Shown here: in pieces, positions 1 through 45,237 of the stretch
How positions within the stretch are numbered: position 1 is the first letter of the stretch
Layout: each line of letters starts with the position of its first letter
Source: Pseudomonadota bacterium
GTDB taxonomy: Bacteria > Pseudomonadota > Gammaproteobacteria > JAADHS01
Direction: 5' to 3'
Assembly: GCA_021821045.1 (NCBI GenBank)
Contig: JAKACW010000032.1
Location: 1 to 45,237 of the forward strand
Length of the DNA: 45,237 bases
The notes under the pieces: generated by a model
The model's database searches: none
What the model was told of the DNA's origin: nothing
What the model saw: the letters and a program-made list of their open reading frames with translations, nothing else
Made by a program: the position numbers and the translations under genes

Positions 1-311
1 GTGAGATCGAAATAGTTGATGTTGTGTTTGGCTGCGAAATCCGCCACCAGGGTGTTGCAGTAATACGGCAAGCCCGAAACAACCGCGTCGTACTTGTCCG
101 AAATCATCACTTTTTCCAGGGCGGCGGGATCCTGCGCATCCACCTGGGAGACAGTGACATGTTTGAGACCAAGTTCCTTAACCAGCTTTTCAGCCTCTTT
201 GAGCTTTATACTGGCGATCGTGACCTTGAAATCTCCGGACTGAGCCAGCATACACGTAATGAGCGACCCGATCTTACCGGCCCCAAGGACTAATATGTTG
301 CGCTTAGCCAA
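1..311 (-). CDS. Saccharopine dehydrogenase-like oxidoreductase (N-terminal part, cut by window edge)
   Basis: Only the first 103 codons are inside the window. The start is a TTG at 309-311, chosen because a strong AAAGGAG ribosome-binding site lies 7 bases upstream. The N-terminus carries a Rossmann nucleotide-binding loop, ILVLGAGKIGS at about residues 6-16. It is followed by the sequence AVVSGLPYYCN near residues 79-89, typical of the saccharopine dehydrogenase NADP-binding domain family. Family members oxidise saccharopine or reduce the lysine/2-oxoglutarate adduct, but the fold is also used by carboxynorspermidine synthase and others. It is divergent from a DUF1338 gene with 59 bases between, which favours a role in lysine or aminoadipate catabolism (inference). 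The C-terminal domain that would decide substrate is not visible. Confidence 0.65.
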   Translation of the reverse strand, partial: MAKRNILVLGAGKIGSLITCMLAQSGDFKVTIASIKLKEAEKLVKELGLKHVTVSQVDAQDPAALEKVMISDKYDAVVSGLPYYCNTLVADFAAKHNINYFDL

Positions 312-370
312 AGTTTTTCTCCTTTAATCCGACATTAATAGGGAATTCCATTTGCGGGAGGTATCTCGCC

Positions 371-1555
371 ATGCACGAACAATACACCTCGTTTGGCGCA
401 AAAGTCGCTAGGACTTTGCTGTCCGGTCCGTCGCCTCTGCTTGCCGATCCGGTCAGCCCCACCCGAATCGAAGCCGTGGACGACGGCAACAACGTTGCGC
501 GCTTGGACCTGACGCCGTTTCATGCCGTCCCGGCGTCCGAAACCGCCGCGCCCTTCTTTGAAACCGTCGCTTCGTATTCGCAATTATTATCGGCCTACCA
601 ACGGGCGCGCCAAAGTCTGCCATTCGAGGAGTCCGACAACCAGGCAATCTCAGGTGTCGATGAATACGCTAGTAAATTCATGGCAAAAATATTCGACGAT
701 GCGAAGTCGTTCATCGATGACGCGCGGGCCGAACTCATCGCGCGCTGGGTTTCCGATTTAGACGTTTATTGCGCGGTGCGCGCCGTGGAGTCTTTGCTGA
801 ATAGCAAAGCCGACCTCGCTTTGCTGGAAATCGGGCGCAGCAAAGGATGGTCCATCCACTTTGACCACCTGGCCATACGCTGCGGCACGAAAGCACGCCA
901 CGATGCCGAGCGGGTGCGGGATTTGCTGGTCGGCAGCCACGGCTACACCGCGTCCCAGGTCAAGGCCGAGAGTTACTATCAGTTCCCCGACGGCTGGAAC
1001 GCCTACCCGGTTTACAAAATGCTGCGCAATGGCCAAGTGCTGCGCGTCTTTATCGATCAATCCGACGCCGAAGACACATTGCAAATCATCCAGCATTGGA
1101 ATCGCGTTTACGGTTATACGGCTCACCATCTGGCCATGCGCGCGACCCGGTTCGTCGACGGCGTCCGACAAGCGGTGCCGCTGGACGACGTCATGGCCGC
1201 GTTGCGCGCCCACGGCATCGGTGTCATGGCGCCCACGGGCGGCTACACCGACGGACTGCTGCTGCAAGTATTCACCAAGCCTGAGAGCAACCCGCAAGTA
1301 CCCAGTCCGATAAAGCAAGATCTGGCGCGATTGAACGCCAATCTAGAGCAGACAATAGAGAACGGGAAGCTCCTGGAATTGGTGTCGCGACGCGAGTTGC
1401 CGCCGCCTCTGTGTTCCGAGTATTTCGCGCTTTACGGACTCAAGTATGATCCGGCCAATCCGCTGCACTCGGCGCCGATATATCAATACTTCTTGCCGGC
1501 CCAAGCAGCCCATGTAATTCGTACGTCACAGCAGGTGGATAGCGTAACCGTATAA
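371..1555 (+). CDS. DUF1338 / HglS-like 2-oxoadipate dioxygenase/decarboxylase candidate
   Basis: 394 residues; the ATG follows a GGGAGG ribosome-binding site by 10 bases. No signal peptide, so cytoplasmic. The centre has FDHLAIRCG (H166) and YTAHHLAMRA (H252/H253), two histidine motifs in a repeat-like arrangement as in vicinal-oxygen-chelate-fold metalloenzymes and the DUF1338 family. HglS of that family converts 2-oxoadipate to D-2-hydroxyglutarate using Fe(II) and O2 in D-lysine catabolism. The first 100 residues or so are an extension I do not recognise, and the protein is shorter than typical HglS/YdcJ, so the family call is moderate. The neighbours, a saccharopine-dehydrogenase-like gene and a D-2-hydroxyglutarate-dehydrogenase-like gene, fit the pathway. 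An alternative is another VOC-fold dioxygenase. Confidence 0.6.
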   Translation: MHEQYTSFGAKVARTLLSGPSPLLADPVSPTRIEAVDDGNNVARLDLTPFHAVPASETAAPFFETVASYSQLLSAYQRARQSLPFEESDNQAISGVDEYASKFMAKIFDDAKSFIDDARAELIARWVSDLDVYCAVRAVESLLNSKADLALLEIGRSKGWSIHFDHLAIRCGTKARHDAERVRDLLVGSHGYTASQVKAESYYQFPDGWNAYPVYKMLRNGQVLRVFIDQSDAEDTLQIIQHWNRVYGYTAHHLAMRATRFVDGVRQAVPLDDVMAALRAHGIGVMAPTGGYTDGLLLQVFTKPESNPQVPSPIKQDLARLNANLEQTIENGKLLELVSRRELPPPLCSEYFALYGLKYDPANPLHSAPIYQYFLPAQAAHVIRTSQQVDSVTV

Positions 1556-1571
1556 GCCCTGCGGTCTTCCC

Positions 1572-1718
1572 GTGGGAGCGAATTCCTTTCGCGATGAATC
1601 GATCTCTGGCAGGGGATTCACCAAATAATCGCGATAGGAAATCGCTCCCACAGGGATGGCCTGATCTGTAGGCGCGGTTTCCTGCGACGATTCTTCGCGG
1701 ATGAATCTGCTCCTATAG
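1572..1718. repeat. Cluster of four REP-type palindromic repeats (BIME-like)
   Basis: Copy 1 (1572-1600) begins GTGGGAGCGAATTCC and can fold on itself (GCGAA/TTCGC). Copy 2 (1627-1651) is the same unit on the other strand. Copy 3 (1666-1693) is a degenerate forward copy. Copy 4 (1691-1718) is a degenerate inverted copy. The cluster fills the gap between two convergent genes, and copy 4 contains the stop codon of the minus-strand gene. REP/BIME elements of this type are common in gammaproteobacterial intergenic regions and can stabilise mRNA 3' ends or bind gyrase/IHF. That role is family knowledge, not shown here. Confidence 0.8.
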
Positions 1719-4601
1719 TGCACTGGCCAGCACCTGGGCGGGGTGCAGTGCGACCCGACCCGTGCCGTGAAGAATTTGCTGGCGGCAGCTCGTCCCGGCG
1801 GCGACGATCACATCCGAATCCGGCGCTGAACGCACGGCGGGAAACAACACTTGTTCGCCGATGCGCATGGAAACGTCGTAACTATTAACGTCGTAGCCGA
1901 AAAAACCCGCCATGCCGCAGCAACCGCTGGCGATGACCCGCACCTGGCCGTCGGCGATCGTTCCCAACGCCTCGGTCGCCGCGCTCATGTCGGTCAACGC
2001 CTTCTGATGACAGTGACCATGCAGACGCAGCGTCACCCCCGCTTCGCGCAGCGCGAGCGCCGGCACGTGACCGCGCTGATTCAACGCCACGACGGCTTCG
2101 TCAAACAATACGATTCGATGGAAATAATCGGCCGCAGCGCGCGCGTCGGCCTCCTCGCGAAACAGTGCCGCTGCCTCATCGCGAAACGTCAGTGTCTCGG
2201 AAGGTTCGAGCCCGACGACCAGCGCCGGCTTCTGGCGCATGAGCCAATTCACCGCCGAATTCATACGCTTGCGGGCCTGGTCGATCATGCCCAGACTCAA
2301 CGCGATTCGCAACGAGGCAAAATGGGGTGCGAGCATCACGCGATAGCCGCAGCGCTCGAAAAACGTCACCGCAGCGCGCCCGACGTCCACATCGTAGAAC
2401 TCGGTAAAGGTATCATTGAGCAGCCACAGCTCGCCGTGCGGCGCTGTCGTCGCGGACTTGCGCGACTTGAACCAAGCGCTGAGAGTTTGTTTTTTCGGCA
2501 CCGGTAGCGAACGCCGCGGATGCACTCCCGTCACACGCTTCGCCCAGCTCGTGTTCAAAACCAATCGCGCAAGCCCCGGCGCGATGCGTCCGAGGCGATT
2601 GAGCGTGTCGACGCTGCTCAACAGTCGCGCCTGCAGCGGTGTACCGGCTTTCGCGTAGTAATGGGCCAAGTGCTCGGACTTCAACCGCGCCATGTCCACG
2701 TTGGCGGGGCACTCGGCACGGCAGCCCTTGCAGGCTAAACACAATGACAATGCTTCGTGAACCAAAGGATGAGCCATCGCCGCGGCAAACCCGTCGCTCG
2801 CCATCACTTGGCGCAGTACGTTGCCGCGACCGCGCGTCGAATGAAGTTCTTCCAGCGTCGCGCGATAGGATGGGCACATGGTGCCCGGGCCGTCACGGCG
2901 TCGACACACCCCCGCGCCCAGGCAACGCTGCGCCGCGGCGACTGCGCCGCCGGGACCATCCCAACGATAAAACGTCGAAACGGTCGCGGCGTCAGCAGGC
3001 GCAGCACGGGCGCGCCAATGCTCCTTGAGCGACGGCGGCTCGACGATGATCCCCGGGTTGAATACGTTTTTCGGATCGAAAGCCTGCTTCACGCCCGCCA
3101 TGACGTCGCACACGCTATTACCGAGAAACTTACGCAAAAACTGACCCCTCGCTCGCCCGTCGCCATGTTTCGCGCTGGCCGTGCCGCCGAAGGCGCACAG
3201 CAGATCCGTCACCTCGTCGGCCGTTTCGGCGATCACATCCGATGCGCCCGGCGCGGAAAGATCGACCAACGGTCGCAGATGAATCAGTCCCATGCCGACG
3301 GAACCGTAGTACACGCAGTCCAAGCCGCGCCGTTCCATGATTTCACGAACACGCGCGACGAAGTCCGGCAGCCGGTCGACCGACACGGCGCTGTCTTCGA
3401 TGAAGGTCACCGGTTTCGCGGGACTGGTAATGCCCATGAGCAAGCCCAATCCGGCGCGCCGGATTGCCCACACCTTCTCCGTCGCGTCCTGTTCCAGACG
3501 CACGCAGTGATAGGCGCCATGCTGCATCGTCCAGAGCCGTTCGATTTCCTGTGCGCGCGTCCGACTCTCGGCCGCATCGTCCCCGATATACTCGGCAATG
3601 AGAATCGCCTGGGGCTCACCTGCAATCCAGTCAGCGTGCTTGCGCGCTTCCAGGTTATTCGCCACCAGACCCAAGACGAACGCATCAAGCAGTTCCACCG
3701 CCGCGGCCCCGGAACGCACCGCCGGTACGATCGCCTCCAGCGCCTGTTCCAAACTGGAGAAGTGGCCGGCCACCAGCGCGCGATGGCGCGGTCGCGGCAC
3801 GAGTTTGACGCAGGCCTCCGTGACGACGCCCAGCGTACCTTCGGCGCCGCAAATCAACGTGGCAAGGTTGAAAGGCGAACCCTGCGGATTCCAGGGTTGA
3901 CCGCGAGCCAATACTTGCAGCGAATATCCAGCATTACAGGGCACAGCGGGACTGGGGTAGCGCCGCAGGATCTCGTCGCGGTGGTCGGTGATTTGATTTA
4001 CCACGGCGCGATGCAGCCAGCCGGGCGCATCCAATGCATCGCGGGTCGCTCGCAACCCGCTGTCGCTCAGCGGACCGAGCTTGACCATCTCGCCCTCGCC
4101 CACGACCATCGTCACGCTCTCCACGTGATCACGAGTCGTTCCGTGAAACTGCGCGTGGGCGCCCCAGGCGTTGTTGCCGATGGCGCCGCCGATGTTGCAG
4201 CGGTTCAGCGTCGATGGATCGGGTGCGAACATGAGACCATGGGAGGCGACGGCGCGGTTTAGTTCGTCGATGATCACCCCGGGCTGTACCCGTGCGAGAC
4301 CGCGCTGCACATCGACTTCGAGGATGTCGCGCATATGCCGCGCCATGTCGACGATCAAACCGCCGCCGACGGCTTGACCTGCGAGGCTGGTGCCGCCGCC
4401 GCGCATCGTCAGCGGGATTTGGTTCTCACAAGCCCATTTGACGAGGCGTTGGCAATCTTGCTCGTGCCGCGGCGCGACAACCCCCGTCGGGACGATCTCA
4501 TAGAGGGACGCATCGGAGGAAAAAAGCAGTTGCGCCAGTCGATCGGTGCGCACCTCACCGTCTATTTGTTGCCGCAGGGACTCGATCGCCGTGATGTTCA
4601 T
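1713..4601 (-). CDS. ydiJ: FAD-binding / Fe-S oxidoreductase, YdiJ-type D-2-hydroxyglutarate dehydrogenase
   Basis: 962 residues from the ATG at 4599-4601. Upstream in-frame codons would overlap the preceding ligase gene, and the conserved N-terminus (MNITAIESLRQQI) starts here. The order of domains is: FAD_binding_4 with LTMRGGGTSLAGQ and the CNIGGAIGNNAWG loop; a FAD-oxidase C-terminal domain; a ferredoxin region with a CLGAGVC...MCPSY cluster and CLACKGCRAECP; then a CCG-type domain with HGHCHQKAL and SGCCGMAGFFGY. This is the one-chain architecture of YdiJ, reported to oxidise D-2-hydroxyglutarate to 2-oxoglutarate. D-lactate or glycolate dehydrogenases share parts of it. It lies 31 bases downstream of the ATP-grasp gene on the same strand and converges on the DUF1338 gene, which fits disposal of D-2-hydroxyglutarate. 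Its stop codon is inside a REP repeat. Confidence 0.85.
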   Translation of the reverse strand: MNITAIESLRQQIDGEVRTDRLAQLLFSSDASLYEIVPTGVVAPRHEQDCQRLVKWACENQIPLTMRGGGTSLAGQAVGGGLIVDMARHMRDILEVDVQRGLARVQPGVIIDELNRAVASHGLMFAPDPSTLNRCNIGGAIGNNAWGAHAQFHGTTRDHVESVTMVVGEGEMVKLGPLSDSGLRATRDALDAPGWLHRAVVNQITDHRDEILRRYPSPAVPCNAGYSLQVLARGQPWNPQGSPFNLATLICGAEGTLGVVTEACVKLVPRPRHRALVAGHFSSLEQALEAIVPAVRSGAAAVELLDAFVLGLVANNLEARKHADWIAGEPQAILIAEYIGDDAAESRTRAQEIERLWTMQHGAYHCVRLEQDATEKVWAIRRAGLGLLMGITSPAKPVTFIEDSAVSVDRLPDFVARVREIMERRGLDCVYYGSVGMGLIHLRPLVDLSAPGASDVIAETADEVTDLLCAFGGTASAKHGDGRARGQFLRKFLGNSVCDVMAGVKQAFDPKNVFNPGIIVEPPSLKEHWRARAAPADAATVSTFYRWDGPGGAVAAAQRCLGAGVCRRRDGPGTMCPSYRATLEELHSTRGRGNVLRQVMASDGFAAAMAHPLVHEALSLCLACKGCRAECPANVDMARLKSEHLAHYYAKAGTPLQARLLSSVDTLNRLGRIAPGLARLVLNTSWAKRVTGVHPRRSLPVPKKQTLSAWFKSRKSATTAPHGELWLLNDTFTEFYDVDVGRAAVTFFERCGYRVMLAPHFASLRIALSLGMIDQARKRMNSAVNWLMRQKPALVVGLEPSETLTFRDEAAALFREEADARAAADYFHRIVLFDEAVVALNQRGHVPALALREAGVTLRLHGHCHQKALTDMSAATEALGTIADGQVRVIASGCCGMAGFFGYDVNSYDVSMRIGEQVLFPAVRSAPDSDVIVAAGTSCRQQILHGTGRVALHPAQVLASAL

Positions 4602-4632
4602 CCCTGCCGCGCTCGCCTTGGTCGACCTATGC

Positions 4633-6111
4633 CTACCGATTGCGCTTGCTCTCGATGCGGCGCACAAACTCCTGGAGGATAATGCGATACAGTTCGTCGC
4701 CGAGGACGCCGTCTTCCCAGCCACCATCGAGATTGGGATTGTCATTGACCTCGATCACGAAGATGCCCTTTTCCGTCTGCTTGACGTCGACACCGTAAAG
4801 CCCGTCACCGATAGGCATCGCCGCGCTGAGCGCGGCTTTGATGACTTCCGTCGGCACATCCTCGACCCGCCAGGTCTTGGTACCGCCTTCCTCGACCCGG
4901 CCGCCGCTGGTGTGCTTGACGATCTGCCAATGATGTTTACTCATAAAATACTGACAGGCAAACAGCGGACGGCGATTGAGAATTCCGATGCGCCAGTCGA
5001 AGCCGGTGTACACATACTCCTGAGCCAGAATCAAATCGGACTCCTTGAGGAGCTTTTCCGATATTTCGAGATACTGGCTGGCGCTCTCCGCCTTGAATAC
5101 CCCGCGCGAGAACGAACCATCGGGAATTTTCAGCACCACCGGATAACCGAGGATGTCGATGCTGGCGATGCGATTGTCCTCGGTGATCACCGCGGTGCGC
5201 GGCGCCGGAACGTTGTTCCCGGCCAGAAGCTCGGCCAAGAAGATCTTGTTCGTACAACGCACGATGGAATCCGGATCATCGATGACCACCATGCCTTCGT
5301 TGGCCGCCTTGCGGGCGAAGCGATAGGTGTAGTGGTCGATATTGGTCGTCTCGCGAATGAACAGGGCATCGTATTCCGCTAGGCGGCCGTAGTCTTTGCG
5401 TTCGATGAGTTCGACGTTGATGTCGAGTTTCTTGCCGACTTTGATGAACTTTTCCAGCGCCCGCTTGTTCGACGGCGCGAATTTTTCGTCGGGGTTGTGC
5501 AAAATCGCCAGATCGTAGCGGCTCGTGCTGGGCGCTTTGGGCTGGCGCCACGGCCGCGATAAATGATTCTGGAACGTCTCGGAAAAAAACGGCTCCTCTT
5601 CCTTCGTCAACCGATTGAGCGAGTAGGGCTTGATGGCCGAAATGTGCCACTTCCCCGTGCGCTTGAGTTCGACTTTCAAAAGCGGGCAACGAATATAGTC
5701 GAACAGCTGCCGCGACACTTCCTGCAAAGCGGGATCGTTGACACTGCAACGCCCGAAGAAAATTCGGAACTCGTATTGATCCGCGCCGTTGAGCTGTTGC
5801 GACTTGGCGAAAATCTTCTGGACGGTGTCGTCGAGATCTTCAACCGTGATGCTGTAGACGGGCTTGCTGCTTAAATCGGTCAGCGTGCGCACGGACGGAA
5901 TCACTTTGTGACGCCTCGCCTCCGCGAGCAGGGAGCAATAGTATCCCAGGCTGAGATAGCGATAACTGCGACAAAGGTTGATCACCTTGATGTTGCGTCG
6001 CTTGAGAAAATCCTTGCCGGCGAGATATTCCTCGGCTCGCACGACAACGGCGCCGGGAAACTCCCCGCGCCAATCCGATAGGTTTTCGACTAATACTATG
6101 TGCTCAGACAT
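4633..6111 (-). CDS. RimK-like ATP-grasp ligase with N-terminal extension
   Basis: 492 residues, much longer than ribosomal S6 modification protein RimK (about 300). The N-terminal half (about 1-200) matches the extension seen in RimK-like ATP-grasp proteins of unknown role. The C-terminal half is an ATP-grasp domain with the lid and nucleotide segment VVLKIPDGSFSRGVFK and the metal-binding EVNDNPNLDGG (454-464). ATP-grasp ligases of this class form amide bonds, often adding glutamate or another amino acid to a peptide or protein carboxylate via an acyl-phosphate. Its start overlaps the stop of the GNAT/C39 gene by 8 bases, so the two are translationally coupled. Substrate unknown. It is not a standard RimK, since no S6-linked context is present. 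Confidence 0.85.
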   Translation of the reverse strand: MSEHIVLVENLSDWRGEFPGAVVVRAEEYLAGKDFLKRRNIKVINLCRSYRYLSLGYYCSLLAEARRHKVIPSVRTLTDLSSKPVYSITVEDLDDTVQKIFAKSQQLNGADQYEFRIFFGRCSVNDPALQEVSRQLFDYIRCPLLKVELKRTGKWHISAIKPYSLNRLTKEEEPFFSETFQNHLSRPWRQPKAPSTSRYDLAILHNPDEKFAPSNKRALEKFIKVGKKLDINVELIERKDYGRLAEYDALFIRETTNIDHYTYRFARKAANEGMVVIDDPDSIVRCTNKIFLAELLAGNNVPAPRTAVITEDNRIASIDILGYPVVLKIPDGSFSRGVFKAESASQYLEISEKLLKESDLILAQEYVYTGFDWRIGILNRRPLFACQYFMSKHHWQIVKHTSGGRVEEGGTKTWRVEDVPTEVIKAALSAAMPIGDGLYGVDVKQTEKGIFVIEVNDNPNLDGGWEDGVLGDELYRIILQEFVRRIESKRNR

Positions 6112-7234
6112 CGTTTGCTGTTGGATTTCCTGTTCCAGTGTTGACGCGCGGCCGAATGATCAACGCAACTTTCTGACCCGCTTTCCCATAGCGGGCCATG
6201 CGCTGAAAATCTTTTTTTAATATCGGCATGTTGATGCAATCGGTTGGGGACTTTTCGAGGGGATAGTCCACGAACGAATCATGGACGTAGATGTATTTAT
6301 CGTCAAACCCCGTCACCACAACCCAATGAGGGAATTTTTCCCTGTAGATGCGGTACGAACTGATCAAAACGATAGGTATCCCGCCCTCGCCGAACTTGGT
6401 TTGCAGCTCATCGACATTCAACGCGTGGTGATGAATGGCGACCGGCAGTTTCTCCAGTTCGTGCAGGAAATCCTCGTGAACGATTCGCATCACTTCCTTT
6501 TTCTCGGGGTCGCGAACCGAGTCCACCAACACAACCCCCGGCCCGTTGACGAAAAGCTCGACGTCGAAGCCACGTTGATAGGCCGATAGCGCGAGCCCGT
6601 AGGGACTGCAGCCGCCATGGCCCGACGTCATGAAGATCGTCGTGGATTCACGCCAAATTCGCAACTCCTCCATGCGGTTCATCGCGGTATTTTTGTTCAA
6701 GGCACTCATCGCCATCATCAAAGCCGCCGGTCCACAGGTGAAATCCAGCGTTTGTTCATAGAATGGCACCTTGACGCGCTCGAGGTTCAGGTGCGGAACC
6801 AGATGCTTCTCGAAGCGCAAAGCCTCCATATGGTCTTCGTAGTAGTTCTTGTGCGCGCCAAACTGTTTGTAACCCACGTGCTTGTAGAGGCGAATCGCCG
6901 TCTCGTTGTCGCGCCGGATCTCCAATCGCATGGCCACGCAGTCGTGCTCCAGGGCCGCGCTCTCGGCGGCTTGGAGCAAACTCTTGGCAACGCCCTGGCT
7001 GCGAAACGCGGGCGCAACCGCGATGGAGTAGAGACGCGCCAACGAAGTGCCCTCATTGAAAAGCACCATGGCATAGCCGCGAACCGTCTCACCATCGACC
7101 TCCAACAGGGTCGTCGCCTTACCTTTGCTTAGGATGTGGCGAAAACTACGCCGCGACAGCTTATCGGTCTCGAAGCTGCTTTCTTCGATAGCCACCAGAG
7201 CATCGATATCGTTAAGTGTTGCTGGGCGAATCAT
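6104..7234 (-). CDS. Fusion of GNAT acetyltransferase and C39-like cysteine peptidase
   Basis: 376 residues from the ATG at 7232-7234; a TTG two codons earlier is possible. Residues 1-150 are a RimI-like GNAT domain with the acetyl-CoA loop RSQGVA (78-83) and RLYKHVGYK. Residues about 155-360 are a papain/C39-like peptidase domain with the nucleophile in TLDFTCGPAALMM (C167), HWVVVTGF (H303) and VHDS (D319), so a complete Cys-His-Asp set is visible. There is no transporter domain, unlike bacteriocin C39 exporters, and no signal peptide. The domain pair is consistently found next to RimK-like ligases in proteobacteria, as here (8-base overlap). A role in acetylating and trimming the ligase product is inference. 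Confidence 0.85.
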   Translation of the reverse strand: MIRPATLNDIDALVAIEESSFETDKLSRRSFRHILSKGKATTLLEVDGETVRGYAMVLFNEGTSLARLYSIAVAPAFRSQGVAKSLLQAAESAALEHDCVAMRLEIRRDNETAIRLYKHVGYKQFGAHKNYYEDHMEALRFEKHLVPHLNLERVKVPFYEQTLDFTCGPAALMMAMSALNKNTAMNRMEELRIWRESTTIFMTSGHGGCSPYGLALSAYQRGFDVELFVNGPGVVLVDSVRDPEKKEVMRIVHEDFLHELEKLPVAIHHHALNVDELQTKFGEGGIPIVLISSYRIYREKFPHWVVVTGFDDKYIYVHDSFVDYPLEKSPTDCINMPILKKDFQRMARYGKAGQKVALIIRPRVNTGTGNPTANDV

Positions 7235-7313
7235 GGTCAAAAGGTCGTCAAAAACCTAAAATCTACAAAGATGTACAGAACGCTACGGCAACCCCATAGA
7301 CAAGAAGCGAATT

Positions 7314-9005
7314 ATGAACCAAGCCAGCCCCGACCGCTATTACAACTACGACGATCTCACCCGCTTGCTTCATGATTGGGCGGCGCGGTTTCCCAACTTA
7401 CTGCGCCTGGAGTCGATCGGGCGATCCTACGAAGGCCGGGACATATGGCTTGCCAGCGTAACGGATTTCAGCGCGGGCCCGGACCATGAAAAGCCCGCCC
7501 TGTGGGTCGACGGCAATATCCACTCCGCCGAGCTGTGTGGATCCACCGCCTGCTTGGTGTTGCTTCACCGGCTGCTCCACGACGGAGCGTCCGACCCGAA
7601 GCTGCGCCAAGTGTTGGCCCAACGCAGTTTCTACGTCTGCCCGCGGGTCAACCCCGATGGGGCGGAATGGGCGCTGGCCTCGCCACCCAAGCTAACGCGC
7701 TCCAGCATTCGCCCGTATCCCTACGATGAGGAACCCATCGGCGGGCTCAAAGTGGAAGATGTCGACGGCGATGGCCGAATACTCACCATGCGGATTCCCG
7801 ATCCCAACGGACCGTGGAAAATCTGCCCTGACGAACCGCGCTTGCTGATTCCGCGGGAGCCCACCGAGAGCGACGGCGAGTACTTCCGGCTCCTGCCGGA
7901 GGGAACGTTCGACAATTTCGATGGCTACACGATGAAACCGCAGGCCAAGAAAGAGCGATTGGATCTCAATCGAAATTTTCCCGGTCTATGGCGCGAAGAA
8001 CACGAACAACCCGGGGCTGGCGCCTACCCGGCCTCCGAGTCGGAGGTCCGCGCCGTGGTCGATTTCATCGCGCGCCACACCAACATCGGCGCCGGCATCG
8101 CCTTGCACAGTTATTCGGGCGCGTTTCTGCGGCCCTATTCGTATCAAAGCGATGACTCTTTCATTGCGGACGATCGTTGGATATACGAAAAAATCGGCGC
8201 CAAGGCCACGGAACTCACTGGCTATCCCGCCGTGTCCGCCTACCACGACTTCCGCTACCACCCCAACGAAATCATCACCGGGGCCTTGGACGATTGGCTA
8301 TACGACAGCCGCGGCCTGTTTGCCTGGACCGTGGAGATCTGGAGCCCGCAGCGCCAAGCGGGCATCACCGACTTCCGCTTGTTCGACTGGTATCGCAATC
8401 ACCCCCACGACGATGACCGCAAACTGCTCGCGTGGAGCGATCGAACGTTGGGCGAAAACGGTTATGTCGATTGGTACCCGTTCAATCATCCGCAATTGGG
8501 CAAGATTGCGCTGGGCGGCTGGCAGCCGCTATTTTCGTTTTGGAATCCTCCCCAACCGCTGCTGGCCAAGGAAGTCAGCCCGATTGTCGATTGGCTCATC
8601 TGGCATGCCCAGCTATTGCCTCGCCTCGACTGGCTCGACGTGACGGCCACACCGATAGGGCATAACGTTTATCGTCTGCACGCTGTCGCGCAGAACCGAG
8701 GTTGGCTGCCCACCTACATCAGCAAGGTCGGCCTGCGCAAAAAGCTGAGCCGCGGGGTGACCTTTGAAATCACACCGCCAGCAAACGTGAACATACTCGA
8801 AGGAGACCGCAGAATTGTCGCCACCGAGCTGGAGGGTCGCGCAAACAAGAACTGCGCTCCCTTTGGTTGGGCCGCAGTGGGGGTCGATCCCACCGACGAC
8901 AGAGTCGGTGCAAGCTGGATCGTCAGCGCTCCGGCGGGCTCGACCATCACAGTTTCAGCAAGCCACGAACGAGCGGGAACAATCCGCCGCGAAATCACAC
9001 TTTAG
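7314..9005 (+). CDS. M14-family zinc carboxypeptidase
   Basis: 563 residues with no signal peptide, so probably cytoplasmic. The zinc ligands are visible as GNIHSAE (H70, E73) and ALHSYSGA (H265). The substrate-carboxylate arginine region is LDLNRNFPG (N219-R220-N221) and the catalytic glutamate is WTVEIW (E341). Residues 120-210 are an insert between the zinc site and the NRN motif, and 440-563 form a beta-rich C-terminal domain. M14 enzymes remove C-terminal residues; some members remove polyglutamate or gamma-linked amino acids. It is divergent from the GNAT/C39-ATP-grasp pair with 79 bases between the starts, so it may reverse what the ligase adds (inference). Substrate unknown. Confidence 0.9.
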   Translation: MNQASPDRYYNYDDLTRLLHDWAARFPNLLRLESIGRSYEGRDIWLASVTDFSAGPDHEKPALWVDGNIHSAELCGSTACLVLLHRLLHDGASDPKLRQVLAQRSFYVCPRVNPDGAEWALASPPKLTRSSIRPYPYDEEPIGGLKVEDVDGDGRILTMRIPDPNGPWKICPDEPRLLIPREPTESDGEYFRLLPEGTFDNFDGYTMKPQAKKERLDLNRNFPGLWREEHEQPGAGAYPASESEVRAVVDFIARHTNIGAGIALHSYSGAFLRPYSYQSDDSFIADDRWIYEKIGAKATELTGYPAVSAYHDFRYHPNEIITGALDDWLYDSRGLFAWTVEIWSPQRQAGITDFRLFDWYRNHPHDDDRKLLAWSDRTLGENGYVDWYPFNHPQLGKIALGGWQPLFSFWNPPQPLLAKEVSPIVDWLIWHAQLLPRLDWLDVTATPIGHNVYRLHAVAQNRGWLPTYISKVGLRKKLSRGVTFEITPPANVNILEGDRRIVATELEGRANKNCAPFGWAAVGVDPTDDRVGASWIVSAPAGSTITVSASHERAGTIRREITL

Positions 9006-9009
9006 AAAA

Positions 9010-9034
9010 GACGCGACGCACGGAGCGTCGCGTC
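9010..9034 (-). terminator. Rho-independent terminator of the 88-residue secreted protein gene
   Basis: A perfect 10-base stem (GACGCGACGC, loop of 5, GCGTCGCGTC) sits just downstream of the minus-strand gene. Read on the minus strand it is followed by TTTTCTAAA. It lies right behind the stop codon of the carboxypeptidase gene on the plus strand, so it may serve both. Confidence 0.75.
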
Positions 9035-9046
9035 GTCATGCCGGGG

Positions 9047-9313
9047 TTATTCTTCCACTGAGAGTTCGGTCACGTGGGTGCCGGAAACATAGGCTTCCAC
9101 TTGAGCGCCTACCGTGATTTCGCCCTCCTTCTTGGTGGTGTCGTCAACGTGCAGCGCGTGTTCGACGCCGCTCATGTCTTTAATGAGATAGGTCGCGCCA
9201 TCGATACTGATCAATTCACCTTTGATCTCGGTTTTACCGGCGGATTCATCGGCCAGTGCGCTGCCCATCGTCATTGCGGAAGCCATAACAATCGCTAAAA
9301 CAGAACGTTTCAT
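9047..9313 (-). CDS. Small secreted protein, unknown function
   Basis: 88 residues. The ATG at 9311-9313 is preceded by AGGAGG 7 bases upstream, which rules out an 11-codon upstream extension. A Sec signal peptide (MKRSVLAIVMASAMTMGSALA) is followed by a mature domain of about 65 residues. That domain is rich in beta-strand pattern: IKGELISIDGATYLIKD, then a region ending YVSGTHVTELSVEE. This looks like a small OB-like or DUF5666-like beta barrel, but I cannot assign it. It has its own terminator and converges on the M14 gene. It is probably a periplasmic protein of unknown role. Confidence 0.8.
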   Translation of the reverse strand: MKRSVLAIVMASAMTMGSALADESAGKTEIKGELISIDGATYLIKDMSGVEHALHVDDTTKKEGEITVGAQVEAYVSGTHVTELSVEE

Positions 9314-9674
9314 TTGTTTCCTCCTAGTTACTCGAAAAGAACACACAAACTACACGCGACTCGCTTAACCGCAACTGAATGATAGGCGCATTTCGAACTC
9401 GATTGACGAGCATCCGATGCAGTTGAACTTCGCAAAGCAAATCCATCTTCGAGCGCTTAGCAAAATCCAGTATTGACTCGGACTCTCAACAGCGCAAGTC
9501 AGGCAGGTCAAGTTAGACACAGCAAATCGCTGTGCGGCAGGAATCATGAAACGCGCATGAAACGCTGTCAATCTGTATACAAACAGAGACATGAAAAAAT
9601 TTACGTCGCGGCGAATGAGCACGATTGCTTAGACGACATTGCATTAAATGTCTCAATTGTTCCGATCGATCGCA
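9314..9674. other. 361-base intergenic stretch without a recognisable gene
   Basis: Relatively AT-rich DNA between the minus-strand small secreted protein and the end of greB. It must hold the promoter of the small secreted protein. A short inverted repeat, CACAGC-5-GCTGTG, lies at 9518-9534. Open frames here have no plausible start signals or protein-like composition. I see no RNA gene. Confidence 0.5.
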
Positions 9675-10184
9675 TCAGGACAGTGCGATAGGTGAATAGC
9701 TGATTTCAGTCACGACGTAGCGGGCGTTTCCCGCCGGCAAACTCACTGTCACTTCGTCATCCAACGCCTTACGCATGAGCGCGCGACCGACGGGAGAGTC
9801 CATGCTGATGGCGTTGGTGGCTGGATCGAATTCGTCGGGGCCCACGACGCGATAAACAACTTCCGATCCTTGTTCGTCTTCCAGTCGCACCCACGCGCCA
9901 AAGTACACACGCGTCGCATCCGTCGGTTTGTCGCGTACGACCGTTAAATCGGGCAGACGCTTTTGCAGGTAGCGAATACGCCGATCGATTTCGCGAAGCT
10001 GCTTCTTGCGGTAGATATACTCGGCGTTCTCGGAGCGGTCGCCCTCCGCCGCCGCCGCGCTCAACGCCGCGGTGACTTCGTGGCGAGTCGTCCACAGCGT
10101 CTTGAGTTCGGCCTGCAATCGCTCATACCCCTCGCCGGTGATATACGCCGAACCCGGCTTTTGCGGCGGCCTATAACGTCCCAC
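9675..10184 (-). CDS. greB: Transcription elongation factor GreB
   Basis: 169 residues from a GTG at 10182-10184, chosen because a GAGG ribosome-binding site lies 9 bases upstream and the conserved GreB N-terminus (GRYRPPQKPGSAYIT) follows at once. The N-terminal coiled coil contains the family signature GDRSENAEYIYRKKQLREIDRR with the acidic tip that reaches the polymerase active site. The C-terminal FKBP-like domain has SMDSPVGRALMRKALDDEVTV. GreB stimulates transcript cleavage by backtracked RNA polymerase. It lies 113 bases downstream of the GGDEF-EAL gene on the same strand and could be co-transcribed with it. Confidence 0.95.
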   Translation of the reverse strand: MGRYRPPQKPGSAYITGEGYERLQAELKTLWTTRHEVTAALSAAAAEGDRSENAEYIYRKKQLREIDRRIRYLQKRLPDLTVVRDKPTDATRVYFGAWVRLEDEQGSEVVYRVVGPDEFDPATNAISMDSPVGRALMRKALDDEVTVSLPAGNARYVVTEISYSPIALS

Positions 10185-10297
10185 TTGATCTGCGCCTCGA
10201 TAAGAAAGTCCAGCTTGATGCCACAGAATAATGGGGGTGGCCTCGGCGGCGCAATTGTCCGCGGCACACTGGTGAAAGAAACTGGGGAGATAAGGCG

Positions 10298-12070
10298 CTA
10301 CGGCGTGAGCGCAAGGTCTCGATCGTGATGAATGACGCTGATTCGGGCATCCAGGAAGAACTCCGACAACGGCCGCGGCCTGGCGATCCCATATCCTTGG
10401 CCAAAATCGGCGCCCATCGCTTTGAGCTTGTCCCAAATGAGTTCGTCCTCGACGAACTCGGCCATGGTCTTCATTCCCATTTGGTGGCCTAGCTTGTTTA
10501 TGGCGTCGACCATGGCGTGATCTTTGGAATCAGAGACGATACTGCGGACGAAACTGCCGTCGATCTTCAAGTAATCCACCGGCAATTGTTTGAGATAGCT
10601 GAACGAGCTTACGCCGCTGCCGAAGTCATCGATGGCAAACCGGCATCCCTTGGCGCGCAGCACCTGGATCAAATGGATGGCCTTCTCGAAGTTGGTTACG
10701 GTCGCCGTCTCTGTAATCTCGAAACATATACAAGCGGGATCGATCTCCGAGTTGTCCAGCAGTTCGACCACGAAATCCAGGAACTTCTCGTCGCCGACTG
10801 ATTGACCGGACAGATTGATGGCGAATACGTTCCCGCCTTGCTTGTCTCCGCCGACGTCGCGAATGAACGATAGCGCGTTGTCGATCACCCAGCGATCCAC
10901 GGCGGGCATGAGTTGGTAGCGCTCCGCCGCCGGAATGAATTCCACCGGCCTGAGGATATTGCCCGTCTCGTCGATCATGCGAATCAGGATTTCCAAGTGC
11001 GTCTGCTCGTTTCGATCGGCGTTCAGCGGCTTGATGGGTTGCGCATAGAGAACGAACCGATCCTCCGTCAACGCCTTCTTAATGCGATGCACGAAGTCCA
11101 TTTCGTCGTGACGTTGTCGCAGCGTGTCGTCCAGTAAGCTGTAGGTGTACACTCGATTGCGGCCGGCGTCTTTAGCGATGTAGCAGGCGAAATCCGCCGC
11201 GCTGAGCGCCTCGGCAAGGTCGCCTGTTTTCGGGGAAATCAGCGCAATGCCAATACTGCCGCCAATATCGAAGCGGCGATCGAACCAGGCGAATTCGTAA
11301 CCGTTGATGACCTCGAGCAATCGCTCGGCGCGCTTCTTCGCTTCGGTTTCGTCGCAATCGAGAACGAGCACGCCGAACTCGTCCCCGCCGAGCCGGCCCA
11401 GGGTGTGCGGCGGACCGATGGCGTCACTGAGTTCGCGGGTCAAATCCTGGAGCAGCCGGTCTCCCGCGCTATGACCGCATGTGTCGTTCACCACCTTGAA
11501 CTGATCGAGATCGAGATACAGCAGCGCATGTCGACTGCCGTTCTTTTTGGCCAGACCAATGGCGTTGGCGAGCCGATTCTCGAACTCCCGACGGTTTATC
11601 AATCCGGTGAGAGGATCATGGGTGGCATGGTATTCCATGTGGCGCTCGAGCTGGCGCAGCACGGTCACATCGCGACACACCATCACCGCGCCCGAGAACG
11701 CACCCGAGGCGTCCAGGCGCGGCGCAACCGTTTCATGCACAGCCGTTCGCCGTCCGTTCTTGCCGATGAAGACTGTGGCGTTGTCGAAGTTGACGAAGCG
11801 CCCTTCGGTCGCGCAGCGCATGAGACGATCTGGCAGTGCATCGCCGGTTTTGTCGTTAACGATACTGATCAGATCTCGCAGACGTTTACCGCATGCTTCG
11901 CATGGAGCGTAGCCGGTGAGCTCTTCCGCGGCGGGATTCATGTATTCCACGATTCCGTGAACGTCCACGCTGATGACAGCGTCACCGATAGCTTCTAAGG
12001 TCACGCGCGCCAAGTCCGCATCGGGGGCCAGGTTGCCAGGCGGGGCATTCGGATCGTGAGGTGTAGTCAC
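10298..12070 (-). CDS. PAS-GGDEF-EAL cyclic-di-GMP protein
   Basis: About 590 residues from a GTG at 12068-12070 with AAGGA 6 bases upstream; an in-frame TTG 18 codons earlier lacks support. Order: PAS domain (about 20-140), GGDEF domain with intact GGDEF (228-232), then EAL domain. The EAL signature reads EIL (361-363), but the other catalytic positions are present: INLSG, EITE, IDDFGSG, LKID, EFVE and QGYG. No RxxD inhibitory site precedes GGDEF, so product inhibition through that site is unlikely. No membrane segments or signal peptide are visible, so it is cytosolic. By family it makes and/or hydrolyses cyclic di-GMP. The balance of activities cannot be read from sequence. Confidence 0.92.
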   Translation of the reverse strand: MTTPHDPNAPPGNLAPDADLARVTLEAIGDAVISVDVHGIVEYMNPAAEELTGYAPCEACGKRLRDLISIVNDKTGDALPDRLMRCATEGRFVNFDNATVFIGKNGRRTAVHETVAPRLDASGAFSGAVMVCRDVTVLRQLERHMEYHATHDPLTGLINRREFENRLANAIGLAKKNGSRHALLYLDLDQFKVVNDTCGHSAGDRLLQDLTRELSDAIGPPHTLGRLGGDEFGVLVLDCDETEAKKRAERLLEVINGYEFAWFDRRFDIGGSIGIALISPKTGDLAEALSAADFACYIAKDAGRNRVYTYSLLDDTLRQRHDEMDFVHRIKKALTEDRFVLYAQPIKPLNADRNEQTHLEILIRMIDETGNILRPVEFIPAAERYQLMPAVDRWVIDNALSFIRDVGGDKQGGNVFAINLSGQSVGDEKFLDFVVELLDNSEIDPACICFEITETATVTNFEKAIHLIQVLRAKGCRFAIDDFGSGVSSFSYLKQLPVDYLKIDGSFVRSIVSDSKDHAMVDAINKLGHQMGMKTMAEFVEDELIWDKLKAMGADFGQGYGIARPRPLSEFFLDARISVIHHDRDLALTP

Positions 12071-12210
12071 GCTAGGTCCTTCAATTATTCTTAAAATGGA
12101 TATCGGCCCGGAGGGCTGTGACAATTATCTTGGACGACAGAGGGTTTAAAGTCGGAGCGGATGCAACGGCATCGCATTAGGCTTTGATTTATTTATAGTT
12201 TTTAATCGGA

Positions 12211-12861
12211 CTATTTGACGAACACGCCGTTCAATGCGCAAGGCACGCCCGTGCCGCCAAGCCCGCAATAGCCGCCGGGCACTTTCGCCAGGTATTGCTG
12301 ATGGTATTCCTCGGCATAGTAGAACGCGCGGACCGGCGCGATTTCCGTCGTTATGGGGCCGTAGCCATGAGCCGCCAAGGACTTTTGATACATCTGGTGC
12401 GAGACTTCGGCCGCCATGCGTTCAAGGTCGGCGCGGTAGTAAATGCAGGAGCGATATTGGGTGCCCACATCGTTACCCTGACGCATACCCTGAGTCGGGT
12501 CATGGGCTTCCCAAAAGACCTTCAGGAGTTGATCGAAACTGACCAAGCGAGGGTCGAAGATGACCAGAACCACTTCCGCGTGCCCCGTCATTCCGCTGCA
12601 GACTTCCTTGTAAGTCGGATTGGGGGTGTGACCGCCCGCATAACCCACCGCGGTCGACCAGACGCCGGCGGTCTCCCAAAACTTTTTTTCCGCGCCCCAA
12701 AAACAGCCCAATCCGAAAATCGCTTGTTCCATATTCGGAGGAAAGGGCGGCACAATCCGATGTCCGTTCACGAAATGAGTCTCCGGAACGACCATTGCTT
12801 GTTGACGGCCGGGAAGCGCCTCGTCGGCGCTCGGAATTGGAGTGGGTTTGGAACCGAACAT
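12211..12861 (-). CDS. msrA: Peptide methionine sulfoxide reductase A
   Basis: 216 residues, matching E. coli-type MsrA over its whole length, including the N-terminal ALPGR and VNGH segments. The catalytic motif is [14 protein letters not shown], then [25 protein letters not shown] and [20 protein letters not shown]-terminal [12 protein letters not shown] carries the resolving cysteines. The enzyme reduces methionine-S-sulfoxide in proteins with thioredoxin. There is no signal peptide, so cytoplasmic. It is divergent from the DUF3025 gene with 44 bases between, so the promoters must be compact or overlapping. Confidence 0.97.
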
Positions 12862-12905
12862 GGACGAGTCTCAGATGCCGTTTGGATTAAAATGAATACA
12901 ACGCT

Positions 12906-13757
12906 ATGTCGAGAAATGACACTTGGATACCCCAATTCACCCAGCGCTCACCGGTCTTCGGACCGTTGGTTCCCGCTTGCGAGCGCTTTCAAGTCGACCA
13001 CTATCCCGCCTGGCCCGCCGTTGCCGACTACGCCCGGTTTCTGCAAACCGAACACATCACCAATCAAAGCGGCCAGCTTTTGCGCCCGGTGACGCCGCCC
13101 CCGAAGGCGGGGCGATCGAACATCGGCGAAACGGGCTACGAAGCATCAATCTACCTGCGCGGCGAACTCGCCGTCTACCCCACGACATGGCATGATTTCT
13201 TTCAGATTCTGGTTTGGGCCACCTTCCCGCGTACCAAGCGAGCGCTCAACGCGGCGCACTTTGCCGCAACGGCGCAGCGCATGAAATCAAGCGATGCCGC
13301 GCGGCGCGGGTTCCGTGAAAACGCACTGACGCTGTTCGATGAAAACGGCGCTGTCATCCTGTGCAGCGACCCATCATTGCTCGAAGCAATTCGTCTGTTC
13401 CGGTGGAAGCATCTCTTTTGGGAGCGCCGAGCGGAGTTGCGCAAGCGGCTACGGTGCATCGTCTTCGGTCATGCGCTATATGAAAAAGCGCTGAACCCCT
13501 ACGTTGGCATGTGCGCCCACGGGATACTGTTGCACTGCGAACAGTCGGTTTTGGATGGGCGGGACGAAGAACGCCTCGAACACGTGGATCAGCGACTTGC
13601 CGCCCGTGTCACCGAGGGCATCGCCAGCCCGCGCCATCTCAGCCCGTTCCCACTGCTTGGGCTGCCGGGCTGGTTTGACAACGACGCGGAGAGCTTTTAC
13701 GACAACGCGGCATATTTCAGGCCGCAGCGCCGCGAACAGCAGGATGAGGCCTGTTAA
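12906..13757 (+). CDS. DUF3025 family protein
   Basis: 283 residues without signal peptide. It matches the proteobacterial DUF3025 family by eye: the segment TTWHDFFQILVWATFPRTKRALNAAHF (about 96-122) is its hallmark, and the N-terminal region includes Y-x-A-W-P. Function of the family is unknown. The C-terminal part, about 195-265, holds LYEKALNPYVGMCAHGILL and HLSPFPLLGLPGWFDND. The ribosome-binding site is weak. It converges with only 4 bases to spare on the downstream lipoprotein gene, so transcription from the two sides may interfere. Confidence 0.8.
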   Translation: MSRNDTWIPQFTQRSPVFGPLVPACERFQVDHYPAWPAVADYARFLQTEHITNQSGQLLRPVTPPPKAGRSNIGETGYEASIYLRGELAVYPTTWHDFFQILVWATFPRTKRALNAAHFAATAQRMKSSDAARRGFRENALTLFDENGAVILCSDPSLLEAIRLFRWKHLFWERRAELRKRLRCIVFGHALYEKALNPYVGMCAHGILLHCEQSVLDGRDEERLEHVDQRLAARVTEGIASPRHLSPFPLLGLPGWFDNDAESFYDNAAYFRPQRREQQDEAC

Positions 13758-13761
13758 CCGG

Positions 13762-14601
13762 CTAAGACTTGTCCTTCGGCAGAGAAACGAGCTCGCCGTT
13801 GTTCAGGCGAATGATGATCCGGCCATCGTGGCGTTGAACTTGAAACCCTTTGAGCTTCTTACCCGATTCGGCGGACGTCCAGGTTTGCTTTTCAGATTGG
13901 CTCTCCCAGCGTTGAGCGACGCCGAGATCCATGGCCACGAGTTGAGCCACTTCCTTCAGACCCATCTGCATGCTTTGCTGCACGGCTTTCGCCCACCCAT
14001 TCTCCGGCGTGCCCGCCATATCCAACTGGGCGATGATTCGATTCGTATACACCGGCTTCGCGCGTGACTTTCCCTTGCCCGAGCCGCTTTTCACATAGAG
14101 TTCCGCATCAGTCTCGACGACGAGAATTTGGGTTTCCTCGGCGAAGCGATACCGAGTGTTCAGCGCCAACAGGGCGTTCTCGGGCACTGAATCGAAATAT
14201 TTTCCGACATCCTGGACCGGCTGGCCCGGGCCGTGAATGTTTTGAACGTCGAACGGCTTGCCCTTACGAAACGAAGCATTCAATTCATAGATCATGACTT
14301 GGCCGAGATCGACGCCGCTCAATGCGGATTGCAGAGGGGTTTGTTCGTGAATCATCTCGGAGGGAGCCGGCTCCGACGCTTTACTGGATTTCTTTGAGTT
14401 AATTTTGGCGAACCAGCCCTTGGCTTTGGGTGCGCTATGACTCACCGTCGCCTCGCCAACCACGACGCTTACGATGTGCAGCGGCGTTCCGTTGTCGATA
14501 TCGGTTAACTCGACCGTCGGCTGACGGGACAGACTGGAACATCCCCCGACCAAAGCGAGCAACATAGAGACCAGCAAAATGCGTCGTTGGTATGACTTCA
14601 T
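13762..14601 (-). CDS. Putative lipoprotein, unknown function
   Basis: 279 residues from the ATG at 14599-14601. An open extension upstream of 44 codons is not protein-like and the signal peptide begins here. MKSYQRRILLVSMLLALVGGCSS is a lipoprotein signal with cysteine 21 as the expected lipid site. The mature part has a basic Ser/Lys-rich linker (KAKGWFAKINSKKSSKASE) and a central region with LNTRYRFAEETQILVVETDAELYVKSGSGKGKSRAKPVYTN. The C-terminus, WESQSEKQTWTSAESGKKLKGFQVQRHDGRIIIRLNNGELVSLP, looks like a small beta domain. I do not recognise the family. Probably anchored in the outer or inner membrane. Confidence 0.75.
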   Translation of the reverse strand: MKSYQRRILLVSMLLALVGGCSSLSRQPTVELTDIDNGTPLHIVSVVVGEATVSHSAPKAKGWFAKINSKKSSKASEPAPSEMIHEQTPLQSALSGVDLGQVMIYELNASFRKGKPFDVQNIHGPGQPVQDVGKYFDSVPENALLALNTRYRFAEETQILVVETDAELYVKSGSGKGKSRAKPVYTNRIIAQLDMAGTPENGWAKAVQQSMQMGLKEVAQLVAMDLGVAQRWESQSEKQTWTSAESGKKLKGFQVQRHDGRIIIRLNNGELVSLPKDKS

Positions 14602-14842
14602 GGTGAACTTCACCCTTTTCCATGTGCGATTTCTGGTGAATGGGACAGCGGTATGCACACTAAGCTCAAGCAATAAACCAGCGCCCGCCCTTTCGGCACT
14701 CGCGCGAAGAACCGAATCCTTGGCGCCTTTCACTCCGATTGGGTACTAATATTGCGGCCGGGGACCGACTCTGCTTTAAAACGACGCTGCGGGCAAACCC
14801 GACTGAGCCGCCTCATTGGACCAATGGAAGTCGATGAAGTTT

Positions 14843-15667
14843 TTACGTCGCCGCTTTTCTGAGGCCGCGAATCTGCTCTCGAACAATTCCCATCAAATTC
14901 GATGCCAGTTGACCATCTTTGTGTAAGACGACGTCGATCATGCCGGGATTGGGAGGGTTGAAGGTTGGCTTGGAGGTCAACAATAACGTGAACACATCTC
15001 GGTTTACGCCCTCCGAATAACGAACTGCGCTGATCAACGCGACACCGTTCAAACTCGGCAGCTCTTTGCTGGTAATCAGAATATCGAATTTCTCATGCAA
15101 CAGGCGCTCGAGCGCCGCAACGCCGTTGTCGACGATGGAAACGGCGACGGGTAAACCCTCGATGGCATGCTGCGCCACCCGGGCCAACATCTTGGAGTTC
15201 TCGACGATCAAACAGAAAAACTCGCCTGGAAAAATGCTGAACTTCAACTTCTCAAGGGTATCGTTGACGCGATGCGCGTCCACTCGACGGCCGTCGGCGG
15301 CGGCGAGACTACATTCGCGGAGCAGATCCACATACCTGAGAGATGTATCGATGATCGCGTCATTGACCTTGGCAAAGTCCTGATCGAGCGTCGACAACAG
15401 ATCCTCAAACTGGTGGCTGATTAAGGTCAGCATTCCCAAACCATGAGTGCCGGCGCTTCCCTTCAAGCTGTGAACTTTCCGATATACCTCCTCGAACGCT
15501 GCCGCGAAAGACTGCATCTTTCCCAGCGCCAGAACCAATTGTTCCAAATCATCGCAGCGCTCCGGCAATTCGGCCACGAAGCTGTCCCGAATGGATTCGA
15601 GCAATCGCTCGACATTGGTTTTCTGTTCATCAGTCACGGTTTTATTGGCCATCATGCACCCAGACAT
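14843..15667 (-). CDS. HPt domain fused to a degenerate receiver domain
   Basis: 274 residues; the ATG lies 2 bases past the histidine-kinase stop, so the pair is translationally coupled. Starts at M5 or M6 are also possible. Residues about 15-140 are a histidine phosphotransfer domain with VHSLKGSAGTHGL (phosphorylatable H66). Residues about 150-270 are a receiver-like domain, but the usual acidic pair reads EN (156-157) and the phosphoacceptor position reads Ser (S200 in DILITSKELPSLNG) instead of Asp. The conserved Thr/Lys positions (TSK, LHKD K250) remain. It therefore looks like a pseudo-receiver. A role as phosphate sink or scaffold for the neighbouring kinase is inference. Confidence 0.85.
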   Translation of the reverse strand: MSGCMMANKTVTDEQKTNVERLLESIRDSFVAELPERCDDLEQLVLALGKMQSFAAAFEEVYRKVHSLKGSAGTHGLGMLTLISHQFEDLLSTLDQDFAKVNDAIIDTSLRYVDLLRECSLAAADGRRVDAHRVNDTLEKLKFSIFPGEFFCLIVENSKMLARVAQHAIEGLPVAVSIVDNGVAALERLLHEKFDILITSKELPSLNGVALISAVRYSEGVNRDVFTLLLTSKPTFNPPNPGMIDVVLHKDGQLASNLMGIVREQIRGLRKAAT

Positions 15668-15669
15668 GT

Positions 15670-17610
15670 TCAGGAACTGTAGTTAATCGGCAGATTCACC
15701 GTGAACACTGAGCCGTGGCCAGCACGACTCGACACCGACATCGTTCCTCCCAACATGCGACAAATTCTTTGGCAGATCGCCAAGCCGAGCCCACACCCGC
15801 CAGAGACGCCGTTAGTGCCGACAATGGCCCGCGGCAGAGCGGCCGCCTCTTCCTCGGGCAGTGCGATGCCGGAGTCGGCAACTTCGAATATGGCTGACTC
15901 GCCCTCACGGCGAGCGTGAAGGGTAACCAAGCCATTGCTCGTGCACTTAGACGCGTTCGTCACCAAATTGACCAAGGTCTCTTTCAATCGAATTGGATCG
16001 CTGTACATCACGGCAAACCCGTCTTCGCAAGTGACGCTGCACCGGTTACCGCTGCGGTCGATCACGGGCATCAACATGGCCGTCACCTCGTCCAAGACTC
16101 GTCGCACGGGAAAGGTTTCGCAGCGAATCTCGAGACTTCCCGCGTCAAAGCTGGACAAATCCAAGCGCCCATTGACCAGCAAAAGCAGATGGGATGCAGC
16201 AAGTTTGATGCGGGCCGCGTCTTTAAAATGTGAGACTGTGTCTTCGCGCGCGCCGAGTTCGTCCTCCAAAAGTTCCGCGTAGCCGATGATCGAATTGAGC
16301 GGCGTGCGCAATTCGTGGCTAAGATTGGCTAAATAAGCGTTTTTGGCCGAGTTCGCCTGATCCGCCAAGTGCTTTTCGATACGCAGATCGGCCGCCATTT
16401 GCCGCTCGAGCACCACGGCGACCCAGTTCGAGATAAGGTGAACAAGATCTAGATCCGATCGATCGAACGGCCTCGCGCGCGGGCGTTTGCTGGCAAAATT
16501 GATGGTGCCGTGCTTGACGCCATTGAGCCACACTGGCGCGGCAATATACGCCTCCAAATGTGAAAACTCATAGCATGGGTAGGTACTGTATTCGGACTGG
16601 TTGACGTGTGAAATCGCGATGGCCTTTCCGCTGCGAAATGGGATGCTGCAAAACGTTTTCTCCAACGGCAGCACGCTGCCCGGCTTCACATCCGCGCCGT
16701 TAACGGCCACCGCATAAAGGAATGTATTGGTCTGGGAGGTTTCGTTGATCCGGCAAACTTTGCCGATGTCCAACGCCAACATACGGCAGCCCATCTCCAG
16801 AGTGGTATTGATCTGATCGTCGACCGACAGTCCGGGTTGTGCGGAGACTTCATAGAGCGCGCGAATGCGATCGCCCTGAGCGAGCAGCTGACGCTCCGCG
16901 GCGCTGTTGCGCTGGATGGCCCATATCGTTAGACCGCTCCAAAGCGTAGCTGCGACACCCAGTAGGCCAATGAGCAGATAGGTGTCTCGGTTGTGCGCCG
17001 AAGCCGCATCCAATTCGACGCGCACCCGCGCCGCGTGCGTCTCCAGCAACCCTTCCAGCTGGGCGACAAACTCAGCCTGGGAGGGCATCAGCTTCTGCGC
17101 GATCAATTGCTGCGCAGCCGCGGTTTCGCCGCGAAAAATCGACTCCAAGGCATCACGCTGAAGCATGGCGACGACTTTGGAAAGATTCTCGGCGGTTTCC
17201 CAACGCCGCAACTCGAGCTCAGTCGATAGACGTGATGAGAGCTCATCACGCGCACGGGCCGCCACCTCAACCGCCTCTTGAAATGCGCGGTGATGCTGCG
17301 CCCGTTCTTCGACCTCGCCGGCATACGCCATTTGCGTCAGCGCGAAGAACTGCCGCCGGGTGGCGGCCAAGATCGTAGACACCGTCGACGCGCGCTCATG
17401 CTCGAGGCTTACGCGATCGAACGCGGCGTCCCTGTCCTTTACGTTGGCGTTCCAAACGAAAATCAGCGCGCCGAGCAACGTCAAAACGGCCAGAAAACCG
17501 ACGGCCATCAGTTTGTCGCTCGACAGCTCAAAAAAACGGAACGGCAACCAATGTGCCCTTTCCCCACCCTCGAGCAGCTCCCTATCCAATTCGATCGATT
17601 GGCTTTTCAT
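15670..17610 (-). CDS. Membrane sensor histidine kinase with GAF domain
   Basis: About 646 residues from the ATG at 17608-17610. A GTG 23 codons upstream is an alternative, and neither has a strong ribosome-binding site. Two membrane segments (about 34-53 and 211-233) flank a helical periplasmic region of about 155 residues. A GAF domain spans about 262-405. Next come HisKA with ANLSHELRTPLNSIIGYAELL (H432) and an HATPase_c domain with LVNLVTNASKCT, VADSGIAL and GGCGLGLAICQRICRMLGG. It carries no receiver of its own. It is transcribed just before the HPt/pseudo-receiver gene. The signal is unknown; the periplasmic four-helix-like region suggests a small-molecule sensor. Confidence 0.9.
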   Translation of the reverse strand: MKSQSIELDRELLEGGERAHWLPFRFFELSSDKLMAVGFLAVLTLLGALIFVWNANVKDRDAAFDRVSLEHERASTVSTILAATRRQFFALTQMAYAGEVEERAQHHRAFQEAVEVAARARDELSSRLSTELELRRWETAENLSKVVAMLQRDALESIFRGETAAAQQLIAQKLMPSQAEFVAQLEGLLETHAARVRVELDAASAHNRDTYLLIGLLGVAATLWSGLTIWAIQRNSAAERQLLAQGDRIRALYEVSAQPGLSVDDQINTTLEMGCRMLALDIGKVCRINETSQTNTFLYAVAVNGADVKPGSVLPLEKTFCSIPFRSGKAIAISHVNQSEYSTYPCYEFSHLEAYIAAPVWLNGVKHGTINFASKRPRARPFDRSDLDLVHLISNWVAVVLERQMAADLRIEKHLADQANSAKNAYLANLSHELRTPLNSIIGYAELLEDELGAREDTVSHFKDAARIKLAASHLLLLVNGRLDLSSFDAGSLEIRCETFPVRRVLDEVTAMLMPVIDRSGNRCSVTCEDGFAVMYSDPIRLKETLVNLVTNASKCTSNGLVTLHARREGESAIFEVADSGIALPEEEAAALPRAIVGTNGVSGGCGLGLAICQRICRMLGGTMSVSSRAGHGSVFTVNLPINYSS

Positions 17611-17743
17611 TGTTTGCAAACCCGCACCGGAGTTGGCGACCGTTCCAAGGCGACCCGATGGCCGGAGAAAATGGTCCACTCAAATCCGAGCCCGCCCTCA
17701 TCCAGCGGACATACACCGGATCGCTGGACGAAGCACCGAAATG

Positions 17744-18226
17744 CTAGCTGAAATTGAACGCGCGGCGCGTCTTGTTGGCCATCAAGATACCGTACTGTAC
17801 CGTGCCGAATAGGAGAAGAAGCAGGCCAAGCCCCACCACGGCGCCCTGCGACAGTTCAAGAATCGCTTCGGCATCCTTGATACGGCCCAAAATGACGTCC
17901 AACGCTTGCGGCGACAGGACGCTGAGGAGCACTGTCAGCACCCCGGCCGAAATGCCCAAATAGCTCACTCCGAGCGCAAGACTGCGAGCAACGCCGCTGC
18001 GCAACCATAGCCCGAGCCCGACAAGGGCAAGTACCGGCGGCAACAGCGGTTGCAGCGTATTTCCAGCGGTGGGCTGAAAACTCGCCTGCTTACCTGATAA
18101 CCAGTTGAAAATATTTAAAATTTCACGCGCACTGTGAAACGTCTCGAACACGCCGTACAGAAGATACAGGAACCCAAGCAGTCCAACTGATAACGGGAGA
18201 CCGACCCTTTGAATGGATTTGCTCAT
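17744..18226 (-). CDS. Integral membrane protein, unknown function
   Basis: 160 residues with about four predicted membrane segments: LPLSVGLLGFLYLLYGVF (10-27), a second around PPVLALVGLGLWL, a third SLALGVSYLGISAGVLTVLLSVL, and a fourth VVGLGLLLLLFGTVQYGILMA. The short loops carry no catalytic motif I can recognise. It sits upstream of the histidine kinase on the same strand, with 133 bases between. It could be an accessory membrane component of that sensor, but nothing in the sequence proves this. Confidence 0.75.
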   Translation of the reverse strand: MSKSIQRVGLPLSVGLLGFLYLLYGVFETFHSAREILNIFNWLSGKQASFQPTAGNTLQPLLPPVLALVGLGLWLRSGVARSLALGVSYLGISAGVLTVLLSVLSPQALDVILGRIKDAEAILELSQGAVVGLGLLLLLFGTVQYGILMANKTRRAFNFS

Positions 18227-18317
18227 GCGTCTAAGCCCTCGCGATTCGTCGTTTTTAATCGCCGCCCTACATAGACTGTCGTTAATTTAACACAGGGAAC
18301 CGGAACGGGGCGAGGGG

Positions 18318-19106
18318 CTACTTAGGTGCCTGCAATGGATATTGCTGCTGAATCTGGCCCAGAACCTCAACCACTGCTTGGGGGTCCTGGGTGCCGTGGA
18401 TGTGGGCCACAAGCTTTGACTGCGGACCGACGACCACGATCGAACTGCTGTGGTTGACATAGTAGTTCTCTACCGAGCGTAGCGCGGCCTCGTCGGCGAG
18501 GATCTTCCCCGAGTTGACATCTTGGTATTCGAAATCGACGTCGACAGCCGCCGCCAAACTGACGAGATCACGGTAAAGCGCCGTGAAGCCGGTCATCTCC
18601 GGATCAAAATATGCAATGTATTCGGCAACTTGATCAGTGGTGTCGCGATGCGGATCGAGGGATACAAAACCGATCCTTGTGTCTTTGAATTTTGGATCGT
18701 GGCGGATGGTTTTCCATACCTGCTTGAACACCGCCATCACGGTGGGACAGGCATCCGGACAGGAGAGGTAACCGAAATACAAAACCATCCACTTCCCCCG
18801 CCACTCACCAACACCGGTGTTCCGTCCGTGATGATCGACCAACGGAACATCGGGCAGGGTCGTATCGCCGCGATACAGGGTCACTCCGGGGATGTAAAAG
18901 TCGTTTTCACCCGCGTAAACCGATACAGGAACGGCGCAACACCACAACGCGATGGCCGCGATGCGCGCCAAACGCAGCGGTCGCAACAGCGACCATTGAC
19001 GGAAAAAAGAGACGGATGCTCGGACGACGCGCACTTTGAAAATGAAATGGGGAAACGCGACCAACCCGCGTTTCCCCATGAATGCAGAAGAGAACAGCGC
19101 CCTCAC
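18318..19106 (-). CDS. SCO1/SenC-family copper chaperone or thioredoxin-fold protein
   Basis: 262 residues if the GTG at 19104-19106 is used; internal ATG starts are possible. After an N-terminal basic region there is one membrane or signal segment (IAAIALWCCAVPVSVYAG, about 49-66). A thioredoxin-like domain follows, with YFGYLSCPDACPTVM (C116 and C120, the CxxxC copper site) and YYVNHSSSIVV (H219), the third copper ligand. GFVSLDPHRDTTDQVAEYIAYFDP is the SCO signature. SCO proteins deliver copper to the CuA centre of cytochrome oxidase or act as periplasmic thiol reductases. No oxidase subunit is in the window, but small membrane proteins flank it. Confidence 0.92.
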   Translation of the reverse strand: MRALFSSAFMGKRGLVAFPHFIFKVRVVRASVSFFRQWSLLRPLRLARIAAIALWCCAVPVSVYAGENDFYIPGVTLYRGDTTLPDVPLVDHHGRNTGVGEWRGKWMVLYFGYLSCPDACPTVMAVFKQVWKTIRHDPKFKDTRIGFVSLDPHRDTTDQVAEYIAYFDPEMTGFTALYRDLVSLAAAVDVDFEYQDVNSGKILADEAALRSVENYYVNHSSSIVVVGPQSKLVAHIHGTQDPQAVVEVLGQIQQQYPLQAPK

Positions 19107-19163
19107 ACCCTTTTGCCGTTCGGGCGCAAGTAGAGGATGCTCCTGCGATAAATAAAGATCAGC

Positions 19164-19307
19164 CTAACTCGCTTTGTAAATCAGAAAAACCGGCACGCTG
19201 AGAAGAGCGAGCCCCGCCACCCAATTCACAAATGCTGCCACCGGCAATGCGACGATACCGGTCACAATGGCCGCTACCCCTAATGCAGCACTTTTCTTCT
19301 TGCTCAT
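19164..19307 (-). CDS. Very small two-helix membrane protein (47 residues)
   Basis: The ATG at 19305-19307 is preceded by GGGAGGA 7 bases upstream, a near-ideal ribosome-binding site, so I take the small frame rather than the 93-codon extension. The product has a basic N-terminus (MSKKKSAALG) and then two closely packed hydrophobic segments, VAAIVTGIVALPVAAFVNW and VAGLALLSVPVFLIY. It lies 57 bases upstream of the SCO gene on the same strand and may be co-transcribed. No family recognised. Confidence 0.65.
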   Translation of the reverse strand: MSKKKSAALGVAAIVTGIVALPVAAFVNWVAGLALLSVPVFLIYKAS

Positions 19308-19586
19308 GCATCTTCCTCCCTTGTTGGCCCATGGTTCCCGCAGAGGACAGTCCCCGTGGCGGGTCTCGAGTTTATACCAGAGCGCCTGGAATCGAATCAA
19401 TAGCTGACCGTCGCGCGCAGTCATCGCCGCCAGCTCGCCCCTCAACCCGCACGGTACGACGGCAGATTTCCATGAGAAATTATTGGGTTACGCGGAACGA
19501 TTCAGCGGCCGCGTGCGGAACCACAGGCCCAAATGCACGGTCCCATTTGCCAGGACAGCAACGTCGGTCTTGCAATGGAGGAATCC
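19308..19586. other. 279-base intergenic region between two divergent small membrane-protein genes
   Basis: No gene-like frame with a proper start signal is seen. It must hold the divergent promoters of the 47-residue and 44-residue membrane proteins. I see no clear palindrome or RNA structure. Confidence 0.4.
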
Positions 19587-19721
19587 ATGGACAGGAATAC
19601 TTCCCGCACTCCGTCCACCGAACTCTACTCTGTCAAAGAGTTTTTTCAGATGGTCGTGATAATTGCCGTGGCGTTGGTTTTTGCCGTTTTCTTCGCGTGG
19701 CTAATGACGTCCATGTCGTAA
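19587..19721 (+). CDS. Very small single-span membrane protein (44 residues)
   Basis: The ATG at 19587 has GGAGG 5-6 bases upstream, which decides this start over longer frames. The hydrophilic N-terminus (MDRNTSRTPSTELYSVKEFF) is followed by one membrane helix (QMVVIIAVALVFAVFFAWLM) and a 4-residue tail. The organisation resembles small accessory subunits of respiratory complexes in general shape only; no family assignment is possible. It converges on the 72-residue gene with 22 bases between. Confidence 0.6.
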   Translation: MDRNTSRTPSTELYSVKEFFQMVVIIAVALVFAVFFAWLMTSMS

Positions 19722-19743
19722 ATCGGCAGCCGCTGAGGTGCGA

Positions 19744-19962
19744 TCAACGGTCGATTTTCTCGACGATCTGGCTCACCACGTCGCCACGGCGGTAATAGCC
19801 CAGTTGTTTAGTGGCGTCGTCGTACGCCCGATCGCGTTCCTCTTGCGTCGCGTACCAGCGTTCGCTTTTCCAGTCGCCCAGCAAGTGAGGCGCCCGCATT
19901 GGATCGTCCGCCGGTAGCGTCACGCGAATTCCAAAGCGTTTAGACTGTGTCTCGTCGGTCAT
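19744..19962 (-). CDS. Small conserved-looking cytoplasmic protein (72 residues)
   Basis: 72 residues, with AGAAGGGG 6-7 bases before the ATG. The sequence is strongly charged, with an aromatic core: LLGDWKSERWYATQEERDRAYDDATKQLGYYRRGD. It has no signal peptide and no membrane segment. The pattern of a W/Y-rich strand followed by an amphipathic helix (EERDRAYDDATKQL) looks like a small alpha-beta domain. I do not recognise the family. It is divergent from the phosphonate-binding-like gene. Confidence 0.65.
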   Translation of the reverse strand: MTDETQSKRFGIRVTLPADDPMRAPHLLGDWKSERWYATQEERDRAYDDATKQLGYYRRGDVVSQIVEKIDR

Positions 19963-20035
19963 TCAAACCCCTTCTCCGCAAATCAAAAGAGCGCAATTAT
20001 AACGTAGCGTTGCCGCGCCGGCGGGATCCCTCGGC

Positions 20036-20047
20036 TACATCGATGTA
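20036..20047. promoter_or_regulatory. Perfect 12-base palindrome in a divergent promoter region
   Basis: TACATCGATGTA lies between the minus-strand 72-residue gene and the plus-strand PhnD-like gene. It could be an operator. A 12-base perfect palindrome can also occur by chance in this much DNA. Confidence 0.3.
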
Positions 20048-20144
20048 AATGCCATATCGCCATATCCCCATTATAGGTTGCGCTTAAAAAACTCAGGACT
20101 TGGTCGTTATGACGGGCTCAAGCTTTCACATTTTTGGGGGTTAC

Positions 20145-21020
20145 ATGCGCAATATTGTTCGACTCGCCTTTGCATTCATGGCACTTTCCGTTTCATCGAT
20201 TCAAACCGCGTCCGCCGATCTCGACCTAGCAATCGTGACGCCGCGCGGGGCATTGGAAACCACCGAACGCTGGTCGGGACTGGCGGAATACCTTTCCGGA
20301 AAATTGAACGAAACCGTCAATATACTCCCGCTTTCAACTCAGAAAATCATGGACGCCGCCCGCGCCGGCGAGATCGACTTGGTCTTATCCCATTCCGGTG
20401 ACACGTCCGCCCTCCTTGCCGAACTGGACGGCGCTGTGCTGGCCACGGTGAACACGCAGGACGGCGCGCGCTTCGGCGGCGTGATCGTGGCGAAAAAAGG
20501 CAGCGGCATCACCAAACTCGGCGACTTGCGCGGCAAGAGCATTGTCTCGATGAAGATCAATCAGGCCGCCGGCGGCTACATATTCCAAGCCTATGAACTC
20601 AAGAAGGCCGGAATCGATCCGCGCCGCGACGTAAAGATCACGGAAGGCAAGAAGCAAGACGACCTGGTCATGGCAGTCATCCAAGGCCAAGCGGATGCGG
20701 CCTTCGTTCGCACCGGTCTGATCGAGGAGATGTCCGCCGAAGGTAAAATCAAACTGGGGGATGTTGAGGTCGTCAACGCACAACATGCCGACGGTTTCGG
20801 TCAAGCGTTATCGACGGAACTATACGCGGAATGGTGCATGACGGCGCTGTCGCACGTTGCGGGAGACACCTCCAACAAGATCAAATCCGCTCTGCTGGGC
20901 CTTACGCCCCAATCTCCCGCGGCCAGCCAAGCGCGCATTCAGGGCTTCGTCGACGCCGTGCCCCTCGAGAACATCAAATCGGCCATGCAATCTTTAAAGA
21001 TCGCGCCTTTCGACAAGTAG
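20145..21020 (+). CDS. PhnD-like periplasmic phosphate/phosphonate binding protein
   Basis: 291 residues from the ATG at 20145, preceded by a GGGGG ribosome-binding site; an in-frame upstream ATG would place residues before the signal peptide. The signal peptide is MRNIVRLAFAFMALSVSSIQTASA. The mature protein has PRGALETTERWSGLAEYLSGKL near the N-terminus, and VNTQDGARFGGVIVAKKGSGITKLGDLRGKSIV and GQADAAFVRTGLIEEM further on. These are typical of the PhnD / phosphate-phosphonate ABC substrate-binding family, which also includes sensors of two-component systems. No permease or ATPase gene is adjacent, so it is an orphan binding protein. Confidence 0.85.
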   Translation: MRNIVRLAFAFMALSVSSIQTASADLDLAIVTPRGALETTERWSGLAEYLSGKLNETVNILPLSTQKIMDAARAGEIDLVLSHSGDTSALLAELDGAVLATVNTQDGARFGGVIVAKKGSGITKLGDLRGKSIVSMKINQAAGGYIFQAYELKKAGIDPRRDVKITEGKKQDDLVMAVIQGQADAAFVRTGLIEEMSAEGKIKLGDVEVVNAQHADGFGQALSTELYAEWCMTALSHVAGDTSNKIKSALLGLTPQSPAASQARIQGFVDAVPLENIKSAMQSLKIAPFDK

Positions 21021-21037
21021 CCCGGTTGACTAGGTTA

Positions 21038-21065
21038 CCGTGGCGGCCTCAACGCGCCGCCACGG
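21038..21065. terminator. Terminator-like hairpin between convergent genes
   Basis: A perfect 10-base GC-rich stem (CCGTGGCGGC, loop of 8, GCCGCCACGG) lies between the PhnD-like gene and the end of the HIT gene. The U-tract is poor on both sides, so it may be a weak or bidirectional terminator. Confidence 0.55.
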
Positions 21066-21066
21066 C

Positions 21067-21498
21067 TTATTCCGCGCCGACAACAAACCCTTCTCGTCCA
21101 GCCAACCACTCGCCGGTCTGCGCTCGTCTTTGCTCCAGCGCGGCGGCATCATAAGGCTGCGCAATTCCGACACCCCACACCGGTTTAGGCCAGGCCGCAT
21201 CGCGAGTATAACGGGCGATATGATGCACATGCAGTTGCGGAACAACGTTGCCGAGCGCCGCGATATTCAACTTATCCGGGCGAAATAGTTGAACAATACA
21301 CTCTGACAATTGATTCGATTCGCGCCACAGTTGACTCCGCTCGCTCTGGCTTAGCATGTAAATCTCGGTGACACACTCTCTCTCCGGCACCAGCACGTAC
21401 CAGGGAAAGCGGGCGTCATTGAGCAGCAAAAGCTGGCACAGCGGAAACCGGCCGATGACGCGGCAGTCGTGGCGCAGCTGCGGGTGAAGCTCAAACAT
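21067..21498 (-). CDS. HIT-family (histidine triad) protein
   Basis: 143 residues, no signal peptide. The HIT motif is VVPQLHVHHIARY (H90, H92, H93), the form common in proteobacterial HIT-domain proteins. The upstream strand-helix part contains LLLNDARFPWYVLVPERECVTEIYML. HIT enzymes hydrolyse nucleotide phosphoramidates or dinucleoside polyphosphates; substrate cannot be read here. It is divergent from the histidine phosphatase gene with 83 bases between. Confidence 0.92.
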   Translation of the reverse strand: MFELHPQLRHDCRVIGRFPLCQLLLLNDARFPWYVLVPERECVTEIYMLSQSERSQLWRESNQLSECIVQLFRPDKLNIAALGNVVPQLHVHHIARYTRDAAWPKPVWGVGIAQPYDAAALEQRRAQTGEWLAGREGFVVGAE

Positions 21499-21581
21499 GC
21501 GTGGTCATCCCAATGCGAATAAGAAAATAATTTGAGACCATAGTTTACCGGGTTTGTACCGGGGGAAGGGGGAAACAACAC

Positions 21582-22196
21582 ATGATTCAACGACGAACTC
21601 TCATCGTCGGATTACTTTTATTGGTCGGGCTGGCCTCGAACTGCTGGGCTAAGGGCGCACCGATTCCCGCCGAACTGATCACGGCGCTAAAACAAGGCGG
21701 AAACGTCATATTCTTTCGCCACGCAGCGACCGATCACAGCCAAAAGGACATGGATACCGCCCATCCGGAAAACTGCGCCGCGCAGCGCGGACTCACCGAC
21801 GACGGGCGTCAACAGTCCAAAGATATCGGCACACACCTCCGCAGACTCGGCATCCCCGTCGGCGACGTGTACTCCAGCCGCTACTGCCGATGCACGGAAA
21901 CCGCCGAACTGGCTTTCGGCAAAGCCACGCCCACGGACGACCTCACGAGCATTCAAAATCTATCGACCTTTCAGGTTGCGCAGCACGCCCGCAATCTGCG
22001 GCAACGCTTGAGCGCGGCGCCGGCGCCCGGAACGAATACCGTGTTGGTGTCGCACAAGGAACTCTTTCAGAAAGCCGCCGGGTTTATTATCGACGAGGGC
22101 GAAGCAGCCGTATTGGCCCCGGATGGACAAGGTGGATTTCGCGTGCTTGGCCGTATCGCGTCGGAGCAGTGGGCCGAGATTGCCACCGCGCCGTAG
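21582..22196 (+). CDS. Periplasmic histidine-phosphatase-superfamily protein
   Basis: 204 residues. A signal peptide (RRTLIVGLLLLVGLASNCWA) targets it to the periplasm. The catalytic core is FFRHAATDHS (R46, H47), and the second histidine is in VLVSHKELF (H158). SSRYCRCTETAELAFG carries the conserved arginine. Family members are phosphoglycerate-mutase-like or SixA-like phosphatases; exported forms often dephosphorylate sugars or phytate-like compounds. Substrate unknown. It ends just before a perfect terminator that it shares with the convergent SUMF1-domain gene. Confidence 0.9.
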   Translation: MIQRRTLIVGLLLLVGLASNCWAKGAPIPAELITALKQGGNVIFFRHAATDHSQKDMDTAHPENCAAQRGLTDDGRQQSKDIGTHLRRLGIPVGDVYSSRYCRCTETAELAFGKATPTDDLTSIQNLSTFQVAQHARNLRQRLSAAPAPGTNTVLVSHKELFQKAAGFIIDEGEAAVLAPDGQGGFRVLGRIASEQWAEIATAP

Positions 22197-22223
22197 CGGT
22201 GAAGATCGGTCGATCGACCAATG

Positions 22224-22248
22224 AAAAGGGCCGCATTGCGGCCCTTTT
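22224..22248. terminator. Bidirectional Rho-independent terminator
   Basis: A perfect 11-base stem, AAAAGGGCCGC-ATT-GCGGCCCTTTT, has its own A- and U-tracts, so it works in both directions. It lies between the histidine-phosphatase gene (plus) and the SUMF1-domain gene (minus). Confidence 0.95.
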
Positions 22249-22269
22249 GTCGATCATTGGGTTGACACG

Positions 22270-23340
22270 TTAGATGTCGCGCGCCACTCGGAAGCCGACA
22301 TACATATTGCGAAAGAACGGTCGCTCCGACCAACGGTTGGCAGATCGCGCGTGGCGCGGAAAGCAGTACCATGAACCGCCGCGCAACACCCGTTGGCCAC
22401 ATGTCGCTGTAGTTCGCGCACTGCCATCGGTCGGTGCATCGACGTAATCATCCTGATAGCAGTCCTGGGTCCACTCCCAAACATTGCCGGTTGTGTCATG
22501 CAGGCCGAAAGGGTTGGCCTTGAAGCTCGCCACTGGCGCCAAACCGCCGAAACCGTCGTTGTAACCGTAGAACGTTTCCGGGGTGAAGCCTTCCTTCTGG
22601 ATATACTCGACCTCGTCGCGGGTCGGCTTGCGAATCATGGCGGCCATCAGCACCATGTCGCCTTCACCGCGCAGATTTCCGACTTTATCGGTCGGCGCGG
22701 AATCGCCCCACCAGAACGCCGTCGTCGTACCCGCACGATTGGCGTACTCGAGTTCGGCTTCTGTCGGCAAACGGTAGGACTTGCCGGTTTCCTTGGCGAG
22801 CCAGGTGATATAAGCCTGAGCATCATCGTACGACACGTGCACTACTGGAAGTTCAGCTTGCGCCGGGTTGCCGGACTGATCGTGCCGCCAACTCAAGCCC
22901 TCGCGCATGCGCCAATGGCCGCTGGCAGGATCGCGCAGCATGCTGCCCTCGCCGTTCTCGGCAGTCGTAACGTAACCCGTCGCGTCCACAAACGCCCGAA
23001 ATTGCGCGACTGTCACTTCAGTGCGACCTAAAGCAAAGGGCTTATCGATCCGCACCGCATGCTGCGGACTTTCGTCGGGATAGCGGCCTTCTTCCGAGGC
23101 CGGCGAACCCATCAAGAACTGACCCGACGGAATCACCACCATCTCGGGCGTCACACCGCCACTGCGTAACACCTCGTTGAACTGCTGCCCGGCGCTGAAT
23201 TCAGACGTCAGCGTCGGTTTGACATCGGCATCCCCGTGTCCGGCGGCGGCAAACCCAGCGCCCGGCACCAAAGCACCGGCGGCCAACAACAGCACTCGCA
23301 CCATTAGTCGATTTTCGGAAAATATGTCGCGTCGTGTCAT
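22270..23340 (-). CDS. Secreted SUMF1 / formylglycine-generating-enzyme-like domain protein
   Basis: 356 residues from the ATG at 23338-23340, with GGGAGG 6 bases upstream; a 59-codon upstream extension is spurious. An N-terminal hydrophobic segment (LMVRVLLLAAGALVPGAGFAAAG) is a signal peptide. The FGE-sulfatase domain contains MVVIPSGQFLMGSPASEEGRYPDESPQH, LPTEAELEYANRAG, NPFGLHDTTGNVWEWTQDC and RVLRGGSWYC. The first FGE active-site cysteine aligns with GGSWYC, but the second (five residues on) is Ala, so true formylglycine generation is unlikely. No sulfatase is nearby. Likely a structural or ligand-binding variant, as in many bacterial SUMF1 proteins. Confidence 0.9.
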   Translation of the reverse strand: MTRRDIFSENRLMVRVLLLAAGALVPGAGFAAAGHGDADVKPTLTSEFSAGQQFNEVLRSGGVTPEMVVIPSGQFLMGSPASEEGRYPDESPQHAVRIDKPFALGRTEVTVAQFRAFVDATGYVTTAENGEGSMLRDPASGHWRMREGLSWRHDQSGNPAQAELPVVHVSYDDAQAYITWLAKETGKSYRLPTEAELEYANRAGTTTAFWWGDSAPTDKVGNLRGEGDMVLMAAMIRKPTRDEVEYIQKEGFTPETFYGYNDGFGGLAPVASFKANPFGLHDTTGNVWEWTQDCYQDDYVDAPTDGSARTTATCGQRVLRGGSWYCFPRHARSANRWSERPFFRNMYVGFRVARDI

Positions 23341-23539
23341 GGACGACCTCCCGGTGCAACGAATACACATCGCATAAACACCTGAAATACAGTTTAGTTT
23401 TTGCAATGCTAGCACTAATTGTGGCGGCATCCCTATTCGGGTTTTTCTTAAGCAGCCACTGGTTTGCCGCAAGGCGCGGCCCCCGTCCAAACCGATGTAC
23501 AACCCCGGGGACGACACTTTTATCTTTTCAGATCATATA

Positions 23540-24448
23540 TTAAGAACGCTCAACCCGGCTGCAGTCGATGGCGGCAAGGCGGCCCTGCCAGCGCTCCGCT
23601 TCGTTGCTCAAGTGCGTTACTTGCCGCTGGCTTAGAGAGGCGGCGATGTCGGCGACAAGCGCGATGGTCACTGACTCGTTGTGGTCGCGCAGTGCCTGGT
23701 ATTCCGCGGAGCGGGCGTCGCGAAACCCGACCAGCCAAAGGTATAAGTCATCGCGGCTGGCTTCGCCGGTCTTGCGCGCCGCCAAGAGTTCGAGGAGACG
23801 CCCCTGCCATCGTTGCCGCGTCTGCAACTCCAAGGGACCATCCGCCCACAGCGCCGTGGCCCACTCCTCAACGCGTTGCACCTGGGCCGGTGTCAGATTA
23901 CCCAGCCAGTACTCGAGCCGTTTGATCATCATGCGGCGCCGCGCCTTGAGCGCATCCTCCTCCGACTCGGCGCGTCGCTTCAGATAGTCGGCGTTGGATT
24001 GTTCGAAACCCTTTTCCAACCGGGCAATCTGCTCGGTTGATAACGATTCCAGTAGCGTAACCGCCTCCGGCGCCGCGAGCGCAAGCAAGCGGTCCAAGTC
24101 GGAGCGCAGACTCGCCCGCAGGTCTGCGACATAGGCGCGGTCTACCTTGCCGTTGCGCGCGCGCTCGACAATCTCCGACAGCCTGGTGCGATATTGCGGC
24201 AGGTCGTCGCGACAGTGGGCGACATGCACCCGATTCAGCGCCCGCTGAAACTGCGCCTCCTGCGCCGCGTTGAATTCGACGAACTCATCGATATACCTCT
24301 CCGCCCACCAGTCAAGCCGGTGGTAGACGACCGCAACGCCGGAGCAGGCCGCCAATCCCGACAATGCCGCCACCACGAGAATAAACCTGCGGACATCCCA
24401 GAGGGATGACAAACCTCGTCGGCGATACTGGCATCGCACTTTGCTCAT
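23540..24448 (-). CDS. DUF6279-type lipoprotein
   Basis: 302 residues. After a basic N-terminus the lipoprotein signal FILVVAALSGLAACSG gives a lipidated cysteine near residue 35. The mature part starts YHRLDWWAERYIDEFVEFNAAQEAQFQRAL, the hallmark of this gammaproteobacterial lipoprotein family. It is then almost wholly helical and charged (KRRAESEEDALKARRRMMIKRLEYWLGNLTPAQVQRVEEW). Function unknown. It lies 51 bases downstream of the YjgR gene on the same strand, so the two may form an operon. Confidence 0.82.
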   Translation of the reverse strand: MSKVRCQYRRRGLSSLWDVRRFILVVAALSGLAACSGVAVVYHRLDWWAERYIDEFVEFNAAQEAQFQRALNRVHVAHCRDDLPQYRTRLSEIVERARNGKVDRAYVADLRASLRSDLDRLLALAAPEAVTLLESLSTEQIARLEKGFEQSNADYLKRRAESEEDALKARRRMMIKRLEYWLGNLTPAQVQRVEEWATALWADGPLELQTRQRWQGRLLELLAARKTGEASRDDLYLWLVGFRDARSAEYQALRDHNESVTIALVADIAASLSQRQVTHLSNEAERWQGRLAAIDCSRVERS

Positions 24449-24499
24449 GGCCGGTTCGACCCGCGCTGACCGCCAGAATTCCCAAATGGCGCGCTGCGG

Positions 24500-25939
24500 C
24501 TAGCCGCGCTTGAGCGCCCCCATGACACCGCGAATCAACTGGCGACCCAGCGCACTACCCACGCTGCGCAAAAGACTTTTACCAAACGCCGCCAGCGGCT
24601 CTTCCCGTCGACTGGTTTTCTCAGGGCGACCGGCAGCGCCGACCGCCGGGCTTGCCGGCAATCGCTCCATGAGACGCTCGTATGCGGAATGCCTATCGAT
24701 AACTTTATCGTAGACGCCCTTGAGGGGGCTGCGACTCATAATTTCCACCCGCTCCTGATCGGTCAGCGGCCCGATGCGCGAACCGGGCGGCCGAATCGCC
24801 ACGTGCTGCACGGGACCCGGTGCGCCCTTGTCATTCAACAGCGAAACCAGCGCTTCGCCAACACCCAGATTGGTAAGCTCCTTCTCCGCATCCAACCCGG
24901 GCGTGATGGGCAAACCCTGAACCAAAGCGCGTATTGCTTTCTGATCTTGCGGCGTATAGGCGCGCATGCCGTGATGCACGCGGTTGCCCAACTGGCGCAG
25001 CACGCCGTCGGGAATATCGTTTGGGTGCTGCGTGATAAAAAATAATCCCACGCCCTTGGAGCGAATCAAGCGCACGACCTGTTCGACCTGTTCCAACATG
25101 AACTTGGTGGCATTGCGGAACATCACGTGCGCCTCGTCGAGAAACACCACCAAGCGCGGCTTGTCGGCGTCGCCCACCTCGGGCAATTGCTCGAACAATT
25201 CAGCCAGCAGCCACAAGTGAACCATCGCGTAAAGCTGGGGACGCAACAGCAACTGATCGGCGGCGATGACATTGACGATGCCTTCCCCCTGCAGGGCGAC
25301 ACGCATGACGTCCGCCACGTCAAGCGCAGGCTCGCCGAGAAATCGCTCGCCGCCTTGCTCGGCGAACATCAACAGTCGGCGCTGAATGGCCCCGGCGGAC
25401 GCGGCGCTGACGTTGCCATATTTCGATCGCAACGCTGCGCCATTGTCCGCGACATGATCGAGCGCCGCTTTTAGGTCCTTTAAGTCGAGCAGCAGCAAAC
25501 CCTCGTCATCCGCGAACTTGAATACGATGTGCAACACACCCTCTTGAGCGTCGCTCAACTCCAGCGCGCGACCCAACAACCACGGGCCCATATCGCTCAC
25601 CGTGGTACGCAAGGCGTGACCTTTCTCGGCGAAGACATCCCAAAATACGGCCGGATTGGCGCTATAGTGAAAATCTCTCAGCGCCAGTTGAGCAACCCGT
25701 TTCTCGACGCCGGGATGATGGGATCCGGCGGCAGCGATTCCCGATAAGTCGCCCTTAACGTCGCCGACCACCACCGCAACGCCATGCCGGGAGAACGCCT
25801 CGATCAGCGACTGAACCGTGACCGTCTTCCCCGTCCCGGTGGCCCCAGTGATGAGTCCATGACGGTTGGCGTATCGCAGATCAAGCCAGGCCCCGTCCTC
25901 GCCGGCGCCCAGAAAGATTTTATTCGGTGTCGCGTCCAT
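24500..25939 (-). CDS. yjgR: YjgR / HerA-like ATPase (DUF853)
   Basis: 479 residues from the ATG at 25937-25939; an upstream TTG is in frame but less likely. Walker A is GATGTGKT (32-39) and Walker B is PRLVVFLDEAHVMF (261-274). The RecA-like core also shows GVAVVVGDVKGDLSGIA and FFITQHPNDIPDGVLRQLGNRVHHGMRAYTPQDQKA, typical of the DUF853 family related to HerA/FtsK helicases. Biological role is unresolved in the family. No nuclease (NurA) partner is adjacent. The gene next on the strand encodes the DUF6279 lipoprotein. Confidence 0.93.
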   Translation of the reverse strand: MDATPNKIFLGAGEDGAWLDLRYANRHGLITGATGTGKTVTVQSLIEAFSRHGVAVVVGDVKGDLSGIAAAGSHHPGVEKRVAQLALRDFHYSANPAVFWDVFAEKGHALRTTVSDMGPWLLGRALELSDAQEGVLHIVFKFADDEGLLLLDLKDLKAALDHVADNGAALRSKYGNVSAASAGAIQRRLLMFAEQGGERFLGEPALDVADVMRVALQGEGIVNVIAADQLLLRPQLYAMVHLWLLAELFEQLPEVGDADKPRLVVFLDEAHVMFRNATKFMLEQVEQVVRLIRSKGVGLFFITQHPNDIPDGVLRQLGNRVHHGMRAYTPQDQKAIRALVQGLPITPGLDAEKELTNLGVGEALVSLLNDKGAPGPVQHVAIRPPGSRIGPLTDQERVEIMSRSPLKGVYDKVIDRHSAYERLMERLPASPAVGAAGRPEKTSRREEPLAAFGKSLLRSVGSALGRQLIRGVMGALKRG

Positions 25940-26174
25940 GCCTGTGGCGCCTCTTTTCTGTTGTGCTCGCAAGCGGGTCCGGGCAGCGCCCCGCTAACTT
26001 TGTTTCCGTCATGATACAAGAAATCGCTGCAGGCATCGGTCCCGGATCGGTATCCGTGAATCAAGCAGGTGCCCACGCACCTTGCATGCCTAAGCGATGG
26101 TTTACCCCGCCTGGTGTTTGTCCGATAATGCGTTTGCCCACGATTTTCGAGGTAGATAACAACGCGAGGAAGTC

Positions 26175-26675
26175 ATGCTGAAACGCTTTTTATTGTCTGT
26201 TTGCTTACTCTGGTCACCCTTCGCTTGGAGCCAGGGATGGGACGTCGTCGCCGCGCCGGACGAATCTTATCGCTCACGCTGGGTCGCCGAAGTGAAAAGC
26301 GTAGACGGTCACACCTTGCGCATCTATCGCCGCATCCAGCACATCAACTTCCAGGCGTTCGCCGAAATCACACTCGCCGGTGGCAAGCGTTTCGGCTCTG
26401 CGTTGCCGCTGCTCAGCATCGATGGCAGCGAGCCGCGCCCCATCGAACGACCGGAAGAGAAAACCGCCACAATCAAATCCAACAAAGTGAGCTGGCGGGT
26501 GTGGGCGTCCACCACGGCCGAACTCTTGCCTACCGACGCGTTGACGCCGTGGATCAATGGCAGCGAAATCGCCTTCAGTTTCGCCGATGATAAAGGCCGC
26601 CAACAAACTGCTCGCTTCACGCTCTCCGGCTCGGGGGATGCCATCCGCCGCATTGTCAGCGGCACCTATAAGTAG
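26175..26675 (+). CDS. Secreted protein of unknown function
   Basis: 166 residues; GAGGAAG lies 3-5 bases before the ATG. The signal peptide is MLKRFLLSVCLLWSPFAWSQ. The mature part looks like a single beta-sandwich: SRWVAEVKSVDGHTLRIYRR, FQAFAEITLAGGKRFG, SFADDKGRQQTARFTLSGSGDAIRRIVSG. No cysteines occur in the mature part and there is no lipobox. I do not recognise the family. Converges on groEL across the groEL terminator. Confidence 0.75.
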   Translation: MLKRFLLSVCLLWSPFAWSQGWDVVAAPDESYRSRWVAEVKSVDGHTLRIYRRIQHINFQAFAEITLAGGKRFGSALPLLSIDGSEPRPIERPEEKTATIKSNKVSWRVWASTTAELLPTDALTPWINGSEIAFSFADDKGRQQTARFTLSGSGDAIRRIVSGTYK

Positions 26676-26723
26676 TCGAGAATAGCGCGGGCGCTCAGGC
26701 TGCACGCTTGTCCAGGAAAAAAA

Positions 26724-26749
26724 AAGCGCCCCGCAGAGGCGGGGCGCTT
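26724..26749 (-). terminator. Rho-independent terminator of groESL
   Basis: An 11-base stem (AAGCGCCCCGC, loop AGAG, GCGGGGCGCTT) is followed, read on the minus strand, by a run of nine T. It lies 29 bases past the groEL stop codon. A textbook terminator. Confidence 0.95.
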
Positions 26750-26777
26750 GATACTGCACTTGATCGCAAAAGCGCGA

Positions 26778-28436
<1,659 letters not shown>

Positions 28437-28727
28437 CTAGCCTTCGATGACGGCCATGATGTCGTCTTCGCGCATCACCAAATACTCATTGCCTTCGATT
28501 TTGATCTCCGTTCCGGAATATTTGCCGAACAGGACCTTGTCGCCTTTCTTCACGTCGAGGGCGCGAACTTTGCCGTCCTCCAGCACTTTGCCTTGACCCA
28601 CGGCAACAACTTCGCCGCGAATGGGCTTTTCCGCCGCACTGTCGGGAATCACGATTCCTCCGGCCGATTTCGTTTCCTGCTCAAGACGCTTGACCAGTAC
28701 GCGATCATGCAAAGGTCTGACATTCAT
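28437..28727 (-). CDS. groES: 10-kDa co-chaperonin GroES
   Basis: 96 residues from the ATG at 28725-28727, the conserved start [18 protein letters not shown]; an upstream open extension is leader DNA. The mobile loop [18 protein letters not shown] and the roof region are normal. It caps GroEL. First gene of the groESL operon, downstream of the promoter and CIRCE operator. Confidence 0.99.
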
Positions 28728-28781
28728 ACGCTTGCCTCCTACCAAATAAGAGATTGTTTTAGATAGATTTAACAACGCTTT

Positions 28782-28808
28782 TTGGCACTCCTGTGCCGCG
28801 AGTGCCAA
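28782..28808. promoter_or_regulatory. CIRCE operator (HrcA-binding) of groESL
   Basis: TTGGCACTC, nine bases, GAGTGCCAA: a perfect 9-9-9 inverted repeat. It differs from the CIRCE consensus (TTAGCACTC-N9-GAGTGCTAA) by one symmetrical base. It lies just downstream of the -10 box and upstream of groES, so HrcA would block transcription initiation or elongation. hrcA itself is not in the window. Confidence 0.93.
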
Positions 28809-28809
28809 G

Positions 28810-28837
28810 ATGATAACCAAATTTGGGAATGGGTCAA
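28810..28837 (-). promoter_or_regulatory. Sigma70-type promoter of groESL
   Basis: On the minus strand: -35 TTGACC (28832-28837), 16-base spacer, -10 TATCAT (28810-28815). The CIRCE operator begins one base beyond the -10 box. This arrangement fits vegetative sigma70 transcription under HrcA repression. I see no clear sigma32 promoter. Confidence 0.75.
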
Positions 28838-29003
28838 GAGTTGCCGGTCACGATTTGGCGTTGAACAACGCCGGCGATCAGGTCAAATCACCGCCAAACG
28901 GGGAAGATTGGGGGCAGCTAGCCAGTATGGGCGCAGACGTACCTCCCTCCAAGATACGCCTGCGCTCAAGACCACTTTTCTAGGACCATCGGAAGGAACC
29001 CGC

Positions 29004-29237
29004 TTACATTGCGTGTCTGTGCTCGAAGACCACTCTCGTACGGGGTTTGGGCGTCATCTCCTGATAGGCGGAGTAGACGGGATCCCAACCCAGAATCGCC
29101 GTGAGTATCGGGTATATCGCAACGATCGCCAGCCATGGTGGAGTAACCGGGACCATCAAGACGGCAATGACCAAGGCCCATCCGAGGCCGTGCCGCAACA
29201 CCCGTTCGATCATCGTTATGTTATGAACTTCGCTCAT
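29004..29237 (-). CDS. DUF2892/YgaP-type small inner-membrane protein
   Basis: 77 residues from the ATG at 29235-29237, with AAGGAGAA 5-6 bases upstream; a longer frame begins 75 codons earlier but is not gene-like. Two membrane segments (LGWALVIAVLMVPVTPPWLAIVAIYPILTAILG) fit the small DUF2892 family, whose signature MIERVLRHGLG...TAILGWDPVYSAY is recognisable. Lacks the rhodanese domain of YgaP. Function unknown. It is upstream of, and divergent from, the cupredoxin gene. Confidence 0.7.
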   Translation of the reverse strand: MSEVHNITMIERVLRHGLGWALVIAVLMVPVTPPWLAIVAIYPILTAILGWDPVYSAYQEMTPKPRTRVVFEHRHAM

Positions 29238-29710
29238 TCGCTTCTCCTTGCAGTTTCGTTGAAAGGTTTCGCACGACCACCAGCGTGCATCCTGAAAGTG
29301 CAAGCCACATTCCATTACTCGCCAGGCCAAAATAAAAAGGCCGATGTGTTGATTTGATTTGGTTTTTTCGTACCCCACGCGGCGGGTGCACAGAACAATG
29401 CCTACACCAAACGAAACAATGTCCGGTTGTGTTCTGCGTCTTGGGTATCCGGACCCCGACACAACGCTGCGAACCGAGCAGACGTTACGGGCTTAGCATC
29501 AAGCGGCGTGCGCCATGTTCGCGACAAGGCAAACATGGCCGAATAAAATCTATTCAAAATCAATAGTTAGGTGTAATTACGTATTGGGGATGGCAAAGAT
29601 CTGGAGTAAAAAATCTGCAGCCCATACCCATCGCGGCTAGCCATTCGCGGCATTGGGTGTCGCACCACAATAAAGAAATTACCTATTTAACTTCAGCAAG
29701 AGGACTAGTC
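29238..29710. other. 473-base intergenic region without a recognisable gene
   Basis: This lies between the DUF2892-like gene and the cupredoxin gene. Open frames here overlap in both strands and have no start signals or protein-like composition. It must hold the promoters of both neighbours. A short AT-rich palindrome, GTAATTAC (about 29574-29581), is the only regular feature I see. Confidence 0.5.
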
Positions 29711-30169
29711 ATGAAATCTTCTAAAAACCTGTTGGTTTTGTCGTTGGTCACGTCTGCGATTGCGCTATCCGCGCCGGCCGCATTCGCCAAGAAAGCGAAA
29801 GTGGGCGTCGAGTTCAAAGAATGGAACATTACCCTGAGCGAGGAAACCGTTCCGGCCGGCGAAATCGAGTTCGCGGTTAAGAACAAAGGAAAAGAAGAGC
29901 ACGAAATCGTGATCATCAAACTCAACACTGATGTCGCCACCGGCCGCTTGCCCGTCAACAAAGACGGCGGCATCGATGAAGACAACATGACATTCGGCGT
30001 CATGATCGGCGAAGTCGAAGGCCTCGCGCCGGGCAAGAAAACCAAGGAAAGCTTCAACTTGAAGCCCGGCCGCTACGCTGTGATCTGCAACCTCATCGAA
30101 GAAGAGCCGAATGGCGAAATTGAAGCCCACTATTCCATGGGAATGCACGCCGTATTGAATGTCGAGTAA
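29711..30169 (+). CDS. Secreted cupredoxin (type-1 copper protein)
   Basis: 152 residues from the ATG at 29711, with AGAGG upstream. The signal peptide (SSKNLLVLSLVTSAIALSAPAAFA) gives a periplasmic product. Beta-rich domain with the copper-binding candidates H64 (EEHEIVII), C126 (YAVICNL), H140 and M143/M145 (AHYSMGMHA). Compared with the usual C-N-I-P-G-H-Y-x-x-G-M loop there is an acidic insertion (IEEEPNGEIEA, about 129-139) between the Cys and the His. It probably carries electrons or stores copper. Two bases outside its own unit no related gene is visible. A SCO protein is about 10 kb away. Confidence 0.85.
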   Translation: MKSSKNLLVLSLVTSAIALSAPAAFAKKAKVGVEFKEWNITLSEETVPAGEIEFAVKNKGKEEHEIVIIKLNTDVATGRLPVNKDGGIDEDNMTFGVMIGEVEGLAPGKKTKESFNLKPGRYAVICNLIEEEPNGEIEAHYSMGMHAVLNVE

Positions 30170-30205
30170 ACATCGACTGGAGTTCCTGCAAAAGGGAGCG
30201 TGACT

Positions 30206-30227
30206 AAGGGGGCGGCGACGCCCCCTT
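30206..30227 (+). terminator. Hairpin terminator of the cupredoxin gene
   Basis: A 9-base stem (AAGGGGGCG, loop GCGA, CGCCCCCTT) lies 36 bases past the cupredoxin stop. The following U-tract is weak (TTGCCATTT), so efficiency is uncertain. Confidence 0.6.
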
Positions 30228-30342
30228 GCCATTTCCGCGGCGCAACAATCGCGCTATATTGGCACGCAGCGACCCAAGGAAGGGGGCGATAACGAAACGG
30301 AGGCCAGCAACGCTTCAATCTGACCTATTGGGGGTAAAGAAC

Positions 30343-30666
30343 ATGCCTGCTAAAGCTGCCGCACGACGGGTCCTTGCGAGGGCCGTCCAACAACGCAACA
30401 CCATGGAAAAAGCGCGCACTCTTGTGGTCGATCTGTCGCCTGCGCGAATCTCACTCGAGGAAGCGGCCACCGTCGCCTTCCACGCCCGCAACATTCGCTC
30501 CCGCTACAACAAGAAACGCGACTTGTTGATGTTGGAGTTCGATACACCGCAAGCCAAGCTGGCCTATATGAAACGCCTGCCCCAATGGCTATGGAACCAG
30601 CATTGCGTAGTGTGGGAATACGCGCCCGCCGAACTCGAGCTGTGGCGCATGGAATCCCTCGGCTAG
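30343..30666 (+). CDS. Small basic protein of unknown function
   Basis: 107 residues from the ATG at 30343, chosen for its GGGGGTAAAG ribosome-binding site; an ATG 20 codons later is an alternative, since the conserved-looking part begins near MEKARTLVVDLSP. Rich in Arg/Lys at the N-terminus. The middle (ISLEEAATVAFHARNIRSRYNKKRDLLMLEFDTPQAKLAYMKRLPQWLW) resembles an alpha-beta domain. No signal peptide. Family not recognised. Converges with glgX, leaving 9 bases. Confidence 0.65.
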   Translation: MPAKAAARRVLARAVQQRNTMEKARTLVVDLSPARISLEEAATVAFHARNIRSRYNKKRDLLMLEFDTPQAKLAYMKRLPQWLWNQHCVVWEYAPAELELWRMESLG

Positions 30667-30675
30667 GCCGGCCGA

Positions 30676-32850
30676 TCAACTCGGTGGCTCGTCGCCGGGC
30701 TCCCGCGGGGCCTGCGACCGCAAATGCTTGAGCAACACAAACGATCGCGCTTTGAGCGGATAGCTCTCACCGGAATAGAAATACCGTCCGTCATCGCGAC
30801 GTCCGTTGGTGAACGCCGTATCGACTTCCGCTTCCCAGCGCGCTTTTTCCGGGTTGGGTGGAATCGCGAACGAAATCTCCTCGTGATGGGCATTGAACAA
30901 CAGCAGCAAGATATTGTCCCGCACAGGCCGACCCCGATCGTCTTCTTCTTCGATGACGTTGCCGGCCAAAAACAACCCCAAGCACCGCGCGAATGACTGA
31001 TGCCACTCGTCATTGGTCATCTCCCGCCCCGACGGCGCGAGCCACGTCACGTCTTTAACGCCCAGTCCCTGAATGTCGCGGCCCTGGAAGAAATCGCGGC
31101 GCCGAAACGCCGGATGCCGTTTGCGCAGCCGGATCAGGTAACGCACGAACTGAAGAAACCCCTGCTGGTCCTTGGTCAAGTCCCAGTTGATCCACGTCAG
31201 TGGCGAATCCTGGCAATACGCGTTGTTGTTGCCTTGCTGCGTATGTCCGAGTTCGTCCCCAGCCAGCAGCATGGGCACACCCTGCGACAGCAGCAATGTG
31301 GAAAGAAAGTTGCGTTTTTGCTGGTCGCGCAGCGATTGAATATGCAGATTGCGCGTCGGACCCTCTTCGCCGCAGTTCCAACTCAAATTGTGATTCTCTC
31401 CGTCTCGGTTTGCCTCGCAATTGGCGTCGTTGCGCTTATGGTTGTAACTGACCAAGTCTTGCAGCGTGAAGCCATCGTGACAGGTCACGAAATTAATGCT
31501 GGCATAAGGTCGACGTCCGCCGCGCTCATAGAGATCACTGGACCCGGTAAGCCGGTAAGCCAACTCGCCAATAAAACCGCCGTCGCCTTTCCAGTAGGCG
31601 CGGAGCGAATCCCGATAGCGACCGTTCCACTCTGTCCAACCGATGGGGAAATTGCCGACCTGATAGCCGCCTTCGCCCAAATCCCACGGTTCGGCGATGA
31701 GCTTCACCTGGGACAGCACGGGATCCTGATGAATGATGTCGAAAAACGCGCCCAACCGGTCGACGGCGTGAAGTTCGCGCGCCAGTGCGGACGCCAAGTC
31801 GAAACGGAAGCCATCGACGTGCATCTCCTGCACCCAATACCGCAGGCTGTCCATGATCAACTGCAGCACACGGGGATGGCGCATGTTCAAGGTATTGCCG
31901 CAGCCCGTATAGTCGCGATAGTAGCGCGGTTGATGTTCCTCGAGGCGGTAATAAGCCGCGTTATCGATGCCGCGAAAACATAAGGTGGGACCTAGATGAT
32001 TACCCTCGGCGGTGTGGTTGTACACCACATCGAGAATGACCTCGATGCCCTCGGAGTGCAGCCGTTTGACCATGGTTTTGAATTCGTTGATATGGCCGCT
32101 GGCGCTGTAGCGCATATCGGGCGCGAAAAAACCAATGGAGTTGTAGCCCCAATAGTTGCGCAACCCGTTCTCGACCAAATGGCGGTCATCGACAAACGCA
32201 TGCACCGGCATCAATTCCACCGCCGTTATGCCGAGCCGCTTGAGATGCTCGACCACCGGCGAGGACGCAAGACCGGCATAGGTGCCGCGCAAGGCGGGTG
32301 GCACGTCGGGATGCTGGCACGTAAACCCCTTAACGTGAAGCTCATAAATGATGGTGTCATGCCATGGCGTACGGGGCGGACGGTCATCACCCCAGGTGAA
32401 TGCGGTATCCACCACTTTGGCCTTCAGCATGCACGACGCGCTATCGCGCCGATCAGCCAGCAAATCGGCTTGCGATTGCCCCACCCGATAACCAAACACC
32501 GCATCGTTCCACCGCAGCGGACCGACCACGTGACGGGCATACGGATCAAGCACCAACTTTTTAGGATTGAAGCGATGGCCGCTTAGGGGATCATAGGGAC
32601 CGTACACGCGATAGCCGTAGATCATCCCCGGGTGCGCTTCCGGCAGATAACAATGCCAGACCTGATCCGTTTGCCACCGCACGGGGACTGTTTGAATGAT
32701 ACGCCGGCCGCGGCCATCGAACAGACAGAGTTCGACCGCTTCCGCGTGCTCCGAAAACAACGCGAAGTTTACGCCCTCGCCATCCCACGTGGCGCCCAGA
32801 GGATAAGAACGCCCGCGCCACACCGCCAATGTTTGCTTTGCCATTTCCAT
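30676..32850 (-). CDS. glgX: Glycogen debranching enzyme GlgX (isoamylase-type)
   Basis: 724 residues. The N-terminal carbohydrate-binding domain (about 15-130, GATWDGEGVNFALFSEHAEAVELCLFD) is followed by a GH13 barrel with DVVYNHT (274-280), DGFRFDLAS (nucleophile D351), LIAEPWDLG (acid/base E387) and FVTCHDGF (D459). GlgX cleaves alpha-1,6 branches in phosphorylase-limit dextrins. No other glycogen gene is in the window. The start is placed at the first ATG; a second ATG two codons on is equally possible. Confidence 0.96.
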   Translation of the reverse strand: MEMAKQTLAVWRGRSYPLGATWDGEGVNFALFSEHAEAVELCLFDGRGRRIIQTVPVRWQTDQVWHCYLPEAHPGMIYGYRVYGPYDPLSGHRFNPKKLVLDPYARHVVGPLRWNDAVFGYRVGQSQADLLADRRDSASCMLKAKVVDTAFTWGDDRPPRTPWHDTIIYELHVKGFTCQHPDVPPALRGTYAGLASSPVVEHLKRLGITAVELMPVHAFVDDRHLVENGLRNYWGYNSIGFFAPDMRYSASGHINEFKTMVKRLHSEGIEVILDVVYNHTAEGNHLGPTLCFRGIDNAAYYRLEEHQPRYYRDYTGCGNTLNMRHPRVLQLIMDSLRYWVQEMHVDGFRFDLASALARELHAVDRLGAFFDIIHQDPVLSQVKLIAEPWDLGEGGYQVGNFPIGWTEWNGRYRDSLRAYWKGDGGFIGELAYRLTGSSDLYERGGRRPYASINFVTCHDGFTLQDLVSYNHKRNDANCEANRDGENHNLSWNCGEEGPTRNLHIQSLRDQQKRNFLSTLLLSQGVPMLLAGDELGHTQQGNNNAYCQDSPLTWINWDLTKDQQGFLQFVRYLIRLRKRHPAFRRRDFFQGRDIQGLGVKDVTWLAPSGREMTNDEWHQSFARCLGLFLAGNVIEEEDDRGRPVRDNILLLLFNAHHEEISFAIPPNPEKARWEAEVDTAFTNGRRDDGRYFYSGESYPLKARSFVLLKHLRSQAPREPGDEPPS

Positions 32851-32905
32851 CCCGTGGAGAACAAATTCACAGCCGATCTCCCAAAGGCAATGATAACGAA
32901 AATGG

Positions 32906-32932
32906 CGTCGCCGCGCTCAGCACGCGGCGACG
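32906..32932 (-). terminator. Terminator-like hairpin after the EF-hand gene
   Basis: A perfect 10-base GC-rich stem (CGTCGCCGCG, loop of 7, CGCGGCGACG) lies 50 bases past the EF-hand stop. On the minus strand it is followed by CCATTTTCG. It probably separates the EF-hand gene from glgX. Confidence 0.65.
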
Positions 32933-32981
32933 GAATCTTCTCGAATACGCGAGACTCCGATTCCCACGTACGCTCTGCGTA

Positions 32982-33488
32982 TCAGCTTTTCTCCGCATTT
33001 GCGCTGTTGGCGCCTCCGGCATCGCCCCGACCTTTTAGCTGACGCGCATGCTCCCGCTCTTCCGGCCCAACGACGCCATCGCCGTTGCGATCAAGGCTTT
33101 TCCACTTGTCGCGAGCGACCCGCTTTTCCTCCTCACTGATTTCACCGTCGCCATTGGCATCCACCTTGGCACGGAATTGGTCGCGCTTCTGCTTTGCCTG
33201 GGCGCGTTCTTGCTCATCGACGTGCCCATCCCCATTCAAATCGAGGCGTTTTTTCATTTCCTTGGCGACCTTGCGCTCCTGTTCATCAAGCTGACCGTCG
33301 CCATTGCGATCCAGGCGATCGAAAATCTTCTTGGCCTTTGCCCGTTCCTCCTCACTCACCACACCGTCGCCATTACGATCGGCACGTTGCATCCAAGTCG
33401 AGCCGGACGAGCCGCTGTCGGCGAATAGTGGGGCGGAACACGCGAGGGTCAGGGAAACGGCAACACTAACGGAATAAAACGATTTCAT
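32982..33488 (-). CDS. Secreted EF-hand calcium-binding protein with five loops
   Basis: 168 residues with an N-terminal signal peptide (MKSFYSVSVAVSLTLACSAPLFA). Five 12-residue EF-hand loops (D-x-N/D-x-D-G...E) start at about residues 37, 60, 83, 110 and 133. Four of the units are 23 residues apart and one is 27, pointing to internal duplication; each loop keeps the 1-3-5-12 ligands. It probably binds calcium in the periplasm. It is divergent from the Rieske gene, with a CRP-type palindrome between. Confidence 0.9.
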   Translation of the reverse strand: MKSFYSVSVAVSLTLACSAPLFADSGSSGSTWMQRADRNGDGVVSEEERAKAKKIFDRLDRNGDGQLDEQERKVAKEMKKRLDLNGDGHVDEQERAQAKQKRDQFRAKVDANGDGEISEEEKRVARDKWKSLDRNGDGVVGPEEREHARQLKGRGDAGGANSANAEKS

Positions 33489-33560
33489 GGCGGGCTACCT
33501 CTTGTTGTGGTTGATGCCCGTTTAACGCTGGCGACGGCCCGCCGTTGACGAACACCGACC

Positions 33561-33588
33561 GCAAAGTGTGACCGTCATCACACTTTGC
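33561..33588. promoter_or_regulatory. Near-perfect CRP/FNR-family binding palindrome
   Basis: An 11-base arm GCAAAGTGTGA is followed by 6 bases (CCGTCA) and its exact complement TCACACTTTGC. The core TGTGA-N6-TCACA is the consensus of CRP/Vfr/Clp-type regulators. It lies 73 bases upstream of the EF-hand start and 155 bases upstream of the Rieske start, so it could serve either gene. Confidence 0.75.
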
Positions 33589-33743
33589 ACAGTTTCCCGC
33601 GGCGCCTGCTCGTACCTCCTGCTCCCGTAACCGAAACTCCTAATTCGTTTACAAGGCCTGAATGCATACGGTACATTATTCCGCATTGGCCAACGGCGAC
33701 TATCCAGCCGGCGCCGTCTTGGCATGGGCACCCACCTGACGCT

Positions 33744-34076
33744 ATGTCGCAACGGTTATGCACGCTCTCCGACCTCCCTAATCCCGGCTGTCGCGAATTT
33801 CAAATCGTAATTGGCCAACGAGCGGTGTCGATCTTCGTTGTAAGGACCGATCAGGGCATCTTCGCCTACCTCAACAACTGCCCTCATACCGGCGTCACGT
33901 TGAACTGGCAGCCCAATGACTTCTTGACCGTCGGCCACGACTATATTCAGTGTTCCACTCACGGCGCGCTGTTTCGCATCGAAGACGGCTACTGCGTCTG
34001 GGGTCCTTGCGCCCGGCAATCGCTCACCGCCCTACTTGTGGAGGTACGCGGCGACGAGGTCGCCATTCATATCTAA
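33744..34076 (+). CDS. Rieske [2Fe-2S] ferredoxin-like protein
   Basis: 110 residues from the ATG at 33744; an upstream extension of 53 codons is unconvincing. The Rieske ligands are NNCPHTG (C46, H48) and QCSTHGA (C70, H73). Size fits a stand-alone Rieske ferredoxin that feeds an oxygenase or nitrite-reductase-like enzyme. No such partner is next to it. No signal peptide, so cytoplasmic. The membrane protein gene follows on the same strand 66 bases later. Confidence 0.93.
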   Translation: MSQRLCTLSDLPNPGCREFQIVIGQRAVSIFVVRTDQGIFAYLNNCPHTGVTLNWQPNDFLTVGHDYIQCSTHGALFRIEDGYCVWGPCARQSLTALLVEVRGDEVAIHI

Positions 34077-34141
34077 CTCGTTGCGATCTCATGGAAATAA
34101 TTCGCGCGCCGATAACGACGGCGAACCTCGGCGAGTTGACC

Positions 34142-34558
34142 ATGAACGATGACACCGGCATACCGACCGACCACTTTATTGCGCAGCTGAATGAACGGCT
34201 GCCGAAGGCCGTCGTCGACACATTTACCGCTGATCAGATTGCCGCGCTTAAACTGGCATTTGGCGCCAAGAAATGGTCTAAACATCCCATCGACTTGCGC
34301 GATTCGTTCCGCTTTTTCCGCTGGCGCTTTTACTTCGTCTTCGTCGCCGGCCGCGACAAGCGTAACCTGTCCGAACGCCGCTACAAACTAATGAAGTGGG
34401 TCGAGTTGTCGCTGATCGCCGGCTATTTGATTGTTTCCATGATTCTTGGAGTGTTCGCTCTATACCTGTTGAAGTCCGCCTTGGGCATCAACATTTTTTC
34501 CGACTTTTCCTTCGGCGTGTGGAGCTGGTTCAAAGAATTGGCCTGCGCCAAAAAATAA
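34142..34558 (+). CDS. Small membrane protein of unknown function
   Basis: 138 residues from the ATG at 34142; an ATG at 34091 in the same frame would add 17 residues. The N-terminal half is soluble (TDHFIAQLNERLPKAVVDTFTADQIAALKLAFGAKKWSKHPIDLRDSFRFFRWRFYFVFVAGRDKRNLS). It ends in one long hydrophobic stretch (WVELSLIAGYLIVSMILGVFALYLLKSA) and an amphipathic tail. Homologues in gammaproteobacteria are known and sometimes carry a wrong enzyme name in databases. No catalytic motif is seen. It converges on the hydrogenase large-subunit gene with 7 bases between. Confidence 0.75.
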   Translation: MNDDTGIPTDHFIAQLNERLPKAVVDTFTADQIAALKLAFGAKKWSKHPIDLRDSFRFFRWRFYFVFVAGRDKRNLSERRYKLMKWVELSLIAGYLIVSMILGVFALYLLKSALGINIFSDFSFGVWSWFKELACAKK

Positions 34559-34565
34559 CAAAACG

Positions 34566-35870
34566 TCAGCCGGATTCGCGATTGACCTGCAAAGTCAAGA
34601 AATGCGTCGAACAGGATATGCACGGATCATAGTTGCGGATCACGGACTCGCTTAATAAGCGTAACTCATCGTCGCTTTTCGAGGCTCCGAGCGCCTCGAT
34701 GGTGGCTTTCAAATCTTCCTCGATGCGTGCTTGGTTCTGACTCGTCGGCGGTACGATGCGCGCATTGCGGATCACGCCCGCGCCGTCCACTTCATAGCGA
34801 TGCCACAGCAAACCCCGCGGGGCTTCGGTCGCCGCCGCCCCCTCCCCTGCCTTGATTGTTAGCGTCGCCGCGGGTTGCGCCTCCTCCCGATAAGCTTCCA
34901 AGATGCGCACCGCCTCGATGAGCGCATAGTACACCTCCACCGCTCGGGCGATAATGCTGTGGAACATATTCTTGCTCGGCAGCCGCAGACCGATGTCCGC
35001 AATCAGCGCCCGCACTAGTTGCGGTAAGCGGTCATGGTTGATATTCAAGCGCGCCAACGGACCGACGAGATAGGGCGCGCCGTCGAACGTACAGTGCAGC
35101 GCCGTGGAATAGGGCACATGGCTTTCGACGAAATGCTGCTCGAATGCGCTGGGCGAAATCGCCACGCCGTTGCTGGCGACGATATCGCCTTCGTTCATGG
35201 CGTACTCATCGGCGTGGCGCAGCGCGACGCTGACAAACTCCTGCTCGGACTCCGGCAAGGGCAAACCGGCCGTCCAGCGCACCGCTTCCTCGGCCTGCGC
35301 CAGGCCGGCGCGCAGCTTCTTGACCAGATTCGCCACATCCGCCAATGACGGCGCTTTATAAAAGCCGCCGACACGCACGCCGATGGGGTGAACGGAGCGC
35401 CCGCCGAACATTTGAATGATGTCGTTGCCCAGGTGCTGCAACGCCAAGCCGCGGGCGACTTCGCTCTTGTAGCGTTTCGCCATATCGATTGCGTTGTCGA
35501 AACCGAGAAAATCCGGCGCCGCCAGCAGATGCACATGCAGCATGTGGCTCTCGATCCACTCGCCGCAATACAGCGCGCGACGCATCGCCCGCACCCACGG
35601 CCCTGGCTGAGCTTGAAATATACTTTCCAGGGCATGGACCGCGCTCATCTGATATGCCACAGGGCAGATGCCGCAAATGCGCGCCACGATATCGGGCACT
35701 TCATCGAAACCTCGGCCTTCGAGGAATTTCTCGAAATAACGCGGCGGCTCGAAGATACGCAGCTGAACGTCCGACACGCGGCCATCGCGCAGCGTCATGG
35801 ACAGCGCACCCTCGCCTTCCACGCGAGCAAGCAGAGGAATGTTGATGGAAAGGTCTTTGCGCTCCGTCAT
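34566..35870 (-). CDS. hyhL: Group 3b [NiFe]-hydrogenase large (catalytic) subunit
   Basis: 434 residues from the ATG at 35868-35870, with AAGGGGT upstream; an N-terminal extension of about 125 codons lies over the small-subunit gene and is spurious. The nickel ligands are RICGICP (64-70; C66, C69) and DPCISCSTHFL (415-425; C417, C420, with H423 at the cleavage site), followed by an 11-residue tail (FLTLQVNRESG) that a specific endopeptidase removes on maturation. With the small subunit it forms the active site; in group 3b enzymes it interconverts H2 and NADP(H) in the cytoplasm. Its start overlaps the small-subunit stop by 4 bases. Confidence 0.96.
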   Translation of the reverse strand: MTERKDLSINIPLLARVEGEGALSMTLRDGRVSDVQLRIFEPPRYFEKFLEGRGFDEVPDIVARICGICPVAYQMSAVHALESIFQAQPGPWVRAMRRALYCGEWIESHMLHVHLLAAPDFLGFDNAIDMAKRYKSEVARGLALQHLGNDIIQMFGGRSVHPIGVRVGGFYKAPSLADVANLVKKLRAGLAQAEEAVRWTAGLPLPESEQEFVSVALRHADEYAMNEGDIVASNGVAISPSAFEQHFVESHVPYSTALHCTFDGAPYLVGPLARLNINHDRLPQLVRALIADIGLRLPSKNMFHSIIARAVEVYYALIEAVRILEAYREEAQPAATLTIKAGEGAAATEAPRGLLWHRYEVDGAGVIRNARIVPPTSQNQARIEEDLKATIEALGASKSDDELRLLSESVIRNYDPCISCSTHFLTLQVNRESG

Positions 35871-36646
35871 GACCCCTTCCCTTCGAAATGTACTCGCGCC
35901 GTGGCGAAGGGCTCGGCATGGCTGGTAATCAGGGCGAAGCGGTTCGCGACTTGCGCTTGCGTTAAACCCAGCCCCAGAAACCGCCGCCCCAACGAGACGC
36001 CATTGGGATTCTCCGCCGGACCATAGCAGGCATAGCACGCCCGCCCGAAATGGGGGCACAACGCGCCGCAGCCGAGCCGTGTCACCGGCCCCATGCAGGG
36101 TTCGCGTTTGGCTACCAGCACGCACACATTGCCGGCCCGTTTGCACTCCATACACAGGCTGTCCGCCTTGTCGACCGGCGTCACCCCGTAGAGCAAATCG
36201 CGCACCACCGCGACCACCTGCTTGGTCGTAATGGGACAACCCCACAATTCGAAATCGACTCTCACATGCTCGGCAACCGGCGTCGACGTCGCCAAGGAGG
36301 AGATGTACTCCGGCTTGGCATACACCGCGCCCTTCCAGCCGTCGGAGTCGCGAATATTACGCAATGCTTGAATGCCGCCGGCCGTGGCGCACGCGCCGAT
36401 GGTCACCAGGAACTTGCTGCGGCTGCGCACATGCTTGATGCGCTCGACTTCGGCGGGTGTGGAAATACTGCCCTCGACAAAGGCGATGTCCACCTCAGCC
36501 TGATCATCGACCGGTCCGGCCTCGGCGAAATGCTTGATATCCACCAGCCCGGACAATGTGAGCAAGGCCTCGCCGGCGTTGAGAAACGCCAACTGACAAC
36601 CATCGCAGGAGCTGAACTTGTGTACCGCAACCGTCGGCTTGGTCAT
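35867..36646 (-). CDS. hyhS: Group 3b [NiFe]-hydrogenase small subunit
   Basis: 259 residues from the ATG at 36644-36646. The proximal cluster motif is HKFSSCDGCQLAFLN, followed by VTIGACATAGGI, WGCPIT and the cysteine-rich region CMECKRAGNVC...EPCMGPVTRLGCGALCPHFGRACYACYGP, which binds further Fe-S clusters. There is no twin-arginine signal peptide, consistent with a cytoplasmic bidirectional enzyme. It overlaps the large-subunit start by 4 bases and begins one base after the previous gene stops, so the four genes form one operon. Confidence 0.95.
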   Translation of the reverse strand: MTKPTVAVHKFSSCDGCQLAFLNAGEALLTLSGLVDIKHFAEAGPVDDQAEVDIAFVEGSISTPAEVERIKHVRSRSKFLVTIGACATAGGIQALRNIRDSDGWKGAVYAKPEYISSLATSTPVAEHVRVDFELWGCPITTKQVVAVVRDLLYGVTPVDKADSLCMECKRAGNVCVLVAKREPCMGPVTRLGCGALCPHFGRACYACYGPAENPNGVSLGRRFLGLGLTQAQVANRFALITSHAEPFATARVHFEGKGS

Positions 36647-36647
36647 C

Positions 36648-37478
36648 TCAAAAACCCGCCTCGCCCAACAAAGGTTGAACTTCCCGGTATGAGAAAACCG
36701 GACCGTCCTTGCAGATGAAATGGGGCCCGAACTGGCAATGCCCGCAGTGACCGACGGCACACTGCATGTTTCGCTCCATGCTCAAGTAGATATCATCGGC
36801 GCTCATGCCGCGCCCAAGAAGATTGCCCACGACGGCGCGCATCATGCCTTCGGGGCCGCACATCATCGCAACGGTATTTCCCGGATCGAGCGCCACTTGG
36901 TCGAATAAGTCGGTGACGCGGCCGACATGCCACGGCCAGTTCTTGCCCGCCGCGTCGGCGGCGATGATGACCTGAGTATTGGGCATGCGCGCCCACGCTT
37001 CGTAGCGCGAACGCCACAACAAATCTTCGGCGTGTTTGACGCCCTGCATGATGGTCAAGCGCCCGAAGCGCTCACGCCGGTGCAGGATATAGTTGATCAC
37101 GGCCACCACAGGCGCGCAGCCTAGACCGCCGGTCACGATCATGACATCGCGGCCTTCGCCTTCGAGCAGCGGCCAGCCGCGCCCAAAAGGCCCGCGAATA
37201 CCGAGATGATCGCCTTTTTTTAGCTGCGCCAGTCCGCGGGTTACGCGACCGACCACGCGAATGGTATGGTCGTATAGACTCTCCCGCTCGGGATCCGAGA
37301 TGATGGAGATCGCCACTTCACCGACACCGTGGAGATACACCATATTGAATTGACCCGGCGCAAAGGCGTAGCGCTTCTGCTGGACGGGATCGCTGAATGC
37401 CAATCGCAAGGTGAAAATCGTTGTCGATTCCTGCACCCGATCGACAATCACCGCGTCATGGGGAAGGTATGGATTCAC
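36648..37478 (-). CDS. hyhG: Hydrogenase FAD/NAD(P)-binding (gamma) subunit
   Basis: 276 residues from a GTG at 37476-37478, with GGAGG 7 bases upstream. It belongs to the ferredoxin-NADP reductase family. The flavin region is FAPGQFNMVYLHGVGEVAISI, the NAD(P)-binding region is VTGGLGCAPVVAVINY and MMCGPEGMM, and the C-terminal [2Fe-2S] cluster is CAVGHCGHCQFGPHFIC. It passes electrons between NADP(H) and the Fe-S relay. It overlaps the end of hyhB by 23 bases. Confidence 0.95.
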   Translation of the reverse strand: MNPYLPHDAVIVDRVQESTTIFTLRLAFSDPVQQKRYAFAPGQFNMVYLHGVGEVAISIISDPERESLYDHTIRVVGRVTRGLAQLKKGDHLGIRGPFGRGWPLLEGEGRDVMIVTGGLGCAPVVAVINYILHRRERFGRLTIMQGVKHAEDLLWRSRYEAWARMPNTQVIIAADAAGKNWPWHVGRVTDLFDQVALDPGNTVAMMCGPEGMMRAVVGNLLGRGMSADDIYLSMERNMQCAVGHCGHCQFGPHFICKDGPVFSYREVQPLLGEAGF

Positions 37479-38580
37479 TACTGCCCTCCCCGCAGATGTG
37501 CTGCAATTCTTCCGTGACATCGATACCCACCGGGCACCATGCGATGCAGCGACCGCAACCCACGCAGCCGCTGCGTCCGAACTGGTCGTGCCACGAGCCA
37601 AACTTGTGCGTCAACCATTGGCGATAGCGTTGCGCGGTGGTTTCGCGCAACACGAAACCGTGCATGTAGCTGTGCTCGCGGGTGAAGCAGGAATCCCACA
37701 TCCGCACATGATCCGCCGCATCGCCTTCCAGTCGCGCGTCTTGTTCTTCGCGATGACAAAAACAGGTCGGACAAACCGACGTGCAATTGCCACAGGAAAG
37801 ACAGCGCTCGGCGACATCTTTCCACCGCCCATGATGCAGATTGTCGAACAACGCTTGGCGCAAGTTGCGTCCCGGGACGCTGCGCGTTTGAGCGCGGATC
37901 GCTTCGGACCGTTGGTGTCCGACTGCGAAATGTTGCTCGTCGGTCGCATCGACCAGCGGCAGTGCGGCCGCGATGGACTGGGCCGCGTCGCTCGCCAATT
38001 GCACGGTGAAGCCGTCATCCAATTCGGTCAACGCCATATCGAATCCGCTGGAAACATGCGGCCCGTCGCCCGTCGAGGCGCAAAAACACGTGGATGCGGG
38101 GCTGGAGCAGTTCACTGCCACGACGAACAGCGCCTTGCGGCGGGCGGCGTAATAGGGGTCCGCTGGATCGCGTTCGAGAAAAACCTGATCGTGAATCTTG
38201 AGCGCGGCCACGTCACAGGCCCGGGCACCGATCACCGCCGTGGGCGGCATCGCCGGGGCAACCTCGCGAAACGTTAGCTTGCCGCCGCCGTCCCGCTGAA
38301 CCTTCCACAGCGTTTCCTGCGGCGCGAAGGTGAGCGGCCGCAGCGCCTGCGGTCCGTTCGCCCAATCGAAGTATTTGTCCTCGGATGACTCGGTCAGCGC
38401 ATACCGCCCAGGCTCTTGCTGGTCGCGTATGCCGCGGGGAAATTCCTCAGCCGATTCGACGGTGTCGAAGACGATCGCACCGTCCTTCACCTTCGGCCCG
38501 ATGCAACGATAACCTCTGTCGCGCAAGGCGTCGATGAGTTGCTGCAACCCTTCACGGGCCATGTGTTGAAGTTGAGTCAT
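37456..38580 (-). CDS. hyhB: Hydrogenase 4Fe-4S electron-transfer (beta) subunit
   Basis: 374 residues from the ATG at 38578-38580, with AAGG upstream; a 14-codon upstream extension is less likely. Related to anaerobic sulfite reductase subunit A. The two ferredoxin clusters are CLSCGNCTSVCP (260-271) and CVGCGRCIAWCP (339-350). The N-terminal region has VIGARACDVAALKIHDQVF and NCSSPASTCFCAST. In group 3b hydrogenases this subunit links the flavin subunit to the small subunit. First gene of the hydrogenase set, 81 bases after the DUF455 gene, with a palindrome in that gap. Confidence 0.95.
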   Translation of the reverse strand: MTQLQHMAREGLQQLIDALRDRGYRCIGPKVKDGAIVFDTVESAEEFPRGIRDQQEPGRYALTESSEDKYFDWANGPQALRPLTFAPQETLWKVQRDGGGKLTFREVAPAMPPTAVIGARACDVAALKIHDQVFLERDPADPYYAARRKALFVVAVNCSSPASTCFCASTGDGPHVSSGFDMALTELDDGFTVQLASDAAQSIAAALPLVDATDEQHFAVGHQRSEAIRAQTRSVPGRNLRQALFDNLHHGRWKDVAERCLSCGNCTSVCPTCFCHREEQDARLEGDAADHVRMWDSCFTREHSYMHGFVLRETTAQRYRQWLTHKFGSWHDQFGRSGCVGCGRCIAWCPVGIDVTEELQHICGEGSSESIPSP

Positions 38581-38602
38581 GCATCCTTGCTCGTGACCGA
38601 AA

Positions 38603-38614
38603 CTCCCGCGGGAG
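38603..38614. promoter_or_regulatory. Perfect 12-base palindrome upstream of hyhB
   Basis: CTCCCGCGGGAG lies 22 bases before the hyhB start codon, in the 81-base gap after the DUF455 gene. It could be an operator or a hairpin in the mRNA leader. It matches no regulator I can name. Confidence 0.4.
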
Positions 38615-38661
38615 CGGATCATTGCGCGATTTTCCCGGTCGGCGCGCTAGACGCCGAATCG

Positions 38662-39519
38662 CTACGCGCCCGGCGTCGACTGCGCCAACTGCTCCAACTG
38701 CGTCATTTCTTCCTGATCGAACCCAGCCAACCGCCGCGCCGTTTGATTGAACGGCCCGCGCAGTGCGCCCTTAAGATACCGCTTTATCAGATCAATAAAA
38801 ACCGTCCGGCTGTCCAGCCCGCGCTCCGCGCACAAATAACGAAACCAGCGGCTGCCAATGTCGACATGACCGATTTCATCTCTCAATATTACATTCTCCA
38901 GCAAATCAACGGTTTCAAAATCGCCTATGGCCCTCAGCCGGCGCACGATCTTGGGCGTTGCATCCAATCCTCGCGCTTCGAGCACGCGTGGCACGAGCGC
39001 CATTCTCTCCAGCGGATCGTGAGCCGTCTGACATGCCATGTCCCACAGACCGTTGTGCGCGGGAAAATCCCCATAGTCATAACCGATGTCGTTAAGTCGT
39101 TTGCGCAACAGTTGAAAATGATAAGCCTCCTCGTCCGCGACTTTAATCCAGTCGTCGATGTAGGCGCGGGGCAAAGCACGGAAACGATAGACTGCGTCCC
39201 AGGCCAGGTTGATCGCATTGAACTCGATGTGGGTGATGGCATGAATCATGGCGGCGTGGCCTTCGGGCGTGCTCAACGAGCGGCGCGGGACGTCCTGCGG
39301 ATACACCAACAGCGGTCTTGCGGGGCGGCCGGGTGATTCAATCAATTGCACAGGCTCATCGCTTGCATCGGTCGCCAACTCACCATCGCGCCACTGCCGG
39401 GAAAGATAGCGCGTAAGTTCCGCTTTGCGCGGCGCGTGCGGTTCCATGATGATCCGGTAGACGTCGGGATATAAACGCCCATGAATCGTCGAATCCGCTT
39501 CTTTCCCAGTTTGACGCAT
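38662..39519 (-). CDS. DUF455 family ferritin-like protein
   Basis: 285 residues. The DUF455 core shows HIEFNAINLAWDAVYRFRALP, VADEEAYHFQLL and ENVILRDEIGHVDIGSRWF, giving Glu/His pairs expected of a ferritin-like di-iron four-helix bundle related to MiaE-type hydroxylases. A longer N-terminal start (39519) is used; an ATG 24 codons later is possible. Its start lies 3 bases after the glycerate-kinase stop, so the two are probably co-translated, and hyhB follows. Function of the family is unknown. Confidence 0.88.
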   Translation of the reverse strand: MRQTGKEADSTIHGRLYPDVYRIIMEPHAPRKAELTRYLSRQWRDGELATDASDEPVQLIESPGRPARPLLVYPQDVPRRSLSTPEGHAAMIHAITHIEFNAINLAWDAVYRFRALPRAYIDDWIKVADEEAYHFQLLRKRLNDIGYDYGDFPAHNGLWDMACQTAHDPLERMALVPRVLEARGLDATPKIVRRLRAIGDFETVDLLENVILRDEIGHVDIGSRWFRYLCAERGLDSRTVFIDLIKRYLKGALRGPFNQTARRLAGFDQEEMTQLEQLAQSTPGA

Positions 39520-39522
39520 ACG

Positions 39523-40743
39523 CTATTGCCGCCAACCGATCATCAAGTCCATCACATTCGTTCCTGTCGGTCCGGTATTGATCAGGGCGCCCGCTGCGGC
39601 AAGAAACGACCCGGCGTCGGCGCGATCAAGCGCGTCGTTCGCGTCAAACCCTTCGGCACGCCCACGGTCGATGGTCGAGCCATCGACAAGCGCACCGGCA
39701 TCTTCGCCCGGGCCGTCCGTACCGTCGGTTCCGGCAGCCAACAGTCCTACGTTCGGACGGCCCGCGAGCACACAGGCGGCGGCAAGGGCCAGGCTTTGGC
39801 AGCGCCCGCCGCGACCCGGCTTTTCAGGCAGCACGACCGTCGTCTCGCCACCCCAAATGTGAATCCCTCGCGGCCCGTCCACCAGCCGTTGCGCCAAGTC
39901 GTAGCCGGTTTGCACGGCGTCACCGTAGCACTCGTCATCATGCACGGTGACTTCATAGCCGCGAGACTCAAGCTCGGCCGCGGCGGCCGATCGAGCGCGA
40001 GAATTATTTGCGATGATTTCGAAAGAAACTGCAGGCGGCTCGTTCGAGTCGGCGACGTCAGCCGCATCGGCGAGCAAACAAGCTTCAAACTCCGCGGGCA
40101 ACGGCCCAGGCAATTCAATTGGCTGCGGCTGCGTCAACAGTCCCGAGCCGATAATCGCGGGATCATCGCCTTGCACATCGGAGATGGCCAACACAGAAGC
40201 GTTTCGCTGACCTAAGTAATCGCGCAGCTTGCCGCCTTTGATCAGGGAAGCGCGCCGGCGCACCGCATTGATCTGACGTATGGACCAACCGCTGCCGATG
40301 AGCCATTCATTCAGCTTCCGCAACTTGGCCAAATCCAAGCTGGGCGCAGGTACCTCGACGAGACTGGATGCACCGCCGGAAATCAAAAACAGCAGCTTCG
40401 CATCGGGACGCGATTGCTTCAACAACATCAACAACGCCTGACCCGCGTTCAAGCTCCGCTCATCGGGAAGGGGATGGCCCGCCGCCATGCACGTCCAACC
40501 GGAAGGGAATGGTCGCGGTGGACAATCCTCTTTGCAGACCACCAAACCGGCAGTCAGCGCATCCCCCAGCGCTGCAATCGCACCCTGCGCCATGTCCACC
40601 GCCGCTTTTCCAACCGCAACGCACACGGTCGGACTGAAACCGGCTCGCTCATGCAGCGCACGCTCGACCGCCGCGCGGCCGTTCACCGCGCGCACGGCGG
40701 CGGAATAAGCTGCTAGAACATCCTGCGCTGTTTGTTCAGACAC
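39523..40743 (-). CDS. Glycerate kinase, MOFRL (GckA/TtuD) type
   Basis: 406 residues from a GTG at 40741-40743; the ATG at 40839 is also in frame but starts before a GGGAGGG ribosome-binding-like sequence. N-terminal DUF4147-type domain: VAVGKAAVDMAQGAIAAL, LLFLISGGASSL, INAVRRRASLIKGGKL. The MOFRL domain at the C-terminus has LLAAGTDGTDGPGEDAGALVDGSTIDR. It phosphorylates D-glycerate to 2-phosphoglycerate in the glycerate/glyoxylate route. Shares a transcript with DUF455 by spacing. No hydroxypyruvate or tartronate gene is visible. Confidence 0.92.
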   Translation of the reverse strand: MSEQTAQDVLAAYSAAVRAVNGRAAVERALHERAGFSPTVCVAVGKAAVDMAQGAIAALGDALTAGLVVCKEDCPPRPFPSGWTCMAAGHPLPDERSLNAGQALLMLLKQSRPDAKLLFLISGGASSLVEVPAPSLDLAKLRKLNEWLIGSGWSIRQINAVRRRASLIKGGKLRDYLGQRNASVLAISDVQGDDPAIIGSGLLTQPQPIELPGPLPAEFEACLLADAADVADSNEPPAVSFEIIANNSRARSAAAAELESRGYEVTVHDDECYGDAVQTGYDLAQRLVDGPRGIHIWGGETTVVLPEKPGRGGRCQSLALAAACVLAGRPNVGLLAAGTDGTDGPGEDAGALVDGSTIDRGRAEGFDANDALDRADAGSFLAAAGALINTGPTGTNVMDLMIGWRQ

Positions 40744-40878
40744 CCAACCTGACCCTCCCTGTTGGAACGTGGCAAGCAGTGTCGCGTTGAATGATACAGG
40801 AAACTCGCCGCCCAAAACGGCGAAACCCGTCGCGAGCATTGACTCAGCGACGGGAAAAAATTGACTGACTAATGCGGG

Positions 40879-41346
40879 TTAGGAGTCTTTCAGAAAAACG
40901 TGCGAACCGATTTGGCGTGTGGCGACCATGTCTTTGGCCCAAACCGGATTCACGTGACGCGGCGCGTAGTAGTACAGCGCACCGCCCGTGACATCGGTCG
41001 CGCCCTTCGTGATGGTCATGAAACGATAATAGTTTTTGTAAATGAAACTGGCGATACGCAGCGAACGGTTCCAGCTGGAGTCGTGCTCGGGGCGATCACT
41101 GCGGCCGTCGTGGGTCCAGCTAAACTGCTTGGGCTGCCACACAACTTTGCATACTGAGTTCGGATAACGACCGCTGACAACGCGGTTCATGGTGACGTAG
41201 CCCACGGCCAGTTGGCCTTCGCGGGGCTCGCCGCGCGCTTCATGATAAATGTTCAGCGCAAGGCAGTTAATTTCTTTGTCGATTTCCGAGGCAAATGCTT
41301 TCAGAGGCCAGCTTATGCTCAACAAGATCACCAAGTACCATCGCAT
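40879..41346 (-). CDS. SleB/CwlJ-type cell-wall hydrolase
   Basis: 155 residues. The signal peptide (MRWYLVILLSISWPLKAFAS) is followed by the Hydrolase_2 domain: CLALNIYHEARGEPREGQLAVGYVTMNRV (catalytic glutamate in HEARGE) and FSWTHDGRSD. It resembles spore-cortex hydrolases but in proteobacteria acts on peptidoglycan in the periplasm. One domain only, no LysM or peptidoglycan-binding repeat. It is divergent from the pyridoxamine-oxidase-like gene with 287 bases between. Confidence 0.9.
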   Translation of the reverse strand: MRWYLVILLSISWPLKAFASEIDKEINCLALNIYHEARGEPREGQLAVGYVTMNRVVSGRYPNSVCKVVWQPKQFSWTHDGRSDRPEHDSSWNRSLRIASFIYKNYYRFMTITKGATDVTGGALYYYAPRHVNPVWAKDMVATRQIGSHVFLKDS

Positions 41347-41633
41347 CGTAGTCGTCTCTTATATTTGACGCCCCCGGCTGGATGTTTAAGCGGTGTGTGC
41401 CGGTGTTGCGTTGTCGCTGTTTGGGCCAACATCGTGTGCTGACCCGCTTGTTATGCTGGTATTTGCAGATCCCGTGCCAAACACCAGTTTTTGTTGTAAT
41501 TTCATCGAGATGGTAGTCTACCAAAGATAGTACCCCGGGCCTATCCCAGCGGCGCTGTAAACTCTCCCGACAGGAGAGTTACTCTTAACTTTGCAATATA
41601 ACTGTCTGTTTCGGAGCATTAGAGATTTCTCAT
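41347..41633. promoter_or_regulatory. 287-base divergent regulatory region with two palindromes
   Basis: It lies between the cell-wall hydrolase (minus) and the pyridoxamine-oxidase-like gene (plus). It holds a 13-base palindrome (TGGTAG-T-CTACCA, 41511-41523). It also holds an 8-base-arm hairpin (AACTCTCC, 5 bases, GGAGAGTT, 41560-41580), which would fall in the leader of the plus-strand gene. No gene is seen. Confidence 0.5.
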
Positions 41634-42194
41634 ATGGCGAAATTCTACGATTGCCTAACCCCTGACCTGCGGCAGTTCATCGCCGCGCAACACCTATTTT
41701 TTGTTGCCACCGCATGCGCCCAAGGCCGCGTGAATCTATCGCCGAAGGGGCTCAGCACCTTTCGTTGCCTCTCGGAGACTGAGGTTGGGTATCTCGATCT
41801 CACTGGCAGCGGCAATGAAACCGCCGGACATCTTGCCCACGATGGCCGCATCACGTTCATGTTTTGCAGTTTCGACAAGGAACCGAAAATTCTGCGCCTG
41901 TACGGCCGCGGCCGCGCCATCAAACCGTGGCAGCCGGAGTGGGCCCACTACGTTTCGCACTTCGACCAACAGCTCGGCCAGCGCCAAATCATCGTGCAAC
42001 AGATCGAGTCTGTTCAGACTTCATGCGGCTTTAGCATTCCGTTCATGCAGTACATGGGCGATCGGCCAACCCTGGATGAATGGGCTAGTAAAAAGGGAGA
42101 GGCTGGTATCGCCGAATACTGGAAGAACCGCAACCAGAAGACCATCGACGGGATGGATACTGGATTGGTCGAAACCATTTCACCCGACGAGTGA
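41634..42194 (+). CDS. Pyridoxamine 5'-phosphate oxidase-fold protein
   Basis: 186 residues; no signal peptide. The flavin-binding split barrel appears in LFFVATACAQGRVNLSPKGLSTFRCLSETEVGYLDLTGSGNETAGHLAHDGRITFMFCSFDKEPKILRLYGRG. This is the family of small FMN/F420-binding PNPOx-like proteins, not the true PdxH, which has a longer C-terminal substrate motif. The C-terminal region (TSCGFSIPFMQYMGDRPTLDEWASKKGEAGIAEYWKNRN) is typical of one conserved bacterial subgroup. Its 3' end is overlapped by the reading frame of the minus-strand lipoprotein for 181 bases. Confidence 0.9.
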   Translation: MAKFYDCLTPDLRQFIAAQHLFFVATACAQGRVNLSPKGLSTFRCLSETEVGYLDLTGSGNETAGHLAHDGRITFMFCSFDKEPKILRLYGRGRAIKPWQPEWAHYVSHFDQQLGQRQIIVQQIESVQTSCGFSIPFMQYMGDRPTLDEWASKKGEAGIAEYWKNRNQKTIDGMDTGLVETISPDE

Positions 42195-43843
42195 CCGCAA
42201 AACGACAGGGCTGCGCCGATACGCTCGGCCCTGTCGCTCTCCAGAGTGTTTGCGCTATTGAGCCGCGACCCCTGACGTTCCACGAAATTGAAGGTATACG
42301 TCTCGCCGAACACGCCGGATTCGACCTCTTCCCACGCGATCGCGACTCCGCGGTCAGCGCGGTAGGCCAAGGACGTAACCCCAACCCGTCGACCCGCCGC
42401 CGGAGCAAACGTTGCAACCGCTTCGTCCTGCTGCCAGCCACCTGTGATGAGGTGTTCTCTAACGTGCAGCGAGACGGTGCCATTAACCGTCTCCGCCCAC
42501 AGAACAACCCAGTCTCCGTTGCTATTGAATTGCACTGTTGCGCCGTCAACGATCTTGTCCACGCTATCCGCGCCCTCAACCTCGAAGGGAACGCCCCAGC
42601 CGGTAACAGGATCGAAGCGATTTACCATCACTGTGCGGAAGAACCGCCGGCCCGTTACGTCCAAGTCGGTGAGATAGCGGGTTTGCGACCACGCCGCCAA
42701 CATGCTGCCGTCGCGGTGGCTTACGACGTGCGTCCCTTCAACCGAGTCTTGATTTTGAATCGTGAAGTCGATGTTCCTGGGCGTTGACCACATGCCAGCC
42801 GCCGCGCCGCCGGCTAATGTGTCGAAGCCAAACAGAACGCCGCCAAGGGTGCGCGAATTGAGCGCCATGACAATGCTGCCCACGTCAGATCCCGGAACAT
42901 AACTCAGCCCGGCGAATTCATCGTTGGGCCGCTGTACGTCGGAAATACCGAGGAGCGCTGGCGCGGACCACCCCGCGTCCGAGTTGTAGACCCCGCTGAA
43001 AAGAGCCGAACTCATCGTCCCGATGGAAGGTTCGACATACCATTGCCGCCACGCAACAAGCGAACTTTTGCCGTCTATCGCCGAGCTGACGATGGCGGGC
43101 CCGTAACCGGAGGCGCCGTCGCCGGTGACTGTTGAGCGAGTCGGTCCGAAGCCACTCGTCGGATCGAACCGGCGCGCGTTGATCGTCTCGTCGAACGACA
43201 CCACTGTGGCACTGCCGTCGGCATTCACCGCAAGATTTCCAATGACGCCCTTCCCCACTGGATAGGCGACACTCCAACCGAGCGCGGGCGTGTAGTGGCT
43301 CAACTGAAGTCCGTCTACGCCGATCCACAGCGCGTAACCGTTGCCGGTTCTCGGATCGACGTCGATTGACCAAACGTCCACATTTTTTCCGTCGTCAAGG
43401 GACGCCAAGTTCACGGCTTCCCACTGGTCCGATCCAGCAAACCCGCGCGACATGCTTGTCTTCACTTTGGTGTAAGTCGCAGACCGAGGATCGAAGTCTT
43501 GGCTGCTGCGCCAGTAGATGAGCCTGTTTCCGGCATCATCGCTTTGAACAACGGGACCGTCGACAAACCCCAACGTGTTGCCCGGGATCAACTCCGTGCC
43601 GACGACGCTCACATTGCTCCACTGCAATGCCGACGCCGCAGGCGGGGTACCGACAAGCACCGGTAAGACTGAGACGTCTTTGCCGCTGTTCGATGTCCCG
43701 CTTTCGGCGGGCAGACTATCGGCGACCTCCGTCTTGGATGCGATCGGCTCCAGGCCGGAAGCGTCATCACTGCCTCCGCCGCCGCATGCTGACACAAGCA
43801 TCGAGAACACTGCGCCGAATAAGAACGTGCGCTGAAATGCCAT
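42014..43843 (-). CDS. Large lipoprotein with beta-propeller-like repeats; 3' end probably shifted
   Basis: Up to 609 residues from the ATG at 43841-43843, with AGGAGG 5-6 bases upstream. The lipoprotein signal FLFGAVFSMLVSACGGGGSDD has the lipidated cysteine followed by a Gly/Ser-rich linker. The middle carries repeats of the form GWSxAxxxG and AxxSxDGKxxVAW, about every 50-60 residues (for example GWSVAYPVG, GWSAPALLG, GWGVPFEVE, GWQQDEAVA), as in exported beta-propeller or sialidase-like proteins. The frame has no stop until 42014, crosses its terminator and overlaps the neighbour gene; the true end is probably near 42260. Function unknown. Confidence 0.7.
   Translation of the reverse strand: MAFQRTFLFGAVFSMLVSACGGGGSDDASGLEPIASKTEVADSLPAESGTSNSGKDVSVLPVLVGTPPAASALQWSNVSVVGTELIPGNTLGFVDGPVVQSDDAGNRLIYWRSSQDFDPRSATYTKVKTSMSRGFAGSDQWEAVNLASLDDGKNVDVWSIDVDPRTGNGYALWIGVDGLQLSHYTPALGWSVAYPVGKGVIGNLAVNADGSATVVSFDETINARRFDPTSGFGPTRSTVTGDGASGYGPAIVSSAIDGKSSLVAWRQWYVEPSIGTMSSALFSGVYNSDAGWSAPALLGISDVQRPNDEFAGLSYVPGSDVGSIVMALNSRTLGGVLFGFDTLAGGAAAGMWSTPRNIDFTIQNQDSVEGTHVVSHRDGSMLAAWSQTRYLTDLDVTGRRFFRTVMVNRFDPVTGWGVPFEVEGADSVDKIVDGATVQFNSNGDWVVLWAETVNGTVSLHVREHLITGGWQQDEAVATFAPAAGRRVGVTSLAYRADRGVAIAWEEVESGVFGETYTFNFVERQGSRLNSANTLESDRAERIGAALSFCGHSSGEMVSTNPVSIPSMVFWLRFFQYSAIPASPFLLAHSSRVGRSPMYCMNGMLKPHEV
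42203..42236 (-). terminator. Rho-independent-like terminator inside the lipoprotein reading frame
   Basis: A 9-base stem (CGACAGGGC, 16-base loop, GCCCTGTCG) followed on the minus strand by TTTTGCGG. It lies right after the stop codon of the plus-strand PNPOx-like gene. Its position suggests the minus-strand gene used to end before it. Confidence 0.65.
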
Positions 43844-43916
43844 GCTCACCTCCTACAAGTTCACGGAACGAGTGCTCCGTATTGATGAGAGACGCCAAAT
43901 ACCTGCCTTTGTTATT

Positions 43917-44738
43917 TCACCTCCTAAACACCAACTTCTGGAAGCGATCGCGATAAACGGTGGGCGGCACACCTTCGATTTTTCGAAACACGCGACTAAA
44001 GTATGAGATGTCATCGAAACCGCAGCTCAAGGCAATTTCTTTGATGGATGTCGTCGATTCCCCAAGACGCTTTTTGGCCGTGGCAATTCGATAATGGTTG
44101 AGATACGCCAGCACTGTGCTGCCGTTTTCCTTTTTGAAGGTCCGCATGAAGGTAATCGTCGTCATGTTGCACTTGGCGGCCAACGCCGGAACCGACAGTC
44201 GCTCGCGGAACCGTGACTCGATCTCGCGCAACGCCGAGCGGGTACGCACCGCGATGCCGTTGCTCGATCCGCTCCGACGTGTTGTTTTGGAGCCGACCGC
44301 GCGCCTCTCCACTGAGAGAAAGTCCGCCAACCGTTTGAGCGCGTCCGCTAGATACGGCAGATCGCGTGGGACGACGATGATATCGCGCACGCCCGTGCGC
44401 AAAGCCCATATGGCGGCGTCACTGTCGACGGCGCGGGTCAATACAATCACGGGAACGTTCATCCATTGCTCGACTTGGGGACGGGCGCCATCGTTAAACC
44501 GATCCACGTAAACAAGCACGGCGGCGGGCGATTCGGCGACACGGTCTGTCCAACCGACGCTCGAAATATGTTCAACGCTAATGCCCGGTCGGTCCAACCC
44601 CACATCTTCACATCCGCTCAGATCCCAGTCGACGCACCAGAGTGTTAAATCCGCTACGGCGTGCTCGACAGGAGCCCGCTCCGCGCCCGCCCCGCTGGAA
44701 TATTCGACCCAACTGCCCAATACTCGTTCTTCCAACAT
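43917..44738 (-). CDS. AraC-family transcriptional regulator with receiver-like N-terminal domain
   Basis: 273 residues from the ATG at 44736-44738, with AAGGGGGG upstream. The C-terminal AraC helix-turn-helix pair (about 165-268) includes LSVPALAAKCNMTTITFMRTFKKENGSTVLAYLNHYRIATAKKRL and STTSIKEIALSCGFDDISYFSRVFRKIEGVPPTVYRDRF. The N-terminal half (about 25-140) looks receiver-like (AVLVYVDRFNDGA, VPVIVLTRAVDSDAAIWALRTGVRDIIVVP) but lacks the N-terminal acidic pair, so phosphorylation is doubtful. It is transcribed just ahead of the lipoprotein gene, with 73 bases between, and may control it (inference). Confidence 0.85.
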   Translation of the reverse strand: MLEERVLGSWVEYSSGAGAERAPVEHAVADLTLWCVDWDLSGCEDVGLDRPGISVEHISSVGWTDRVAESPAAVLVYVDRFNDGARPQVEQWMNVPVIVLTRAVDSDAAIWALRTGVRDIIVVPRDLPYLADALKRLADFLSVERRAVGSKTTRRSGSSNGIAVRTRSALREIESRFRERLSVPALAAKCNMTTITFMRTFKKENGSTVLAYLNHYRIATAKKRLGESTTSIKEIALSCGFDDISYFSRVFRKIEGVPPTVYRDRFQKLVFRR

Positions 44739-45211
44739 CGCGATCCCCCTTCCCCCCTTCGTTGTGCCGATGTTCCGCGGCATGCATGGCGCGAACCCGA
44801 ATACCCAATGGAGACGCCAGGAGTGGACAAATTTGAAGCGGGTTCGAATTGTCCACGACCTTCGGAATGAATGACGAATTCGTCCTCGTCATTGACGGGG
44901 GTGTCCTAGCAATGGACGATCGACTCTCGCATCGTATATATGCGGGCCCTAGTGGGGATGGATCACGAACCGACGAACGTAGACGATGCAACTTGCCGTA
45001 GTCGATAGACACCCCGAGAGAGGGAGGGCGGCGGCGCATCACTCAAAACAAGAAGACTGGTTTCGCTTGGCCCAATTGTGAAATGCCCACTGGCCCGCTT
45101 TGTTCAGCATGTAGGAAATGAAATGGACCCGTCCTTCTCTTAAACGGCCTCAAGAAATGGGCCAAGATGAGAATGTGAATTTCATCTGAAACAGAGTAAG
45201 GAGGGTCCGAG
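44739..45211. promoter_or_regulatory. 473-base regulatory region with several inverted repeats
   Basis: No gene-like frame is seen. Inverted repeats: GTGGACAA at 44823-44830 with TTGTCCAC at 44849-44856; ATGACGA at 44871-44877 with TCGTCAT at 44886-44892; inside the latter, GACGAATTCGTC (44873-44884) is a perfect 12-base palindrome. All lie within about 155 bases upstream of the AraC-type regulator start, on the side of the partial plus-strand gene. They are candidates for operator sites of that regulator. Confidence 0.5.
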
Positions 45212-45237
45212 ATGAAGCTTAAAGCATTGGGAATCGA
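45212..45237 (+). CDS. Start of a further gene (cut by window edge)
   Basis: An ATG at 45212 follows a strong AAGGAGGG ribosome-binding site by 6 bases. The first codons read MKLKALGI. Nothing more can be said; the basic and hydrophobic start could be the beginning of a signal peptide. Confidence 0.6.

Follow-up and report, generated by a model that had tools for sequence, protein, structure and literature searches.

Within the window, i.e. the whole stretch of 45,237 nucleotides that was analysed, a RimK-like ATP-grasp ligase is encoded together with a fusion of a GNAT domain and a C39-like cysteine peptidase, and a survey of 370 genomes from the host's class, filtered at 90% completeness, shows that this ligase/GNAT-C39 pair is near-obligate. 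An M14 zinc carboxypeptidase gene, divergent from the other two, is a real but optional accessory of the pair and not its core eraser, because only 7 of the 90 genomes with an RLAN domain carry it. As to function, our preferred reading is cytosolic peptide-tail editing, which we regard as possible rather than probable. The ligase and peptidase would add and trim amino acids at a carboxyl terminus, following a logic like that of RimK-RimB carried out by other enzymes.

Organization of the locus

The features of the locus are as follows:

4633-6111, minus strand: ligase with RLAN and RimK-like ATP-grasp domains, 492 aa (PF14401, E=3.9e-49, and RimK/ATP-grasp matches)
6104-7240, minus strand: GNAT and DUF3335 fusion (C39-like, papain-fold), 376-378 aa (PF11814, E=1.4e-85, and GNAT matches)
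7241-7313: divergent intergenic gap between the GNAT-C39 and M14 genes, 73 bp
7314-9005, plus strand: M14 zinc carboxypeptidase, 563 aa (PF00246, E=7.8e-45), the divergent, optional third gene

A preliminary description of this DNA had placed these three genes here, with an 8-base overlap within the pair and a divergent M14 gene. Its coordinates proved exact, and profile matches confirmed the domains. The overlap spans 6104-6111. The GNAT-C39 gene starts at TTG 7240 (378 aa) or, equally plausibly, at ATG 7234 (376 aa), two codons further in, and the spacing to the divergent M14 gene is 73-79 bp. Residue numbers below are those of the window proteins, with GNAT-C39 counted from TTG 7240. A single weak promoter-like match in the gap (7234-7262, plus strand) did not rise above shuffled sequences. 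The three-gene arrangement is well beyond chance, and ligase, GNAT-C39 and M14 all look active, judging by predicted catalytic residues that are intact in each. With respect to a defence-system role, PADLOC gave no match for any of the three.

Two further genes precede the ligase gene in window coordinates. The nearer one (1713-4601) begins 31 bp 3' of the ligase, in the same orientation, and encodes a YdiJ/GlpC-like FAD/Fe-S dehydrogenase that falls below the YdiJ cut-off. It may be co-transcribed with the ligase. As a conserved downstream partner it was rejected, since a related protein lay beside RLAN in 0 of the other 95 loci surveyed. The 394-aa protein encoded at 371-1555 gave no hit against Pfam, NCBIfam or the sequences of the PDB. 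We take it to resemble VOC-fold 2-oxoadipate (HglS/DUF1338-type) enzymes, which would suit its YdiJ-like neighbour.

The ligase and the GNAT-DUF3335 fusion

The ligase matches the RLAN profile PF14401 with 166.6 bits (cut-off 25), after which an ATP-grasp domain follows, and the RimK profile PF08443 with 37 bits (cut-off 21). In the alignment, the ATP-grasp catalytic residues K289, K328, D442, E454 and N456 are invariant in 94/94 relatives from other genomes. The protein is RimK-like and not RimK, because its 82.1 bits against the NCBIfam RimK-family model are below the cut-off of 143.4. Its predicted structure (pLDDT 88.7) is nearest to the folds of LysX, ArgX and RimK. These enzymes extend the C-terminal glutamate of a protein; RimK and ArgX add glutamate, and LysX adds aminoadipate. 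For the window ligase, the predicted reaction is the coupling of an amino acid to a carboxylate group.

The peptidase half of the fusion partner matches DUF3335 (PF11814, 'Peptidase_C39 like') with 286.4 bits against a cut-off of 25. Its papain-type residues Q163, C169 and H305 are invariant in the alignment of 65 relatives and D321 is present in 63 of them, while E107 and Y134 of the GNAT half are invariant in all 65. The predicted structure has a pLDDT of 92.8, and a comparison with solved structures covering the GNAT half gave Ard1 and RimI, both N-alpha-acetyltransferases, as the nearest folds (Z ~23). DUF3335 is often fused to GNAT (PMC10318531, with a reference there to Iyer et al. (2009) for a role that may involve a ligase or acetylation). 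Against the RimI model TIGR01575 (cut-off 86.4), GNAT-C39 scored 85.9 bits as a protein and 88.8 in the genome scan. Since the same genome has a separate true RimK (contig C91, 278.7 bits) and a better RimI (contig C133, 119 bits), the ligase and GNAT-C39 are not the housekeeping enzymes.

Conservation of the ligase/peptidase pair

RLAN (PF14401) was found in 90 of the 370 genomes, about a quarter of the sample, and a strong DUF3335 match (E<1e-70) in 62. RLAN was co-present in 61 of these 62; the exception, G143, again gave no RLAN when rechecked. The hypergeometric probability of this co-occurrence, 4e-46, overstates the case because the genomes are related, although the effect is not in doubt. 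Neighbourhoods of up to 18 kb around RLAN were compared in the 90 genomes, five loci from named genomes and the window (96 loci). Partner genes were called by anchoring on known genes, and an apparent 'partner' cluster of antisense ORFs beside RLAN, which proved false, was dropped after this step.

A C39-type partner is adjacent in 91 of the 96 loci. Of the 93 partner genes, 72 precede the ligase gene in the same orientation and in most cases overlap or abut it; another 15 are encoded on the opposite strand and 6 are located downstream. The partner is long enough for both GNAT and C39 in 65 cases; the shorter ones are mostly stand-alone C39 proteins of ~240 aa, together with several GNAT-C39 genes that are truncated or split in the sequence data. 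The culturable Methylocaldum sp. 14B (L003) is among the carriers of the pair. The ligase/GNAT-peptidase pairing asserted in the preliminary description is thus strongly confirmed. Its remark that no characterised substrate is known for the pair agreed with the literature searched here, in which neither a substrate nor experimental work on the RLAN/GNAT-C39 pair was found.

Conserved third partners had also been suggested as a route to the substrate, and no substrate gene is linked to the pair in the 96 loci. A conserved short peptide substrate was rejected on the same survey, the clusters obtained consisting of antisense or low-complexity ORFs, or of small proteins limited to 3-4 loci. Neither a conserved transporter nor a LysW-like carrier gene was found near the pair. 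These results bear on a RiPP maturation locus, in which the ATP-grasp enzyme would install links, the C39-like domain remove a leader and M14 trim the end. Although C39 peptidases and ATP-grasp ligases are both found in RiPP clusters (PMC8939145), no precursor ORF is conserved beside the pair in 96 loci, no transporter is a conserved neighbour and the peptidase belongs to DUF3335, unlike the C39 domains fused to transporters. We therefore disfavour this explanation as very improbable.

Several other neighbours recur. A DUF155 (RMND1/Sif2-like) gene lies downstream of the ligase in six loci (L067, L089, L128, L135, L138 and L147) and downstream of GNAT-C39 in a seventh (L104). In about eleven loci (L070, L085, L087, L088, L090, L097, L098, L119 and L125-L127), argA-like (AA-kinase and GNAT) and argE-like (M20) genes are located divergently upstream of GNAT-C39. 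Several genomes have argA/argE and ilvD genes as neighbours of the pair; these were set aside as functional partners, chromosomal synteny being more likely. In 13 loci a GCS2-type ligase follows the RLAN ligase, usually with an N-formylglutamate amidohydrolase, as a third lineage's alternative to M14 and DUF2817. A solo form of the RLAN ligase from a laboratory-tractable genus is encoded on the Pseudomonas aeruginosa plasmid pZYPA1927 (L190:5911-7500), beside pagP and glutamate/aspartate transport genes; neither C39 nor GNAT is encoded next to it.

A small-molecule pathway is a serious rival to tail editing, though in our judgement a rather unlikely one. The ligase would make a dipeptide-like or N-acetylated amide serving as osmolyte, storage compound or signal, the GNAT would cap the amine and the peptidases would recycle the product. 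The N-acetylglutaminylglutamine amide (NAGGN) system is also built from a GNAT, an ATP-grasp enzyme and a peptidase, and thus has the same kinds of parts. In addition, the 13 loci with GCS2 and N-formylglutamate amidohydrolase, whose families have small amides as substrates, the argA-/argE-type genes and the lack of a protein substrate linked to the pair would all be in keeping with such a pathway. However, the predicted fold of the ligase is nearest to protein-modifying enzymes and the modelled GNAT half nearest to protein N-terminal acetyltransferases. Further, no asparagine-synthetase-like amidase is conserved beside the pair, and TIGR03103 (N-acetylglutaminylglutamine synthetase) gave 25.7 bits against a cut-off of 569, over the GNAT part only.

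The M14 carboxypeptidase and its linkage to the pair

The M14 protein matches PF00246 with 154 bits (cut-off 21.6), and its relatives include carboxypeptidases A4 and T. The zinc and catalytic residues H70, E73, H265 and E341, as well as N219, R220 and R133, are invariant in 11/11 aligned sequences. When the window motif 'GALDDW' is aligned to carboxypeptidase A4, Asp326 stands opposite the Ile of 'SIDW', a position that we take to be residue 255 in bovine numbering, the S1' specificity position. Asp326 is kept in all eight close M14 relatives. In carboxypeptidase B, an Asp at this position favours lysine and arginine. The alignment thus suggests that M14 prefers C-terminal basic residues. The nearest relatives of the ligase attach acidic residues and, if both inferences hold, the M14 reaction would not be a simple reversal of that of the ligase. 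A model in which M14 takes off just the residues put on by the ligase may therefore be wrong, unless these residues are basic or the role of M14 is to prepare the acceptor end. No phage-borne relatives of M14 were found, and the only relative recovered in a plasmid search was a protein of 31% identity from the archaeon Halomontanus rarus.

This M14 subfamily is rare (8/370 genomes). RLAN is co-present in seven of the eight genomes (hypergeometric 3e-4), and in six of the eight, from four families, the M14 gene is divergent and upstream of GNAT-C39. The six linked loci are those of the window, of G076, G189 and G278 (one family), of G337, where one gene lies between M14 and the pair, and of G092. 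Beyond the trio, the flanking genes change between families (e.g. lpxB, carbonic anhydrase, CorA, ABC1 kinase, DUF155 and histidine kinase); the trio has thus stayed intact in changing surroundings. Across the six loci, the pairwise identities of M14 correlate with those of the ligase (r=0.95), as expected under joint inheritance. In the ligase tree the six loci have a support of 76, by which a single clade is neither shown nor excluded. M14 is missing from 83 of the 90 RLAN genomes (present in ~7%), is unlinked to the pair in G145 and G738, and is present without RLAN in G341, G602 and G540.

The inference of the preliminary description that M14 is the eraser of the pair is thus supported as regards a non-random linkage, with divergent adjacency across four families and different flanks and with parallel divergence, and fails as regards a core role. 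Conservation beside the pair in relatives, likewise, holds for most M14 genomes and fails for most RLAN genomes.

In six other genomes, distinct from the M14-linked ones, a DUF2817 protein is encoded between or beside the genes of the pair. Its conserved motifs (HGxEG, D-x-NRN, D-x-H-x-G and T-L-E-F-G) by our reading match the M14 pattern, i.e. that of an M14-like zinc peptidase. A strong DUF2817 match is found in 7 of 80 RLAN genomes, in six of which it adjoins the pair, and in 5 of 53 RLAN-negative genomes. It is thus about as frequent without RLAN, and only its adjacency, not its presence, is informative. The linkages of M14 and DUF2817 to the pair may be new.

A second serious rival, in our view unlikely, holds that the pair is one system and that M14 is a general cytosolic carboxypeptidase which shares the divergent promoter region and stands outside the chemistry of the pair. 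The absence of M14 from most pair genomes, its position on the other strand, its occurrence alone elsewhere, its predicted basic-residue preference and the intervening gene in G337 would all fit such a separation. However, six of eight M14 genes are adjacent in the same orientation amid different outer flanks, their divergence tracks that of the ligase, and a second M14-like peptidase, DUF2817, is linked to the pair elsewhere.

Proposed function

For cytosolic peptide-tail editing, we infer amidoligase chemistry on a macromolecule. The RLAN/ATP-grasp enzyme would spend ATP to couple a single amino acid or several to a carboxylate group; the likeliest acceptors would be the C-terminus and the glutamate side chains of proteins or peptides. 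GNAT-C39, co-translated with the ligase, would contribute an N-alpha-acetyltransferase-like activity (acetyl capping), and its C39 half would cleave or process the ligase product as a papain-type amidase/peptidase. Where present, M14 would trim C-terminal residues; in other lineages DUF2817 may take this part.

Tail editing is suggested by the domains and their intact active sites, by the nearest folds (LysX, ArgX and RimK for the ligase, Ard1 and RimI for the GNAT half), by the pairing (61/62), the partners (91/96) and the adjacency of M14 (6/8) and DUF2817 (6/7), and by the separate housekeeping RimK and RimI genes. It also draws on analogy to RimK-RimB, an experimentally shown ligase/protease system (PMC11957791). 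Counting against it, M14 is absent in ~92% of RLAN genomes, DUF2817 is about as frequent without RLAN, the P. aeruginosa RLAN ligase has no peptidase neighbour and no conserved short peptide gene lies near the pair. In addition, the predicted basic preference of M14 is at odds with a polyglutamate tail, and nothing in the data tells a protein substrate from a small-molecule one.

If protein tails are edited, the locus would represent another reversible post-translational system in bacteria, for which polyglutamylation is known in few proteins. Roughly one in four of the sampled genomes of the class encodes the ligase, in nearly every case with a peptidase partner, and no characterised substrate was found for it. 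The linked carboxypeptidases offer practical handles, as a trimmer of predicted specificity could read the residues added by the ligase.

Comparison with known systems

The RLAN/GNAT-C39 pairing is not new and was predicted earlier. A pairing of RLAN/ATP-grasp and GNAT-C39 proteins, of the same kinds as those found here, is credited to Iyer and colleagues (2009).

In the Rim system of Pseudomonas, the RimK ligase is accompanied by the retropepsin-like protease RimB, with or without RimA (PMC11957791; PMC10092738), and RimB strips glutamates from the ribosomal target of RimK (PMC11957791). Both loci encode a protease together with a RimK-like ATP-grasp ligase, and for Rim the logic of a writer and a remover has been demonstrated. 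In contrast, the window ligase has an N-terminal RLAN domain, its peptidase is a papain-fold DUF3335 fused to GNAT, M14 is an accessory and the host's own RimK is encoded elsewhere. No retropepsin-like RimB lies beside the ligase, the neighbours being GNAT-DUF3335, M14 and the FAD/Fe-S enzyme. The window system would most likely work like RimK-RimB and is not a member of the Rim system.

The Rlo system, comprising the RloA protease, RloB and the ATP-grasp protein RloC (PMC12239564), also encodes an ATP-grasp protein with a protease. However, its protease is a secreted aspartic protease with a membrane transglutaminase-like partner, and GNAT, C39 and M14 are not part of it.

In LysW-type lysine and arginine synthesis, LysX or ArgX joins an amino acid to the C-terminal glutamate of a protein, from which a zinc carboxypeptidase, LysK, frees it. 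LysX and ArgX are the closest folds for the modelled window ligase, whereas the window M14 does not belong to the M20-type family of LysK, and neither a LysW-like gene nor lysine-pathway genes are linked to the pair. Beside Rim and Rlo, the locus could represent a third, chemically distinct proteobacterial ligase/protease system for tail editing, an idea that we consider doubtful but conceivable. In such a system, the RLAN ligase would write, the GNAT-cysteine peptidase would cap and cut, and interchangeable carboxypeptidases of the M14 superfamily (M14 proper or DUF2817) would trim according to lineage.
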